Part shown: positions 1 through 64,000 of the stretch, one piece after another | Layout: every line of letters begins with the position of its first letter | Position numbering within the stretch: the stretch's first letter is position 1 | Origin: Candidatus Sulfurimonas baltica | Lineage (GTDB): Bacteria; Campylobacterota; Campylobacteria; Campylobacterales; Sulfurimonadaceae | Length of the DNA: 64,000 nt | Direction of reading: 5' to 3' | Assembly: GCF_015265455.1 (NCBI RefSeq) | Contig: NZ_CP054492.1 | Span: 1,612,001 to 1,676,000, forward strand | The notes under the pieces: generated by a model | What the model saw: only the letters and a program-made list of their open reading frames with translations | Told to the model about the DNA's origin: nothing | Database searches by the model: none | Program-made: the position numbers and the translations under genes

Positions 1-1
1 A

Positions 2-892
2 AAAGGTGTCCTAAGAGTTGAAAACGATAATTTTGACAAACAAAAGCTTGAAGAAAATGCTTTGTCATATAAGCATATACTGAGCAAAGAACTTCATGAA
101 ATATCAAATAATTTTAGAGATATAGATGGATATTTTTATGAAAATGCTGCTATCGTTAATCCTCTAACAGTATGTACAAAACTATTAGAAAATTGTGATT
201 TTTATAAGAAAAATGTTAAAGAATTAACAAAAGAAGATGATTATTATATATTTGATGATATTAAAGCAAATAATATTATTTTAGCCCAAGGTGGAAGCAC
301 TTCTTTGGTTAAAACTCCTTACATGTACATAACTCATGTATTTGGTCTCAAGATAGATGTTAAAACTACAACAAAGATTCCTTTTAACATACATAAATCA
401 ATCTCTGTCTCAACAAACAAAAGCGATGGAACTGTTGCTATTGGTGCAACTCAGATAAGACACTTTGCTACAAATGAGATAGAGTGTTACACAACTTGCG
501 ATAAGTGCGGACTCTATGTTGATATTGAAGATGAGCAAATAGAGTCTCTTCTAACTCAAGCTAATGAGCTGATAAAACTAGAAGACCTAGAAGTAGTAAA
601 AAGCTTTAAAGGGGCACGTGCCACTATAAAAAGCTACTTTCCAGTAATTGGTAAAGCAGTTGATTTTAGTGGGTCATTAGAAAAACATCCATCCATAAAA
701 AATGGAACTAAAATACCAGCTGAGTCTTTGGAGTATCATGATAATGTTTATATAATAAATGCGCTTGGTTCAAGAGGTTTTGTACTAGGTCCTTATTTGG
801 CAGAGGTATTAACTGAAAATATTTTGAACAATAAAGAGATACCAAAAGAGGTATCTACTTTAAAGCTTTTTTATAAAACAGCAAGAAAATAA
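2..892 (+). CDS. FAD-dependent oxidoreductase, DAO family (5' end outside window)
   Basis: The reading frame is open from the window edge, so the gene starts upstream and only the C-terminal part is seen. The end has the GSRGF-LGP-LAE pattern at about residues 257-270 of the visible part, which matches the C-terminal FAD-binding region of DAO-type oxidoreductases such as glycine oxidase and the MnmC C-terminal domain. Inferred role: flavin-dependent amine oxidation, possibly in tRNA wobble-uridine modification. No N-terminal GxGxxG can be checked because it lies off the window. The stop codon abuts the stop of argB, which converges on it with no spacer. Confidence 0.6.
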   Translation, partial: KGVLRVENDNFDKQKLEENALSYKHILSKELHEISNNFRDIDGYFYENAAIVNPLTVCTKLLENCDFYKKNVKELTKEDDYYIFDDIKANNIILAQGGSTSLVKTPYMYITHVFGLKIDVKTTTKIPFNIHKSISVSTNKSDGTVAIGATQIRHFATNEIECYTTCDKCGLYVDIEDEQIESLLTQANELIKLEDLEVVKSFKGARATIKSYFPVIGKAVDFSGSLEKHPSIKNGTKIPAESLEYHDNVYIINALGSRGFVLGPYLAEVLTENILNNKEIPKEVSTLKLFYKTARK

Positions 893-1744
893 TTATTTAA
901 CTATTTGCGTCCCAACACCCTCTGAAGTAAAGAGTTCTAGCAATAGTGAGTGTTCTATTCTTCCATCAATAATGTGAGCTTTTTGAACTCCACCCTCGAT
1001 AGCTTCAAGACAAGCATCAACTTTTGGAACCATACCGCCGTGGATAGTTCCATCAGCTTTAAGAGCTTCAACTTCATCTTTTGTGAGTGTGTTCAACAAC
1101 TCTTTATCATTATTTAGAACACCTGCTGTATCTGTTAAAAATATTATTTTATTTGCACCGATTGCTTTGGCTACGTATGATGCACAAAGGTCTGCATTTA
1201 TGTTAAATCCAGGATGTCCCATCTCATCGCCGGCTGCAATAGGCGCAATTACTGGAATAAATTTTTCTGCAATTAAATTAGAAATAACGTCAGCCTTAAC
1301 ATCTGTGATATTTCCGGTAAGTCCCCATTTAGTAAAATCTTTTGCTTTTGCAGTAATAAAATGAGCATCTTTACCGCTAATACCTATAGCTTTGGCTCCA
1401 TGAGAATTCAATAGTGAAACAATCTCTTTATTTATCTCTCCGCTTAGTACCATCTCTACAATTCTCATAACCTCTTTTGAAGTCACCCTTTGTCCATCTA
1501 TAAATTTTGATTCAATACATAAGGCATCAAGCATCTCATTAATCTGTCTTCCTCCACCATGTATTACAACCGGCTTTATTCCAACTAAATACATAAGTAA
1601 AATATCTTGAGCAAATTTCTCTTTTAATTGAGGTGATTCTTGCGCTGAACCGCCATATTTAATAACAACAATCTCTTTATTAAACTTTTTAATAAACGGC
1701 AGGGCCTCAAGCAGTGTTTTTACAGTTTCAATTTTTTTTTGCAC
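893..1744 (-). CDS. argB: Acetylglutamate kinase
   Basis: Phosphorylates N-acetyl-L-glutamate with ATP, the second step of arginine synthesis in the cytoplasm. At 283 residues it is normal length for the family. Near the N-terminus it shows KYGGSAQ (usual KYGG motif), then VIHGGGRQIN for substrate binding, and NINAD and HGGMVPK nearer the C-terminus, all typical of ArgB. It overlaps the end of lpxK by 17 bp, so the two are probably co-transcribed from further upstream on the minus strand. Confidence 0.95.
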   Translation of the reverse strand: MQKKIETVKTLLEALPFIKKFNKEIVVIKYGGSAQESPQLKEKFAQDILLMYLVGIKPVVIHGGGRQINEMLDALCIESKFIDGQRVTSKEVMRIVEMVLSGEINKEIVSLLNSHGAKAIGISGKDAHFITAKAKDFTKWGLTGNITDVKADVISNLIAEKFIPVIAPIAAGDEMGHPGFNINADLCASYVAKAIGANKIIFLTDTAGVLNNDKELLNTLTKDEVEALKADGTIHGGMVPKVDACLEAIEGGVQKAHIIDGRIEHSLLLELFTSEGVGTQIVK

Positions 1745-2651
1745 TATTGTTCCTTCTATAATTATCTATAATCTTAAATATTTTTTCATCAACTTCTACA
1801 TGTAAGTCCAATAACGAAAGTGGCAGATTAAACGACTCTAATTTTACAAAGTCTTTATATGTCACTAAAACCGATTGCGAAGCATCTTTTTTAAGTATCT
1901 CCTCTATCTCACTTTTTACAAATGAGTGGTGATCTTCAAAGTAGTTTCTACTAACTACATGTGGCAGATAATCTTCTAAACGTGTTGGTCTTGCTATGGC
2001 TGTTACTAATGACATTTTATCATATTTATTTACAAGCTTTACCTGGCGTTTAAAGTCAATTCCTTCTCTTACTACAACACTCTGTTTTGAAGCCCAAAGT
2101 CTCTCTCGAAATGGACCTGATGGCAAACAAAAATTATTGCTACAATTTACTTCTATGAGTAAGTCCAATTTTTTTATTTCATGCTTTGAGTAAGCATCAT
2201 CTAAAAATATAATCTTACATCCAAGTTCTTTTGCTTTATGTATCCCTACTTTTCTGTCTTCACTTACTATAACTACTGCATGTGGGACTTTGTGAGCATA
2301 TATCATAGCTTCATCACCACTTGTTTTGACATCGTGTAATATTTTATCTCCATCACTTATAACAAACAGCCCACTACTATCTCGTCCGTATCCGCGAAGG
2401 ACAATTGCCACATTTTTGTATCTGTTTGCAAGTGAAGTAACTAGCGGTGTTTTTCCACTTCCACCTACACTAAGGTTTCCAATGCTTACGATATCTACAC
2501 CAAAATCTTCCGCAACTTTGCTTTTAAATCTTAAAAACATCACTAAACAGTAAATCCAACTTAGAGGTAGTAGCAAAAGTGAGAGAAGCTTTTGAGCAAG
2601 ATTTGGGCTGTAAAAATATTTTTCAACCCAAAAGACTATGATTTTTTTCAA
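1728..2651 (-). CDS. lpxK: Tetraacyldisaccharide 4'-kinase
   Basis: Adds the 4'-phosphate in lipid A synthesis at the inner membrane. The 307-residue protein has an N-terminal hydrophobic segment (about residues 16-42), then the Walker A version GNLSVGGSGKTPLV near residues 58-71 and the LRGYGR motif near 85-90, which are diagnostic of LpxK. It lies 11 bp after the aminotransferase gene and overlaps argB, so the run nadE-aminotransferase-lpxK-argB is likely one operon. Confidence 0.93.
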   Translation of the reverse strand: MKKIIVFWVEKYFYSPNLAQKLLSLLLLPLSWIYCLVMFLRFKSKVAEDFGVDIVSIGNLSVGGSGKTPLVTSLANRYKNVAIVLRGYGRDSSGLFVISDGDKILHDVKTSGDEAMIYAHKVPHAVVIVSEDRKVGIHKAKELGCKIIFLDDAYSKHEIKKLDLLIEVNCSNNFCLPSGPFRERLWASKQSVVVREGIDFKRQVKLVNKYDKMSLVTAIARPTRLEDYLPHVVSRNYFEDHHSFVKSEIEEILKKDASQSVLVTYKDFVKLESFNLPLSLLDLHVEVDEKIFKIIDNYRRNNSAKKN

Positions 2652-2662
2652 TATTTATCTTT

Positions 2663-3784
2663 TTAAACTCTTGTTGAAGCAACTAACTTGATTTTCTCTA
2701 TTACAAATTTAACATCTTTATCTGTCATACTTGGATAAATAGGCAACGACATAATTTGCTGATAACTAGTAAGTGCTGTAGGGAAATTATTTATCTTTAA
2801 AGAATACTTATTTTTATAGTACGTTAAAAAATGAAGCGGAATATAGTGGAGTCCAACCTCAATACCTTGTTTTTTAAGTTCTAATGCAAATGAGTCTCTG
2901 TTCTTATCTATTTTTATAATATAAAGAGAGTATGGATGTTCATCACTAATTGCTTTAGGTATAGATATATGTTCAACTTTTTCAAGAGCATCACTGTACG
3001 TGTTGGCAATCTCTTTCACTCTTTTGAGATTATTATCTTGCTCTTTTATCTGTGCTCTAATATACGCCGCATCTAACTGACTCATTGAATAATCAAATCC
3101 AATGTCTGTAACATCATAGATATATTCCAAAGAGTCTTCATCTCGAACCATAGCATGTGAACTTAAAAGTTTAGCTCTCTTTATAATTTCCGCAGAGTTA
3201 CAGACAAGCATACCGCCATTGCAAACATCTTTTTTAAGGTGAGAAGAGAAGTTGAAACAAGTAATATCTGCACCAGTTGAGCCTATTTTATTACCATTGT
3301 ATGTTGCACCTAAAGCTTCACTTGCATCTTCTACAATTTTTACATCATAAATTTTAGCCATTTTATAAAGTCTATCTAAATCTACACATTGTCCAGCAAC
3401 ATGAGTAACAATAACAGCCTTTAGTTTTTTAGATTTATTATCTTGCAAATAAACTTCAAGTTTGTCAAGATTAATATTGTATGTTTGAGCATCTATATCT
3501 ATAAAAGTAGGTTCTGCATCAAAATGACGAACCACTTCAGGAACACTAGGGTGAGTATTTACAGAACATACTATTTTATCACCACGCTTAAGGTCTAAAG
3601 CCAACATTGCTAAGTGAAGCGCAGAGGTACCATGCGAAGTCGCTAATGCATAGTCTGCTCCTATATAAGATATAAAATCATTCTCTAACTCATCAACCTG
3701 ATCTAAATCTTCACCATCTAAAACATCACTCACATTTGAGTGTGCGTCTCTACTGCTTTCATACTTACAAAATGGAATTTTCAT
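2663..3784 (-). CDS. DegT/DnrJ/EryC1/StrS-family aminotransferase
   Basis: PLP-dependent sugar aminotransferase fold, 373 residues. Visible features are TSHGTSALHLAM (phosphate-binding loop), EDASEALGA, and the lysine-bearing segment SSHLKKDVCNGGM, where one lysine should form the Schiff base. The C-terminal GLHYIPLH is also typical. Members act on nucleotide-linked keto sugars for surface polysaccharide or flagellin glycosylation; the substrate cannot be told from sequence. Neighbours lpxK and nadE give only weak hints of an envelope role. A PseC-like function is possible but not supported by neighbouring pse genes. Confidence 0.75.
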   Translation of the reverse strand: MKIPFCKYESSRDAHSNVSDVLDGEDLDQVDELENDFISYIGADYALATSHGTSALHLAMLALDLKRGDKIVCSVNTHPSVPEVVRHFDAEPTFIDIDAQTYNINLDKLEVYLQDNKSKKLKAVIVTHVAGQCVDLDRLYKMAKIYDVKIVEDASEALGATYNGNKIGSTGADITCFNFSSHLKKDVCNGGMLVCNSAEIIKRAKLLSSHAMVRDEDSLEYIYDVTDIGFDYSMSQLDAAYIRAQIKEQDNNLKRVKEIANTYSDALEKVEHISIPKAISDEHPYSLYIIKIDKNRDSFALELKKQGIEVGLHYIPLHFLTYYKNKYSLKINNFPTALTSYQQIMSLPIYPSMTDKDVKFVIEKIKLVASTRV

Positions 3785-3795
3785 ATTCTAATCCT

Positions 3796-4602
3796 TTATA
3801 GTGTTATATCTCTTGGATAGTTGAAATCGTGGTTCATAGTTCTTGATGTCAACTTTGCAATAATTGGCATTTTTCTCTTAAAATGGTTACGAAATATTCT
3901 CTTTATAATCATATCAAGCATATCTTTGTCAAAACCCTGATTTACTATCTCTTCTTTACTTAGCCTATCTTCCACATATAGCTTCATAACTTCATCTAGT
4001 TGGGCATATGTGTACCCTAAATCATCTTCGTCACTTTGACCATCCCACAAATCTGCAGAGGGAGCTTTTTTAATAATACTTTTTGCAACCCCGAGATACT
4101 CTGCCAACTCATACACTTCACTTTTATACAGATCTCCAATTGGATTTACGGCACTTGAGAGATCACCGTAGAGTGTTCCATAACCCAGCATCAGCTCACT
4201 TTTATTGCTTGTTCCTAGCACTAAAGCGTTTTCTCTAGCTGAAATATCAAAAAGTGTAGTCATTCTAAGTCGCGAAGACACATTACCTTTTCTTAGGCTA
4301 TCCATATCCGGATTTAACTCTTCATAAGCTTTTAACATAGGCTCTATCGAAGCGGTTATGGCTTTAATACCAAAATCGCGACAAAGCTCATCCGCATCTT
4401 CGAGTGAGCTTTGAGAAGAGTATTGAGATGGCATTTTCACACAAAGAAGATCATCTTTAAATACTCTCTGAGCAAGTACCGCCACAACCGCGGAATCAAG
4501 CCCTCCACTTAGTCCGAGAACTACTCTATTTAGTCCAGTTTTGCGAACTTCATTATCTAAAAAATGCTGCAGATAAATTGTTATCTGCTCATACTTTTTC
4601 AT
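3796..4602 (-). CDS. nadE: NAD(+) synthetase, ammonia-dependent type
   Basis: Amidates nicotinic acid adenine dinucleotide to NAD. The 268-residue protein carries the ATP pyrophosphatase loop LGLSGGLDSAV near residues 29-39, GTSNKSE and KSEVYELA, and a PSADLWDGQSDEDDLG segment, all conserved in NadE. It has no glutaminase domain, so it is the short, ammonia-using form. It heads the leftward group nadE-aminotransferase-lpxK-argB. The 117-bp gap to the divergent hydrolase gene must hold both promoters. Confidence 0.95.
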   Translation of the reverse strand: MKKYEQITIYLQHFLDNEVRKTGLNRVVLGLSGGLDSAVVAVLAQRVFKDDLLCVKMPSQYSSQSSLEDADELCRDFGIKAITASIEPMLKAYEELNPDMDSLRKGNVSSRLRMTTLFDISARENALVLGTSNKSELMLGYGTLYGDLSSAVNPIGDLYKSEVYELAEYLGVAKSIIKKAPSADLWDGQSDEDDLGYTYAQLDEVMKLYVEDRLSKEEIVNQGFDKDMLDMIIKRIFRNHFKRKMPIIAKLTSRTMNHDFNYPRDITL

Positions 4603-4719
4603 CAGTAACCTTTAATAAACTTTAACAAAAAATATTATATCAAAGTTTGGTAACAACACACCAATTTTATAATTGGCAATTAATCTATTTTTGATACAAT
4701 TATCTAAAAAAGAGAGATT

Positions 4720-5313
4720 ATGACTGTTAAAGTTCAACCAATGGGAGAGTACCAAACTAATTGCTACATCGCTACAGTAGATGGAAAAGATTTTATTATA
4801 GACCCGGGCATAGGTGCGACTGAGTGGGTTTGTGAAAATGTCACAAACCCCGTTGCCATACTAAATACTCACGGACACTTTGACCATGTTTGGAGCAACG
4901 ACGAGCTTCAAAAGAAATTAAATATTCCTCTTTATACTCCAAAAGGTGATGTTATGCTTCTCTCTGGAAGTACTTGGAGACCAGACCTACCTCCGTCAAA
5001 ACCAGATGTAGAAGTAGAACCAAACCAAGAGTTTGATTTTAATGGTGTAAATGTAAAATTTCGTCACTTTCCCGGACACTGTCCCGGCTGTTCAACCATA
5101 GAGATAGGTGATGCTATGTTTAGCGGTGATTTTATATTTGAGCGCTCTATTGGAAGAACAGATTTTCCATACTCATCACCTGATGATATGAGAGCTTCAC
5201 TAGAGAGGTTTAAAAAATTGGACTACGACAAAACAATATATCCAGGTCATGGAAATACAACAACAATAAAACAAGAGCAGCAGTATGCAGACTACTGGAT
5301 AGGAAATTTATAA
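4720..5313 (+). CDS. MBL-fold metallo-hydrolase (glyoxalase II-like)
   Basis: Cytoplasmic metallo-beta-lactamase fold hydrolase, 197 residues. The metal motif THGHFDH is at about residues 49-55, further ligands are expected in GHCPGCS (about 117-123), SGDFIFERSIGRTD (about 134-147) and GHGN (about 184-187). These fit the hydroxyacylglutathione hydrolase/YcbL subgroup, whose natural thioester substrate is often unknown. Its stop overlaps the start of the next gene by one base (TAATG), so the two are translationally coupled. Confidence 0.85.
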   Translation: MTVKVQPMGEYQTNCYIATVDGKDFIIDPGIGATEWVCENVTNPVAILNTHGHFDHVWSNDELQKKLNIPLYTPKGDVMLLSGSTWRPDLPPSKPDVEVEPNQEFDFNGVNVKFRHFPGHCPGCSTIEIGDAMFSGDFIFERSIGRTDFPYSSPDDMRASLERFKKLDYDKTIYPGHGNTTTIKQEQQYADYWIGNL

Positions 5314-5909
5314 TGAAAGATCATTTTAAAGATAAAGCAGAAATTTGGGATGCAGGAGAGATGCAAGTCAAAGGTGCAAAGAAAATAGCTGATGCAATAA
5401 CTAAAGAGATTAAACTCACAAACAACATGGAGCTTTTAGATTTTGGCGTTGGTACCGGACTTTTAGGCTTTGATATTGCAAAAAATGTAAAAAAAGTTTA
5501 CGGTGTTGACACATCTCCAAAGATGATAGAAAAACTTCAAGAAAAAAACACTTCAAGTCTTTATATAGAAACATACACTCAGGATATTGTGCTAGATCCA
5601 CTTGATAGAACTTTTGATGGAGTTATCAGCTCAATGACTCTTCATCATGTAGAAAATTTAAAGCTTTTTTTTGAAACAATATACAAAAATATCAATAGTG
5701 GCGGATTTATTGCTATAGCCGATTTAGAAACAGAGGATGGAACTTTTCACTCTGACAACACTGGTGTGTTTCACTTTGGATTTGATAAAGTAGGTCTAGT
5801 GAATATTGCTAAAGATGCGGGTTTTTTTAATATAAAATTTGAAAATATAAACACAATAAATAAGCCAGACAGAGATTTTGGTGTATTTTTATTAACTGCC
5901 CAGAGATAA
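5313..5909 (+). CDS. Class I SAM-dependent methyltransferase
   Basis: 198 residues with the SAM-binding loop LDFGVGTGLLGFDIA at about residues 42-56, an acidic motif II (VYGVDTS) and SSMTLHHV before the fourth strand. These fit a small-molecule or quinone-type class I methyltransferase. The substrate is unknown. It is coupled to the preceding hydrolase by a one-base overlap. A perfect inverted repeat follows the stop, closing this rightward pair against the leftward hotdog gene. Confidence 0.8.
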   Translation: MKDHFKDKAEIWDAGEMQVKGAKKIADAITKEIKLTNNMELLDFGVGTGLLGFDIAKNVKKVYGVDTSPKMIEKLQEKNTSSLYIETYTQDIVLDPLDRTFDGVISSMTLHHVENLKLFFETIYKNINSGGFIAIADLETEDGTFHSDNTGVFHFGFDKVGLVNIAKDAGFFNIKFENINTINKPDRDFGVFLLTAQR

Positions 5910-5915
5910 ATCTTT

Positions 5916-5937
5916 ACATGTAGAATGTTCTACATGT
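5916..5937. terminator. Inverted repeat between convergent genes
   Basis: Perfect 10-bp arms, ACATGTAGAA and TTCTACATGT, around a TG centre. It lies 6 bp after one stop and 6 bp before the convergent stop, so it can act as a bidirectional terminator. It is built from two facing copies of the over-represented word ACATGTAG. Confidence 0.65.
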
Positions 5938-5943
5938 ATAAAA

Positions 5944-6435
5944 CTATCCTTCGTTTTCTTCATCAATAAGCTTCAGCTTTAAAACATGTCTCTCTGTTAC
6001 AACTGTTTTAAATTCACCCTCAAAAACTTTTATATCCAGTACATATCCGGTAACATGCACATTTCTCTTTCTACCCTCTTTGTGACGAACTTTTGCCTTG
6101 AAATAAACAATATCACCAAACTTAACAGGAGATAAAAATTGACACTCACAAGCTACCAACACGACATTCTTTTCATTTACAGCGACCATAGCGGCAAAGT
6201 CAGCTGCACTGAAAATAAACCCGCCATGAATCAATCCCAAATCGTCAGCAACCATTTCAGGTATAGTAACTAATTTAGACTCAACATACCCGTTATCAAG
6301 TTTTTCTATTGTCCCATTCAAATCAATATTTACTATTTCGTGAGTCTTTAGAATTACTTTATTTTCTTCTTTGTACTCATTAATATCGAGTTCACTATCT
6401 TCATCTACATTATTTGCTTCTTGCATCTCATTCAT
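5944..6435 (-). CDS. Hotdog-fold thioesterase, PaaI-like
   Basis: 163 residues. Residues about 1-45 are an acidic extension ([16 protein letters not shown]) not usual in the family. The rest shows the hotdog signature [18 protein letters not shown], with the HGG turn and the acidic residue on the long helix, as in PaaI-type acyl-CoA thioesterases. The substrate is unknown. The start codon overlaps the stop of cmoB by 4 bp (ATGA), so translation is coupled. Confidence 0.75.
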
Positions 6436-7322
6436 CTCTTATCCTTAATAAGTTTAACATACACCCGTGCTGGTGCCGGATACCCCTCAACTGTCTTAGA
6501 GTTATCTTTTTCATCTAAAAAATCTTCTAGCGATTGACCATCAATCCAAGGAGTTTTTCTCTGCTCATTTGCATCGGTTTTTGATGTCTCCAAAACTTCA
6601 AAACCAATGAAGCCGGCTCTTATACACCAGTTCTTCAAAGCTTTAATAGTTGGAACAAAATAGATATTTGGTATCTTTGAATATGATGACTCAGGACATA
6701 GACACATCTCATCATCGCCCTCTATATAAAAAGTGTCTAAAATAACCTCACCTTGCTTATCTAGCCCTTTATAAAGTGATTTTAACATTGCGACAGGGTC
6801 ACTTCTGTGATAAAGCACGCCTAAACAAAATATTGTGTCAAACTTCTCTTCATAAAATTCTAAATGCTCAACGCCCAAAAGTTCATAGACTATTTCACTT
6901 TTTACAAAATGGTTTATAAAATCAAACTGCGTTTTATACAATGGAGATGGATCAAAACCTACTAACAGTTTTGGTTTATCTTCTTGCATTCTAAACATAT
7001 AATACCCATTGTTGCATCCTATATCGGCAACTCTCTTATCTTTTAAACTAAAATGTCTTCGTAGGAGATTATATTTTATATTACTTTTCCACTCAGAATC
7101 TATATAGGTATCAAAAAGTTCAAATGGGCCCTTTCTCCAAGGCATCATAAGTTTTGCAACTTCTTCGATGTTATTTGGAGCTTTACCACTAATTTTAACT
7201 TCATCTCCGAGCTTTACATCCCAACTACCATCTTCTAAACTGCTTAATGCTTCACGAAGAGGAGCAATGTTCTTCCAACTCATCCATTTTTCTCGCTGCA
7301 TTCTCAACTCTTGTAAATCCAT
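6432..7322 (-). CDS. cmoB: tRNA U34 carboxymethyltransferase
   Basis: Transfers the carboxymethyl group of Cx-SAM to 5-hydroxyuridine at tRNA position 34. The 296-residue protein has [11 protein letters not shown] near residues 79-89, the Rossmann motif [12 protein letters not shown] near 118-129, and [11 protein letters not shown], which together are characteristic of CmoB rather than generic methyltransferases. No cmoA, which makes the Cx-SAM donor, is visible next to it. Confidence 0.9.
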
Positions 7323-7439
7323 AATATTACATCTCTACCTTATTTTAAAATATTTTTTTTAATATATTTAAATTCATTTTAATCACTATAATATATTTAT
7401 TTTATTATAATTGTACCCTAAAACTAATAGGACGGCTAA

Positions 7440-8333
7440 ATGAGATTAGAAAAAAAAGCTACGGTAATTTCAACATCAGTAGCAGCAGTGCTCGTACTTA
7501 TGAAAATGACAGTTGGTATATTAAGCGGTTCAATTGCTGTTTTAGCATCTGCAATAGACTCTTTACTAGATTTAACAGTTTCACTTTTTAATTATTTTGC
7601 TCTACATAATTCAGAGAAAAATCCAGATGACAACTTTAACTTTGGACGAAGTAAAATTGAACCTCTTGCTGCAGTAATTGAAGGTACTGTTATATCTTTA
7701 TCAGCACTTTTTATACTTTATGAAGCGCTTGTAAAAATAGCATATCCAAGAGAAATGAACTTTATGAGTGAAAGTATCTGGGTTATGACTGCTTCTATAA
7801 TTATTACGGCTGTATTGGTTGTATTTTTAAATTATGTTGCCAAAAAAACAAAAAATATGGTAATAAAAGCAGATGCTCTACACTACAAAACAGATTTATT
7901 TTCTAACGGTGCAGTACTTGTTGCACTAGCTCTTATTTCGATGACAGGGGAGATGCTGATAGATCCAATACTTGGTATAGGTATTGCCATCTATATGATT
8001 TACTCAGCTTTTCCTATTATAAAAGAGGGTGTGTTAATGCTTCTCGACGCTGCATTGCCTGAAGAAGATATACAAAAAATAATAAAGATTTTAGAGAGTG
8101 AAGTAGCTACAACAGACTATCACTACCTACAAACAAGAGAATCTGGTTCACATATATATATATCCGTACATGTAGTCTTTAATGTTAGTATTTCTCTTTA
8201 TGATGCACATGTAGTCTCAGACAAGCTGGAGCTTAGAATAAAAGAACTTTTTGAAGACAAAAATGTTCATATTATTGTTCACATGGATCCTTATGATGAT
8301 TCAGAAATCAATGATGTTGAAGATGTGTATTAG
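7440..8333 (+). CDS. Cation diffusion facilitator transporter
   Basis: Inner-membrane exporter of divalent metals in exchange for protons, 297 residues. Six hydrophobic segments are visible. The metal-site residues are in SAIDSLLD (about residues 37-44, helix 2) and KADALHYKTD (about 143-152, helix 5). A cytoplasmic C-terminal domain ends in HVHIIVHMDP-type residues. This fits the FieF/YiiP group (Fe, Zn, Cd), but the metal cannot be fixed from sequence. An AGGA ribosome site precedes the ATG. Confidence 0.87.
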   Translation: MRLEKKATVISTSVAAVLVLMKMTVGILSGSIAVLASAIDSLLDLTVSLFNYFALHNSEKNPDDNFNFGRSKIEPLAAVIEGTVISLSALFILYEALVKIAYPREMNFMSESIWVMTASIIITAVLVVFLNYVAKKTKNMVIKADALHYKTDLFSNGAVLVALALISMTGEMLIDPILGIGIAIYMIYSAFPIIKEGVLMLLDAALPEEDIQKIIKILESEVATTDYHYLQTRESGSHIYISVHVVFNVSISLYDAHVVSDKLELRIKELFEDKNVHIIVHMDPYDDSEINDVEDVY

Positions 8334-8398
8334 ATAGATTAAGTATCTTATCAGAGATACAAAGATATAATTTTAATTAATTTAAAAATGGACTTTAT

Positions 8399-8755
8399 AT
8401 GAAAAAAATTATTTTATTTTCAGTTATGCTAACTATCTCCAGTTCTGCTTATGCAAAAGAGATGCACTATTTTGGTGGGCAAAAAGAGTATCTTCAGCAA
8501 TGCAGGGTCTGTCACGGAGGCAGTAGTGTTTTTGTAGTAAATTATACAATGAAACAGTGGGAAGACTTTATGGTAAACGATGGTAAAGATATTGGATTAA
8601 GACATATAAACAGCAATCAATACAAAAGTATCCAAGCAGAGAAAAAACTTAAACCATATTTTGAAACTGAAAGATATCAAAAAAGACTTCCATATATGAA
8701 TGTTTTCTTGAAGCGTTTCGCTAAAGACAGCACAAACAGTCCTCTTAAAAAGTAG
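8399..8755 (+). CDS. Small periplasmic c-type cytochrome
   Basis: 118 residues with a cleavable signal peptide (positive start, hydrophobic core, SSSAYA just before the likely cut near residue 19). One haem motif CRVCH lies at about residues 36-40. The methionine ligand is not obvious; several Met and His residues follow. It probably carries electrons in the periplasm. The partner is unknown; it stands alone between the metal exporter and rny. Confidence 0.7.
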   Translation: MKKIILFSVMLTISSSAYAKEMHYFGGQKEYLQQCRVCHGGSSVFVVNYTMKQWEDFMVNDGKDIGLRHINSNQYKSIQAEKKLKPYFETERYQKRLPYMNVFLKRFAKDSTNSPLKK

Positions 8756-8770
8756 TCTTTACGACTACTT
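8750..8770. terminator. Hairpin overlapping the cytochrome stop codon
   Basis: AAGTAGTC and GACTACTT form an 8-bp stem around TTTAC. The TAG stop lies inside the left arm. It sits between convergent genes and probably ends transcripts from both sides. Confidence 0.6.
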
Positions 8771-8779
8771 TACATAGAA

Positions 8780-10348
8780 CTATCTTGCGAACACAACAGC
8801 TCTACTCTCTCTAATAACATTAACTTTAATTTCACCTGGATATTGAACTCTTGCCTCTATCTCTTTAGCTATCTCATTTGCAAGCAAAATAGACTCATCA
8901 TCGTTCACAAGCGAAGCGTTAACTAATACTCTCACTTCTCTTCCGGCATTTATAGCATAAGCTTGGCTTACGCCTATGTGCTCCGAAGCTATTTCCTCTA
9001 TTTCTGTAACTCTTTTTAGGAAACTCTCTAATACTTCTCGTCTGGCCCCTGGTCTTGCAGCTGATAGTGCATCTGCCGCACAAACTGCTCCACACTCTAT
9101 AGAATTTATCTCTTCATGACCATGATGAGCATAAATAGCGTTAATAACTACAGTATGCTCATTGTAGCGGTTACAAATATTTGCCCCCAAATCAACATGA
9201 TTACCATCATGATCATGAGTCAAAGCTTTACCTATATCATGAAGTAGTCCTGCTCTTTTTGCCAGCCTTGAATCTCCACCCATTTCAGCAGCCATTATTC
9301 CAGCTAAATGAGCAACTTCAAGAGTGTGTGCCAATGCATTTTGTCCATAACTTGCACGATAACGCAATTTTCCAATTAGTTTTACAAGCTCTGGATGCAT
9401 AGCACCTATATCCATATCTGCAAGAAGATTTTCACCCTCGGCTAATATAGAAGCTTCAAATTCATCACAAACTTTTGTGTAGATTTCTTCAATACGTGCC
9501 GGCTGAATACGACCATCTTCTATAAGAAGTTCTATTGTCTTAGTAGCAATTGCTCTACGGTAGAGATTAAAACTACTAACAAGTATAGCATTTGGAGTAT
9601 CATCAATAATTATATCAACACCCAAAAGTGTCTCTAGGGCTTTTATGTTTCTACCCTCTTTACCGATTATACGACCCTTCAATTCATCATTATCAAGGTG
9701 AATTAAATTAGTAAGTCTCTCCGAAGCAAATTCTCCTGCAAATCTACTTGTTGCTTGCGCTAAAATATAATTTGCTTTCTTTTTAGCCTCTTTTTTTGCT
9801 TCATTTTCATAACGCCTAACAATATGTGCTATCTCTGCACGAGATTTTTCTTCTACTTTTTCAAGTAAAACAGCTCTTGCTTCATCTTCTGTCATTCCTG
9901 CACAATGTTCTATATTGTGGAGTGCTTCATCAATCTTTTTTTCATATCTCATTTTTAGTGAGTTTAGAGATTTTTCATTTCTTTGTAAATCAACTTTTCT
10001 AGCTTTTAAAGTAGCACTATCTTCATAAAGTTTTTTTTCTTCACTTTGCTTGTACCTTTTAAAGCTGTCTTCTTTTCGTATTACATCATCTTCTCTTTGA
10101 TGAAGGTCTTCCTTAGCCCTTGCTTTTGCACTTTCATACTTTTTATTTGCTTCTAACTCAATCTCTTGAGCTTTTATGTTAGATTTGCTTAAAAGTATAT
10201 GTGCTTCATTCTCAATAGCACTTGCTTTTGCCTTGGCTTTATCGACATAAATATCAAAATTAGCGTTAGTTATTTTTCTAGAAATCAAAAAACCTGCAAG
10301 CCCACTAAAGGTTGCTATTGAGCTACCTATTAGTATTTCGCTTAACAT
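8780..10348 (-). CDS. rny: Ribonuclease Y
   Basis: Membrane-anchored endoribonuclease that starts mRNA decay. The 522-residue protein has an N-terminal transmembrane helix (about 1-20), a long charged coiled coil (about 30-190), a KH domain with IIGKEGRNIKALE (about 230-242), and an HD domain with LLHDIGKA (about 369-376) holding the metal ligands. The length is normal for the family. It starts just after fthC with one base between, so both are likely on one transcript. Confidence 0.95.
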   Translation of the reverse strand: MLSEILIGSSIATFSGLAGFLISRKITNANFDIYVDKAKAKASAIENEAHILLSKSNIKAQEIELEANKKYESAKARAKEDLHQREDDVIRKEDSFKRYKQSEEKKLYEDSATLKARKVDLQRNEKSLNSLKMRYEKKIDEALHNIEHCAGMTEDEARAVLLEKVEEKSRAEIAHIVRRYENEAKKEAKKKANYILAQATSRFAGEFASERLTNLIHLDNDELKGRIIGKEGRNIKALETLLGVDIIIDDTPNAILVSSFNLYRRAIATKTIELLIEDGRIQPARIEEIYTKVCDEFEASILAEGENLLADMDIGAMHPELVKLIGKLRYRASYGQNALAHTLEVAHLAGIMAAEMGGDSRLAKRAGLLHDIGKALTHDHDGNHVDLGANICNRYNEHTVVINAIYAHHGHEEINSIECGAVCAADALSAARPGARREVLESFLKRVTEIEEIASEHIGVSQAYAINAGREVRVLVNASLVNDDESILLANEIAKEIEARVQYPGEIKVNVIRESRAVVFAR

Positions 10349-10349
10349 T

Positions 10350-10928
10350 TCATTTCCTGTTTTTAGCCCTTGTTAAGTATTTATTTTCAACTTGAACATG
10401 TGGCGTTATTAATAAATCACATGTGATGTCATAATCATCACAAATAAATTCTTTTGTTTGACAAAATTCTGTTTGTACAAAAATTATATATGGTCTCTTT
10501 TTTAACCTTGCAAAGAAACGGTCATACATTCCTTTTCCAAACCCAACTCTTTGTAATTTACCATCCATACCTACTATAGGCACAACGGCTATATCTATAT
10601 TTTTTATTTCTCTTAAACTATTTCCCGCTTCATAAATACCAAATTTTTTCTTCCTAAGCGGTAATCTAAATGGTACCATCTTAAAACTTTCGCCTTCCAT
10701 AAACGGAACAAAAATGTCATGCTTTTTTCTCAATTTATTCATTGTTTTAGTTATATTTGCTTCAAAGGGAAGTGGTATAAATAGAAGTATTTTTTTCTTT
10801 TTTAAACCCAAAATTTTATCTAATAATTTTGAATTTAATTTTGAATTTTTATATATATTATTTATTTTGGAGCTATTTTTTATCTTTTTTAAACAATTGC
10901 GTCTAAATATTGTTTTGGATAGGGACAT
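10350..10928 (-). CDS. fthC: 5-formyltetrahydrofolate cyclo-ligase
   Basis: Converts 5-formyl-THF to 5,10-methenyl-THF with ATP. At 192 residues it has normal length, a very lysine/asparagine-rich N-terminus, and the family motif VGFGKGMYDRFF near residues 126-137, with VPIVGMDG before it. It lies upstream of rny on the same strand. Confidence 0.85.
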   Translation of the reverse strand: MSLSKTIFRRNCLKKIKNSSKINNIYKNSKLNSKLLDKILGLKKKKILLFIPLPFEANITKTMNKLRKKHDIFVPFMEGESFKMVPFRLPLRKKKFGIYEAGNSLREIKNIDIAVVPIVGMDGKLQRVGFGKGMYDRFFARLKKRPYIIFVQTEFCQTKEFICDDYDITCDLLITPHVQVENKYLTRAKNRK

Positions 10929-10991
10929 ATTAAATCTTTATGGATATAATTTCGCTAATTTTACTCTAAAAACAGAAAACAAGGTGACAAA

Positions 10992-11558
10992 ATGTTAAAA
11001 AAATCAATTTTATTTATATCCATACTATCAACTCTTATTTTTCAAGGTTGTTCAAACGATGAAAATAAGGATGTCACTAAAAGTGCTAACGACATGATAT
11101 CAGTAAATGAGTATGTACTAACTGGACTTGATTCAAAACAGTATGTTGTAAAGAAAAAAGATAACGGATTTGTTCTAGAGGGCGCGAAAGGAAAAGTAGT
11201 AATCTTTGATATATTTGCAACTTGGTGTCCACCATGTAAAGCAGCTGCTACACACTTAAGTTCACTTCAAGAAAAATATAAAGATGACCTTATAATTATC
11301 GGCATAACAATTGAAGACAAAATTTCAAATGAAAAACTATTGGATTTTGCAAAAGAGTATACAGCAAACTATACTTTGGTAAATTCAGACCAAAATCGTC
11401 GTTTAACAAATGCTATCGCTTTTGAACTAGAGCTTGGAGACAGATATCCAATTCCAACAATGGCAATGTACAAAGATGGTGTACTAATCAACCATTTTAT
11501 AGGCGCAACTGAAGAAGAGTTTATAGAGAGTGACATCAAGAGAGCTTTAGGAAAATAA
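10992..11558 (+). CDS. TlpA-like thioredoxin-fold lipoprotein
   Basis: 188 residues. The N-terminus is a lipoprotein signal with lipobox FQGC (Cys at residue 20). The redox motif FATWCPPCK is at about residues 73-81, followed by the cis-Pro region PIPTMAM. This is a TlpA/ResA-type periplasmic thiol-disulfide reductase, likely used in cytochrome c or outer-envelope protein maturation. The gene is 10 bp ahead of ftsY and probably shares its transcript. Confidence 0.85.
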
Positions 11559-11568
11559 GGAATTACCA

Positions 11569-12444
11569 ATGTTTGGTTTTATAAAAAAATCTCTTGCTAA
11601 AACTGCAGAAGCAATAAAAGCAGTAGCACCAAAAAGAAAAATATCGTTCACAAAAGAAGAACTTGAAGATATTCTACTAGAAGCTGACGTTGAATATGCA
11701 CTGGTTGAGATTATTCTAAATGAGATGTATCAAAGTAAAATTACGCGTGATATTTTACGCTCAAAGCTTTTAGCAACTTTGGCTTACACTTCATACAAAG
11801 AACCTGAATTCAATGCACCTTTTGTAGAATTGATAGTGGGCGTAAACGGTGCTGGAAAAACAACAACTATCTCAAAACTTGCATCTAGGTATAAAAATGA
11901 AGGCAAAAAAGTTTTACTAGGTGCGGGAGACACTTTTAGAGCTGCTGCAATAGAGCAACTAACTTTATGGTCTAAAAAGCTTGATATTCCTATCGTTGCA
12001 TCAAAACAAGGACACGACAGCTCTGCTGTAGCTTATGATGCTATAGACTCTGCGAAATCAAAAGGTTTTGATAATGTTATCATTGATACAGCCGGCAGAC
12101 TTCATACGCAGACAAACTTATCTAATGAACTTAAAAAAATAAAACGTATCTGTGATAAAGCTCATGCAGGAGCACCTCACAGAACAGTTCTTGTCATAGA
12201 CGGAACACAGGGTAATTCAGCTATTGCACAAGCTAAAGCATTTAATGAGATGATAGGGATAGATGGTATTATAATCACAAAGCTAGACGGTACTGCAAAA
12301 GGTGGAAGTATATTCAGCATAGCCTATGCGCTTGAACTTCCTATACTTTATGTTGGAACAGGTGAGCAACCAGAAAACTTAACTCCATTTGACAAGTATG
12401 AGTTTGTTGATGGTTTATTGGATATTATTTTTATAGAAGAGTAA
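11569..12444 (+). CDS. ftsY: Signal recognition particle receptor FtsY
   Basis: SRP-receptor GTPase that docks ribosome-SRP complexes at the membrane. The 291-residue protein lacks the long acidic N-terminal region of the E. coli protein, as is common outside enterics. It shows an N-domain (about 1-85), then [15 protein letters not shown] (G1, about 89-103), [16 protein letters not shown] (G3) and [10 protein letters not shown] (G4). It follows the TlpA-like lipoprotein gene by 10 bp. Confidence 0.95.
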
Positions 12445-12472
12445 AGACAAAGAGAAGTTTACTCTCTAAGTT

Positions 12473-14530
12473 CTAAGTTTTGTAAGACTCTAAAAGAGTG
12501 TTTAGTTTTGTAGTCATTGAAGATAACTGATTAGAGGCAGATGCAATTCCCTCAACACTCTTAGTATTTGAAACGGACAATTCTTTTACAATGTCAACTT
12601 TCATAATTATATCTTCGATTGCTTTGCCGTTGTCAATATATCCTTGAACCATATCATCAACTTTAATGACAGCGCTTCCCATAAGTGTTACACTGTTAGA
12701 TATTTCATCTTGAGCATTAATCGCATTTTCTGATAACTTCTCTATTGCTAATGAATTTTCTGAAATAGCTTCACTAACATCTGAAATTGATTGAACAATA
12801 ACACTTATAGTAGCGTTAATCTCTGATAGTGACTTTTGTGTTCTATCTGCTAGTTTTCTAACCTCGTCTGCTACTACTGCAAATCCTCTCCCATGTTCAC
12901 CTGCACGTGCTGCTTCAATTGCAGCGTTTAGTGCTAATAGGTTTGTCTGATCTGCTATATCGGAGATAACTCCTAAAATAGCTTTTACCTGTTGTGCATC
13001 AGAACTCAAATTTAGAAGTCTGCCTGCTAATTCCGATTCAACTTCACTTCTTGTTCTGATGTCATCAGAAAGAGCTACTATAATTTTACTTGTGCTTAAC
13101 ATTGTTGATTCAGCGCTGTCTATTTCATATTTTGTAGCTTTTGCATTCTCAATAGAGCCCTGAAGAACACCTTGAAGCCTTTTTCCATGGGAGCTGACAT
13201 TGCTTACAATTTCAGACTCCTCTTCAGCTTTTTTACCAATTTCTTTGGATGTTTTTGCCAACTCTTCAGAAACGGATAAATTTTCGTTACTTGTAAACTT
13301 TGCATGTACAATAGTATCTTGAACTTTTTTAATAAAATCATTAACATGGTTACTAACTCTGGCAATTTCATTGTTACCTTGAATATTTAACCTTTGCGTA
13401 AGATCACCTTCCCCATGAGCTAAATCTTCTGCTCTATCTTCCAACTCTTTTAGAGGACGAACCAAAACTACAGTCAATAAGAGAGAAGAAGCTATTAGAG
13501 ATATTATAAAAATTACTCCAGATATTATAATCATAGTGTTTCGTAAGTTATCCGGCTCTTTCATAACTTCAATCTCATCAATCTCACTCATAATGGCCCA
13601 AGTTAAGTCTTTGCCAATTTTTATAGGTCTATATGCAGATAAAATTGATTTTTTATTATTGTCTGAAACAATTTGTATGTCTGTTTTTCCAGATAAAACA
13701 TTTGAAGCAGCTTGTGTTTTTACAGAACCTAATGTAGGATTAGCAAATGATGCTTTAATTGATCGTTCTGTAGGATTAAGAAAACTATCACTTCTCATAA
13801 GATTATCTTTTCCTATAAGATAATCCTCCTGAGACTCTCCATATCCATCTCTAAATGTCATAATTTCATTAATTGACTTTTCGGATATTTGAAATACTAA
13901 AATACCTTTAAGAAAACCATTTACCATAATAGGTGCCCCAACAAACATCGTAGGCTCACTCTTATTCGGAGTATAAGGTTGCATATCAACAAAAACAGGG
14001 CGTTTTAAATCTTTAACTTTTTTCCAGACTTCGCCTAAAGCAGAGTTTTTAAGATGTCCACTACTTAGATTTGCTCCAATATCTGACTTTTTTGCCTGAG
14101 AGTACATAACATGACCATGATCTTTACAGATAATATATAAATCACTATATTTATATCCTTTTGCATAATATTGAAAAAACTCATCATACTTGTCAATTAT
14201 ATCATCTACATCCATGTCCTCTACGGGGTAAGGATCTGTAGCTTGTACTTTAAGTTCTCTGTGTAATATTATTAATTCAGAAAGAATCTTCATCACATTC
14301 GCATTAAGAGCTAAGACATTTATATCAACTATTGTTTTAGAGAAAAAACGCTCTATTTCATTTGCCTTAACCTCTCTAGAAGAGACTAAAGAGTTATAAG
14401 ATTTCTTCAAAATTACATCTTTACTCTGTGCTGAAATAATAACTGTCATTGACACTGCCATAAAAATCATAGCACCTATCAACAAAGCAATTGTTTTGGT
14501 TTTTAGTGATATATCTGTTAAACTACCCAT
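12473..14530 (-). CDS. Methyl-accepting chemotaxis protein with periplasmic sensor domain
   Basis: 685-residue transmembrane receptor. One N-terminal helix (about 10-32) and a second (about 330-352) bracket a large periplasmic domain that looks like a double Cache (dCACHE) sensor. A HAMP linker follows ([18 protein letters not shown], about 353-370), then the signalling coiled coil with the hairpin tip [19 protein letters not shown] near 545-563. The ligand is unknown. No che genes are adjacent. The protein ends without a CheR-docking pentapeptide that I can recognise. Confidence 0.88.
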
Positions 14531-14765
14531 TATTTTCCTTTATATAATTCTCGTAATATACTGTAAATATGCTTAAATAACATAAAACAACAATTAATTC
14601 TATGAATACATATTCATAGAATTAATTGTGCTCAAAATAGAATAATCTAGCCTTTTAAAAGTTTTATACTATAACAATTACAAAATTATGACATTTTGCA
14701 ATACTTTAATCTTCTACATGTAAAACTATGTATAATTTTTAATAATTAAATATAAGGCTCGCTTC

Positions 14766-16112
14766 ATGGCTAAAATAAAAATTCTTTTTGAATGTCAACA
14801 TTGTGGAATGACTACTCCAAAATGGATGGGTAAATGTACAAACTGTGGAGCTTGGGATTCACTTGTAGAACTTAACGAACATCAACAAGAAGTTGTTAAG
14901 CAGACAAAGTCTGCATCCAACAGCTCTTCAAAAGCAGTAAGTATAAATGATATAAAAGAAGAAGATATTTACAGATTTAGTTCTCACGACAAAGAGCTCG
15001 ATATGGTTCTTGGCGGTGGAGTTGTTCCTGGCTCTCTTACACTTATTGGAGGAAGTCCTGGAGTTGGTAAATCTACACTACTTTTAAAAGTAGGAGGTGA
15101 TATTGCATCTAGTGGAAAAAATGTTCTTTATGTAACAGGAGAAGAGTCTAGCGGACAGATTAAAATGCGCGCAAATCGTCTAAAGGCAAATCAAAATTCT
15201 CTATACCTTTTAGCTGAAATCAGACTTGAACAAGTTTTAGTTGAACTTGAGCACAGAGATTATGATTTTTTAATTATTGATTCAATTCAGACACTATATT
15301 CTGAAGCGATTAGTTCTGCACCCGGCTCCGTAACACAGGTAAGGCAGATAACATTTGAGTTAATGAGAATAGCAAAAGACAAAGGTATAGCAATATTTAT
15401 TATTGGACATATCACAAAAGAGGGTTCTATAGCTGGTCCTAGAGTGTTAGAACACATGGTTGACACAGTGCTGTATTTTGAAGGAGATTCTTCACAGGAA
15501 CTTAGAATACTAAGGGGCTTTAAAAACCGTTTTGGACCAACTAGTGAAATAGGTGTTTTTGAGATGAGAAGCGATGGTTTGGTCTCTGCTACTGATGTTG
15601 CTTCAAGATTTTTCAATCGAAACTCAGAGCAAGCAGGCTCAGCTTTAACTGTAATTATGGAAGGTTCTCGCCCAATAATACTAGAAGTTCAAGCACTTGT
15701 ATCAGAGTCTCACACTAATAATTCAAAAAGACAGGCAACCGGATTTGACAACAATAGGTTAAATATGCTCTTAGCATTACTAGAGAGAAAGCTAGAAATT
15801 CCACTTTCTGGTTATGATGTATTTATTAACATAACTGGTGGAATAAAAATAACTGAAACATCTGCAGATTTAGCAGTATTAGCAGCAATAATAAGTAGTT
15901 TTAGGAATAGGGTAATATCAAAAGAGACAGTTTTTATAGGGGAAGTTTCTCTTGTTGGTGATGTAAGAGAAGTTTATGCGATGGATGCCAGACTTAAGGA
16001 GGCCAAAATGCAAAATATTACAAAAGTATTATTAGCAAAAAAACCACTTGAAAAAACTAGTATGAAAATTTTTCTAGTCGATGAAGTTACCAAACTAATT
16101 GAATGGTACTAA
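14766..16112 (+). CDS. radA: DNA repair protein RadA
   Basis: RecA-like branch-migration ATPase in recombination. The 448-residue protein has an N-terminal zinc finger (CQHCG and CTNCGAW, about residues 10-29), Walker A GGSPGVGKSTLL (about 94-105), the RadA motif KNRFG (about 254-258) and a Lon-like C-terminal domain. The length is normal. A TACATGTA word lies 50 bp upstream. Confidence 0.95.
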   Translation: MAKIKILFECQHCGMTTPKWMGKCTNCGAWDSLVELNEHQQEVVKQTKSASNSSSKAVSINDIKEEDIYRFSSHDKELDMVLGGGVVPGSLTLIGGSPGVGKSTLLLKVGGDIASSGKNVLYVTGEESSGQIKMRANRLKANQNSLYLLAEIRLEQVLVELEHRDYDFLIIDSIQTLYSEAISSAPGSVTQVRQITFELMRIAKDKGIAIFIIGHITKEGSIAGPRVLEHMVDTVLYFEGDSSQELRILRGFKNRFGPTSEIGVFEMRSDGLVSATDVASRFFNRNSEQAGSALTVIMEGSRPIILEVQALVSESHTNNSKRQATGFDNNRLNMLLALLERKLEIPLSGYDVFINITGGIKITETSADLAVLAAIISSFRNRVISKETVFIGEVSLVGDVREVYAMDARLKEAKMQNITKVLLAKKPLEKTSMKIFLVDEVTKLIEWY

Positions 16113-16176
16113 TTTAAAACCACTTTTAACTATAAAAGATGTATAATTTCAAAAACATTTATACAAAGGGATAGAG

Positions 16177-16437
16177 ATGATTGATGCTGAGTTTAGAAGT
16201 GAAGAGAGATTTTCAAAATTATCATTAGCGTATGAGGGAAAAGAAGAGAAAGAAATTGTTAATTCATGTGTAGAGAAAATAATTGCTGAGTATACTACTA
16301 AACCTGAAACTTATACATGTACTATTTCAAATAATAGAGAGGTATTAGTTATTGAATACCATGATGATTCAACTCGCGAGTCAGGTGATATATTTGAAAA
16401 AATTATAAAAAGTTTAAATATAAGAAAGTGTGATTAA
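16177..16437 (+). CDS. Small conserved-looking hypothetical protein
   Basis: 86 residues, acidic, mixed alpha/beta character, no signal peptide or membrane segment. I do not recognise the family. A clear AAGGGA ribosome site lies ahead of the ATG. It sits between radA and fliL on the same strand, with 64 and 78 bp gaps, so a link to flagella or repair is only positional. Confidence 0.6.
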   Translation: MIDAEFRSEERFSKLSLAYEGKEEKEIVNSCVEKIIAEYTTKPETYTCTISNNREVLVIEYHDDSTRESGDIFEKIIKSLNIRKCD

Positions 16438-16515
16438 TTAATATTAATAAAACAACTGTTTATAAAAACGTATAAATTTTGATATACTAACAGAACTAAA
16501 ATCAAGGAAGATACA

Positions 16516-17064
16516 ATGGCTGAAGAAGAGAATAAAGAAGAAACAACAGGGGCAGATAAAAAACCGAAAAATATGCTAATGATAATTATCATAGCAGTCT
16601 TGGTTCTTATTATTATTGGTGGTGCTGTTGTTGCTGTCCTCTTAATGGGTGGAGAAGAAGCTCAAGTTCAACAAAAAAGTGCTCCTCAGATGCAAGAAAA
16701 AACTACTTCAGATAGATCAAGAAGAAGTTCGGACATAGAACCTTCAAAAAAACTTAGCGAAATTGGTATTTTATATCCACTTGATACATTTACTGTTAAT
16801 TTAAAAAGTGATGCTGGTCGTCGTTATTTAAAAGCGACAATATCACTGGAATTAAATGGCAAAGAATTAAGTATGGAACTTGATAATAAATCTCCTGTTA
16901 TTAGAGACAGAATTATTAGAATTTTAACATCAAAGACATTGGAAGAGATTTCGTCGAAAAAGGGTAAACAAAAAGTTTCAGAACAAATCATGGACACACT
17001 AAATTCTATGATTGTTGATGGAAATGTGGAAGGTATATACTTTACAGATTTTGTTATTCAGTAA
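16516..17064 (+). CDS. fliL: Flagellar basal body-associated protein FliL
   Basis: 182 residues. After a charged cytoplasmic start, one transmembrane helix (about residues 21-45, rich in Ile/Val) leads to a periplasmic domain with DTFTVNLKSDAGRRYLKATISLE, cut here into DTFTVNL and RRYLKATISLE, which is the FliL core pattern. FliL supports torque at the stator ring. A strong AAGGAAG ribosome site precedes the ATG. The acpS start codon follows the stop directly. Confidence 0.88.
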   Translation: MAEEENKEETTGADKKPKNMLMIIIIAVLVLIIIGGAVVAVLLMGGEEAQVQQKSAPQMQEKTTSDRSRRSSDIEPSKKLSEIGILYPLDTFTVNLKSDAGRRYLKATISLELNGKELSMELDNKSPVIRDRIIRILTSKTLEEISSKKGKQKVSEQIMDTLNSMIVDGNVEGIYFTDFVIQ

Positions 17065-17430
17065 ATGATTGGTATAGACTTAATTAAAACCTCTCGTATG
17101 AATCGCTTAATAGAGCGATTTGGCGAAAAAGCACTTCTAAAATTTCTTTGCCCAGATGAAATCAATCTTGTTAAAAACTATAAAACTGCTTCTGGATTTT
17201 GGGCAGCTAAAGAGGCATGTTCAAAAGCTCTTGGAGTTGGAATAGGCTCAGAATGTGGTTTTCATGATATACAAATTGAAAAAACTGTAAAAGGTGCCCC
17301 TATTTTAAAGTTCTCAAAAAAAATCATTGACAACTTTAAAATAACAGATAGTAGTCTATCAATAACGCACGATGGTGAATATGCTATAGCTGTAGTAGCT
17401 ATCGAATCATCCACCACCAACAAAATCTAA
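17065..17430 (+). CDS. acpS: Holo-acyl-carrier-protein synthase
   Basis: Transfers 4'-phosphopantetheine from CoA to ACP. At 121 residues it has [11 protein letters not shown] at the start (the Asp binds Mg) and [13 protein letters not shown] near residues 49-61 (the Glu of the KEA motif). It begins immediately after the fliL stop with no spacer, so translation is coupled. Its last 8 codons overlap the 3' end of the convergent thiS gene by 24 bp. Confidence 0.93.
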
Positions 17431-17607
17431 TAACTCCAACTTATCTCCATCACATAATTTATATGAACTCCAATTTTCTTGTTTTACTATCTCCATATTA
17501 ACTGCCGCTGCCATAACTTTATTAGTCAAATCAAGCTCTGTCAAAATAATTTCAAGGGTTAAGTCTTGAGCAAACTCTTTTATTTCGCCATTTATAATTA
17601 TTTTCAT
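17407..17607 (-). CDS. thiS: Sulfur carrier protein ThiS
   Basis: 66-residue ubiquitin-like sulfur carrier for thiazole synthesis. It has MKIIINGE at the start, [12 protein letters not shown] in the middle, and ends in FVGGG, giving the C-terminal Gly-Gly needed for thiocarboxylation (here three Gly). Its 3' end overlaps acpS antiparallel. No thiG or thiF is adjacent. Confidence 0.85.
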
Positions 17608-17703
17608 TGTTATCTCTTTTTATTGTAATAATATCTTACTTTATTGAATATATAATATATAAATAGGTATAATCGTTCATAAAATATACATAAAGTGATA
17701 ATA

Positions 17704-18450
17704 ATGCTAAATTCTAAAGAATTGCTAGTTTACACTAGAGAGTTGTCTATTCTTTTCGTAGAAGATATTGAAGATTTAAGAGCAAATACATCTGAAATTT
17801 TAAAAAATTTTTTTAAAAGAGTTGATACTGCTGTCAATGGGGAAGATGCACTTAAAAAATATAAAGACTATCACAATGAAAACTCTACCTACTATGATAT
17901 TATACTTTCTGATATTCAGATGCCTCGATTAAATGGCGTTGAATTAGTAGCAAACATTTACAATATAAATTCAAATCAAAAAGTTATAATTTTATCCGCA
18001 TATGATGATTCTAAATACTTACTGCCTTTAATAAACTTAGGAATTGAACAGTTTATTAAAAAGCCAATAGATTATCAAAACTTACTTCAAGCACTGCTAA
18101 ATGCATCTAAGAATGTAAAATTATCAAATAAAAAAGATAAGGATGAATTCTCAATTATAAAGCTAAATGATTCATTTACATTTAATAAAGAAAGTAATCT
18201 TATTTTAAATAACGGTACTGCGATTCCAATAACAAAATATGAAATAATTTTCTTACAAATACTTATCCAAAATATTGGAAAAATATATTCAAATGAAGAT
18301 ATAACAGCTCACTATTGTTCTCTCAATGAGTGCTTAGATACAACAAATATAAGAAAGCTTGTCTCTAAACTCAGAAAAAAACTGCCAGACAACTGCATAG
18401 AAAGTATTTATGGAATAGGATATAGATTAACACCTTATTTAGATATTTAA
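17704..18450 (+). CDS. Orphan response regulator, OmpR/PhoB type
   Basis: 248 residues from the ATG; a GTG three codons upstream is the alternative start. The receiver has FVEDIED (acidic pocket), SDIQMPRLNG with the phospho-Asp near residue 69, SAYDD and KKPID. The C-terminal half is a winged-helix DNA-binding domain (TKYEIIFLQILI through IYGIGYRL). No kinase is adjacent on either side, so the partner is unknown. Confidence 0.85.
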   Translation: MLNSKELLVYTRELSILFVEDIEDLRANTSEILKNFFKRVDTAVNGEDALKKYKDYHNENSTYYDIILSDIQMPRLNGVELVANIYNINSNQKVIILSAYDDSKYLLPLINLGIEQFIKKPIDYQNLLQALLNASKNVKLSNKKDKDEFSIIKLNDSFTFNKESNLILNNGTAIPITKYEIIFLQILIQNIGKIYSNEDITAHYCSLNECLDTTNIRKLVSKLRKKLPDNCIESIYGIGYRLTPYLDI

Positions 18451-18546
18451 CACAACTATTTAAAATTATCTTTTCTAATTAAAACCCTACATAAAAAATG
18501 CAAATTGTACGATATATACTTAGCTTTATGAATAAAAGGATTTATC

Positions 18547-18690
18547 ATGTTAGTTTATATTGAATACGAGAAGTATGATGAAGAGTTAGATAATGAGAAT
18601 GAGGAAACAGAAAATAGTTATGAATACGATTGCACTTACGAAGAAGAGTCTTATGATTATACTGATGATGAAGATAGCTATTATCTATAG
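18547..18690 (+). CDS. Small acidic tyrosine-rich protein (47 aa)
   Basis: ATG-to-TAG frame of 47 codons with a good AAAAGGA ribosome site 7 bp ahead. About half of the residues are Asp, Glu or Tyr (for example EYEKYDEELDNENEE and ESYDYTDDEDSYYL), with a single Cys. There is no signal peptide or membrane helix. The composition is not random for the surrounding AT-rich DNA, and the ribosome site supports translation. I do not recognise a family. It lies between an orphan response regulator and the convergent wtpB-like gene. Confidence 0.5.
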   Translation: MLVYIEYEKYDEELDNENEETENSYEYDCTYEEESYDYTDDEDSYYL

Positions 18691-18708
18691 TTAAAAAAGG
18701 ATTTTTAA

Positions 18709-19488
18709 CTATAAGCGATTTGTAATAAATCTAACTACTAAAAATACCAGCATACTAAAACCTATGATTACTGCTGCTAATGGTGCACTATAGCTGAGAC
18801 CATAACTGTTGAATCTGTCAAAAATAAGAACAGGTGTTGTCATAGGGTGGTAAACCAAAATAACTATTGCACCAAACTCGCCAAGACCCCTGCTCCACAT
18901 CATTAAAGCACCATTTATTATGTCTTTTTTTGCATTAGGTATCGTAACTCTAAAAAATACACTAATAGGAGAGGCCCCTAATGTTCTTGCTGTTTTTTCA
19001 AGTTTGACATCTACTTTTCTAAATCCGTCTTTTGCACTGTTTATTAAAAATGGAGCTGACAAAAACATCATAGCTATCATGATTCCGTACTCGGTTCCTA
19101 TAAACTCAATGCCAAAAAATTTAAAAAATTCACCTATTTGTGTGTCTCCAAAAGTTGTAAGAAGTGCGATACCTGCAGCAGTGTGAGGTATCATAACCGG
19201 AATATCAATAAGTGATTCAACTGCGCTTTTGCCATAAAAATCATATCTGGCTATTACATAAGCGAGTGGCAAACCTGTAAAAAGTACAAAAACCATTGCC
19301 CACGCAGATACTTTCATAGTAAGAATTATTGAATCTATTGCTTCACCATCTTTTATGGTCTCAAGCAGCTTTTCACTTCCCACACCAATAAATATTTTAA
19401 TGATAGGAATGCTTAGAAAAAACACTATAATCAGTGCTAAGACTATTAATGTTATGTTAAATAAATTGCTTTTGTTTATTGCTTTCAC
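18709..19488 (-). CDS. wtpB: Tungstate/molybdate ABC transporter permease
   Basis: 259 residues from the GTG at 19488, which has an AAGGAAG ribosome site; a longer reading to 19548 would run into a palindromic repeat and is unlikely. Several membrane helices and the permease loop DVKLEKTARTLGASPISVFF (EAA motif for coupling to the ATPase) are visible. It is the membrane subunit of the oxyanion importer encoded with the two genes upstream. Choice between tungstate and molybdate is not possible from the permease alone. Confidence 0.83.
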   Translation of the reverse strand: MKAINKSNLFNITLIVLALIIVFFLSIPIIKIFIGVGSEKLLETIKDGEAIDSIILTMKVSAWAMVFVLFTGLPLAYVIARYDFYGKSAVESLIDIPVMIPHTAAGIALLTTFGDTQIGEFFKFFGIEFIGTEYGIMIAMMFLSAPFLINSAKDGFRKVDVKLEKTARTLGASPISVFFRVTIPNAKKDIINGALMMWSRGLGEFGAIVILVYHPMTTPVLIFDRFNSYGLSYSAPLAAVIIGFSMLVFLVVRFITNRL

Positions 19489-19512
19489 TGTACTTCCTTT
19501 TTTTATAATCAA

Positions 19513-19617
19513 ACCCTCTGAATAATTAGCTATTAGACTCTGGATCAAGTCCAGAGTGACGGAGCTATCGTCATTCCAAGCTTGACTTGGAATCTAGTTT
19601 ATGAATTAATCAGAGGT
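19513..19617. repeat. Nested palindromic element between wtpC and wtpB
   Basis: About 105 bp. Outer inverted ends read CCTCTGAATAATTA and, reversed, CCTCTGATTAATTC. Inside are two small hairpins, CTCTGGA-TCAAG-TCCAGAG and ATTCCAAG-TCAAG-CTTGGAAT, separated by GTGACGG...CGTCA. The whole folds as one long imperfect palindrome. It resembles small palindromic or MITE-like intergenic repeats and splits the wtp operon. Confidence 0.6.
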
Positions 19618-19623
19618 CTCAAT

Positions 19624-20610
19624 CTATATAAAACTAATATCTTTTTTATCAAACCCTATTTGTATTGTCTTTGTTCTATCTGTATAACACCCTTCATAGT
19701 CTCTTTTTAAAATTTTTATAAAAAACTGATGTTGCTTAACTTTTACAAAAAGTTTGTAATGGTCAACTATCCCCATACATTCATCAACGACACCTTCAAA
19801 AACATAATCGGCTTGAATATCCCCATTTTTAGCTACTTTGATTACATTTGGATCTACAGAGTAAACCTTTGTAGAAGATTCATATCCAAGCATAATTGCC
19901 GGGAAAATATTTTTAAAACCTAAAAATTTTGCTACTTCTATGTTTGCAGGATGGTTCAAAACATCTTTTGCTGCTCCAACTTGCTTGATTTCACCATCCA
20001 TAATAATTGCGATTTTATCAGCCAGGTAAGAAGCTTCTCTAAAGTTATGTGTTACATGTATGGTAATAACGTTATATCTTCTATGGATATCCTTTAAACT
20101 CTTCATAATCGCATTTCTAAAAGTTGGGTCAATTGCACTTAATGGCTCATCCAAAAGTAAAATTTTAGGTCTTGAAAATATAGCTCTAGCTATTGCTACA
20201 CGTTGTTTTTCTCCACCACTTAAATCTTGAGTATCACGTTCAAGCAAAGTTTCTAATTTTAAAAATTCAACTATATCTTTAAACAGTTCATCTGCTTTTT
20301 CTATCTTTTTATATCTAGATGAGAACCTAATATTCTCTTGAACATTTAGATTTGGAAATAGTGCAAAGTCCTGATATACAAAACCGATATCTCTCTTTTC
20401 TGTTGCTACCAAAGAGATCTCTTTACCTTTATAAATTATATTTCCACTACATGTATTTAATCCGGCAATGGTCTCTAGTAACATTGTCTTTCCACTTCCA
20501 CTTTGACCAAGAAGAACAAAATATTCATTATTTTTTATATCTAGGTTTATGTCTTTAAGTGAAAAATTACCTGTGCTACATGATAAGTTTTGTATTTTTA
20601 AATTATCCAT
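19624..20610 (-). CDS. wtpC: Tungstate/molybdate ABC transporter ATP-binding protein
   Basis: 328 residues. Walker A LLGQSGSGKTMLLE (about 33-46), Q-loop VYQDFALFPN, signature LSGGEKQRVAIARA (about 131-144), Walker B ILLLDEPLSAID, and the switch His in VTHNF. The C-terminal ~100 residues form a TOBE/MOP-like extension as in ModC/WtpC. It follows the binding protein gene by 3 bp. Confidence 0.85.
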   Translation of the reverse strand: MDNLKIQNLSCSTGNFSLKDINLDIKNNEYFVLLGQSGSGKTMLLETIAGLNTCSGNIIYKGKEISLVATEKRDIGFVYQDFALFPNLNVQENIRFSSRYKKIEKADELFKDIVEFLKLETLLERDTQDLSGGEKQRVAIARAIFSRPKILLLDEPLSAIDPTFRNAIMKSLKDIHRRYNVITIHVTHNFREASYLADKIAIIMDGEIKQVGAAKDVLNHPANIEVAKFLGFKNIFPAIMLGYESSTKVYSVDPNVIKVAKNGDIQADYVFEGVVDECMGIVDHYKLFVKVKQHQFFIKILKRDYEGCYTDRTKTIQIGFDKKDISFI

Positions 20611-20613
20611 TTT

Positions 20614-21573
20614 TTACTTTCCTATTATGGAAGCATCTCCGGTAATAATTGCTGGAGAGATTACTCCCTGACCATTTTTAATCATAATCTCTTGACCTTG
20701 CTCTGAGAGTACAAAGTTTACAAACTTGATTGCACCTTCTTTGTTTGCTGGTGACTTTTTATTTTGCGCAACTGTAATACCGTAAATCATCGCTCCACCT
20801 TTTTTAATGATGAACTGACCCGGTTTTTTTCCACTTATATCAAACGAGGCAGTTTCATAGAACTCTTTAAACTCATTATCTTTTAAAGAGACTTGCTTTG
20901 GCAGAGTAATATAATTCAGTCCATGCTGCTGGGCAACTGACTTGTATATGTAAAGATAATCATAAGCATTAGCTTCGATTAGTCCTAGTAAATCTGTCTC
21001 TTTTGGTCTAACTATAACTTTGTTTCTATCTTCTTCACCAACTTCGTATGAATCACCATATCCAAACAATTTATCAAAAAAACCTGGAGTTTTATAATAC
21101 TTTTCTGCAAGCTTTGTTACTAAAATTGATCTATACCCACATGGGTCCATATTTGGATTTGAGTGTCCAACTTTAACACCCTCTCTTAAAAAGATTTCTG
21201 GCCAATTTTGTTCATTTATCTCATCTGCGTACTTTGCTTTTGAGGTATAAGCTATTGCCATCTCATTGGTTGCAAACTGTGCATTAAATTTTGCATGGTT
21301 TGGAATAAGCAAGTTATTTATTACATTGTAATCAGCACTAGCCATTACATCAGCAGCTTTACCGATTTCAGAGATTTTTCTAGCAGCTGCCTTACTTCCA
21401 CTAGCTTCTCTTTGTACATCATACTGTGGATATTTGGCTTCAAATGCTTTTTCTATTTCTGCAAATGGAACAGCTAAACTACCAGCATGCAATACAGTTA
21501 TTTTCTCTTTTGCGAACAAGCTAGATGCCAATAAAGCACTTAATACTGATGTTAGTAATATTTTTTTATTCAT
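20614..21573 (-). CDS. wtpA: Tungstate/molybdate-binding periplasmic protein
   Basis: 319 residues with a signal peptide (LLASSLFA, cut near residue 21). VLHAGSLAVPF near the mature N-terminus, REASGSKAAARKI, ADVMASADY and NPNMDPCGYRS are typical of WtpA/TupA-like oxyanion-binding proteins. It binds the metal oxyanion in the periplasm for import through WtpB/WtpC. The gene order here is A-C-B. The metal would feed the pterin cofactor of FdhA encoded upstream. Confidence 0.85.
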   Translation of the reverse strand: MNKKILLTSVLSALLASSLFAKEKITVLHAGSLAVPFAEIEKAFEAKYPQYDVQREASGSKAAARKISEIGKAADVMASADYNVINNLLIPNHAKFNAQFATNEMAIAYTSKAKYADEINEQNWPEIFLREGVKVGHSNPNMDPCGYRSILVTKLAEKYYKTPGFFDKLFGYGDSYEVGEEDRNKVIVRPKETDLLGLIEANAYDYLYIYKSVAQQHGLNYITLPKQVSLKDNEFKEFYETASFDISGKKPGQFIIKKGGAMIYGITVAQNKKSPANKEGAIKFVNFVLSEQGQEIMIKNGQGVISPAIITGDASIIGK

Positions 21574-21583
21574 CTCATTTTCC

Positions 21584-22813
21584 TTAATTAAATAAATCTG
21601 TTTTATCTTTTGTATATAGGCAATTAAATTTAATTACCTTTACACTCTCTTGTTCTGAGATTGAAGCTGTTGACTCATTTGTCACAAGAATACAATTGCT
21701 TACATGTAAGACTGTAATCATCCCTGAGCCATATTTATTATCTTGAGTTACTCTGTATTCTCCATTTTTATAAAAGCCAAGTACAACATTTACTCGACCA
21801 GCTTTTGTTTTAAAACTTTTGATGTTTTTTGCAATATCTATGTCATGAAAAACGCTCAAAGAGCCTTGCATCTTGTTTAAAACAGGAAGTGAGAACAAGT
21901 GCATGTTTACCATTGCAGTTAGTGGGTTTCCAGGTAAACACATAACAAAAGTTTTTTGCATTTTTCCCATCATAATAGGACGACCAGGTTTTATATTTAC
22001 ACCATGAAAAGCTATGTTTAAACCGTTACTCTCAAAAGCTTCGGCCATAAAGTCTGCATCTCCCATTGAGATACCGCCTGTAGTGATGATGACGTCATAG
22101 CTTTCAAGACCCTTCACAAATGATATAGACTTCTCCAAAGAGTCAGGCACAACACCAGTGTAAGTTGCATCAAAACCTTTCTCTTTTAAAAGTGAAATGA
22201 TCGCATAAGAGTTACAGTTGTATATCTCACTCTCACCTGCTCTCTCCCATGGCTCTTTTAACTCGTTTCCAGTAGATACAACAGCAATGTTTAGCTTTTT
22301 GTATAAACAGAGCATTGTGATACCTTGAGAGGCCAATATTGCGACCATAGCCGATGTAACAACTTCACCTTTGCTAAACAATGCATCTTCTAAAGCTTTT
22401 TCTTCACCTTTAAATCTTAAACATGAATTTTTCACAACATTTTGTTTAATTGTAACCTCATCATTTTTGTACTCTAAAACATCTTCTATTGGGATGATAG
22501 TATCTGCATCATCTGGTACTTTTGCACCTGTCATGATTTTATAACACTCATTTTCATTTAAACATTCAGCAGAGTCTTCACCAGCTAAAATTGTTTTTAC
22601 AACTTTAAGTCTTTTACCTGCATCTGTTGCTTTTATGGCAAAACCATCCATGGCAGAGTTATTAAAAGATGGTAGATTCTTTATACAGGAAATATCTTGT
22701 GCCAAAACTCTTCCAAGAGAGTCTTGTATATGAACTATTTCCTCTATACCGGTAATCTCTGCTATTTCTAGTGACAAAGAAACAGCATCTTTAAAATCTA
22801 AATACTTATACAT
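21584..22813 (-). CDS. moeA: Molybdopterin molybdenumtransferase
   Basis: Inserts the metal into molybdopterin-AMP. 409 residues with NNSAMDGFA (about 49-57), MTGAKVPDDADTI, VSTGNEL, TTGGISMGD and CLPGNPLTAMV, all conserved in MoeA. It overlaps the desulfurase gene by 8 bp and is followed by wtpA after 10 bp, so metal uptake and insertion are co-expressed. Confidence 0.93.
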   Translation of the reverse strand: MYKYLDFKDAVSLSLEIAEITGIEEIVHIQDSLGRVLAQDISCIKNLPSFNNSAMDGFAIKATDAGKRLKVVKTILAGEDSAECLNENECYKIMTGAKVPDDADTIIPIEDVLEYKNDEVTIKQNVVKNSCLRFKGEEKALEDALFSKGEVVTSAMVAILASQGITMLCLYKKLNIAVVSTGNELKEPWERAGESEIYNCNSYAIISLLKEKGFDATYTGVVPDSLEKSISFVKGLESYDVIITTGGISMGDADFMAEAFESNGLNIAFHGVNIKPGRPIMMGKMQKTFVMCLPGNPLTAMVNMHLFSLPVLNKMQGSLSVFHDIDIAKNIKSFKTKAGRVNVVLGFYKNGEYRVTQDNKYGSGMITVLHVSNCILVTNESTASISEQESVKVIKFNCLYTKDKTDLFN

Positions 22814-23786
22814 GTAAAGCCTTTATTTGTCTGTAAGATTTACCTATTTTTGAAGCTACATGTAGAATCTCTTCGCTGTTTAAATTTTTGCAAAAAGACA
22901 AAGATAGAGCTTGTCTGCTTTGTAATTCCGTATAACCCATTGCTTGAATAATTCTAGAAGGACGAGAGAGACCTAAAGAGCACCCTTCCCCATTTGTTAC
23001 AAATATACTTGAGAGACTTAAGTTTCTGATTACTTCTCTCGCTTTAATCCCTTTAAGTCCAAAATGAACAACATTATTTAGTGTTAAGTCTGAATCGACA
23101 AAGAAGATAATGTCACCTTTTAAACTCTCTTTTAAAACATTGATAAACTCTTCTTTACATGTAACTGCTTCCTTGCCTTTGTTTATGGCATCTGCGATAA
23201 GCTTTAGTCCTACAGTATCAATACTCGCTAAATTTTGTTCTTTAAATAGATTGTTGTGAAGCAATATTGAGTGAGTGAAATAACCACTAAGTTTGTATAC
23301 ATCAAAATAAGCCACGTCACAATGAGTAGCATCTAGTGTTGCTGATATATTAGAGATAACAGTTCCACTAAAAACTTCTTTGATCTTTTGTAAATCAACC
23401 TTTACAAAAGTATCGATTATGTATGGTGAGACAAACAGATACTCCTCTTTTATGGAGCTAATCGCCTTGTAGTCAATTGTTCCATCAGGCATAAGGTTTA
23501 TATACGTAACACTAAAACCTAATGACTCATAAAGCTGGGCTGCTTGAACGACTGCTTCGCTCTCACCAAGGTTTACGGCAATGTCTGACTTTAATTCCAG
23601 CATTAAACCTAAAAAACCTTCTTTTGAAAAAGAGAAACTGTGTAAAGATGAAAAGTTAAATCTTGATGTTAAATCTTTACTCATCTCTTCAAATTCTACA
23701 TTAGTACTCAAAGGTTCAATACTCAGCGTTTTTGATACTGACAAATCATTTGCCTCAGGATAATTCAAACAGTTTAATTTATACAT
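22806..23786 (-). CDS. Divergent cysteine desulfurase-like aminotransferase
   Basis: 326 residues from the ATG at 23786, chosen because AAGGGGAG lies just before it. The fold-type I PLP lysine is seen in FDVYKLSGY, aligned with the SxHKxxGP site of NifS/IscS. GEGCSLGLSRPS aligns with the catalytic-Cys loop (GSACTS) of IscS. Overall identity looks low and the protein is about 60 residues shorter than IscS. Position between a ModE-like regulator and moeA, with fdhD nearby, suggests a sulfur donor for FdhD-dependent sulfuration of the formate dehydrogenase cofactor. Loss of activity cannot be excluded. Confidence 0.65.
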   Translation of the reverse strand: MYKLNCLNYPEANDLSVSKTLSIEPLSTNVEFEEMSKDLTSRFNFSSLHSFSFSKEGFLGLMLELKSDIAVNLGESEAVVQAAQLYESLGFSVTYINLMPDGTIDYKAISSIKEEYLFVSPYIIDTFVKVDLQKIKEVFSGTVISNISATLDATHCDVAYFDVYKLSGYFTHSILLHNNLFKEQNLASIDTVGLKLIADAINKGKEAVTCKEEFINVLKESLKGDIIFFVDSDLTLNNVVHFGLKGIKAREVIRNLSLSSIFVTNGEGCSLGLSRPSRIIQAMGYTELQSRQALSLSFCKNLNSEEILHVASKIGKSYRQIKALHV

Positions 23787-24153
23787 CTTGACTCCCCTTT
23801 GTACAATTAATAATCTCTCCATCTGCCATAAAAATCTCTTCAAATCTTTTAGTTGAAAAATCTCTAACTTCTTTTTCTAAGAGTTTATACTTGAGTATAA
23901 GTTCTTTTGCTTTGGGTGTTAGTGCTGTTCCGCCGGAATCTCTTCCTTTTTTAACCACCACTAAATCATCTTCAATATACTCTTGAAGTATCTTTATGTG
24001 AGACCAAGCTTTTTTATAGTTCATCCCAACTCTCTTGGAAGCTTCTGAGATAGAACCTGTTTCATCGATTAGTTCTAAGATTTGAGTTTTACCACCACCA
24101 AAGACTAGATGCTCATTGTCATCTTCTATCCAGGTCTTAACTTTTACTACCAT
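23779..24153 (-). CDS. ModE-like winged-helix regulator without molybdate domains
   Basis: 124 residues from the ATG at 24153, which follows AAGGA. The N-terminal winged helix has GGGKTQILELIDETGSISEAS and YKKAWSHIKILQ (shown in parts), matching the LysR-like ModE N-terminal domain; LTPKAKELI follows. It has no MOP/Di-MOP metal-binding domain, so it is a DNA-binding-only form. Its 5' end overlaps the duplicated-repeat gene by 17 bp and its 3' end overlaps the desulfurase gene by 8 bp. A role in regulating this operon is likely; see the twin palindrome before fdhD. Confidence 0.75.
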   Translation of the reverse strand: MVVKVKTWIEDDNEHLVFGGGKTQILELIDETGSISEASKRVGMNYKKAWSHIKILQEYIEDDLVVVKKGRDSGGTALTPKAKELILKYKLLEKEVRDFSTKRFEEIFMADGEIINCTKGSQDV

Positions 24154-24523
24154 GATGAATCCTTGTTCTAAAACATCCAAGTTGACAATATATAACTTCA
24201 ATGTCACTTTTTTTAGTAGTAGAACCAACTCTATTCAAAGAAAATTCTTTAGCTACCTCCCAGGCAGCACTACACTCTAGTTTTTTTTCACTGTTAGCTT
24301 TTGAAGATAGTTTTTCATATATATCATCTATTGCATCGCCAAAATCTTTACTGCCAAAAACGCCAAGTTCGCAGTTGTCAATTCTGATACCATGTTTTTT
24401 AGTAATCTCAGCTATCTCTTTTGGTTCTACATGTAGCTCTCTAGCCAATTTAAAAGCATCTAAACAATTAATCTTTCCATCATCATTTAGATATTGCTTT
24501 AAAATTTGCTCTATGTTATCCAT
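24137..24523 (-). CDS. Two-repeat protein of the fdh accessory operon
   Basis: 128 residues from the ATG at 24523, preceded by GGAAGAG; an ATG 4 codons earlier is less well placed. The sequence is an internal duplication. Residues about 14-58 contain INCLDAFKLARELHVE then CELGVFG; residues about 79-118 contain LECSAAWEVAKEFSL then CQLGCF. Each half has one Cys near its start and CxLGxF at its end. I do not know the family. It lies between fdhD and the ModE-like gene with overlaps on both sides, so a role in formate dehydrogenase assembly or regulation is inferred from position. Confidence 0.65.
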   Translation of the reverse strand: MDNIEQILKQYLNDDGKINCLDAFKLARELHVEPKEIAEITKKHGIRIDNCELGVFGSKDFGDAIDDIYEKLSSKANSEKKLECSAAWEVAKEFSLNRVGSTTKKSDIEVIYCQLGCFRTRIHHGSKS

Positions 24524-25304
24524 GAACTCTTCCACTATGTGTATATATGTTCATTTTTCTTCCTCTAGCAAAGCCTATAAGGGTTATTCCGTGTTTATTG
24601 GCTGTTTGTACTCCAAGGTATGTCGGAGCAGTTCTAGATACCACTATGGGAATTCTATGCATAACTGCTTTTACAACCATTTCAGAACTTAGTCTTCCAC
24701 TAACAAATAAAACTGATTTTGTTGTGTCAAGTCCATCTATTTTGCATTTACCAACAACTTTATCTATTGCGTTGTGTCTACCTATGTCTTCGGCAGTAAC
24801 AGTACTTTTATCTTCTAAAAACAGCGTTGCTTTATGAACACAACCTGTCAGTGTATACAGTTCGCTATCAGCGTAGAATTTTTTAACTTCATCGCTAATA
24901 GTCTCTGGGCTAATCACAAAACTAGTTTGATTAAATGGAATTTCCAGACTTCCGGCAACATTACCGGTAATTCCTCCACCACAACCGCTTACTAGTGTTT
25001 TTTCTTTATATAGGTTTTGTAGTGAGTCTGTATCAACTGCTGCTTTGATATCTACTCTTAAACCATCTTCACTTACTTCTATAGACTCCACATCACTTAC
25101 GTGAGTGATTACATTTTCACTCATCAAAAAGCCAATTGCATGTGCCTTTTGATCTTTAGGTATACACATCATAGATATGATTTTTTCACCATTTAGGTAA
25201 ACATTTAGTCTTGCTTCTTCAATAGTTACATCTTCTACTTCTGTTATCTCATCACCGTTTACTCTGTCAATGATGATAGTTTTTAAATATTTACTATTTG
25301 GCAT
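24516..25304 (-). CDS. fdhD: Formate dehydrogenase accessory sulfurtransferase
   Basis: 262 residues. FdhD moves sulfur from a cysteine desulfurase to the pterin cofactor before it enters FdhA. The region VSGCGGGITG (about residues 105-114) is the reactive loop; only the first Cys of the E. coli CxxC motif is present, the second is Gly. EDIGRHNAIDKVVG, FVSGRLSSEMVVK and SRTAPT are typical of FdhD. It heads its own transcription unit behind a terminator-like hairpin and a twin palindrome. Confidence 0.92.
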   Translation of the reverse strand: MPNSKYLKTIIIDRVNGDEITEVEDVTIEEARLNVYLNGEKIISMMCIPKDQKAHAIGFLMSENVITHVSDVESIEVSEDGLRVDIKAAVDTDSLQNLYKEKTLVSGCGGGITGNVAGSLEIPFNQTSFVISPETISDEVKKFYADSELYTLTGCVHKATLFLEDKSTVTAEDIGRHNAIDKVVGKCKIDGLDTTKSVLFVSGRLSSEMVVKAVMHRIPIVVSRTAPTYLGVQTANKHGITLIGFARGRKMNIYTHSGRVHG

Positions 25305-25320
25305 TTTATCCCCTCTTAAC

Positions 25321-25369
25321 TATGCAAATTTTGCATATTTTAAATTATTAATATGCTAGTTTTGCATAT
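25321..25369. promoter_or_regulatory. Twin TATGC-N7-GCATA operator upstream of fdhD
   Basis: Two inverted repeats in tandem: TATGCAAATTTTGCATA at 25321-25337 and ATATGCTAGTTTTGCATAT at 25351-25369. Both have TATGC-N7-GCATA, and their centres are 31 bp apart, about three helix turns. They lie 17-65 bp ahead of the fdhD start. A dimeric regulator is expected; the ModE-like protein of this operon is the nearest candidate. Confidence 0.6.
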
Positions 25370-25390
25370 TTAAAGTCTTTAAAAAGAACA

Positions 25391-25406
25391 CTCCACCAAA
25401 ATGGAG
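25391..25406 (-). terminator. Hairpin after fdhC
   Basis: On the minus strand CTCCA-TTTTGG-TGGAG is followed by a T-rich run (TGTTCTTTTTA). It lies 20 bp after the fdhC stop and before the fdhD operator region, so it probably separates the two transcription units. Confidence 0.55.
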
Positions 25407-25425
25407 GAATGAACTAATTAATATC

Positions 25426-26322
25426 TTAAACTTCGCCTTTTTCTTTTAGCTCTCTATAATAAGAACTATGAAGAACTTCAACTTCTTCTTCTTCTTTATA
25501 ACCGTTTATCATACTGTGGATAGCACCTTTAATCGCAAATACTGCCATGTAGATATGTACAAAGAAAAGAGCTAAAATAGCTAATCCTAAAACATTATGA
25601 ACAATAGCACTTGCTCTTAAAAAGTCAATTTGAGAGATATGGTATGTATTTAGTATTTCAAATCTAAAGTCTTGAAAATACATAGCCACACCCGTAACTA
25701 TCATTAAAAAGCCACCAAGAGTAGCTAACCAATACCAAGTTTTCTGCCCAGCATTAAATCTACCTGCAGGAACCGGCTTTTTATCTTTATTTAAATAACC
25801 GCCTACTATCATTAGCCACTTAATGTCATCCCAATGAAGGAACATCCATCTCAGCCACATAAAAAACATAGGTACAATACTTACTATAAAAAGAAGTGTT
25901 GAGATTGCATGAATCTCTTTATTTACTCTTACAAATTCTCCACCACCAAAAGTACTACCAAACATCATAATTAGACCCGTAGGAATAAGTAAGATGAACG
26001 ATATACCTGCGATAGTATGAATAACTCTATGAAACAGAGTAAATACATAAATTTTCTTTCTATCATGAGAGAAAATCATTGGACCAATTACCAGATAATG
26101 TACAACGAATACAGCTGGCACTCCAAATAAAACACCCAAAAACAGTGGTTTAAAATATGTACTTTGTAATATAGTAAAATATTGTCCTAAATGTAATGAA
26201 CCCTTCTTATCGTAACCAAGGATATTATCAATCAGATTATCGCTCCATACAACACTCTCACTATACCCGAAGGCTAGTGAAGAGAGTGCGATAAGAGCGA
26301 TTATGATATATTTACTTTTCAT
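25426..26322 (-). CDS. fdhC: Formate dehydrogenase cytochrome b subunit
   Basis: 298 residues, membrane-bound gamma subunit that passes electrons from FdhB to the quinone pool. An N-terminal signal-like helix is followed by four more hydrophobic segments. Histidines for two haems are seen in LFHRVIHTIAG, NKEIHAIST, IVHNVLGLA and ALFFVHIYMAVFA. It is 9 bp after fdhB. Confidence 0.9.
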   Translation of the reverse strand: MKSKYIIIALIALSSLAFGYSESVVWSDNLIDNILGYDKKGSLHLGQYFTILQSTYFKPLFLGVLFGVPAVFVVHYLVIGPMIFSHDRKKIYVFTLFHRVIHTIAGISFILLIPTGLIMMFGSTFGGGEFVRVNKEIHAISTLLFIVSIVPMFFMWLRWMFLHWDDIKWLMIVGGYLNKDKKPVPAGRFNAGQKTWYWLATLGGFLMIVTGVAMYFQDFRFEILNTYHISQIDFLRASAIVHNVLGLAILALFFVHIYMAVFAIKGAIHSMINGYKEEEEVEVLHSSYYRELKEKGEV

Positions 26323-26331
26323 AATAATGTC

Positions 26332-26946
26332 CTATATTTTAGAACCATATGCTGTTGACCATCCATAAGGTTGTGTTTTAGCGCCATGGCCAACTGATAA
26401 TACTCTCTCTCTATAAATAGCAGAGATTGCTTCTGAATCACCAACAAGTAATGCTTTAGTAGCACACATAGAAGCACAAACAGGTACTTTACCTTCTGCG
26501 ATTCTATTTTGACCGTACATTTCTCTCTCTTTGTGTGAGTTAGTCTCTTGGGGACCACCAGCACACATAGTACATTTGTCCATTACGCCTTTAACTCCAA
26601 AAGCCCCATCCTGTGGGAATTGAGGAGCGCCAAAAGGACAAGCGTATAGACAGTAAGCACAGCCAATACATTTTTCTTTGTCGTGTAAAACGATACCGTC
26701 CTCTCTGATATAGAAACAATCAGTAGGACAAACTTGCTCACAAGGAGCATCTGTACAGTGCATACAAGCAATAGATAAAGAGTATTCTAACCCAGCAATA
26801 CCTTCATTCATGGCAATTACTTTTCTTCTGTTAATGCCCGCTGGTAACTCGTGCGCTTGGGCACAAGCTACAGAACAACCATCACAAGAAATACATCTGT
26901 GCTCATCACAAAAAAACTTTAATCTTGAACTTTCACTCATAACCAA
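26332..26946 (-). CDS. fdhB: Formate dehydrogenase iron-sulfur subunit
   Basis: 204 residues carrying four 4Fe-4S clusters. Cysteine motifs are CISCDGCSVAC (about 17-27), CMHCTDAPCEQVCP (about 61-74), CIGCAYCLYACP (about 93-104) and CTMCAGG...CASMC (about 125-162). It relays electrons from FdhA to FdhC on the periplasmic side. It starts 4 bp after the fdhA stop. Confidence 0.93.
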   Translation of the reverse strand: MVMSESSRLKFFCDEHRCISCDGCSVACAQAHELPAGINRRKVIAMNEGIAGLEYSLSIACMHCTDAPCEQVCPTDCFYIREDGIVLHDKEKCIGCAYCLYACPFGAPQFPQDGAFGVKGVMDKCTMCAGGPQETNSHKEREMYGQNRIAEGKVPVCASMCATKALLVGDSEAISAIYRERVLSVGHGAKTQPYGWSTAYGSKI

Positions 26947-26950
26947 CTCC

Positions 26951-29782
26951 TTACGCGTATTCTATGCGGCATAATCCGCCTTTAGTTTCAGGGATTTGAG
27001 TAACAATGTCATAACCGTAATTAGTAACAGTATTAGCACTCTCGCCCACAGCATAAGGTTTTGTACCTTTTGGATATTTATGAGATAAATCCTCACCTTG
27101 GAAATGACCAGCAAAATGGAACGGCATAAAGATTCTGTCTTCAGTAACTGCATGTGAGTACTTAGCCTTAACTTTAATTTTCGTACCTTCTGGTGAATGA
27201 ATCCACATCATTGAACCATCTCTAATTCCATACTTACCTGCTAAATCAGGGTTAATACTACAAAACATCTCTGGAGACAAGGCAGCTAAATACTTAGAAG
27301 CTCTATTTTCCATACCTGCACCGTTCATATTTACAAGTCTTCCCGTAACTAAGTTAATTGGGAACTCTTTTGACCAGTCTTTCTCCGTCTGCTTCGAAAT
27401 ATATTTAGTATCAACTCTAAAGTGATCTGTTTTATCCGCAAAAGAAGGATATGCCTTTGCTAAATCTTGTCTTGGAGAGTGTAAAGGCTCTCTGTGTATT
27501 GGAATTTCGTCTGCAAATCCCCATACTTTAGTTCTAGCTCTTGCATTTCCAAAAGGAGCTATACCTTTTTGCATACATTTTTGGGCAATAATATTAGAAG
27601 TATCAACTTTCCAGTTTTTACCAATTTTACTTTTTTCATCAGCTGTTAGAGTAATTCCAAGAACTTTTTCTATATTCTCAGCTGTTATCTCAGGGTAACC
27701 GTCTTTATTTGCAGAGTCTTTTGGAGCACTTCCTGCAGCTGCAAGTAAATCTTGACCATCATGTTCTAAGCCAAATCTATTTCTAAATCCCATACCACCA
27801 TCTACAACACTTCTGTTTATGTTATATAATAATGGACTTCCACCATGTGTCTCAGTCCATGCTGGCCAAGGTAAACCATAATATTCACCCTTCATTTTGC
27901 CATATCCACGTCCAGAGATTTGATCAAACATATGCCAGTTTTCAGTTTGCCTTTTGATTCTCGCAGCCGTCCAACCAGTCAAACCAATGGTTTTAATGAT
28001 TCTTGCAATTTCATCAGTAGCATCTTCAGGCCATGTAAAATCTTTTTTATTCTCTTTAATCTTCATACCGGCTGTATACTCGTCATAAAAACCGAGTCTT
28101 TTTGCCAGTTCAAACATAATGTCATGGTCAGTTTTTGACTCATACATAGGTTCTACAACTTTTGATCTCCACTGAACTGATCTATTAGTTGCAGTTACAG
28201 TTCCAGATGTTTCAAACTGAGTTGCAGCTGGTAAAATAAACACATTATCCTGCTTGTCAGTTAAAATTGCTGCTTCATTAACAAAAGGGTCACAAAGAAC
28301 AATCATGTCTAAGTTGTCTAATCCTTCTTTTACTTTAGCTTGTTGAGCAATTGATGTAATACCATTACCCATTACAAAAAGATTTTTAAGATTAGTACCG
28401 GCATTATGTATCTTATCGTTGCCATCTTTACCATCTAGCACACCAGCCCACCAACGAGCAAGAGTAAATCCTTTTTTACCCATCCATTCTTTAGACTTAA
28501 ATCTTCCAGTTAACCAATCGTAGTCAACACCCCAGGATTTTGCAAAGTACTTCCATGAACCTTCAGCTAGGCCATAGTACCCTGGTAACGTGTCAGATAA
28601 ACATGCCATATCTGTAGCACCTTGAACATTGTCGTGACCTCTAAGAATATTAGTTCCACCACCTTCAACACCCATGTTTCCAAGAGCTAGTTGTAAAATA
28701 GGAGCAAGTCTAGTATTAGAACTTCCGTTTGAATGCTGAGTTAAACCCATAGCCCAAATCAATGTACCAGGATTAGATCTAGCATATAATGTTGTAACTT
28801 GAATAAGTTGAGCAGCAGGCACACCTGTTACATCTTCAACTTTTTTCGGATTCCACTTTTTAGCTTCTTCCATAATGTCTTGCATACCATAAACTCTGTC
28901 TTTGATAAACTTTTCATCATGCCAGCCATTTTTGAAGATTAGATGCAGCATTCCATACATAAATGGGATATCTGTACCAGGTCTTATACGGCAATAATGG
29001 TCTGCTTTTGCAGCAGTTTTAGTAAATACTGGATCTATTACAATAATTTTTGCGTTGTTTCTTTCCTTGGCCTTTAAAAAATGTTGAAATCCAACTGGGT
29101 GATTTACCGCAGGATTCGCTCCAAAAATTATAATTGCCTTTGAATTTTGTATATCTCCAAGTGAATTGGTCATAGCGCCATAACCCCATGTATTCGCCAC
29201 ACCGGCGACTGTTGCACTATGTCAAATTCTAGCTTGGTGATCTATATTATTCGTTCCATACATTGCGGCAAATTTTCTAAAATAATATGCCTGTTCAGTA
29301 CTCATTTTTGCAGATCCTAAAAACATTGCTGAGTCTGGTCCTGCTGTTTTATGAGAATCTCTTAATTTAGTTGCGATTCTGTCTAGTGCATCGTCCCAAC
29401 TTAATCTTTTCCATATTCCAGCTTCTTTTACCATTGGATGCTTAAGTCTAATCTCAGACCTAACCATATCAATCATATCAGCGCCTTTACAGCAATGTCC
29501 ACCTAAAGAAATAGGATGGTCTTGCGCGACCTCTTGTCTTACCCAAACGCCGTTTTGTACTTCTGCGATAATACCACATCCAACCGAACATGCAGTACAG
29601 ATAGTTTTAACATTTTTAGAGCCAGGAAAAGGATTTTTTACTTCCTCTTGTGTAGCAGCTCTTGTTACACCATCATTAGCAAATGCACTAGTAACACCAG
29701 TAGCCGTAGCGACAGCTGCCATTTTCATAAATGACCTTCTACCGATTTGAGCTTTAAGTGTTTCATATGTGTCAACTAACAT
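26951..29782 (-). CDS. fdhA: Formate dehydrogenase catalytic subunit, selenocysteine-containing
   Basis: 943 residues when the UGA at 29222-29224 is read as selenocysteine (residue 187). The frame is continuous on both sides: NNIDHQARI before and HSATVAGV after, exactly the active-site context of Sec formate dehydrogenases. The N-terminus has a Tat signal (GRRSFMK then a hydrophobic stretch), and the 4Fe-4S site CTACSVGC...CCKGAD follows at about residues 61-100. The rest is the molybdopterin oxidoreductase fold. It oxidises formate to CO2 in the periplasm. A hairpin with a GGTGT loop lies just after the UGA. An AGGAGAG ribosome site precedes the ATG. Full selABD and tRNA-Sec are in the same window. 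Confidence 0.95.
29194..29208 (-). promoter_or_regulatory. SECIS-type hairpin in fdhA
   Basis: On the minus strand TCGCC-GGTGT-GGCGA starts about 14 nt after the UGA codon. A 5-bp stem with a GGU-containing apical loop at this distance is what bacterial SelB recognises. The lower stem was not folded. Confidence 0.65.
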
Positions 29783-29798
29783 ACTCTCTCCTTATTTG

Positions 29799-30002
29799 CT
29801 ATAAAGCTTGTTTATAAAAATCTTCCCAAGCTTTTGTTTTTTTGTAAAGAATCTCTTTTTTAGTAGATGTCCCTACAACAACTCCGTTTGAATCAGCTTC
29901 TAAAGCCTCTCCTTTATTAGCAGCTAACGCCGTGGCACTGACAGCAGCAGTTCCAACAACTAATGCACTTTTTTTGAGGAAGTTTCTTCTACTTTCTTGC
30001 AT
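29799..30002 (-). CDS. Small Tat-signal protein of the formate dehydrogenase operon
   Basis: 67 residues from the ATG at 30002, which follows AAGGAG. It opens with a twin-arginine signal (SRRNFLKKSA then a hydrophobic stretch ending in ATALA), leaving a mature part of about 40 residues with a Lys/Tyr/Trp-rich tail. Small proteins of this kind sit directly before fdhA in other Campylobacterota. It is likely a helper or small subunit exported with FdhA; the exact role is not known to me. The gene is 16 bp upstream of fdhA. Confidence 0.75.
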   Translation of the reverse strand: MQESRRNFLKKSALVVGTAAVSATALAANKGEALEADSNGVVVGTSTKKEILYKKTKAWEDFYKQAL

Positions 30003-30045
30003 CGTTGTCTCCTTTTTGTTTGTGATTAGCCCCATAAATTAATTA

Positions 30046-30088
30046 TGAGACTTAAATAAACCAACTTAATTGACTTACTTAAGTCTCA
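30046..30088. repeat. Inverted repeat between chaperone gene and Tat-protein gene
   Basis: 10-bp arms TGAGACTTAA and TTAAGTCTCA with a 23-nt loop. It lies in the leader of the small Tat-protein/fdhA transcript and may stabilise or separate it from the upstream chaperone message. Confidence 0.4.
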
Positions 30089-30094
30089 CATGTA

Positions 30095-30113
30095 GGATGA
30101 CTAAATGTCATCC
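30095..30113 (-). terminator. Hairpin spanning the chaperone stop codon
   Basis: GGATGAC-ATTTA-GTCATCC on the minus strand. The stop codon TAG begins in the loop. There is no clear T run, so it could be a partial terminator or a processing site rather than a full stop before fdhA. Confidence 0.4.
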
Positions 30114-30874
30114 TCAACATCACGAATCACATCTATAGAACAAGCACTTTGTTCTTGTTTTGGCCCTTTTTGTCTTAAAAGTCTATTTCTCTCTCTTCTT
30201 GCAATTTCTTCCTCAGGAAGAGAATCATCCTTAACTTTAGGCTTAGCTTTACTCTTTACATGTAGAGGCGTTTGCACTTCCAAATAAACTCTCTCAAACT
30301 CTATAAATGACTTAAGCAGAACAACTATATTTTTAAAGATATCTGCATTTTCATGCTCATAAAGTTCTTTGGAAAACTTGTCAACAAACTCATTTAATAT
30401 TTGTTCAAAAATACAATGTGCCGTACTTTTATATTGCTCTTCTCCATTAGCTATCAGTTCACAAAGCTCACTCATTACTGAAAAGATAAAACCGATATGA
30501 TCTTCATAGTCAGAATAAGCTTTTTCGTCTCTTCTGATTTTTGTTTTAGCTAGAAAATTTTGCATCTCAACTCTTTTCTTCCCACTCTCTATATCTTCAT
30601 CGTAGTATGAGGCAGTAGTTCTTACCGTTTGACTCTCAGGAGAGTGGAAGATTGCATCAAACTCTTTCATAAATGCAATATTAGATTCAGATTTAACAAC
30701 GGCTCTTATATTTTCAAAGGCTAAAGCCGAGCTTTTATCTAATGGGCTTTCTCTCAAAATATCTATAAAATTAATCAGCTCAAAATATCTTTTATTGTCA
30801 ATTGTAAAAACAAAAAATCTTGAAAACATCGCATAGTATAAAGCTCTCGCTTTGTTCATTTTTTCTTCATTCAT
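30101..30874 (-). CDS. TorD-like chaperone for formate dehydrogenase
   Basis: 257 residues, mostly helical. RALYYAMFSRFFVF at the start and ESQTVRTTASYYDED near residues 82-95 are typical of the TorD/DmsD family that holds Tat-exported molybdo-enzymes until the cofactor is in place. The C-terminal ~60 residues are highly charged. Its start overlaps the stop of the polyferredoxin gene. FdhA is the expected client. Confidence 0.75.
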   Translation of the reverse strand: MNEEKMNKARALYYAMFSRFFVFTIDNKRYFELINFIDILRESPLDKSSALAFENIRAVVKSESNIAFMKEFDAIFHSPESQTVRTTASYYDEDIESGKKRVEMQNFLAKTKIRRDEKAYSDYEDHIGFIFSVMSELCELIANGEEQYKSTAHCIFEQILNEFVDKFSKELYEHENADIFKNIVVLLKSFIEFERVYLEVQTPLHVKSKAKPKVKDDSLPEEEIARRERNRLLRQKGPKQEQSACSIDVIRDVEDDI

Positions 30875-32571
30875 TACATATCTCCTGGTGATTTGTATAG
30901 ATTTTTATTTTCCATGTAACTACTCATCATTATCTTAGGTTTACAGCTTTCACAGCAATAGAGAGTTTTCTCTTTCACTGGATCTTTAGCAAAGATAGGA
31001 GACATAATGGAAGCAATTTTTTCTATAGCTTTTGTTGTGGCAAACTCTTTACCACACTCAACACATGCAAACAGCGTGTCTTTTGCCAACACTTGTTCTT
31101 TAAACCAAGTAGGATTTAGTTTTATTACATCCTTTTCAATAGTTAAACAATCTTTTTCCGGGCATGAGAGTTCACAAAAGCCACATGCAGTACAGATACT
31201 TGGATTTATTCTTAGTGAATTGTCATCTACATTTGCCACTAGTGCATCTACGTTACATGCACCTACACAAGCTAAACACAAAGTACAGTTGGCTTCATTT
31301 ACATTTACTTTTGCATAGTGAATGTGCTCACCTGTTTTAACCTCACCTAAGTCATCTTCACCTACAATGTTTTTAAGTCTTGTTGCGAAAATTTCTCTTT
31401 TATTTATATTAAGTTCATTTATTGAATGTTTTGAACCTTCGACTAAACTCACTCTCTGCAAGGCATCTATAAGTTCATCTTTATTCATTGCTACAATAAT
31501 CGCATCGAGATTGTGTCTCTTTTGATATATGTCATTTAAAATTCTAATCGCATCTTTAGTCCCCTTTGAGAGGAAATCAGAGTAAAAGATTACTTGTGAA
31601 CCTGACTCTTGTGTAATAGTTAGTAGTGTCCCTTCATGTAAGAACTTTTCACCCTCTATAGCAAAAGGTAAAACATTTTCTTTTAGCTCTACATGTAGCT
31701 CTTTAATGTTCATTTTTTGAGGAATAACTAAAGGGATATGCCCTCTAAAATATCTTGAGATGTCATAAATACTTTCTCTATTTAAAGAAGCATAATCAAG
31801 TGCTCCAGATGGACATACAGATATACATCCGCCACAACCGTGACAATCTATTTGTGAGAATAAAAGATGTTTTACATTATCATCTCTTTGTATTGCGACT
31901 GTTGGACATACCTCTGCACACTTGCCACATGTAACTTCTCTTCTTCCATGATACTGACAAATATTTTGATTGTAAACAATAGCTTTTTTATACTCATAAT
32001 TACTTATATTTGTACGCAAAGTTGCAAGAACATCATCGAGTGAACTCTCTAGTGGATCAAAAGTTCCACTTTGTTTAGTTGCAATTTCTTCTTGGTCATA
32101 CCATACTATTTGAGAAACGTGAAGAGTTGCATCTTTGAAGTTATCATTTGCAATTACCGTTAAATTTCCAATATGTCCAGATATAGATTTTACAACATCA
32201 GGTGTTACATGTAAGAGATTAAACTCATTAGGAATCATAGATTTTAAAAACTCTTCTTTTTGTTCTTTAGTAGATACAAGTAAAACATCTGTTGATATTT
32301 TTTGAGTATATTTTATGTCCTGAGCCATATCAAATCTGATAGCATTTATCTCATATAATTTTTCTACATTCTTAATCTTGTTTGCAATGGTGTCTTTTGA
32401 ATTGCTAATATAAAAATCAATTTCATCTGCAATTATCTCGCCATAAACATTTTTTGAATTTGATACTATAAAGTTGTTATTTGAAGCAGTTGAAAGTGTG
32501 GAGGTTACAAGTATATTTTCAGGGAGTGGAAAGTCAAGCCCTCTATCGCTAAAATAGACAAATTCTTGCAT
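30874..32571 (-). CDS. Polyferredoxin with four 4Fe-4S motifs
   Basis: 565 residues from the ATG at 32571, which has AAGGGG 5 nt ahead; a GTG two codons earlier is less likely. Two cluster motifs lie mid-protein (CGKCAEVCP and CHGCGGCISVCP, about 218-262) and two more nearer the C-terminus (CTLCLACVGACN and CTACGFCELSCP, about 431-475). A CVECGKEF...CCESCKPK pair at the end looks like a zinc or extra iron site. No transmembrane segment is seen. Similar genes precede fdh operons in Campylobacterota; it likely shuttles electrons or aids assembly. It is the first gene of the long leftward fdh unit. Confidence 0.75.
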   Translation of the reverse strand: MQEFVYFSDRGLDFPLPENILVTSTLSTASNNNFIVSNSKNVYGEIIADEIDFYISNSKDTIANKIKNVEKLYEINAIRFDMAQDIKYTQKISTDVLLVSTKEQKEEFLKSMIPNEFNLLHVTPDVVKSISGHIGNLTVIANDNFKDATLHVSQIVWYDQEEIATKQSGTFDPLESSLDDVLATLRTNISNYEYKKAIVYNQNICQYHGRREVTCGKCAEVCPTVAIQRDDNVKHLLFSQIDCHGCGGCISVCPSGALDYASLNRESIYDISRYFRGHIPLVIPQKMNIKELHVELKENVLPFAIEGEKFLHEGTLLTITQESGSQVIFYSDFLSKGTKDAIRILNDIYQKRHNLDAIIVAMNKDELIDALQRVSLVEGSKHSINELNINKREIFATRLKNIVGEDDLGEVKTGEHIHYAKVNVNEANCTLCLACVGACNVDALVANVDDNSLRINPSICTACGFCELSCPEKDCLTIEKDVIKLNPTWFKEQVLAKDTLFACVECGKEFATTKAIEKIASIMSPIFAKDPVKEKTLYCCESCKPKIMMSSYMENKNLYKSPGDM

Positions 32572-32585
32572 ACACACCCCTTTTA

Positions 32586-32603
32586 GGTAAAAAATATATT
32601 ACC
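32586..32603. promoter_or_regulatory. 18-bp palindromic operator, copy A
   Basis: GGTAAAAAATATATTACC, arms GGTAA/TTACC. It lies 15 bp upstream of the polyferredoxin ATG in the divergent promoter region. Copies B and C are at 32639 and 37715. Confidence 0.6.
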
Positions 32604-32638
32604 ATTTTATCTACATAAAACTTACTTGATCCTTAAAA

Positions 32639-32656
32639 CGTAAATTATTTTTTACC
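32639..32656. promoter_or_regulatory. 18-bp palindromic operator, copy B
   Basis: CGTAAATTATTTTTTACC; its reverse complement is GGTAAAAAATAATTTACG. The centre is 53 bp from copy A, close to five helix turns. It lies between the divergent fdh unit and the sensor trio. Confidence 0.6.
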
Positions 32657-32720
32657 AATTTCTCAAAGTATATTTTCATATATTTTGATTTATGTTATAA
32701 TCAGTAAAAAAAGAGTTTGA

Positions 32721-33863
32721 GTGTTTAAATATATAATTCCTACGTTGCTTGCCTTTGTACTAATTTTCATAAACATTAGAGATGATGAGTTTGATGGAAA
32801 TTCTTTAAAGCTCGGCTTATCGGTGCCAAGAAGTGGAATTATGCATGCTGTAGGTGATGCTGTATACAGTGGCGCCAATGCATACTTTTTACATGCCAAC
32901 CAAAACAATACGCTAAAAAATATCAAAATTGATCTTATTGTTTATGATGATAAATATGAACCAGACCTAGCCATGGAGAATATTAAAAAACTTATTGATA
33001 AAAATATTTTTGCCTTTTTTGGTTTAGTTGGAACTCCTACAGTAAAAAATATATTACCTATTCTTAGGAATGCAGAAATACCTTTAATAGCTCCATTTAC
33101 AGGAGCTTCTTTTTTAAGAAATAATGAAGGCATCGATGTTGTTAATTTCAGAAGTTCTTATAAAGAAGAGATTGATTATATAGTTGAGTATTTACGAAAT
33201 AAAAGAGATATATCAAGATTCGCTGTTTTTTACCAAAATGATGATTATGGGGAAGAAGGCTTTGTCTCTCTTCTTTACTCACTAAATGAGAGAGGCTTGA
33301 CTTTAGCAGGAGAAGGGACATATAAAAGAAATACTCTTTCTATAAGACATGCTTTTTATGAAATAAAAAGTTCAAAACCAGAAGCAGTTTTTATGATTGG
33401 AGCATATAAAGCAAATGCTCTATTTATTAAAACAGCGAAAAAAGATCCTGTTTTTAAAAATACACTTTTTTGTAATATCTCTTTTGGAGATGCAGATGAG
33501 ATGATAAGAGAGTTAGATTACAATACAAAAAATTTACTTTTTTCTCAAGTTGTCCCAAGCTATAAAGATAGTGTTAAACCTGTAATTTTAGAGTACAAAG
33601 ATGCAATGAAAAGGTATTTTCCAAATCAGCCATTGGGTTTTATATCTTTAGAAGCATTCTTAGCAGCTAAATCAGTTGTTCAAGCACTAAAGAACATAGA
33701 TGGATCTATTACAAGGGAGAAATTTATAAAAAAAATCAAAAGTCTTCCAAAAAATATTTTAGATGGTGTTGATATAGATTATAAAAACACTCAACTCCAC
33801 AATAAAGTCTATTTGTTTAAATATAAAAATTCTAAATTCATAGAAGTTCACAATGAAAATTAA
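32721..33863 (+). CDS. Periplasmic ligand-binding protein of a three-component sensor
   Basis: 380 residues, starting at GTG. An N-terminal hydrophobic helix (about 4-18) anchors or exports it. The remainder matches the Leu/Ile/Val-binding type I periplasmic fold (LKLGLSVPRSG, FFGLVGTPT, APFTGA, VFYQNDDYGEEG). It is not next to ABC transporter genes; instead its 3' end overlaps the histidine kinase by 11 bp, so it likely presents a ligand to that kinase. The ligand is unknown; formate or a selenium/metal oxyanion would fit the neighbourhood but is inference. Confidence 0.75.
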   Translation: MFKYIIPTLLAFVLIFINIRDDEFDGNSLKLGLSVPRSGIMHAVGDAVYSGANAYFLHANQNNTLKNIKIDLIVYDDKYEPDLAMENIKKLIDKNIFAFFGLVGTPTVKNILPILRNAEIPLIAPFTGASFLRNNEGIDVVNFRSSYKEEIDYIVEYLRNKRDISRFAVFYQNDDYGEEGFVSLLYSLNERGLTLAGEGTYKRNTLSIRHAFYEIKSSKPEAVFMIGAYKANALFIKTAKKDPVFKNTLFCNISFGDADEMIRELDYNTKNLLFSQVVPSYKDSVKPVILEYKDAMKRYFPNQPLGFISLEAFLAAKSVVQALKNIDGSITREKFIKKIKSLPKNILDGVDIDYKNTQLHNKVYLFKYKNSKFIEVHNEN

Positions 33864-35448
33864 AAATATATTCTCATTCATTGATAAAATATCTTTTACA
33901 TACAAGACATCTATATTACTTTTTATAATTATAGGAGGGATGATACTGATAATAATATTGTCTCAAATATCTATCTACACTGTAAAACACGACTTTGATA
34001 TTTTATTTGAAAAGAGAACTAAACCAATTATTAAATTAGAAGCTATAAAAGATGCATATGTGGTTAATATACATGACACACTACATGATGTTTATCATAA
34101 AAACATAACTTTAGAGCAATCCTATGATGTTTTAAATTTAGGCAAACAGCTTATTGAAAAAAACTGGAATAAATATTTGGAAATTACTTTTTCCAAAGAG
34201 TATGAAACGTCTTTGGTGACAAAAATAATCAAAAAGTTTTTTATTATAGGCATCCCAGATAAAAATAAAATATTACAAAATAGTATTATTTCAAATATTA
34301 ATGACAAAAACAAGAACATAGAAGTGATTGTTAATGAGATAATTTCAGAGTTATCAAATAAAAATTATGATGCTGCATCATCTCTAATAGAACATGTTAA
34401 TATTGAAATAAATACAATCTCCATATATATTACAAATTTGACTAATTACGATTTAAAGATGGCTATAAGCGAGAGAAAAGACACACAAAATGTATTTAAT
34501 ACCCTATCTATGATTTTAAATATTTCTATCGTATGGGTATTTTTATTTTCAATAATACTTTCAATAGTGATAATCATACATTTTAAAAGACTTCATTTTG
34601 GTTTAGAAGAAGCTGTAAATGAAAAAACAAAAGAGCTTCAAGCTTTAAATGATTCACTAGAAAAAAGAATCCAAAATGAAGTAGCAGGCTCACGAAAAAA
34701 AGATTTGATAATGTTTCAACAGTCAAGACTTGCTAGCTTAGGTGAGATGATTGCAAACATAGCTCATCAATGGAGACAACCTTTAGGTTCACTTATGATG
34801 ATAGTTCAAGGGATTCAAACTAAAATGGAGCTAGGAAAGTTGACTCCAGAAATTGTTGAAGAAAAAGTAAACGATGCTATTTTACTAGCGAACAATATGT
34901 CTAATACTCTTGAGGATTTTAAAAGTTTTTTCAAGCCCAATAGAGATGAGGAAGAGTTCTCTTTAAAAGATTGTATTAAAAACTCATTTGAGCTCTCAAA
35001 ATATGTTTTAGATAAAGAGAAGATAGAATTTCACTTAAAGATACTCCACGATGTAAAAATACATGGCTTTTACAATGAGCTCTCACATGTATTTTTAAAT
35101 ATTATCACAAACTCTAAAGATGCTCTTATATCAAAAGAGCATAAAAGACTTATAGAGATAACAGTTAAAAAATCAAAAAATAAGATAAGAATAAATATAG
35201 TAGATAATGGTGGCGGAATAAATGCAAAGGTTCTTCCACATATTTTTGAGCCATACTACACTACTAAATACAAAAGTGCGGGGACAGGAATAGGTCTTTA
35301 CATGTCAAAGCAAATCATAGAAAAACATATGCTAGGAACAATTGATTGTAAGAATGTTTATTATAAAATAGCAAATCAAAATTTTGAGAACTGTACTCTC
35401 TTTACAATTACAATTCCTGCTAATAAAGGCGATAAAAATAATGACTAG
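33853..35448 (+). CDS. Sensor histidine kinase of the fdh region
   Basis: 531 residues. Two transmembrane helices (about 19-40 and 219-242) bracket a periplasmic region of ~180 residues. The phospho-acceptor is in IANIAHQWRQPLGS near residue 305; N box NIITNSKDA, G1 VDNGGGI and G2 GTGIGLYMSKQII follow. The kinase pattern is typical of Campylobacterota. It overlaps the upstream binding-protein gene and the downstream regulator gene (8 bp), giving a coupled trio. Confidence 0.85.
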   Translation: MKIKNIFSFIDKISFTYKTSILLFIIIGGMILIIILSQISIYTVKHDFDILFEKRTKPIIKLEAIKDAYVVNIHDTLHDVYHKNITLEQSYDVLNLGKQLIEKNWNKYLEITFSKEYETSLVTKIIKKFFIIGIPDKNKILQNSIISNINDKNKNIEVIVNEIISELSNKNYDAASSLIEHVNIEINTISIYITNLTNYDLKMAISERKDTQNVFNTLSMILNISIVWVFLFSIILSIVIIIHFKRLHFGLEEAVNEKTKELQALNDSLEKRIQNEVAGSRKKDLIMFQQSRLASLGEMIANIAHQWRQPLGSLMMIVQGIQTKMELGKLTPEIVEEKVNDAILLANNMSNTLEDFKSFFKPNRDEEEFSLKDCIKNSFELSKYVLDKEKIEFHLKILHDVKIHGFYNELSHVFLNIITNSKDALISKEHKRLIEITVKKSKNKIRINIVDNGGGINAKVLPHIFEPYYTTKYKSAGTGIGLYMSKQIIEKHMLGTIDCKNVYYKIANQNFENCTLFTITIPANKGDKNND

Positions 35449-36100
35449 AAATTTAAATATACTAAATGAATTTAATGTACTCTATCTAGAAGATGATGAC
35501 TCTTTACTAAAACAAACAAGAGACATGTTAAGTGACTTTTTAAAAAATGTATATGCTGTAAAAACTTCAGCGGAAGCAAAGCAGGTGATTAAGCAGAAAA
35601 AAGTCGATGTTATAATCTCAGATATCCTACTTGAAAATGAAAATGGAATAGATTTTTTAAGAGAGTTAAAAGAAGAAGATATAAATATACCGGCAATTTT
35701 AACAACTGCCCATACAGATACAAAATATTTGCTCGATGCAATAAAACTAAAAGTAGAAAATTACATCGTTAAACCAATAAACTTAAAAGAGTTACTAAAT
35801 ACTCTTCACGACATACTTTTGCCTCTAATACAAGAAATAGAAATACAAAAAAACTCAAACATAATCAGAACTATATCTGCAATAACTGATTCTAAACAAG
35901 TTGAAGTTGTTAAATTTTTATTTGATAACTTAAATGAAAATAATGAACTTATCGCTTCATACAGCGACATAATGCAACAGATCTCCATATCTAAACCAAC
36001 TCTTATAAAACTTTTTAAAGAACTCTCAGAGAAAAAGATTTTAGTAAAAGTTGCACATAAAACTTATAGATTTAATGATAAATCATTAGAATTAATTTAG
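35441..36100 (+). CDS. Response regulator with small HTH output domain
   Basis: 219 residues from the ATG at 35441, which overlaps the kinase stop by 8 bp. The receiver has YLEDDD, the phospho-Asp in ISDILLENENG (about residue 56), TTAHTD and VKPIN. The C-terminal ~80 residues hold a helix-turn-helix with ISISKPTLIKLFKELSEKK that is not OmpR, NarL or NtrC type; it looks closer to a small winged helix. It is the best candidate to bind the 18-bp palindromes at 32586, 32639 and 37715. It converges on fdhU. Confidence 0.8.
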   Translation: MTRNLNILNEFNVLYLEDDDSLLKQTRDMLSDFLKNVYAVKTSAEAKQVIKQKKVDVIISDILLENENGIDFLRELKEEDINIPAILTTAHTDTKYLLDAIKLKVENYIVKPINLKELLNTLHDILLPLIQEIEIQKNSNIIRTISAITDSKQVEVVKFLFDNLNENNELIASYSDIMQQISISKPTLIKLFKELSEKKILVKVAHKTYRFNDKSLELI

Positions 36101-36119
36101 GTAAAAGTATAATTAATTG

Positions 36120-36365
36120 TTATCTTTTTACAAAATATCTAACCGATGGTGTACTTGTGTCTACATGTAGGACTTGAAATCCGTGATTTTGAACATCCAT
36201 TGGTATATTATTTATACTTTGAGGACAATCGCTGATAATTTCAAGTATATCATCATCATCAAGACTTCTTAGTGCTTCTAATGTTTTTATGGCAGGATAT
36301 GGACATGGTTCACCATGCATATCCAAACGATGAGTTGGTGTAGGAGCTTTAGTATTATTTTTCAT
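36120..36365 (-). CDS. fdhU: TusA-like selenium/sulfur carrier, FdhU-type
   Basis: 81 residues from the ATG at 36365, with AAGGA at a normal distance; the ATG three codons upstream is too close to it. The motif GEPCPYPAIKTLEAL holds the TusA CPxP cysteine. In Campylobacter jejuni a TusA-like protein (FdhU) and a YedE-like membrane protein (FdhT) are needed for selenium-dependent formate dehydrogenase activity; the same pair and order are seen here. It overlaps fdhT by 11 bp. Confidence 0.8.
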   Translation of the reverse strand: MKNNTKAPTPTHRLDMHGEPCPYPAIKTLEALRSLDDDDILEIISDCPQSINNIPMDVQNHGFQVLHVDTSTPSVRYFVKR

Positions 36366-37572
36366 TGTTTGCATTTCCTTTTAATTTTTTAAGATAATTT
36401 TTTTCTAGTTTTAACACTAGTAAAAACAATAAAGCAAGTAGAGCATAGTTCATAAGAAGTCCACCATAATTACCAAATGACTCAAGTAGATTTATTTTTG
36501 GCCAAGATGTTGCAAGTGGCCCAGAGATATCATCCCATACAAAAGCAAGCAGAGTCGCCCCTATAACATTCCCAACTCCAACTATCCAAAAATGAATTTG
36601 ACCTTCTACTGCTCTATACATCCAGCCACACTCACAAGCACCAGCTACAACAATACCAAAGCCAAATAAAGCTCCACCAATAATAGCATTTGGTCCAGCC
36701 CACATAATTTTTGGCGGAACTCCTATCATGATGTAACTAAAAATACCGATGCTAGAAACTAACATTCCAAGAACAATAGCTCTTGCCATTTGGCTTCTAC
36801 CAGTTGTAAAAATATCTCTAAATGCTGATGTAAAACAAACTTGTGCTTTGGCAATTATAAGTCCAAACGCACCTCCAAAAAGCATAGCAAGACCAAGTTT
36901 TTCATGTCCAACAAAGATAAGATATATTGCCCAAACCATCATGCCTAAAAATACAAAAGTTCCAATAGTAAAAAATTGTTTTACTTTGTCTGCATCGCTA
37001 CCCTCATTTGATTGAATAGGAATACTGCAAGATAATTTTTGTAATTTAACTTTTGATTGGAAAAATGGAAGTTGTGTTACCTTTACTCCCAAGTATACGC
37101 CAGCGATCATAGCAAAAGTGAAAAACCAAGCGTGAGCCGTAAACTGAGGTATACCTGTAAATAAACTAGCCAAGTTACAGCCCATACCAAGTCTTGCTCC
37201 AAATCCTGCGATGATTCCGCCTATAAGTGCTTGATAAATTCTTATTTTACTAGCTGGCATTCTCCATTTTACATTGTTACCCCAAAAGGCCGCTGCGATA
37301 ACTCCTGCAAACATACCAATAATCATAACACCATCCACACGAGTAAAAATATTACCCTCCATATGCATGATTTTAAAATAGCCCCAATCACTAATATCAA
37401 CACCGACAAATTCTAAGGCGTGACCACCCCACCTTGTAAACTCGCCTGTTACAGCCCAATATGTTCCCGTAATTCCAAAGTAGTAAACAGATAAAACCCC
37501 AAGTGCAATAACTGCTGGGACCGGTTGCCAAAAAGAAACTAGATATTTCTTCAACTCTTCTATAAAGTTCAT
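36355..37572 (-). CDS. fdhT: YeeE/YedE-family membrane transporter, FdhT-type
   Basis: 405 residues with about 9-11 membrane helices. GARLGMGCNLASLFTG and VAGACECGWMYR carry conserved Gly/Cys of the YeeE/YedE thiosulfate/selenium transporter family. Probably imports a selenium (or sulfur) species for Sec synthesis together with FdhU. It is divergent from selD, and the 298-bp gap between them holds the third copy of the fdh-region palindrome. Confidence 0.82.
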   Translation of the reverse strand: MNFIEELKKYLVSFWQPVPAVIALGVLSVYYFGITGTYWAVTGEFTRWGGHALEFVGVDISDWGYFKIMHMEGNIFTRVDGVMIIGMFAGVIAAAFWGNNVKWRMPASKIRIYQALIGGIIAGFGARLGMGCNLASLFTGIPQFTAHAWFFTFAMIAGVYLGVKVTQLPFFQSKVKLQKLSCSIPIQSNEGSDADKVKQFFTIGTFVFLGMMVWAIYLIFVGHEKLGLAMLFGGAFGLIIAKAQVCFTSAFRDIFTTGRSQMARAIVLGMLVSSIGIFSYIMIGVPPKIMWAGPNAIIGGALFGFGIVVAGACECGWMYRAVEGQIHFWIVGVGNVIGATLLAFVWDDISGPLATSWPKINLLESFGNYGGLLMNYALLALLFLLVLKLEKNYLKKLKGNANNEK

Positions 37573-37870
37573 TTTCTCTCCAATAAGTAAATTTTTTGTA
37601 AAAAACTCTAAGGTGACAAGAATGAAATTAAAAAAGAAAGAAAAATCAAATGTCTATTTGTACCACAAATCTAAAGATAATTGTATTGAAAGAATTCTTA
37701 AGTTTTTATAAAAAGGTAAAAAATATTTTACTATATTAATATTGCTTTAATTTTATAACTAGTAAAATACAAAAGCATTAACCTATGGACTAGGTGTACA
37801 TAAATGTAATAAACTCTTTTTACTACACTTCTTACATTTACTCCATAAAATACTTTTTTTAAGGCTAAAC
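37573..37870. other. Divergent fdhT/selD promoter region
   Basis: 298 bp, AT-rich, no supported reading frame. It holds palindrome copy C at 37715-37732. AT-rich stretches around 37700-37750 could serve as promoters; I could not place -10/-35 boxes with confidence. Confidence 0.5.
37715..37732. promoter_or_regulatory. 18-bp palindromic operator, copy C
   Basis: GGTAAAAAATATTTTACT, with 15 of 18 positions equal to copy A (GGTAAAAAATATATTACC). It lies 143 bp from the fdhT start and 139 bp from selD, near the centre of their shared promoter region. Confidence 0.55.
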
Positions 37871-38905
37871 ATGAATAACGAATCTAAATTAACTAAATTC
37901 GTTCAAGCAGCTGGTTGAGCAGCGAAGATGGGTCCGGGAGATCTAAAACATACAATTCGCTCACTTATTCCAGATAATGAAAATGTGCTTGTAGGATTTG
38001 AAAATAGCGAGGACGCTTCTGTTTTTAAGATAAATGAAAATGAAGCATTAGTCCAAACTGTTGATTTTATTACACCTGTTGTTGATGACCCTTTCGTGTA
38101 TGGGAAAATTGCAGCAGCAAACTCTTTATCAGATATATTTGCAATGGGAGCAGAGGTAAAAACGGCTCTAAACATTGTAGGCTTTGATAAAACTAACCAT
38201 GGCTATGAAGTTCTTAGCGAAATACTTAGAGGCGGAAATGAAAAGATAAAAGAGTGTGGTGGTGTTTTAATCGGCGGTCATACTATTGAGTCACCTGAAA
38301 TGTACTATGGACTTAGTGTTACGGGGATGATACACCCTAGTAAAATTCTAAGAAACAATACTCCTAAAATAGGACACGTTTTAGTATTAACTAAACCTAT
38401 TGGTATGGGTATCTTAACAACTGCGATAAAGAGAGACTTGCTTAAAATTGAGACTACTCTTGAGGCAGTGAAGGTTATGGAAACTCTCAGCTACTTGCCA
38501 TCAAAACTTCTTAGTGAGTATGATGTGAGTGCTTGTACAGATATCACTGGTTTTGGTCTGCTCGGTCATGCTTTTGAGTCTACAAATGATGCTGTGAGCC
38601 TTAGTATAGATGCTAAAAGTGTCCCTGTTATGGCAGATGCATTTGATTTAGCAGATAGAGATGTAGTTCCGGGTGGAACAAAGAGAAATATGAAGTATTT
38701 AGAAGATAAGGTTACATTTGTGGGAGATGCTATAAAGTATAAACTAATGTTTTGTGATGCACAAACATCAGGAGGACTTTTAATATCTATGAATGAAAAA
38801 GATGCTTTAGAGTATGTAAAAAGAGTTGAAGATTTGACTTATGGTTACGCGTGCATAATTGGTTCTATAATCCCAAGGGGAGATAGACCGATAATCGTGT
38901 ACTAA
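37871..38905 (+). CDS. selD: Selenophosphate synthase with in-frame UGA (selenocysteine)
   Basis: 344 residues when the UGA at 37916-37918 is read as Sec (residue 16). The frame runs KFVQAAG-Sec-AAKMGPGDL, the SelD active-site loop where Cys or Sec precedes the AAK lysine. Without readthrough no good start exists before VLVGFENSEDA. QTVDFITPVVDDP and GGHTIESPEMYYG follow as usual in SelD. It makes selenophosphate from selenide and ATP, so its own translation depends on its product. The first gene of the rightward sel group. Confidence 0.93.
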
Positions 38906-38908
38906 GTT

Positions 38909-39007
38909 TGGTGAGAAGGCGAAGGAATCGAACCCCCCGAGGCGTTTACACAAAAACCTCCAATCAGGTTTGAAACCTGTGGTGCCCACCAGGGTCACAT
39001 GCCCCCC
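38909..39007 (-). tRNA. selC: tRNA-Sec (TCA)
   Basis: 99 nt including the encoded CCA. On the minus strand it begins GGGGGGCATG, has a D-arm with TGGT loop, an anticodon arm CAGG-TTTCAAA-CCTG with anticodon TCA, a long variable arm (GAGG...CCTC with inner TTT/AAA pairs), a TTCGATT T-loop and ends CTCACCA. Length, UCA anticodon and long extra arm identify selenocysteine tRNA. It lies antisense in the selD-selA gap, 3 bp after the selD stop. Confidence 0.92.
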
Positions 39008-39068
39008 AAATCTTGTACAACTGAAGTTTACTATATATAATATAAAAACTATCTAAAAAAGGGTAAAA

Positions 39069-40418
39069 ATGTTTTTACTAAAATCTATTCCGAAAGTAGA
39101 CAAGTTCATAGAAAATGATAAATTTAATGATTTAGCCTTGTCTCTTGTAGTTAGTATTACTCAAGAAGTTCTTCAAGACTTAAGAGAAAATATTTTAAAA
39201 AACAAGGTAGAGTCTTTCACTGAAGATGAGTTAGTTCAAACAGTTTTACAAAAGTATGATGAGCTTACTAAACCATCTTTGCAAAAGTTAATCAATGCAA
39301 CAGGAGTAATAGTACATACAAACTTAGGACGAAGCCTAATAGATGCAAAAACATTTGACAAAGTAAAAGAGATAGTTACCAGTTACAACAATTTAGAATA
39401 CGATTTAGTTAAAGGAAAAAGGGGGGAGAGATACTCCCATATCTCAGACGTAATATGCAGACTTCTTGGCTGTGAAGATGTTCTCATAGTTAACAACAAT
39501 GCAAGTGCCGTATTTTTAATCCTCAATACCTTTGTAAAGAAAAAAGAGGTTATAGTCAGTCGTGGCGAACTTGTAGAGATAGGTGGAAGTTTTAGAATAC
39601 CTGATGTCATGAAACATAGTGGGGCAAAACTTGTTGAAGTCGGAGCTACAAACAAAACACATCTATATGACTATGAAGATGCCATAACTGAGAATACATC
39701 AATGCTTATGAAAGTACATAAATCTAACTACTCTATAGAAGGGTTTAGCTCTGAGGTGGGATTTAAAGAGTTGGTTAAGCTTGCAAAAGAGAAAAATCTT
39801 ATAGACTATTACGACATGGGAAGCGGTCATCTAGTTGATCTTCCTTATGGACTAGATCAATATGAACCCTCAGTACTGAAGTGTATGCAAGAAAATCCAT
39901 CACTTCTTAGTTTCTCAGGTGATAAGCTTTTAGGAAGTGTACAAGCAGGAATTATAGTAGGGAAAAAAGAGCACATAGCTAAACTCAAAAAGAATCAACT
40001 TCTTAGAATGCTAAGAGTAGATAAACTTACCCTTGCACTGTTAGAAGAGAATATAACGTCAGTTTTACTTAACAAAATAGATGATATTCCTACCCTTAAG
40101 ATGTTGTTTACTTCTATAGAAGAGTTGAGAGAAAATGCTCTTTACATGCAAGAGAAGATAAAAGATATTAGCGAGTCTGAAATAATAGAGACTAAAACTG
40201 TCATAGGTGGCGGTACTACTCCAAACAGAACAATTCCAAGCATAGCACTGAGCATAAAAATAAAAAACTATAAACAAAACAAAATGGAAAAATTATTTAG
40301 AGAGAAAAAAATAATAGGTCGAATACAAGATGACAAGTTTTTACTTGATTTTAGAGCTATACAAAAAAGTGAGATAGCACAAATAATAAACATCGTAAAA
40401 GAGATAGCAGATGTCTAA
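39069..40418 (+). CDS. selA: L-seryl-tRNA(Sec) selenium transferase
   Basis: Converts Ser-tRNA-Sec to Sec-tRNA-Sec using selenophosphate and PLP. 449 residues. INATGVIVHTNLGRSLI near residues 75-91, EIGGSFRIP, YDMGSGHL and SGDKLLGSVQAGII (PLP lysine near 285) are all SelA signatures. An AAGGGT site precedes the ATG. It overlaps selB by 8 bp. Confidence 0.95.
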   Translation: MFLLKSIPKVDKFIENDKFNDLALSLVVSITQEVLQDLRENILKNKVESFTEDELVQTVLQKYDELTKPSLQKLINATGVIVHTNLGRSLIDAKTFDKVKEIVTSYNNLEYDLVKGKRGERYSHISDVICRLLGCEDVLIVNNNASAVFLILNTFVKKKEVIVSRGELVEIGGSFRIPDVMKHSGAKLVEVGATNKTHLYDYEDAITENTSMLMKVHKSNYSIEGFSSEVGFKELVKLAKEKNLIDYYDMGSGHLVDLPYGLDQYEPSVLKCMQENPSLLSFSGDKLLGSVQAGIIVGKKEHIAKLKKNQLLRMLRVDKLTLALLEENITSVLLNKIDDIPTLKMLFTSIEELRENALYMQEKIKDISESEIIETKTVIGGGTTPNRTIPSIALSIKIKNYKQNKMEKLFREKKIIGRIQDDKFLLDFRAIQKSEIAQIINIVKEIADV

Positions 40419-42246
40419 CTTCATTATAGGTACATGTGGACATATTGACCACGGTAAAACAGCACTTATAAAAGCACTTAACGGTTTTGAGGGTGACACT
40501 ACAAAAGAAGAAAAAGAGCGCGGAATAACTATAGATCTTAGTTTTTCCAATATTGCCAAAGATGATAAAAATATAGCTTTTATAGATGTTCCAGGACATG
40601 AAAAACTTGTAAAAAACATGATAGCAGGAGCATTTTCTTTTGACTGCGTACTTATAGTTGTGAGTGCGGTTGAGGGAATAAAACCACAGACCGTAGAGCA
40701 TCTTGAGATTTTAAATCTGCTTGGTGTAAAAAATGCTGTCCTAGTTGTTACAAAAAAAGACTTGATAAATGAGTCAGAGTTAGACAAAAAGCTTATTGAG
40801 GCTGAAGAGTTTATAACAAAATATGATTTTGATTTGAAATTTAGTATGGGAGTCTCTATCTACGATGAGGCTTGTATTGAAAACCTCAAAGAAAAACTTT
40901 TTAGTCTAAATGCAAGTACAAAAATACAAGAGAATTTTTTCAGATACTATGTAGACAGAGTCTTTAGTGCTAAAGGTGCAGGAACTATTGTAACTGGAAC
41001 TGTACTTGGAAAACCTATAGCAGTTAATGAACAAATTTTTATCAGTGACATACAAAAAGAATCCAAAATAAAAAACCTGCAAGTCCACGGCGTAGATGCG
41101 CCAATGGCTAATATCTCAAACCGTACAGCTATAAACTTAAGCAATGTAGATGCTAAAAATATAAAACGTGGTTTTGTCATAAGCAAAAAAGGATATCTCA
41201 GGGGTTTTAGCTCAATTGACATCTCATTTACTGCACTCAAAGATAAGCTTTTGCATCACAACAGACACTACTCTGTCTACATAGGCTCAAGAAAAATAGA
41301 TGCAAAGGTACTGCTTTTTAATTCAGAAGATTCTTTGAGTAATGGATTTGCTTCTATTAATAGCAAAGAGGATATCTTTAGCATTTATGACGAGAAGTTA
41401 ATTATAAGAGATGGAAATTTCACTGTGGCCGGAGGAGTGGTCTTAAACCCGGTAAGCGACCCTATGAAGAAGAGTCAGAAACTGCATCTGCTCGAAGCAC
41501 TCAAAGATAAAAATATCCCTAAAGCCTACTTAATACTTCTAAATGCACATAAAAAAGGTTTGGGGCTAATCTCATCAGCACAAAGGTTCGCACTCTCACA
41601 TCAAGAGGCACTGATAAATGCTAAAGAGCTTCAAAACTGCTTTGTAGACGAAAAAGAACTTATCATTTACCCAATCTCTACGAAAGAGATAATTTACAAT
41701 AATATTAAAAGCATATACACTAAAAATAGCTATGCACTTCTTTCAAACACCTCTATCAAGCTCAGACTAAAGTGGGCTAGTGAAGGTTTTATACAGCTGG
41801 TATTAAATGAACTTGTAGAAGAAGATTTTTTAATAAAAGATGGGAACCTCTACAAGAATGCAAATATCAAAGAAGACTTTAGAAGCTCTCTTGAGCAAAT
41901 AATGTTAAAACGTTTAGAAGAGGAAAATATATCTCCAACTGCTCCGTATAATATATATGACAATTTAGATATAGACAGAAAAATGGGTGATGAGATTTTA
42001 AAATCTCTCTGTTCTAAAAAGCAGGTAATAAGACTTCAGCATAATCTTTTCATCCACTCTTCTTGTTTAAGCGGGCTTGTTAATGATATGAAAAACATCA
42101 TCAAAAAAGACGGATATATAAACATACAAAACTTTAAAGAGAAACATCCATTAAGTAGAAAATACTTGATTACTTATCTCGATTATCTAGATAATTTTTC
42201 AGAGATTAAAAAGCAGGAGAATAAAAGAGTTTTTAAGGGAATTTAA
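40411..42246 (+). CDS. selB: Selenocysteine-specific elongation factor
   Basis: 611 residues. G-domain motifs: GTCGHIDHGKTALIKAL (about 7-23), GITIDL, DVPGHEKLVKNM and TKKD. EF-Tu-like domains follow, and the C-terminal ~250 residues form the winged-helix array that binds the SECIS hairpin. Delivers Sec-tRNA-Sec at UGA codons of fdhA and selD. Translationally coupled to selA by an 8-bp overlap. Confidence 0.95.
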   Translation: MSNFIIGTCGHIDHGKTALIKALNGFEGDTTKEEKERGITIDLSFSNIAKDDKNIAFIDVPGHEKLVKNMIAGAFSFDCVLIVVSAVEGIKPQTVEHLEILNLLGVKNAVLVVTKKDLINESELDKKLIEAEEFITKYDFDLKFSMGVSIYDEACIENLKEKLFSLNASTKIQENFFRYYVDRVFSAKGAGTIVTGTVLGKPIAVNEQIFISDIQKESKIKNLQVHGVDAPMANISNRTAINLSNVDAKNIKRGFVISKKGYLRGFSSIDISFTALKDKLLHHNRHYSVYIGSRKIDAKVLLFNSEDSLSNGFASINSKEDIFSIYDEKLIIRDGNFTVAGGVVLNPVSDPMKKSQKLHLLEALKDKNIPKAYLILLNAHKKGLGLISSAQRFALSHQEALINAKELQNCFVDEKELIIYPISTKEIIYNNIKSIYTKNSYALLSNTSIKLRLKWASEGFIQLVLNELVEEDFLIKDGNLYKNANIKEDFRSSLEQIMLKRLEEENISPTAPYNIYDNLDIDRKMGDEILKSLCSKKQVIRLQHNLFIHSSCLSGLVNDMKNIIKKDGYINIQNFKEKHPLSRKYLITYLDYLDNFSEIKKQENKRVFKGI

Positions 42247-42317
42247 CTGTCCTTATCTAATGGTTTTGAGAAGAAAAAGCCTTGATAACGATCTATTTTA
42301 AGCTCTTTAATATGATA

Positions 42318-42346
42318 GCCTGAATTTTTGTTTTAAATATTCAGGC
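42318..42346 (+). terminator. Hairpin after selB
   Basis: GCCTGAAT and ATTCAGGC, a perfect 8-bp stem with a 13-nt T-rich loop, about 70 bp after the selB stop. Likely end of the sel transcript. Confidence 0.5.
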
Positions 42347-42419
42347 CATTATAGAAGAAGATATTTTTTCATCAAAATATGGTTCATTTTTATACTATAT
42401 TTAAACTTGCTGGCAGTAC

Positions 42420-42448
42420 AGGAGAGAATTGAAATACAATTCTCTCCT
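42420..42448. terminator. Strong hairpin between selB and usp
   Basis: AGGAGAGAATTG-AAATA-CAATTCTCTCCT, a perfect 12-bp stem, 11 bp after the stop of the leftward stress-protein gene. It can serve both converging transcripts. Confidence 0.7.
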
Positions 42449-42459
42449 CTTTGATAAAA

Positions 42460-43329
42460 TCAATCTTTAAGCACATAAATCAACACATCACATGGAGATG
42501 TGTTTAAGATATATGAAGCAACACTCCCCAATAGTGCTTTAAGTCCTGCAGTACCCTGTGAGCCTATAAGTACAAGATCGCAAGAGTCTTTTTTTATGTA
42601 TTGAAGTATTACTTTTTTATTATCTAGCTTTCCATCAATCACTTTTCCTTTTTCAGCAGAGACATTTTTTATGAAATCCTTCATCTCTTTTTTAGCACGA
42701 GCTTTCGCCATTTTATTATAGTGTGCTAAATCATATCCATGTTCAGTATAGGGACCTTCCATATCGATTGTTTCGGAGGCATGAATTACACTTATTTTTG
42801 CTTTTGGAAAAATATTTTTTGCAATCAAGATACTCTGTTTTGATTGTATTTCAAAATCTGTTGGAGCTAAAATATTTTGATAGTTCCCTTCGACACTCTT
42901 CTTGACAATTAAAACTGGCGACTGGCTTTGATGTGCTACTTTTTGTGCGGTTGTTCCCAGCAAACGATTTGCGCCTTTTGACTTGCTGTGTGCCCCTATA
43001 ATAATCATATCTGCTTTATATGACTTTGCTGCATGAAGTATCACATCATCAGCATCACCTTCTTTTACGGAGACTGAACAAGTTATCTTGCCATCTGAAT
43101 TCAGTCCTTTTATCTTTTTCTCTATCTTTTTTTTGATACCACTTTTGTCAATGGATATTTCACCTGTATTAAAGTAGTTTGGCATAGCTAACCAAGGTAT
43201 TTGTACAGCATGAATAACAAACAATTGAGCCTTATTCTCTTTTGCCAAGATAAATGCTCTTTTTAAAACGTTATTTGATTTTTCAATAACATCTATTCCT
43301 ACAACAATTCTTTTTAGTTCTTTCATCAT
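42460..43329 (-). CDS. Universal stress protein, two UspA domains
   Basis: 289 residues made of tandem UspA-like domains. The first has VVGIDVIEKS at the start and IIGAHSKSKGANRLLGTTAQKV (ATP-binding G-x2-G-x9-G type, about residues 104-125); the second has ILAPTDFE and LIGSQGTAGLKALLGSVASYI (about 256-276). The role is likely nucleotide-dependent stress adaptation in the cytoplasm. Two Met codons in a row open the gene. It stands next to the putatively acquired transporter. Confidence 0.85.
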   Translation of the reverse strand: MMKELKRIVVGIDVIEKSNNVLKRAFILAKENKAQLFVIHAVQIPWLAMPNYFNTGEISIDKSGIKKKIEKKIKGLNSDGKITCSVSVKEGDADDVILHAAKSYKADMIIIGAHSKSKGANRLLGTTAQKVAHQSQSPVLIVKKSVEGNYQNILAPTDFEIQSKQSILIAKNIFPKAKISVIHASETIDMEGPYTEHGYDLAHYNKMAKARAKKEMKDFIKNVSAEKGKVIDGKLDNKKVILQYIKKDSCDLVLIGSQGTAGLKALLGSVASYILNTSPCDVLIYVLKD

Positions 43330-43675
43330 ATACCTTTCTTTTTTCTTTCTTTAATACATACATTCTTTAGATTTTTCTATCTTACACTTTTTTTATTAAG
43401 ACGAACATCTTTTTTGTATCCATTTAATGATTAAAGCATTTTTATATCCCGATTCTCCCAATATTTTTAAACTTTTATTGGTACCAATAATGTTAAAAAA
43501 CTGCGTAGGAATATACCATCTATTACAGTTGCAAAATGGAATTAATATTTTAGTTGACTGTATTATTGTTATGTTTAAGAAATAATAGGACATATTCGAT
43601 ATACTGATAATATAAAAATTGTAGTGATAGTACTCTACTGATCACAACACTTTTAATTAATACAAGAGATTTTTT
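43330..43675. other. AT-rich gap before the transporter gene
   Basis: 346 bp. A 65-codon frame on the minus strand (43396-43593) has no ribosome site and no recognisable domain; I do not call it. The DNA keeps the low GC of the chromosome, so the composition change starts at the transporter gene itself. Confidence 0.4.
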
Positions 43676-45538
43676 ATGACAAACGATCAAGTTATAGTTA
43701 TTGCTGTGTTATTTGCAACTATGCTCATCTTCCTTTGGGGACGTTGGCGTCATGACCTGGTTGCCATGAGTGCTTTGTTGGTTTGTATAGTCACTGGTCT
43801 GGTACCTGGTAATGAAGCTTTTTCCGGATTTGCTCACCCGGCGGTAATTACGGTGGCCTGTGTGCTCATACTCGGTCATGGCCTTTTGATCTCCGGTGCG
43901 ATTGATATACTATCCCAGCGATTCATTCCAGCATCAGCAGGACCAACTGTTAGCATTTTTGCACTCATTGGTTTGGCCGCTCTGTTGTCGGCTTTCATGA
44001 ACAATGTTGGCGCCTTAGCAGTGCTGATGCCTGTGGCTATTCAGATGGCTGCCAAACAGAACCTACCGCCTGGTAAAATTCTTATGCCACTGGCCTTTGG
44101 TTCAATTCTTGGTGGCATGACCACACTCATCGGGACGCCGCCCAACCTGATTGTTTCCGAGTTCCGAGCGACAACGGGAATGGAAAGCTTCAGTATGTTT
44201 GATTTTACCCCTATTGGCCTTGTAGTTGCTGTCTTTGGTATTGTTTTTATTGGCTTTGTCGGCTGGCGACTTGTACCCACGCGACAACAGGCAGATACTG
44301 GCAGCTTTGACAGTGCCAAATATCTTAGTGAAGTTCGTATTGTTGAAGGCAGTAAAGCGGTAAATAAGCACCTGCGTGAGGTTGAACAAATGCTCGAAGA
44401 AGCCGATGCCCAGATTGTCAGCATGATACGTCATGACGTCCATATTTCTACACCAAATTCCTGGCGTGTATTAAAGGAAGGCGACATCCTGGTTATTGAA
44501 GTGGAGCCAGAGTCACTATCGTCCGTACTTTCAAGCCTGGGCCTCAAGCTGGAAGAGGATCTAGTGTTAGCCGATGAAAGGATGAGCAACACCGAAGAAG
44601 AGGTGGAACCACTACTAGCAGAGACGGGAACAATCAGGGAGGCTAATAATGAGAAAAACGATAGTGACAGGGATAAATTATCAGAGGTTGTAATCCAGGA
44701 ACTGGTGGTAAAGCCATACGCAATTTTGATCGGCCGCACGGCCCTAGCTCTTGACCTTCGAACTCGCTACGGTATTAGCCTATTGGCTATATCGCGAGAG
44801 GGTCGTCGTTCGATTCAACGATTAAGGTCTACTTCTATCAAGGCTGGTGATGTGTTACTTATGCAAGGCTCACCTGAAGCGATTGCCGGTTTTGCCTCCT
44901 TATTCGGCTGTCTGCCGCTTGCTCCGCGTGACATCCGGGTTCCGAAAAAAGGACAGGCAGTTATCGCTGCATTTATCATGGCTATTACAGTTGGCGCTAC
45001 TATATTAGGTCTATTCCCCGTGCCTGTGTTGTTTGCCGGCGCAGTGTTTGCCTATATAATGCTTGGCATCGTGCCACTTCGATCTGTGTACACAACTATC
45101 GATTGGCCGGTGATTGTATTGTTAGCAGCGATGCTTCCGGTCGCCGGTGCTGTCGCCTCTACTGGTGCAGCTGACACTATTGCGCATTTTTTGTTGGATA
45201 ATGTAACGCAGGGGAATGCTATTCTTGGGCTAATAACACTGCTAGTGGTTACAATGTTTCTTTCTGACCTAGTGAACAATGCTGCCACGGCAGCGGTAAT
45301 GTGCCCAATTGCAATTAGTACCGCGGCGCAACTTGAGGTAAATCCCGATGCCTTTTTAATGGCTATTGCAGTGGGAGCTTCCTGCGCTTTTTTAACACCT
45401 ATCGGTCACCAGAACAATACCTTGATCCTTGGACCAAGTGGCTTTCGCTTTGGCGATTACTGGCGCATGGGACTACTGCTGGAAATCATTGTGGTAGCGG
45501 TAAGCGTACCCGCGATACTATGGGTCTGGCCACTGTGA
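43676..45538 (+). CDS. SLC13/DASS-type anion permease with central RCK_C (TrkA-C) domains
   Basis: 620 residues. About five helices, then a cytoplasmic insert at about residues 215-410 with two TrkA-C-like modules (EGDILVIEVEP and AGDVLLMQGSPEAIAG mark them), then a second helix set. FMNNVGALAVLMPVA and LVNNAATAAVMCPIA are the paired re-entrant loops of the family; LTPIGHQNNTLILGP follows. Members carry sulfate, dicarboxylates or other anions with Na+. GC and codon use (CTG, GCC, GGC, CGT) are clearly higher than neighbours, so it was probably acquired recently from a GC-richer source. Confidence 0.82.
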   Translation: MTNDQVIVIAVLFATMLIFLWGRWRHDLVAMSALLVCIVTGLVPGNEAFSGFAHPAVITVACVLILGHGLLISGAIDILSQRFIPASAGPTVSIFALIGLAALLSAFMNNVGALAVLMPVAIQMAAKQNLPPGKILMPLAFGSILGGMTTLIGTPPNLIVSEFRATTGMESFSMFDFTPIGLVVAVFGIVFIGFVGWRLVPTRQQADTGSFDSAKYLSEVRIVEGSKAVNKHLREVEQMLEEADAQIVSMIRHDVHISTPNSWRVLKEGDILVIEVEPESLSSVLSSLGLKLEEDLVLADERMSNTEEEVEPLLAETGTIREANNEKNDSDRDKLSEVVIQELVVKPYAILIGRTALALDLRTRYGISLLAISREGRRSIQRLRSTSIKAGDVLLMQGSPEAIAGFASLFGCLPLAPRDIRVPKKGQAVIAAFIMAITVGATILGLFPVPVLFAGAVFAYIMLGIVPLRSVYTTIDWPVIVLLAAMLPVAGAVASTGAADTIAHFLLDNVTQGNAILGLITLLVVTMFLSDLVNNAATAAVMCPIAISTAAQLEVNPDAFLMAIAVGASCAFLTPIGHQNNTLILGPSGFRFGDYWRMGLLLEIIVVAVSVPAILWVWPL

Positions 45539-45687
45539 TGTTGGAAAATGGTGAAGATATACTTTGGGTGTCTAATATGTTAGGTCATACTGATTCGACA
45601 ATGACACTAAGTATGTATGCTCGATATATTAAACGAGATGATAAGAAAAGGGCTATGTTTCTAAATGAAAGTATGTCCCTGATTTGA
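45538..45687 (+). pseudogene. C-terminal fragment of a tyrosine recombinase
   Basis: 49 codons. It reads MLENGEDILWVSNMLGH then TDSTMTLSMYARYIKR, which is the end of a phage-type integrase with the GH motif and catalytic Tyr (residue 27 or 30). The R and HxxR parts are missing. Its first ATG overlaps the transporter stop codon (TGATG). It is not the same protein as the integrase at 46953, so it marks an older, decayed element. Confidence 0.7.
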
Positions 45688-45743
45688 CAACGAGGCCTAA
45701 GTTATTCAGCTTAACTTAAGGAGCAAAAAAATTTCATAAGGTC

Positions 45744-45869
45744 CTAATTTAAATCTAATATAGGCTCACTCAAAGCATCTAAAAATTTTACAATTCTTGT
45801 TACTTCTTCTTCACTTAAATGCTTAGCTATCAATATCTCTGAAACTGTAGGTTTTGGAACTTTCTCTAA
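45744..45869 (-). pseudogene. Possible cytochrome c peroxidase C-terminal remnant
   Basis: A frame of about 42 codons, opened by a stop and lacking a start, reads AKHLSEEEVTRIVKFLDALSEP near its end. This matches the C-terminal helix of di-haem peroxidases (LTxEEVxxIVxFLxxLTGE) but the fragment is short. Rest of 45688-46007 shows nothing I can support. Confidence 0.35.
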
Positions 45870-46007
45870 GTTTCAAACTAAATTGTTGAACTATGATACA
45901 ATTTTAATGACTATCGGTTACTGACACAAAACTCTGAGTGGTCTCAAAAGTTAGGTTTTTACTGGGTTAGTAATTATCTAGTTTATAGGGGACATTCAAA
46001 GTATTAA

Positions 46008-46526
46008 TTAGTCTGCAAACCAATCTGAATTTTTTTCCATATTATCTTGTAGCTTTTCGTATTCTATTTTTGGTAAATTCTCGATATTGTCCTTATCAAC
46101 AATTTGAATATTTGTTATATCGTTAGTATTGCTATCATTTCGTAAATATCTTAATATTAGTTTTCCTGCAGCGTAAACTTCCTGTTTAATTATTTCATCA
46201 TTATCATTATATGTTATACACTCACCATGTAACTTTCCATCATCATATGTTTTAGTGCTTTTTACACTTTTATTTGCTTTTGGAATAAAATATTTTGTTT
46301 CTACACCGTGTCTCTTATCTTCTATGAAATATTCTAACTTTGCCAAAACACCTTTTACTGTGAAATGTTTAACTTCCTTAACCCCATTTTCTTCATTAAT
46401 CAGCTCTCTAACATATGCATCTTTAGCGTCATAATAATTCTTTGTAACAAATGTTTCACCAAGTTTATAAGTTTCAGTTTTTATATTTTTACTTGGATAA
46501 TTGCTTATTTTATGTTTTTCTCTCAT
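46008..46526 (-). CDS. MORN-variant repeat protein (YwqK-like)
   Basis: 172 residues from the ATG at 46526, which follows AAGGAC. Two to three MORN_2-like units are seen, for example YFIEDKRHGVETKYFI and KTYDDGKLHGECITYN, each with the GxxHGxxxxY pattern. The N- and C-terminal parts are charged. YwqK-like proteins are sometimes labelled antitoxins, but no toxin gene is adjacent. It lies just outside the left attachment repeat. Confidence 0.6.
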   Translation of the reverse strand: MREKHKISNYPSKNIKTETYKLGETFVTKNYYDAKDAYVRELINEENGVKEVKHFTVKGVLAKLEYFIEDKRHGVETKYFIPKANKSVKSTKTYDDGKLHGECITYNDNDEIIKQEVYAAGKLILRYLRNDSNTNDITNIQIVDKDNIENLPKIEYEKLQDNMEKNSDWFAD

Positions 46527-46586
46527 TATAGTCCTTAATAAACAGCATTGTAGCACATTAAAACATATCTGCTTTATAGCATAACA

Positions 46587-46624
46587 CCAATTCAAGTTTA
46601 AAGTGCAAATACTATTTGAATTGG
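46587..46624. promoter_or_regulatory. Inverted repeat upstream of the MORN-repeat gene
   Basis: 9-bp arms CCAATTCAA and TTGAATTGG, 20 bp apart, 60-100 bp upstream of the start. Could be an operator. The region 46625-46736 shows nothing else. Confidence 0.35.
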
Positions 46625-46736
46625 CGAATCATTTAAAAGTTGATACAAAAATTAGTCTGTTTAAAGAGGTATGTCACAAATCTAGCACACTTGATAAATA
46701 TAATGATTTTAGGAAGGCTTGAAAGTACGATGAAAT

Positions 46737-46785
46737 AGTGGTGGGTCCTGCGTGACTCGAACACGCGACCACTCCGTTATGAGCG
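46737..46785. repeat. Left attachment repeat (attL): 3' half of tRNA(CAT)
   Basis: 49 bp identical to 53962-54010, covering the tRNA from the anticodon to the CCA end plus 2 bp. The 5' half of the tRNA is absent; only loose similarity (GGCTCT) follows. This is the expected footprint of integration into a tRNA 3' end. Confidence 0.85.
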
Positions 46786-46913
46786 TCAAGGCTCTCTACT
46801 TTACTAAAATTTACAAACTCTTACAAACCACTTCATTTATGGACTATTTAGAGCCTTTCAGTAAAAAGTTATTTTATCTATATTTATTAAATATACCTAT
46901 TTTTTAATAAAAA

Positions 46914-46932
46914 AGTGGGGTAAAAAGTGGGG
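46914..46932. repeat. AGTGGGG doublet at left end of element
   Basis: AGTGGGG-TAAAA-AGTGGGG, identical to 53871-53889. It lies 21 bp before the integrase start. The paired short direct repeats resemble arm-type integrase or excisionase sites. Confidence 0.55.
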
Positions 46933-46952
46933 TTTTCTGATATACTACTTTC

Positions 46953-48044
46953 ATGGGAACAAGAAAAGATTATATTAAAACAAAATACACAGGTATATAT
47001 GTCAAAGAAGATTCAAAAACAAAAATAAAAACATATTTAGCGCGTGCAAAAGTCAACGGAACTGAAATAGAACAGATTGTAGGCTATTCTAATGATAGGT
47101 ATAAAACTAATCCATCTTTAGCATTTAATCGACGTGTAGAGCTTATAAACACACATAAAGCAGGTAAATCAACTAAAAGAGCTGACAATCCTACGCTTGA
47201 TACTTTTTTTAATGAATTTCAAGATATGAGAAAAGAGACTATTTCTCAGAATAGGTGGAAAAGTGCATTTTATTTTTATAGTAAATATGTGTCCGATTCT
47301 CTTAAAAAGAAACATATGAACTATGTCGATAGTGATGACCTTCAAAAAATAATTAATCATATGATAAATGAAGGTAAAAAAGGAAGTTATATTGTAACTG
47401 TAAAAGAAATATTTTCTCCGTTATTTAAAAAAGCGATTGAATTTGGTTTAGTAGAAAAAAATATAACTGATTATTTAAAATTTCCAAAATATGACAATAT
47501 CAAATATTTTTCATTGCCAGAAGATAAAATTAAAGAACTAATAAATGCAATTATGAATATTCCGGATAATCATTATAAAGTTCTGTTTATGTTTCTTTTA
47601 CGAGGTCGTAGAAGTAATGAAATACGAACTCTTTGTTTTGAAGATATTGATTTTGAAAATAAATTATATACTGTACGAGATGAAAATAATAAAACACGTA
47701 AAAATCTAACTTACATGTTAGATGCTGAGCTGATAGAACATCTTGAAATTATTAGAGAGAAAAAAGGCTTAATATTCAAATCACCTGTTACTGGCGAAAA
47801 ATTAACAGCAATTCCAAAAAAAATGTGGGCTAGAATTCAAAAAGAAGTAGGAATTAAAATGCGAATACACGATTTTAGACATTTGCTTGGCTTTACCCTT
47901 GTAAACAATAATGTACCTCTTGAGAGTATTTCAAGAGCGTTAGGACACTCTAAAATCACAACTACGCAAAGATATAGCAATCAAAAAGAATTAATGGCTA
48001 AAGATGCTGTTGATGTGTTTTTAGGGATAGTTAATAAAAAGTAA
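46953..48044 (+). CDS. Tyrosine-type site-specific integrase
   Basis: 363 residues. N-terminal AP2-like/arm-binding region (about 10-60), SAM-like core-binding domain (about 65-170), catalytic domain with Arg in LLRGRRSNEIRTL (about 222-234), HDFRH (about 307-311), GHS (about 331-333) and Tyr in TTTQRYSN (about 342). All catalytic residues appear present, so it may be active. Its place at attL next to a tRNA-derived repeat fits integration at that tRNA. Confidence 0.9.
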   Translation: MGTRKDYIKTKYTGIYVKEDSKTKIKTYLARAKVNGTEIEQIVGYSNDRYKTNPSLAFNRRVELINTHKAGKSTKRADNPTLDTFFNEFQDMRKETISQNRWKSAFYFYSKYVSDSLKKKHMNYVDSDDLQKIINHMINEGKKGSYIVTVKEIFSPLFKKAIEFGLVEKNITDYLKFPKYDNIKYFSLPEDKIKELINAIMNIPDNHYKVLFMFLLRGRRSNEIRTLCFEDIDFENKLYTVRDENNKTRKNLTYMLDAELIEHLEIIREKKGLIFKSPVTGEKLTAIPKKMWARIQKEVGIKMRIHDFRHLLGFTLVNNNVPLESISRALGHSKITTTQRYSNQKELMAKDAVDVFLGIVNKK

Positions 48045-48057
48045 GCAAATCTTCTTA

Positions 48058-48364
48058 TTAGGTTAATTTTAGATACATCCATTCATGTTTATCGGTCATA
48101 TATCTAAATTCCATTGATTCATAAAATGAAACTAAACTTTGATGCTCTTTACCGCTATCAGGTCGTAAAATCAGATATCTGACACCTGCAAGTTTTGATA
48201 TTTCCATCGCCATTTGAATTGCATAAATCAAAAGCATTTTAGAAACTTATTCACCTAAATGATTATGTATTGTATTTCTGTGTCAGTAATCTACAAAAAG
48301 ATAGTCAATAATTACGGATGGAAAAGTTTTATCTTCTAGCTCTAACTCTCCAACAGATAACGAT
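48058..48364 (-). pseudogene. GNAT acetyltransferase, decayed
   Basis: On the minus strand one frame reads VGELELEDKTFPSVII, then DYLFVDY-stop-HRN, HLGE-stop-VSKMLLIYAIQ, GVRYLILRPDS and FYESMEFRYM before its natural stop. This is the body of a GNAT fold protein of the toxin-like or rim-type group, broken by two in-frame stops (TGA and TAA). Its upstream side is cut by the MITE-like repeat at 48365. No functional product is expected. Confidence 0.65.
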
Positions 48365-48465
48365 TGTCAACGGCGGACTTAGTTTCAGCACATATTTTAA
48401 AACAAAACACCAATCTAAAGGCATGTATGTAAAAAATTGTGCTGTTTTTAGTTCCGCCGTTGACA
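48365..48465. mobile_element. MITE-like element with IS21-like ends
   Basis: 101 bp with perfect 13-bp terminal inverted repeats TGTCAACGGCGGA and further matches (CAGCACA) inside. The ends match the IS21-family copy in this window (TGTCATCGGCGGA) at 12 of 13 bases. It has no coding capacity, so it could have been moved by IstA in trans. No clear target duplication. The stretch 48466-48595 shows no supported gene. Confidence 0.6.
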
Positions 48466-48595
48466 TTTATTCCTACTATACCGTACTTTTAAGCACTTCT
48501 CAGCCTGAAATATTTTACTTTAAATCACATCGCTGAAATAAACAAAATCTTTAATTAACTCTTGTCTTTTCATATAAAAAATCATAATTATTTAT

Positions 48596-49477
48596 TTAAC
48601 CAGGTAAGTTGTTGTGATTTTCAACAACCTCAAATAGCTCTGTGATGCTATCAAGGGAAGCGCCCTTAAGCAATTTAACCTTTAGAAAGCCTTTCTCATT
48701 GTAAAGCTCTTTTCTAGATTTAAAGCTCTCATAAACATTAAATCCATTTGTTTTAACTAAGTTTCCTGAGGAAACTTCTTGTTTCAGTTTTACAGAAACA
48801 GGAGAAATTACGGAATTTTTCTCAATATTACCAAGTACAGAACCGAAGCTATCTGCGTTATGAGTAATGGTTTTGTATTTTTCTTTACTGTCAAAATTTA
48901 GAATTTTTTCTGAAGTCGTATAGCGCTCAATTTGCTTTGCTTCAAAAAGAACATCATCCTTCGAGGAATAATATTTATCCAAAAACAATTTATAGTCGTT
49001 AAAAGTAGTAGTAGATTTGTTCTTAAAATTAAGATGTTTGTACTGATTGTCTGGTTGATCTGGATAAGAGATTATAAGATCTTTTATTTTTGATGTTTGA
49101 GTAGCAAAAAGCCTATTAATTTTATACCTCTCAAAATCATCAAATAAACACTCATTTAAAAATTTAACATAAGTAGGATGAGATACAGAAACTTTTTTAT
49201 CAAGGGTGTTTATTAAATAAAGCTGCTCAGATAAAGGAAATAGATTGTTTAACAAAATGATTAGAGGGCGAGAAATAGATTTTAAAAACTCTATTTTTGG
49301 CTGCTTTTTGGAGTATTTTTGTGAGAAAGTTCTAACATCATTCTTGATAACAGTATGGACGATAGCTGAAAAGTTTTCAAGATAAGCACTTCGATTATTC
49401 ACCACAAACAGAACCTTAATATAGACGTTTTCATTTTTTGGCGCAAGAAACCAAAGGCGAGCAAAAAAAAGCTCCAA
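48596..49477 (-). CDS. Orphan hypothetical protein of the island
   Basis: Up to 293 residues if the TTG at 49477 is used; a GTG at 49405 with AAGG 8 nt ahead (269 residues) is the likelier start. No signal peptide; lysine/serine-rich, mostly soluble, with SRPLIILLNNLFPLSEQLYL as the only hydrophobic part. I recognise no domain. It is preceded by three 12-bp tandem repeats and a perfect 12-bp palindrome, which could be control or replication sites. The gene lies between the MITE and an insertion sequence. Confidence 0.5.
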   Translation of the reverse strand: MELFFARLWFLAPKNENVYIKVLFVVNNRSAYLENFSAIVHTVIKNDVRTFSQKYSKKQPKIEFLKSISRPLIILLNNLFPLSEQLYLINTLDKKVSVSHPTYVKFLNECLFDDFERYKINRLFATQTSKIKDLIISYPDQPDNQYKHLNFKNKSTTTFNDYKLFLDKYYSSKDDVLFEAKQIERYTTSEKILNFDSKEKYKTITHNADSFGSVLGNIEKNSVISPVSVKLKQEVSSGNLVKTNGFNVYESFKSRKELYNEKGFLKVKLLKGASLDSITELFEVVENHNNLPG

Positions 49478-49503
49478 AGTTGACGAAAAAAAGATGAAAA
49501 AAA

Positions 49504-49539
49504 GAGGTCTAAAAAGAGGTCTAAAAAGAGGTCTAAAAA
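49504..49539. repeat. Three tandem 12-bp repeats
   Basis: GAGGTCTAAAAA three times in a row, then a partial fourth (GG). The unit is close to one helix turn, as in iteron or multimer operator arrays. Confidence 0.6.
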
Positions 49540-49571
49540 GGTACTATTTTGAGAGTGAGCGAGTTTGCCTA

Positions 49572-49583
49572 TTGTGTACACAA
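49572..49583. promoter_or_regulatory. Palindrome TTGTGTACACAA
   Basis: Perfect 12-bp palindrome about 95-170 bp upstream of the orphan gene, depending on the start used. Possible operator. Confidence 0.4.
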
Positions 49584-49754
49584 ATTTCTAACGAAATCAG
49601 TATACAAATAAGCACTCGTTTTAATACTAAAATTAAGCATAAAATTTCCATGAAACTTATGATTAAACTTTAGTATAAAAAAATCACTCTTCACTACAAA
49701 AATAACACAGAAAAATGCTTTGCTTTTTTTGGATTTTCATCCATCATAATTTGT

Positions 49755-50821
49755 GGCTTAATGAAAAATTCGGGGGGGGTCTGAATAATCATTTTTTCTT
49801 ATAACTTACTAAATAATCATCGACCATTTTTAACTTCAAGCTTTTAGTAAATCCATTATGTATTTTGAGTAACTTTTTCATGGGAGAAAATACACCGCCA
49901 TCTATTGCATTTGTCGTGTTATGTATTTTAATATTTTTCTCATTTTTGTAAGTAAAAAGGTAAGGTAGATTTGTCTTTAAACTCTTGTAAGCGGATACAA
50001 GTTTTTGATGAGTAAATGACTCTTTGAATGTGTCAGGATTTATAGTCTTTTCTGCTAAAAAATCTTTATGCTTTTCATACCATTCATTTAGCTTTTTTGT
50101 AAAAATAGTTTGAGTTGTTAATGTTAGGTTGTACATAATTTTTTGAAGATCTTTACCAGCTTCTAGTCTTGGGTGCATTGTTATATATCTCTGTATTACT
50201 TTCTTTTGATGAAAGTGACACATTTGTACTGGGTAATCTTTGAAAGCCTTATATAAGCCTCTTTTACCATCAATTATGATAGCTTTTACTTCATAGCCTA
50301 TATCTAAAAGTCTTTGGAGAAGTTGTTTATAGTCTTTTGTAAGTTCACTTTGAACATGTTTCCACATAAGAATCTCACCAGATAAAATATCTTTGAAAAC
50401 TAAAGTACCAAGCTTGTCTTTCTTCTTGCCATAAAAGGTAGCATCACAAACCACAACTACCTCCCTTGGAGTATGAGCTTTTTCTATTGGCTCATATTCA
50501 AGTATTTGCTTTCTAATCCATGGAATACTGTGTTTATAATCTTCAGCTAAATGAAGTAGGATTTGTCTTCTATAAACATACTTTTTAAAGATAACTTCTT
50601 GTAAGTTTTTTGGTCTTCTTTTGGACTGAAATTTCTTGTTGCAATCATTACATCTGTATCTCTGAATACCTCGTCTTATACCTATCTTTTTAGTGTTGTT
50701 TTTTTGACAACTTGGACATATCTTTGCAGTTTTTTACAACCATTTATAAATAAACCTTTGTTTACTACCAATATAACATACTTTCAAGCACTTTTTAGAC
50801 CCCCATGTTTTTCATTAAGCC
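49755..50821. mobile_element. IS256-like insertion sequence (zinc-ribbon variant)
   Basis: About 1.07 kb bounded by inverted repeats GGCTTAATGAAAAA...GGGGGTCT (left at 49755, right end reading CATTAAGCC at 50821). It encodes one DDE-type transposase on the minus strand. No convincing target duplication is seen next to the ends. Confidence 0.65.
49789..50743 (-). pseudogene. Transposase, IS256-like Zn-binding variant, frameshifted
   Basis: From an ATG at 50743 the frame breaks after six codons at a run of six A (50730-50735 on the complement). Skipping one A joins it to a long frame that reads KICPSCQKNN and YRCNDCNKKF (zinc ribbon), an HTH region, VVVVCDATFYGKK (first Asp), AIIIDGKRGL (second Asp) and QMCHFHQKK, ending at 49789. 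A DDE transposase is clear. Either the gene is broken by one base or slippage at the A run restores it. Translation from the internal GTG at 50454 would lack the zinc ribbon. Confidence 0.65.
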
Positions 50822-51083
50822 TAAACTCCAGATTTGCAAAGCTTAAAATAATTCCTGATAATTCAGTCAAGAATATAGAACAATTGATTCATTCTATTGT
50901 TCCAATAGACAATTTATAAAGGAAGCTTGTTGAAAATTTAGATGTGTGGCTTTACGCCACTTAATATAGCTTACACAGATTTTTAAACGCTCTAGATGGA
51001 TTCCAAATAGGCGTCAATGGCGGAGGTAATGGTTACTTAATTGATAAGTTTTATTATTATTTTTTTAAATATAGGCAAATTAT
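50822..51083. other. Debris between the two insertion sequences
   Basis: 262 bp. A 33-codon tail (ends at 50919, reading KIIPDNSVKNIEQLIHSI) looks like the end of a lost gene. At 51012 CGTCAATGGCGGAG resembles a degraded IS21-type end. Nothing else is supported. Confidence 0.4.
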
Positions 51084-51156
51084 TGTCAAGAGCGGAGTTA
51101 AATTCGGCAGTTTTTCGTAAGAAATATTACGAATTGTAACCTTAAGCGACGATGGT

Positions 51157-51963
51157 TTAATTTATCCCTTTGATTGATTTTTTGGCTTTAAACTTATACA
51201 AGTCTGAATCTACCATTCCCTCCTCTTTTTTTTCTTTCAATCGATATGAATCTCCAAGTATATTTATAATATGAGAGTGGTGTAAAAGTCTGTCTAAAAT
51301 AGCTGTAGTAACAACTTTATCATTTGCAAATATTCCACTCCATTGGCTAAACACAAGATTTGAAGTGACAATTGTTGCTCCTCTTTCATAGCGTTTGGAT
51401 ATTACTTGAAAAAAGTGATGGGCATCTTCTTTGCTCATTGGAAAGTAGCCTATTTCATCTATTACAAGCAGAGATGGTGTCATGATAGACTGACGGATAA
51501 AAGAGTCATAGCGTTTCTCTTTTTTGGCATTGCTCATCTGCATAATAAGGTCAGAGATTGTTATAAATCTGGCTTTGATGCGTTTTTGAACAGCTTGATA
51601 AGCAAGTGCTATTGCTAAGTGAGTTTTACCAACTCCAGACTGGCCAAGTAATATAATGTTCTCTTTGCGTTTGATGAACTCAAGAGTGGAGAGTTCTTCT
51701 ATCTGTCTACGATTAACTCCGACAGTGAAATCAAAGTCAAACTGCTCAAGTGTTTTTATAGTTGGAAATCCTGCCATTTTTGTGAGCGTTGCACGCGAAC
51801 GAGTAGCTCTGCTGTCTGCTTCGAGTTTTAGCACTTCATAAAGATATTCACTATATTTCCAACCTTCTTTTGCTGCACGGTTTCCAAGCTCATGATGAAA
51901 CTCGTTAAACATTGGCAGTTGCAACTCTTTACACAAATATTCTATCTTCTCATTTAGTTCCAT
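51157..51963 (-). CDS. istB: IS21-family helper ATPase IstB
   Basis: 268 residues, AAA+ helper of transposition. Walker A LLGQSGVGKTHLAIALA near residues 104-120, Walker B LLVIDEIGYFPM near 166-177, then VTSNLVFSQW (sensor region). The length is normal for IstB and no stop or frameshift is seen. Overlaps istA by 10 bp. Confidence 0.93.
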   Translation of the reverse strand: MELNEKIEYLCKELQLPMFNEFHHELGNRAAKEGWKYSEYLYEVLKLEADSRATRSRATLTKMAGFPTIKTLEQFDFDFTVGVNRRQIEELSTLEFIKRKENIILLGQSGVGKTHLAIALAYQAVQKRIKARFITISDLIMQMSNAKKEKRYDSFIRQSIMTPSLLVIDEIGYFPMSKEDAHHFFQVISKRYERGATIVTSNLVFSQWSGIFANDKVVTTAILDRLLHHSHIINILGDSYRLKEKKEEGMVDSDLYKFKAKKSIKGIN

Positions 51964-53060
51964 AAAGCACCTCCAACTGCATAAGCAGGAATAAGCATAT
52001 AAGCCATAACAGGGATAAACTCATCATAGCTTTGTAAATCACGATTTGGAATATGAATGGTAATTCTATTGGATGTTTGGCTATTTTTTGATACACTTTG
52101 TGCTGTAGCTTTTATTGGGTGGATACCGTGATAAGGCTTCGGTAGAGGTAGCAAATGCAATTGCTCTTCTGCCAACATATCAAATGGCTTATGCATAGTT
52201 GTTTGATGTATTCTAGAGTTAGCTGTGAAATCCAGCCAATCCATAACTTCCGCATTTGCATTCTCCAAGGTCATTTTATAACCCATCATAGAGAGTCTAG
52301 TTTTAAACATGTTGTGAAAACTGTATCTCAAATAGTGATTAAATCTCTCAACCTTGCCCTTAGTTTGAGCACGATATGGCTTACAAACTTTAAGTTGCAT
52401 TCCGCAATGTTTCTCTGCAAAGTCTCGAAACTGCTCATTAAATTTATGCTTACCAAATCCATAAGCATTTCTTTTAATAATTACTGTCTTCATGTTGTCA
52501 TATAGACCTTCTTGTGGAACTCCACCGAAGTAACTAAATGCGTTCATATGACATTTTATTAGGGTTTCTACTTTTTCATCAGATACATACTCAACATATG
52601 ACGCTCGAGAATAGCCCATTGTTGCCACAAATGCAGACAAGCCTTCTTTTGGAAATTCTACCCAGTCAACTTGCATCTGTTTACCAGGGTCTGTCTCAAA
52701 CCTAACTAGCGGTTCTTCATCTTTTACTTTTTGGCGGAGCTCATGACGAAGCACAACATCATTCATCCAGCGAAGTGAACCTCTATAGCCTAATTTCTGA
52801 ATCTCTTGATAAATTGACGATGAAGGAATAGAAACACCTAGTTTATGTGCCTCTTCTAGCATTCTGGCAATATTTGGAAGGTATGGATCAACTGTTGTTT
52901 CAACTGCATCTCGTTTAATGACTGGAACATAGCCTTCAGGCATCTTTGCATATTTAGCAACTGTATCTCTGTTAATGCCTAGTTTACGAGCTATGGCACT
53001 TTTACTAAGTCCATCTTTGAGCATTTTATGAATCATTTTTACTTCACCTTTTTTAAGCAT
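51954..53060 (-). CDS. istA: IS21-family transposase IstA
   Basis: 368 residues. N-terminal HTH (GLSKSAIARKLGINRDTVAKY), then the DDE core with QVDWVEFP (first Asp), GLYDNMKTVI (second Asp) and KGKVERFNHYLR (Glu). It is a little short for the family, whose members usually run 390-500 residues, but motifs are complete. Likely functional with IstB. Confidence 0.92.
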   Translation of the reverse strand: MLKKGEVKMIHKMLKDGLSKSAIARKLGINRDTVAKYAKMPEGYVPVIKRDAVETTVDPYLPNIARMLEEAHKLGVSIPSSSIYQEIQKLGYRGSLRWMNDVVLRHELRQKVKDEEPLVRFETDPGKQMQVDWVEFPKEGLSAFVATMGYSRASYVEYVSDEKVETLIKCHMNAFSYFGGVPQEGLYDNMKTVIIKRNAYGFGKHKFNEQFRDFAEKHCGMQLKVCKPYRAQTKGKVERFNHYLRYSFHNMFKTRLSMMGYKMTLENANAEVMDWLDFTANSRIHQTTMHKPFDMLAEEQLHLLPLPKPYHGIHPIKATAQSVSKNSQTSNRITIHIPNRDLQSYDEFIPVMAYMLIPAYAVGGALWN

Positions 53061-53178
53061 TCATCTCCTTCCAAATTTTTGAAAAAAGACTTTAACAAAA
53101 TTAATTTGTTTCTTTAAGCTTTTGGTTGTAAAAACTACTTTTTAGCAGCTTTCCGTACTGCCTATTTTAACTCCGCCG

Positions 53179-53847
53179 ATGACAGCTTCAACTAGTGCTG
53201 GAATTGCTGGTCTTTCTGGGATTGCAGCTAGTAATGCAACGCTAGCTTGGCTAGGTGGAGGAGCACTCGCTGTAGGTGGTGGCGGGATAGCTCTTGGAAC
53301 AATTGTTTTAGGTGGTCTTGCAATAATCCCTGCAGTTTCCTATATGGCCTACAAAGGTAAGTTTAACTATAAAAATGAAGTTGAAGAAGTTGATAAGGCA
53401 CACAAAGAAGCTACGCAATATGCTAATAATGCAGACCAAGTTATTCAAAAATTTGATGAACTATCGAAATTTATTGATAACGTTATTTTCATCATCCAAA
53501 AATACAATACTGAGTGTATAAAATTAAATAAACAAACAGATCATATAAGACATCATACTGGAGACAACTATAACAGATATACAAATGAACAACAATTGTT
53601 AATTCAGAAGCATATACAGTATCTAGAAGGCTTATTAAAAATACTTAACATTCCTATCATGAATGAAGATGGTTCAATTCATAAAGATATTGTATTAACA
53701 ATCAAACATTCGAATGATTTTTTAAATAATGCAGGTGAAATAGTCTTTGTAAATTTCAATAAAAACAAACCTACTTGGACTTATATCATTTCTGTTGTAG
53801 TAGTAGTAGTTAGTATCGCTGCATACCTATATTATCACATACGATGA
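53179..53847 (+). CDS. 5'-truncated glycine-zipper membrane protein
   Basis: 222 residues as read, but the first two codons (ATG ACA) lie inside the right end of the IS21 copy, so the original N-terminus is lost and the IS supplies the start. A glycine-rich stretch (LSGIAASNATLAWLGGG and GGGGIALG, about residues 13-45) forms one or two membrane helices, a helical middle part follows, and a C-terminal helix (YIISVVVVVVSIAAYLYY) closes it. Related glycine-zipper proteins occur in many bacteria with unclear roles. No ribosome site is seen ahead of the ATG, so it may be silent. Confidence 0.55.
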   Translation: MTASTSAGIAGLSGIAASNATLAWLGGGALAVGGGGIALGTIVLGGLAIIPAVSYMAYKGKFNYKNEVEEVDKAHKEATQYANNADQVIQKFDELSKFIDNVIFIIQKYNTECIKLNKQTDHIRHHTGDNYNRYTNEQQLLIQKHIQYLEGLLKILNIPIMNEDGSIHKDIVLTIKHSNDFLNNAGEIVFVNFNKNKPTWTYIISVVVVVVSIAAYLYYHIR

Positions 53848-53870
53848 AAAATTAAAATAAAATATATTAA

Positions 53871-53889
53871 AGTGGGGTAAAAAGTGGGG
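53871..53889. repeat. AGTGGGG doublet at right end of element
   Basis: AGTGGGG-TAAAA-AGTGGGG, identical to 46914-46932, 73 bp inside the right attachment repeat and in the same orientation as the left copy. Confidence 0.55.
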
Positions 53890-53961
53890 TAAGCTATTTT
53901 TAGTCTTACTCTAATTTGTGCTGCTAAAGTCTTTGAAAGTTTGTAATTAAGGGGATAAACA

Positions 53962-54010
53962 AGTGGTGGGTCCTGCGTGACTCGAACACGCGACCACTCC
54001 GTTATGAGCG
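53962..54010. repeat. Right attachment repeat (attR), within the intact tRNA
   Basis: 49 bp identical to 46737-46785. Here it is the 3' half of a complete tRNA gene, as expected when integration restores the tRNA. Confidence 0.85.
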
Positions 54011-54040
54011 GAGGGCTCTAACCAACTGAGCTAAAGACCC
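53964..54040 (-). tRNA. tRNA with CAT anticodon (Met elongator or Ile2)
   Basis: 77 nt with encoded CCA. Acceptor GGGTCTT/AGGACCC, D-loop AGCTCAGTTGGTTAGAGC, anticodon arm CTCCG-CTCATAA-CGGAG, T-loop TTCGAGT. Anticodon CAT with a paired first base excludes initiator tRNA; elongator Met and lysidine-modified Ile2 cannot be told apart with certainty. Confidence 0.88.
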
Positions 54041-54075
54041 ACTATTTGTAGAGCGGAATTATATTCAACAATAGC

Positions 54076-57000
54076 TTAGATTTTACTTATTTGCTCTTTA
54101 TCTTTTATTTTAAACACAACTGCATAAAGTAGTGGCACATAAATTAGATTAAGAACTGTTGCCCAAGCTATACCAAACCCTAATGAAATCGCCATTGGCT
54201 GAAGTATCATAGCTTGTCCTGAAGCAAAAAATATCAAAGTTGATAGTCCTAAAACAGTTGTTAAAGATGTAAGGAGTATTGGTCTTAGTCTGGTTTGTGC
54301 CTTTTGCATTAGCTCCTCAGTATTGTTAACATTTTTTATAAAGTTAACAACTATAAGACCATCATTTACTACGACACCTGCAAGACCTACAATACCTATC
54401 ATTCCAGGCATTGTTAAGTTAATCCCCATAACCATATGTCCAAAATACACACCAAGTAAAACTAGTGGGATAGTACTTATAACTATAAGGGATTTTTTTA
54501 TAGAATCAAACAACCAAACTAAAGTAATAAAAATAAGAAATATCGCTATAACAGCTGAACGCATCATCTCTTTTTTGTTTTTATTATTCTCTTTTTCTTC
54601 ACCTTTTATATCTATTTTATAACCATCACTTTTTAGTTTTTCAAAAGTTGGTTCTAATTTTTTCATAACCTCAGCGGAAGTTTGAATTTTTTTATCTAAA
54701 GAGGCAACAACTGTACGAATTCTAACTCCATCCTCTTTTTTAAGAGCCACAAAGCCTTGTATCATTATAAAGTCACAAACATCACTCAGTAGTACAAACT
54801 TGCTTGATGACGGTACTTGAACCTCGATAGTGTCAATAGAGCTAATTTGCTCTTTTATGTCACTCTCAATCTTTATACGCACCAAACCACTGTCGTTAAA
54901 CATCTTTGCATATTCACCTTTTAGGTAATATGACCTCAACTCTCTAGATATTAACTCTTCATTAAAGCCTAACTGCTGACCATACTCATTTACTCGAAGT
55001 TTTAGCTCTTTTTCACCGATATTTGCATCATTTGAAATATTATTTACTCCTGATATTTCAGCTAATGCTTTTTCTAATTTTTCTACACCATCTTTGGTCT
55101 TTTGCTCATTTTCACCATTTAGACTTACTTCTATGTCAGAGGCTACAACACCTGCGCCTGGAACTCTTACAACTACTTCATCATAAACCAAGCCATCTTT
55201 ATCTTTTAAATTTCTAAATGGTTTAACAATAGACTCTACTTCAACCGCTATCTCTTTTGCGGATCTATTCCTTTTTAAAGCATTACCACTATATTCAATA
55301 GATAAATATGGACTTATGTATGTATCAAAAACATTAGTAGGTGCACGCTCATGTAAATCAATAAATATATGAAAAAGATGCTCTCCTGTTTCTGCCATAT
55401 TTTTTGCATCAAGAGTAAACCCTATCACAGAAGTTATTGAAGAAACATCATCACTTTTCATGTTTGCTAATAACTTTTTTTCTAAATCAGTTATGATTTT
55501 TTCCGTGTCTTCTAACTCACTGTTTATATTGACTTTACCATAAACATATATTTGAGTAGTATCAAAATCTGGAAATAGCTGAAATTTTGAGTTTTTAATA
55601 AGCACAAATGTTAAGGATAGTATTGTTACAACTATAACTATTAAAGAGAGCCACTTTTTTTTAAAAACAAAATGTAATGCAGCATTATGCCAAGAACCCA
55701 ACTTTTTCCAAATATTTTTTGTAAAACTCTCATCATGTGAAACTTTTAAAAAGTCATGTGCATGTAGAGGTAAAAAATAAAAAGCTTCAAGAAGTGAGGA
55801 GAGAAGAAGTACTGTTATCATTATGGGGATTATTTTTATAAACATTCCCATTTCTCCACTCAGCAACAACATAGGCAAAAATGCAAACACTGTTGTCAAT
55901 GTAGCTGCTAAAACCGCTGGAAACATCTCGGATGCTCCAAGTATTGCTGCTTCTCTTCTCGCCATCCCATTTTCTAAATGTCTATATATATTTTCAGCTA
56001 CAACTATTGCTTCATCAACGAGCATTCCAAGCGCAATTAAAGCCCCAAGAAGAGAGAGCATATTCAAACTATCGCCCATCAGTTCAGTAACTATTAGACC
56101 TATCATAAAGCTTACAGGAATACCAATGGCTACAACCATAGCAATTCCACGATTTATAAAAATCAGCATTGCTACAAAGACAAGCATAAGTCCAAAGGCA
56201 ATATTTGCAAAAACTGTATTTAAACGATTTTTTATCCATATAGATGTGTCTGTATATATCTCATACTGAAGTTCTGGATGCTTTTTTGAACTCTCTTTTA
56301 GCAACTCTCTAATCTGTTTTACTAACTCTATTGAATTTCCATTTTCTGATTTTGCAATATTCAAAGATACATTGCGGACACCATTATAATGTGAGAGTTC
56401 AGATTCATCACTTAGTTTAAATGAGACATCTGCTATGTCGCCAATTCGAACACGATATTCTCCAACACCTATAACTGTACTCTCAACACTCTCTTTATTT
56501 TTTTCACCGTTATATGTTGAAATATATAAATGTGAACCCCTCTCTTTAATGGTTCCTATTGGAAAAATTGAGCTTATATTTCTTAAAGAGTCAATTACTA
56601 AAGCTGGTGAGAGTCCAAAAGCTAAAAGTTTTTGTTCATTTATTTTTATTACCAGTTCATCTTCTGCATCGCCGCGAATTGATATTTCACTTAAGTCTTT
56701 AAATCTGCTAAGTTCACTCTTTAATTCATCTGCCCTCTCCAGCAACTCTTTTTTTGTTTTATCCCCTGCCAATGCGATAAGAACAAGAGGAAAACTGTGA
56801 AGCCTAACCTTAGCAATTGGCTCAGCCATATCTGCCGGCAAATCTTTTTTTACACTACTTATAATATCTTTTACATCATTGAGTACACTTATATTGTCAG
56901 AGCCTGGCTTTATATCAACAAAAATCGTAAATGAGCCATTTTTAATGGTAGTTTTTATAGTATCTAGCTCATCTATATTTTGTAAATCATCTTCTATTGT

Positions 57001-57201
57001 TTTAACAACCATTTTGTCTAAAACATCAGCAGATGTTCCAGCATATCCACCAGAAATAGTTACTTTATCCATGTTCATAGGTGGAAATATCTCTTTTGGA
57101 ATATTAACATATGCAAAAATAGAGAGCAATACTATAAAGGTGAGAAGTATGTGATTTAAAAGTGGTTTATCAATTGCAAACTCTAGGAAACGACGAATCA
57201 T
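54076..57201 (-). CDS. RND-family efflux transporter, inner-membrane subunit
   Basis: 1041 residues, full length for the HAE-1/AcrB-like group. Transmembrane helix at about 11-30, large periplasmic loop, helices 2-7 about 335-540, second loop, helices 8-12 about 850-1030. GMLVDEAIVVAENI (about 385-398) carries the proton-relay Asp region. It pumps small hydrophobic compounds with H+. No membrane-fusion or outer-membrane subunit lies beside it inside the window. Follows ftsL by 12 bp on the same strand. Confidence 0.88.
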   Translation of the reverse strand: MIRRFLEFAIDKPLLNHILLTFIVLLSIFAYVNIPKEIFPPMNMDKVTISGGYAGTSADVLDKMVVKTIEDDLQNIDELDTIKTTIKNGSFTIFVDIKPGSDNISVLNDVKDIISSVKKDLPADMAEPIAKVRLHSFPLVLIALAGDKTKKELLERADELKSELSRFKDLSEISIRGDAEDELVIKINEQKLLAFGLSPALVIDSLRNISSIFPIGTIKERGSHLYISTYNGEKNKESVESTVIGVGEYRVRIGDIADVSFKLSDESELSHYNGVRNVSLNIAKSENGNSIELVKQIRELLKESSKKHPELQYEIYTDTSIWIKNRLNTVFANIAFGLMLVFVAMLIFINRGIAMVVAIGIPVSFMIGLIVTELMGDSLNMLSLLGALIALGMLVDEAIVVAENIYRHLENGMARREAAILGASEMFPAVLAATLTTVFAFLPMLLLSGEMGMFIKIIPIMITVLLLSSLLEAFYFLPLHAHDFLKVSHDESFTKNIWKKLGSWHNAALHFVFKKKWLSLIVIVVTILSLTFVLIKNSKFQLFPDFDTTQIYVYGKVNINSELEDTEKIITDLEKKLLANMKSDDVSSITSVIGFTLDAKNMAETGEHLFHIFIDLHERAPTNVFDTYISPYLSIEYSGNALKRNRSAKEIAVEVESIVKPFRNLKDKDGLVYDEVVVRVPGAGVVASDIEVSLNGENEQKTKDGVEKLEKALAEISGVNNISNDANIGEKELKLRVNEYGQQLGFNEELISRELRSYYLKGEYAKMFNDSGLVRIKIESDIKEQISSIDTIEVQVPSSSKFVLLSDVCDFIMIQGFVALKKEDGVRIRTVVASLDKKIQTSAEVMKKLEPTFEKLKSDGYKIDIKGEEKENNKNKKEMMRSAVIAIFLIFITLVWLFDSIKKSLIVISTIPLVLLGVYFGHMVMGINLTMPGMIGIVGLAGVVVNDGLIVVNFIKNVNNTEELMQKAQTRLRPILLTSLTTVLGLSTLIFFASGQAMILQPMAISLGFGIAWATVLNLIYVPLLYAVVFKIKDKEQISKI

Positions 57202-57213
57202 AATAATAACTTT

Positions 57214-57492
57214 CTAAAAAATTGTATCAAAAATCTGATTTTTAAAGCGTATAGACTCTACTGAGGTACTTATAAGAATATTTTCCTCTTTGAGAGTGTC
57301 ATATTCACCTTTTAGTTTTGAAATATCTCTGCTCTTAAAATATATCTGTTGCTGAATGTAAATCTTTGGAAAAAGAACAACTCCAACAAACACTATAGAC
57401 AAGACAACATATACAAGATATCTAGCATCTAGCATTTTTTTTGGATTTAAGACTAAATCTACTTCATCTAGTAAGTTTAATTCTTTACTCAC
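57214..57492 (-). CDS. ftsL: FtsL-like cell division protein
   Basis: 92 residues from the GTG at 57492, which overlaps the rsmH stop by 8 bp; a TTG at 57510 is the other choice. One transmembrane helix (about 26-44) is followed by a periplasmic coiled coil with SKLKGEYDTLKEENILIS. Size, topology and position right after rsmH fit FtsL of the divisome. Confidence 0.7.
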   Translation of the reverse strand: MSKELNLLDEVDLVLNPKKMLDARYLVYVVLSIVFVGVVLFPKIYIQQQIYFKSRDISKLKGEYDTLKEENILISTSVESIRFKNQIFDTIF

Positions 57493-58417
57493 TGTTTTTA
57501 CCCATTTCAAATACTCTCATCTTAGCACTACGGCTTCTAACATTCTCTTTTAACTCATCATTATTTGCCACAATAGGCTTCTTTGTTATTACTTTTCCAA
57601 GCGAGTTATCGTTTGTACATGTACATCTCATAGCTTCTTCATGACAGATACAGTTTTTCTTCCAATCGCCAAAAGTTTGTTTTACAATTCTATCTTCAAG
57701 AGAGTGAAAAGATATAATTGCTACTTTTGCATTTGGAAATTTTGCTTCTTCAATTGTTTTTAAAAGTGATTTCAATTCACCAAGTTCATCATTAACTTCT
57801 ATTCGAATAGCCTGCATTAAGAGTGTCGCTGGATGAATTTTTTTACCTTGTGGCATCATTGGCTTTAGCGCTTCTGCCAACTCTTTAGCTGAACTAAATG
57901 GTCTATTCTTTACAATAAAAGATGCTATTTTTTTATAGTTCCTAAGCTCTCCATACTCTAATAATATTCTCTCTAGTTCAGTTGTTGAGTAATCGTTTAC
58001 AACTTCTAAAGCGCTAAGTGGTGAATCTTTGTCCATTCTCATATCAAGGTTATCACTATCGTATGAAAAACCTCTATCTTTTTGGTCTAACTGAAGTGAA
58101 GAAACCCCTATATCTGCCAAGATACCTTTAATATTTTTAATGTCATATTCTTTTAAAATATCTTTTATAACAGATGAGAAACGGCCTTTTTTAATCTCTA
58201 CTCTATCTTTATATTGTTCAAGTCTTGTTGTTGAAAAATCTATTGCAGTCTGGTCCTGATCAATACCAATAAGTGTTATATGTGGATTTGCTTCAAGAAT
58301 CATAGAAGAGTGCCCACCATACCCCATAGTGCAATCAATAATAATGCCACTTTCCATATTATCAAATGTTTCTAAAACTTGTTTATATAGAACTGGGATA
58401 TGTGGAATAATTTGCAT
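57485..58417 (-). CDS. rsmH: 16S rRNA m4C1402 methyltransferase
   Basis: 310 residues from the ATG at 58417, because family members open with PHIPVL-type sequence (here MQIIPHIPVLYKQVL). SAM motif CTMGYGGHSS near residues 29-38, ADIGVSSLQLD, GFSYDSD.LDMRMD and HPATLLMQAIRIEVN are conserved in RsmH/MraW. It starts the leftward group rsmH-ftsL-RND pump. Confidence 0.93.
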   Translation of the reverse strand: MQIIPHIPVLYKQVLETFDNMESGIIIDCTMGYGGHSSMILEANPHITLIGIDQDQTAIDFSTTRLEQYKDRVEIKKGRFSSVIKDILKEYDIKNIKGILADIGVSSLQLDQKDRGFSYDSDNLDMRMDKDSPLSALEVVNDYSTTELERILLEYGELRNYKKIASFIVKNRPFSSAKELAEALKPMMPQGKKIHPATLLMQAIRIEVNDELGELKSLLKTIEEAKFPNAKVAIISFHSLEDRIVKQTFGDWKKNCICHEEAMRCTCTNDNSLGKVITKKPIVANNDELKENVRSRSAKMRVFEMGKNSE

Positions 58418-58505
58418 GCTAGGCCTATATTTTTTTATATTATACATTAACTTTGTAAAATTTAATTTTTATTACAGTATCATAAAATAAAAAAAGAGAG
58501 CCGTT

Positions 58506-59534
58506 ATGGAAATAATTAATGAATATTTAATTGAAATTGTTGTTGCAATTGCCATAGTTACCATTCTTGTGACATATTTTTTAATGAAAAAACCTAAACA
58601 AATATCTGAAGAAGAAGTTGCTGATAGTATAGAAGATATTACAGTAGATGATTTCGATACTAAAGATGACATAAAAACAGTAGAAGAAAGCGTTAATGTC
58701 GATGCACCGGTTGTTATTGATACAAAAAGAATTAAGAGAACTGCGGTTTACCATGATAAAATAAAAAAAGATGATTTTGAAATATTTAAAGGTGTTAAAA
58801 TTTTAGTTGCTGAAGATAATATTATTAATCAAAAAGTAATTACAGCTCTTTTAGCAAGCTCAGGAATTGACATAACCATGGCAAGTGATGGACAAATTGC
58901 CTTAGATATTTTAAAAGAAGATTCTAATTTTTCATTAATATTAATGGATGCTCATATGCCAAATGTTGATGGCTTTCAAGCTACAAGACTTATTCGTCAA
59001 AATCCAGATTACAACCATATACCTGTTATAGCACTTAGTGGAGATACGGCGACAGATGACATTAATAATATGTTTAATGTTGGAATGGAACAGCACCTAG
59101 AAAAACCTATAAAGATGGATGCACTTTACGATGTTTTATATATGTATACTTCAGGTGAAGAGGAGAACAATACTCCTAGACAAGCTAATGCAACAGCCGC
59201 AAAATTTGATATCGAATATGGATTGGATATTTGTGGCGGAGATAAAGAATTTTACATTGAAATACTAAATGACTTTATATCTAGATATACAGATTCTTCT
59301 AAAAAACTCCAAGAGTTCATAAATAACAAAGATGCCTTAAATGCTGACAAAATGTTACTAGATATTGCAGGTGTTGCAGCAAATATAGGCGCCATATACT
59401 TGCACGATGTAGCAATGGAGCTAAAAAATGACATCGCAAAACCTGAAGATCTAGAGTATATTTCTAGCCTGAAAAAATACAAAAGATCACTACAAGAAGT
59501 TTGTGATGCTATAAAAGAATATGAACAAAACTAA
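58506..59534 (+). CDS. Membrane-anchored receiver protein with degenerate Hpt domain
   Basis: 342 residues. N-terminal transmembrane helix (about 8-27), acidic linker to about 95, receiver domain with VAEDNIINQK and phospho-Asp in LMDAHMPNVDG (about residue 145), then SGD and EKPI. C-terminal ~110 residues fold like an Hpt helix bundle, but at the expected HTLKGVA site the sequence is LDIAGVA, so the phospho-His and following Lys are missing. It can receive a phosphoryl group but likely not relay it. The kinase is not adjacent. Confidence 0.8.
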   Translation: MEIINEYLIEIVVAIAIVTILVTYFLMKKPKQISEEEVADSIEDITVDDFDTKDDIKTVEESVNVDAPVVIDTKRIKRTAVYHDKIKKDDFEIFKGVKILVAEDNIINQKVITALLASSGIDITMASDGQIALDILKEDSNFSLILMDAHMPNVDGFQATRLIRQNPDYNHIPVIALSGDTATDDINNMFNVGMEQHLEKPIKMDALYDVLYMYTSGEEENNTPRQANATAAKFDIEYGLDICGGDKEFYIEILNDFISRYTDSSKKLQEFINNKDALNADKMLLDIAGVAANIGAIYLHDVAMELKNDIAKPEDLEYISSLKKYKRSLQEVCDAIKEYEQN

Positions 59535-59537
59535 TTG

Positions 59538-60773
59538 TTATTTTCTTATTTGACCGCTTCCGTAAATTTTAAACTTATATGTGGTTAGCCCCTCTATTCC
59601 CATTGGTCCTCGAGCATGAAGTTTATTTGTGCTTATTCCAACCTCTGCACCAAAACCAAATGCTCCGCCATCCGTGAAACGAGTTGAAGCATTTACATAA
59701 ACAACTGCCGCATCAATAGAGTTTAAAAACTTCTCAGCCACCGTTATGTTCTCGGTAATAATTGCTTCAGAGTGTCCTGATGTAAATTTAATTACATGTT
59801 CAATTGCGCCATCAACTCCGTCTACTACTTTTATATTTAAAATATTTGCTAAATACTCAGTGTCATAATCCTCATCAGTAGCATTTGCTACTTCAATTAT
59901 GCTTTGCGTTTTCAGACAACCTTTTAACTCCGTGTGAGCTCTGTCAAACTCTGCTTTTAACTTTGGCAGTGCATCTGAAGCTATAGCACTATCTACTAAA
60001 AGTGTTTCCATTGCATTACAAACACCCGGTCTTTGCACTTTTGCATTTATTGCAATAGCTATTGCGTTATCAAGTTTGGCATCTTTGTCTATATAAGTGT
60101 GACACTGTCCTTTATCATGCTTAACCACACTTACGGTTGCATTATCACTTACATATTTAATAAGCCCTGCCCCGCCACGAGGAATTATTAAATCAACATA
60201 TTTATCCATCTTAATAAGCTTTGCAACACCCTCTCTTGAAGAGTCTGGTATAAGTGAAATCAATGATACTGGAAGATTATTTTTAGATAAAACCGCCTGA
60301 AGTACTTTTGCTATAGCTTTGTTAGAATTTTCAGCCTCTTTGCCACCTTTTAAGACACACACATTAGAGCTTTTAAAGCATAATGCTGCTGTATCACTTG
60401 TAACATTAGGGCGAGACTCATAGATAATTCCTATTACCCCGATAGGTATTGAAGTCTTTTCTATTTTAAGTCCATCTTCTGTCACCCAACCATCAATCAC
60501 TCTGCCTACAGGCTCTTTAAGTGCTGCTATCTCTTCAATTGCTATAGCCATACCTTCTATACGTGATTCATCTAAAAGCAGTCTATCCTTTAGTGCTGAA
60601 CTTAAATCGTTTTTGTCTGCATCAGACATATCAATCGCGTTTGCTTCAAGCAAGTCCATTGTATTACTTCTAAGAGCATTTGCCATCTCTTTTAATATTC
60701 TATTTTTTTCTGACCCGCTTAGAGTAGATAGGACTCTACTTGCAGATTTTGCTTCTTCTAAAAATTGTTCCAT
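59538..60773 (-). CDS. proA: Gamma-glutamyl phosphate reductase
   Basis: Reduces glutamyl-5-phosphate to the semialdehyde in proline synthesis. 411 residues. GVIGIIYESRPNVT near residues 111-124, PRGGAGLIKYVS, QRPGVCNAMETLLVD with the catalytic Cys near residue 252, and FGFGAEVGISTNKLHARGPMGIEGL in pieces near the end are ProA signatures. It is near proC, on the opposite strand. Confidence 0.95.
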   Translation of the reverse strand: MEQFLEEAKSASRVLSTLSGSEKNRILKEMANALRSNTMDLLEANAIDMSDADKNDLSSALKDRLLLDESRIEGMAIAIEEIAALKEPVGRVIDGWVTEDGLKIEKTSIPIGVIGIIYESRPNVTSDTAALCFKSSNVCVLKGGKEAENSNKAIAKVLQAVLSKNNLPVSLISLIPDSSREGVAKLIKMDKYVDLIIPRGGAGLIKYVSDNATVSVVKHDKGQCHTYIDKDAKLDNAIAIAINAKVQRPGVCNAMETLLVDSAIASDALPKLKAEFDRAHTELKGCLKTQSIIEVANATDEDYDTEYLANILNIKVVDGVDGAIEHVIKFTSGHSEAIITENITVAEKFLNSIDAAVVYVNASTRFTDGGAFGFGAEVGISTNKLHARGPMGIEGLTTYKFKIYGSGQIRK

Positions 60774-61084
60774 GCTTTCACCTTATTTCTAATTATGTCA
60801 TACTACCACAAAGTGGCAATGATATATTTTAAACCTATTTGCAAAATATTTTATAGTTTAGTATAGATATCATTAACTAATTGAACTCTCTGAATAATTA
60901 GTAATTACAATTATTGAAAATATCTAAATGGTTCTTTGAGATGGAAAATACTGATGATGAAGCTTGTTTTACGATATCTTTTTTTAAGTAATATGATGAA
61001 ATTTTAAAAAAACGGTACAGTCGGTGCTTAAAGCATAGCAATTAGTTGGTTAAATGTTATACTACAAAAAAAATTAGGATTATT
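60774..61084. other. Divergent proA/proC promoter region
   Basis: 311 bp, AT-rich, no gene supported. CTCTGAATAATTAG at 60888-60901 equals the outer end of the palindromic element at 19516; this may be chance or a remnant. Confidence 0.4.
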
Positions 61085-61843
61085 ATGAAAACTATCACTT
61101 TTATTGGAAATGGAAATATGGCACTTAGCATTGCTAAGGGGCTAAAAGAGAACTACAAGATTGAAGTTATTGGTAGAAATCTAGAAAAACTAAACAAATT
61201 TGAAAATGAACTTGGTGTTAAAATAACAAAAGAACTTATGGATAACTGCAGTGTTGAAGGAAAAACAGTAATGTTTTGTGTAAAGCCTGCGAATGTTGAA
61301 GAGGTATCTAAAAAGCTTAAAGGTTGTGCAAGAGTAGTCTACTCTGTTCTTGCTGGGACTACAGTTGAAAAACTAAGAACAAACCTAAACCCAATGGCTG
61401 TTGTAAGAACTATGCCGAACTTGTGCGCAAGTGTAAATAGATCTATGACAACACTTACAGGAGATTTAGAGTTTCAAGAAGAAGCGCATGAACTTCTTGG
61501 AGCGATAGGTTCTACAAGATGGTTATCTAGCGAAAAAGAGTTGGATATTGCCACTGCTTTAGCTGGAAGTGGACCAGCTTATCTAGCGCTTATTGCCGAA
61601 GCACTTGCAGACGGTGCTGTAAAGCAAGGTCTAAGAAGGGATGATGCTATGAATATTATGCGAGGTCTTTTTGGTGGCTTTGGTGAGCTTATACAAGATG
61701 TTCACCCTGCAATTTTAAAAGACGGGGTAATGAGTCCTGGTGGAACTACTGCTGCTGGGTACGGTGCTTTAGAAGATGGAAATGTTAGAGCTGCATGTAT
61801 AAATGCTATTGAAAAAGCATTTAAAAGAGCAAAAGAGCTGTAA
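61085..61843 (+). CDS. proC: Pyrroline-5-carboxylate reductase
   Basis: Last step of proline synthesis, NAD(P)H-dependent. 252 residues from the ATG at 61085, behind TTAGGA; the longer reading to 61046 adds a non-homologous tail. ITFIGNGNMALSIAKGL (dinucleotide fold), VRTMPNLCA, ALAGSGPAYLALIAEA and SPGGTTAAGYGALE are ProC signatures. Confidence 0.95.
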   Translation: MKTITFIGNGNMALSIAKGLKENYKIEVIGRNLEKLNKFENELGVKITKELMDNCSVEGKTVMFCVKPANVEEVSKKLKGCARVVYSVLAGTTVEKLRTNLNPMAVVRTMPNLCASVNRSMTTLTGDLEFQEEAHELLGAIGSTRWLSSEKELDIATALAGSGPAYLALIAEALADGAVKQGLRRDDAMNIMRGLFGGFGELIQDVHPAILKDGVMSPGGTTAAGYGALEDGNVRAACINAIEKAFKRAKEL

Positions 61844-61851
61844 AACATCTT

Positions 61852-61876
61852 ACATGTAGGCTTGATATCTACATGT
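61852..61876. terminator. Inverted ACATGTAG pair between proC and thrC
   Basis: ACATGTAG and CTACATGT with a 9-nt loop, between convergent genes. Same design as the hairpin at 5916. Confidence 0.6.
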
Positions 61877-61886
61877 AGAATTAAAT

Positions 61887-63359
61887 CTATAAAAACTTAA
61901 GTATCTCTTTTTCAATATCTTCTTTTTCTATAATAGTATTTTGAGCGATTTTTTTAGAAAACAGCCCTTTTACCATATCTGGGATTTCTAAAGAAGCAAC
62001 CTTCGAGATTGATTCGAGTGCATCTACATCATTGGCGTCAACTTCACCAGTTAAAGCGTTTGCTATTACTGGAGAGAACTTTGTCCATTCTGCTGTCGAA
62101 TATGCTATTGTCTTGATTTTTGGACTTGAGCAAGTCTCATAAGATTTCATACATGTAGCTGTATGTGGATCCATTAAGTAACCTTCTTGATTGAAAGTAT
62201 CTTTAATGTACTTCTTACCCTCTTCTCCATTACAAAAGTCAGCATCGAAACTGTTTTGAAGCTTTACGAGTTCATCTTGTGTCAATTCATAAAAGTTTTT
62301 TGTTTCCAAATCTTCCATAAGCTCTCTGGTTCTCTCAAACCCGAACATATCATACAAAATTCTTTCAACATTTGATGATTTTAAAATATCCATGGCAGGT
62401 GAAGTTGTACCTACTACATGTAAATCTCTTAAATCATATTTTCCAGTTTTAATAAGTTTCGTTAAGACATTATTCTCATTAGAAGATATAATAATCTTCT
62501 CAACAGGAACTCCCATCTTCCAAGCATAATATCCACCAAGTGCGTTACCAAAATTTCCACTTGGAACATTTAAATACACTTTTTCACCCATAACAGTAGC
62601 ACCTTGACGAACTAACTCCAAATAACTATGAATATGATAAATAATCTGAAAAATTATTCTTCCAAAGTTTACAGAGTTTGCAGCTGAAAGAGAGATGTTT
62701 TTTGCTTTTAGCTCTACTCTAAAATCATCAGAAGCTAAAAGTCTTTTTAGTGCATTTTGTGCATCATCAAAAACGCCATTAATTCCTATAACTTTCAAGT
62801 TCGGTGCATCTTCTGTAACCATCTGAAGTCTTTGAACATCACTGGTTCCACCATCTGGATAGAGACATGCAACTTGAACATTTGCACGATTTTTGAATGT
62901 CTCAAGAGCAGCAGGTCCGGTGTCACCACTTGTTGCAGCCAAGATAAGATAGTTTTCATTTCTTTTTTGCGCGATTGATGACAAAACAACGCCAAAAGGC
63001 TGAAGTGCCATATCTTTAAAGGCACGTGTAGGACCGTGATAAAGCTCACTTATATAAAGATTTTCTTTTACTTTTTTTACTGGAACAGGATTACTAGCGT
63101 CATCAAAATTATCATATAAGTCTAACGCTTCTTCTATAACACTTTTATCAATATCAATCTCAAAACGACTCAACATATCTGATGCTAACTCTTTGTATGA
63201 GGAATTAAGATGTTTATTTAAAAATTCTTCTCCAAGTTCAGGCAAGTTCTCTGGCACATAAAGACCGCCAAAAGAGGCAATAGGGCTTAAAATAGCTTGT
63301 GAAAATGTAACATATTGAGGTCTGTTTTTATCGTGTCCACGAGTTTGAATAAAGTTCAT
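61887..63359 (-). CDS. thrC: Threonine synthase
   Basis: Converts O-phosphohomoserine to threonine with PLP. 490 residues, the long form. GPTRAFKDMALQPFG near residues 113-127 carries the PLP lysine; AATSGDTGPAAL and VPSGNFGNALGGYYA bind the phosphate. MNFIQTRGHDK at the start is typical of the group that opens with xxTRGxD. Confidence 0.95.
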   Translation of the reverse strand: MNFIQTRGHDKNRPQYVTFSQAILSPIASFGGLYVPENLPELGEEFLNKHLNSSYKELASDMLSRFEIDIDKSVIEEALDLYDNFDDASNPVPVKKVKENLYISELYHGPTRAFKDMALQPFGVVLSSIAQKRNENYLILAATSGDTGPAALETFKNRANVQVACLYPDGGTSDVQRLQMVTEDAPNLKVIGINGVFDDAQNALKRLLASDDFRVELKAKNISLSAANSVNFGRIIFQIIYHIHSYLELVRQGATVMGEKVYLNVPSGNFGNALGGYYAWKMGVPVEKIIISSNENNVLTKLIKTGKYDLRDLHVVGTTSPAMDILKSSNVERILYDMFGFERTRELMEDLETKNFYELTQDELVKLQNSFDADFCNGEEGKKYIKDTFNQEGYLMDPHTATCMKSYETCSSPKIKTIAYSTAEWTKFSPVIANALTGEVDANDVDALESISKVASLEIPDMVKGLFSKKIAQNTIIEKEDIEKEILKFL

Positions 63360-63440
63360 ATTTTTCTCTATTAATTAATTTTTTGAAATTATATCAAAAA
63401 ATATATTTTTATACATGCGCATCTTTGAACTTACAGCTGC

Positions 63441-63848
63441 TTAAAAATTTCTTCTCTTATTTTGATTATCATCATACTTTAAAAAATTAACTAAAATACC
63501 AACAAGCAAAGCAGTCGCTACTATCTCATACCCTATCATCCAGACAATTAAAAATGCACTCATATCCAACTGCTGAAAAACTGAAAAATTTCCGCTTGCT
63601 ATAAATAAAAAAATGAATAATGCTCCAACAACATATGGTATAAAAAGAAAGTATAAAGGATACACAACCATCTCATACCCCTCTGGTGATGCCATATAAG
63701 AACTAAAATCAACTTTTTGTGAACTAAAAGAACTTGAGCCTTTTTTCTGTACGACTACATTCTCTTTTATAGTATGATTATTATCGAGCATCTGATTATA
63801 GTACAATAGATTATTATGATGAACTTCCATATCCTCTTTAGAATCCAT
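63441..63848 (-). CDS. Two-helix inner-membrane protein, unknown function
   Basis: 135 residues. A hydrophilic N-terminal half (about 1-55, rich in Asn, Lys, Ser) is followed by two transmembrane helices (about 61-83 and 98-123) and a short basic tail. No family recognised. Composition and position suggest a Campylobacterota-specific small membrane protein. The stretch after 63848 to the window end holds no supported gene. Confidence 0.6.
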   Translation of the reverse strand: MDSKEDMEVHHNNLLYYNQMLDNNHTIKENVVVQKKGSSSFSSQKVDFSSYMASPEGYEMVVYPLYFLFIPYVVGALFIFLFIASGNFSVFQQLDMSAFLIVWMIGYEIVATALLVGILVNFLKYDDNQNKRRNF

Positions 63849-64000
63849 AAATACACCTTTTTGATAAATTACTTATACAGGGTTATTATACATTTAAAAA
63901 TATTTTATTTTATATCCATTACTGGAAGTAAATAAATATATAAACTTATTTTAATTTATTGAAAAAGTTTTGCAGGATTTATGTGGAATGATTTTTGTGT

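Follow-up and report, generated by a model that had tools for sequence, protein, structure and literature searches.

In Campylobacter jejuni, the regulator ModE acts as a repressor of molybdenum and tungsten transport and was reported to lack a metal-binding domain; its gene lies in the order fdhD-Cj1507c-tlp1, with the chemoreceptor gene tlp1 downstream, and a protein-binding site in this ModE had been suggested by earlier authors cited in the same study (PMC7011364). Deletion of modE in C. jejuni abolished formate dehydrogenase (FDH) activity, which was restored by complementation, and a role of ModE in FDH biogenesis beyond repression was inferred (PMC11237541). The protein thus presents a puzzle, being reported without a metal-binding domain yet controlling uptake of both metals and being needed for FDH activity. 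No description of a tandem repeat in C. jejuni ModE was found in the literature searched.

Here, we analyzed a 64,000-nucleotide stretch of the 2.74-Mb genome of Candidatus Sulfurimonas baltica (NZ_CP054492.1, positions 1,612,001 to 1,676,000), referred to in full as the window. Its FDH locus carries the genes fdhABC, fdhD, a repeat gene, a ModE-like helix-turn-helix (HTH) gene, a NifS-like gene, moeA, wtpA, wtpC, and wtpB in that order, with the following features from fdhD onward:

24516-25304, minus strand: fdhD, formate dehydrogenase accessory sulfurtransferase, the upstream operon partner (NF001943, 308.7 bits)
24137-24523, minus strand: two-repeat, four-cysteine protein of 128 amino acids (ATG at 24523, stop at 24137-24139)
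23779-24153, minus strand: ModE-type winged helix plus long helix, 124 amino acids, without TOBE/Mop, equivalent to the C-terminal half of fused homologues (TIGR00637 and Pfam HTH_1)
22806-23786, minus strand: divergent NifS/cysteine desulfurase-like protein, downstream, found elsewhere with or without the repeat gene (NCBIfam search, genome survey)
21584-22813, minus strand: moeA, molybdenum/tungsten insertase (NCBIfam search)
18709-21573, minus strand: wtpA-wtpC-wtpB, tungstate/molybdate ABC transporter genes (WtpA above its cut-off; WtpC and WtpB best matches but below theirs)

The repeat gene shares 8 nt (24516-24523) with fdhD and 17 nt with the ModE-like gene, which starts with an ATG at 24153, matching the two overlaps claimed in the initial annotation. 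FdhA is broken into two open reading frames (29222-29782 and 26951-29200; gap 29201-29221), a break that an in-frame UGA codon for selenocysteine would be expected to produce, and the genes selD, selA, and selB come next, at 37928-42246. A phage-type integrase/recombinase-like reading frame (46953-48044, plus strand), located downstream of this sel/FDH region, possibly marks an island edge. The NifS-like protein (22806-23786, minus strand) seems to retain catalytic positions, namely the lysine of KLSG and the cysteine of NGEGCSLG. At E below 1e-70, its gene was detected in 20 of 298 genomes, all belonging to family f1 or f9, whether or not the repeat gene was present; its product may be a sulfur donor dedicated to FdhD. 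A sulfur relay tying the repeat protein to this neighbor was weakened, as the NifS-like gene lies at fdhD without the repeat in L140, L142, and L143.

The 128-residue protein is built of two units:

24344-24517, minus strand: repeat unit 1, residues 3-60, with Cys20, Cys51, and a CELGVFG end (alignment, comparison of the halves, AlphaFold2 model with helices and a short strand)
24161-24322, minus strand: repeat unit 2, residues 68-121, with Cys84, Cys113 (and Cys117), and a CQLGCF end (alignment, comparison of the halves, AlphaFold2 model)

Local alignment of the two halves scored 78, compared to 22 ± 4 in 5,000 shuffles, all of which fell short of it, and comparison of the half-profiles by hhalign gave a probability of 97.8 (E 6.8e-12); together these results rule out a chance origin of the repeat. 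The duplication proposed initially therefore holds, but the unit, put at about 40 residues, spans about 55 with a C...CxLGxF core of about 37. Conservation was assessed across 41 diverse homologues that are 26 to 93% identical to the window protein (alignment A3). Tandem CxLGxF units and four cysteines were present, with C20, C51, C84, C113, G54, F56, G57, L115, and G116 invariant; C117 was near-invariant among the first ten homologues. The cysteines to which the initial annotation had attached its proposal of metal, sulfur, or selenium binding are thus retained down to 26% identity.

Profile searches of Pfam and NCBIfam with the repeat protein returned no family above cut-off, PHROGs and PDB sequences gave no credible match, and scans of plasmid and viral sequences yielded no relative; weak, below-cut-off matches to EF-hand, DUF2202, and homeodomain look like chance. 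Within these collections, the protein retains its initial status as an unrecognized family. AlphaFold2 predicted two similar helical units, each of three helices and a short strand (mean pLDDT 86.8, pTM 0.74). Foldseek of this model against the PDB found nothing at E≤0.001, and the best VIA-align match (Z 5.4 over about 50 residues) was to common three-helix arrangements of the HTH/L11/NuoE-N kind.

Homologues supplied the context of the tandem. In most of them, it forms the N-terminal half of a 236- to 270-amino-acid protein with a ModE-type winged helix at the C terminus, an arrangement found in families f6, f10, f11, f16, and f20. The model of a fused homologue matched E. coli ModE (1b9m, E 4.2e-6) and 2ijl, and its ModE match in a sequence-profile search fell in the C-terminal half. 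In the window, the winged-helix DNA-binding domain is encoded by the partner gene (TIGR00637, 71.9 bits, E 3.6e-20, short of the curated cut-off of 98.5), and the repeat protein is not itself the ModE HTH; a profile search found no other ModE HTH in this genome. A TOBE/Mop domain pair was sought in the fused homologues and was absent; the TOBE domain was detected in two full-length control ModE proteins of the same phylum (L132 and L135). These sequence comparisons show homology between the window protein and the N-terminal half of the Mop-less ModE-type regulator of the Campylobacterota. The initial picture of an isolated FDH accessory protein kept its tie to the FDH locus but gave way to that of half a regulator, fused in most relatives.

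The fusion is equated with C. jejuni ModE (Cj1507c) by synteny, as the gene order agrees with fdhD-Cj1507c-tlp1: L066 and its relatives L157 and L158 carry fdhD, the fusion, genes for a 700-amino-acid and a 188- to 190-amino-acid protein, and SelD. As judged from profile searches, the four-cysteine tandem is an undescribed module of a known regulator type.

The window, its close relatives, and most of family f9 carry the tandem and the winged helix on separate genes. In most split relatives, the start codon of the second gene and a purine-rich Shine-Dalgarno (SD)-like site lie inside the 3' end of the first, as in the window:

24160-24164, minus strand: SD-like AAGGA of the ModE-like gene, within the 3' end of the repeat gene (read from the sequence; most split relatives have a comparable purine-rich site)

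Programmed frameshifting was rejected, as inspection of the junctions by eye revealed no standard slippery heptamer. The internal start with its SD-like site favors coupled initiation instead, and the halves in the window are probably translationally coupled genes.

The distribution of the repeat was surveyed in 298 sampled genomes, all Campylobacterota. Homologues were found in 112 of them, with a cognate HTH in all but five (a count read from long tables). The repeat was carried by 109 of the 195 genomes with FDH and by 3 of the 103 without it, an association inflated by relatedness among genomes, whose counts are not independent. Many genomes with selenocysteine-containing FDH (Sec-FDH), however, lack the repeat (e.g., L140, L142, and L143), which rules out a strict requirement, and several FDH-less Campylobacter carry it; the label of FDH accessory survives in that looser form. 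Around fdhD, all four combinations were seen: both halves, repeat only, HTH only (the Wolinella-like G213, L148), and neither (many Sec-FDH genomes, among them G297, G153, and G282). The repeat stands without a cognate HTH in G169, G249, and G333, each of which encodes a longer ModE-type protein elsewhere, two with TOBE; it adjoins fdhD in G169 and G333 and a NifS-like gene in G249, where the contig ends.

Loss of FDH was followed in the genus containing G150 (49 genomes), where the cognate HTH is kept in seven FDH-less genomes. FDH-less Campylobacter often, though not always, lost the tandem or its cysteine motifs. The tandem is gone with the HTH conserved in G193, G302, and G323, and G340 (L161 4665-5378, minus strand) keeps the fused scaffold with three of four cysteines and both CxLGxF motifs lost. 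FDH-less G132, G343, and G346 retain the tandem intact, which rules out its strict loss with FDH, and FDH-positive G342 has the HTH and lost the tandem. Domain loss was associated with FDH status (Fisher p 0.0098, with few independent events). Given this mixture of loss and retention, we conclude that the tie of the repeat to FDH is real, not absolute. Family f9 also has second, stand-alone copies of the repeat that are not located near FDH genes (L079 5833-6237, L080 5781-6185, L082, L093, and L095); several lie near genes for HAD-like and large membrane proteins, three have lost cysteines, and they look like decaying duplicates.

Upstream of fdhD, a motif search identified two operator-like sites:

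25351-25369, no strand: operator-like palindrome ATATGC-N7-GCATAT, upstream of fdhD
25320-25338, no strand: another palindrome of this kind with one mismatch, likewise upstream of fdhD

The exact palindrome occurs once in the genome, at 25351-25369. With up to one mismatch allowed, 14 of 36 loci had it in the roughly 120 nt preceding fdhD, compared to 0.015 expected, and 3 of 11 loci had it within the same distance upstream of wtpA. None was found upstream of six other tested genes, and the reversed control pattern had 0 matches in 20 genomes. The palindrome was absent from three loci that have the repeat without the HTH. G130, which is without a cognate HTH, also carries the palindrome, so the site may be shared with canonical ModE and serve as a general ModE operator.

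Taken together, we somewhat favor the reading that the window protein is a detached ModE half, predicted to act both as an input module and as a contributor to FDH biogenesis. As Mop-less ModE proteins are without the TOBE/Mop molybdate-binding domains, the tandem is probably the missing input module acting in their place. Its cysteines would bind a thiophilic species (Mo/W, S, or Se) involved in cofactor supply to FDH or in its assembly, and the tandem would signal to the HTH half, the pair tuning the fdhD-moeA-wtp operon via the ATATGC-N7-GCATAT sites. Direct participation of the tandem in FDH biogenesis would also explain the FDH-null phenotype of the C. jejuni modE mutant, and the tandem is the obvious candidate for the ModE role beyond repression. 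Against this reading stand the FDH-less genomes with an intact tandem (G132, G343, and G346), the HTH without the tandem in G342 and G213, the tandem without a cognate HTH in G169, G249, and G333, the many Sec-FDH genomes with neither half, and the palindrome in G130. A more specific, tentative version is that of a bifunctional regulator-maturase, in which the tandem would handle a Mo/W, S, or Se intermediate in FDH assembly and report its status to the HTH half; a single protein would then serve both the maturation of the enzyme and the transcription of metal-uptake genes. The natural split of the tandem in the window and family f9 makes the two ModE roles separable genetically and biochemically.

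Primary function as an FDH maturation factor, a carrier of sulfur, selenium, or metal or a chaperone beside FdhD that is linked to the HTH for level control only, is in our estimation unlikely. The repeat genes without an HTH beside fdhD (G169 and G333) or a NifS-like gene (G249, at the contig end) are consistent with it, as are the missing FDH activity of modE-null C. jejuni (PMC11237541) and the tendency of the domain or its cysteine motifs to go when FDH is lost. Sec-FDH genomes without the repeat (G297, G153, and G282) and FDH-less genomes that keep it with all cysteines (G343 and G346) argue against this role, as does the occurrence of the NifS-like gene independently of the repeat. A smaller chance still is given to a module for protein-protein contact or oligomerization, or an added HTH-like three-helix DNA contact, with structural cysteines, no sensing, and the signal supplied by a partner: the predicted units do resemble, at low Z, small helical bundles of common HTH/L11/NuoE-N arrangements, FDH-less G340 keeps the scaffold after losing most cysteines, and a protein-binding site was proposed earlier for C. 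jejuni ModE (cited in PMC7011364), but the four cysteines and CxLGxF are invariant at 26 to 50% overall identity, which suggests chemistry at the cysteines.

Compared with known systems, the favored reading, a detached input half of ModE, places the locus among several ModE architectures. E. coli ModE (1b9m, 1o7l) shares the winged helix and long helix of the window's partner half; it carries C-terminal TOBE/Mop molybdate-binding domains, whereas the Mop-less Campylobacterota type has an N-terminal cysteine tandem instead. Short HTH-only ModE proteins (Agrobacterium 2ijl and Burkholderia pBVIE02) correspond to the DNA-binding half alone. On the Burkholderia vietnamiensis plasmid pBVIE02 (L062), the short ModE-family HTH gene and the genes for tungstate/molybdate transport point away from each other, and no protein of TOBE length is encoded at the HTH gene; the neighboring transport genes resemble those of the window, but no annotated repeat partner gene lies beside it. 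In C. jejuni ModE of the Cj1507c type, the tandem and the winged helix likewise follow fdhD in that order, joined in one polypeptide, whereas the window encodes them in two overlapping genes.
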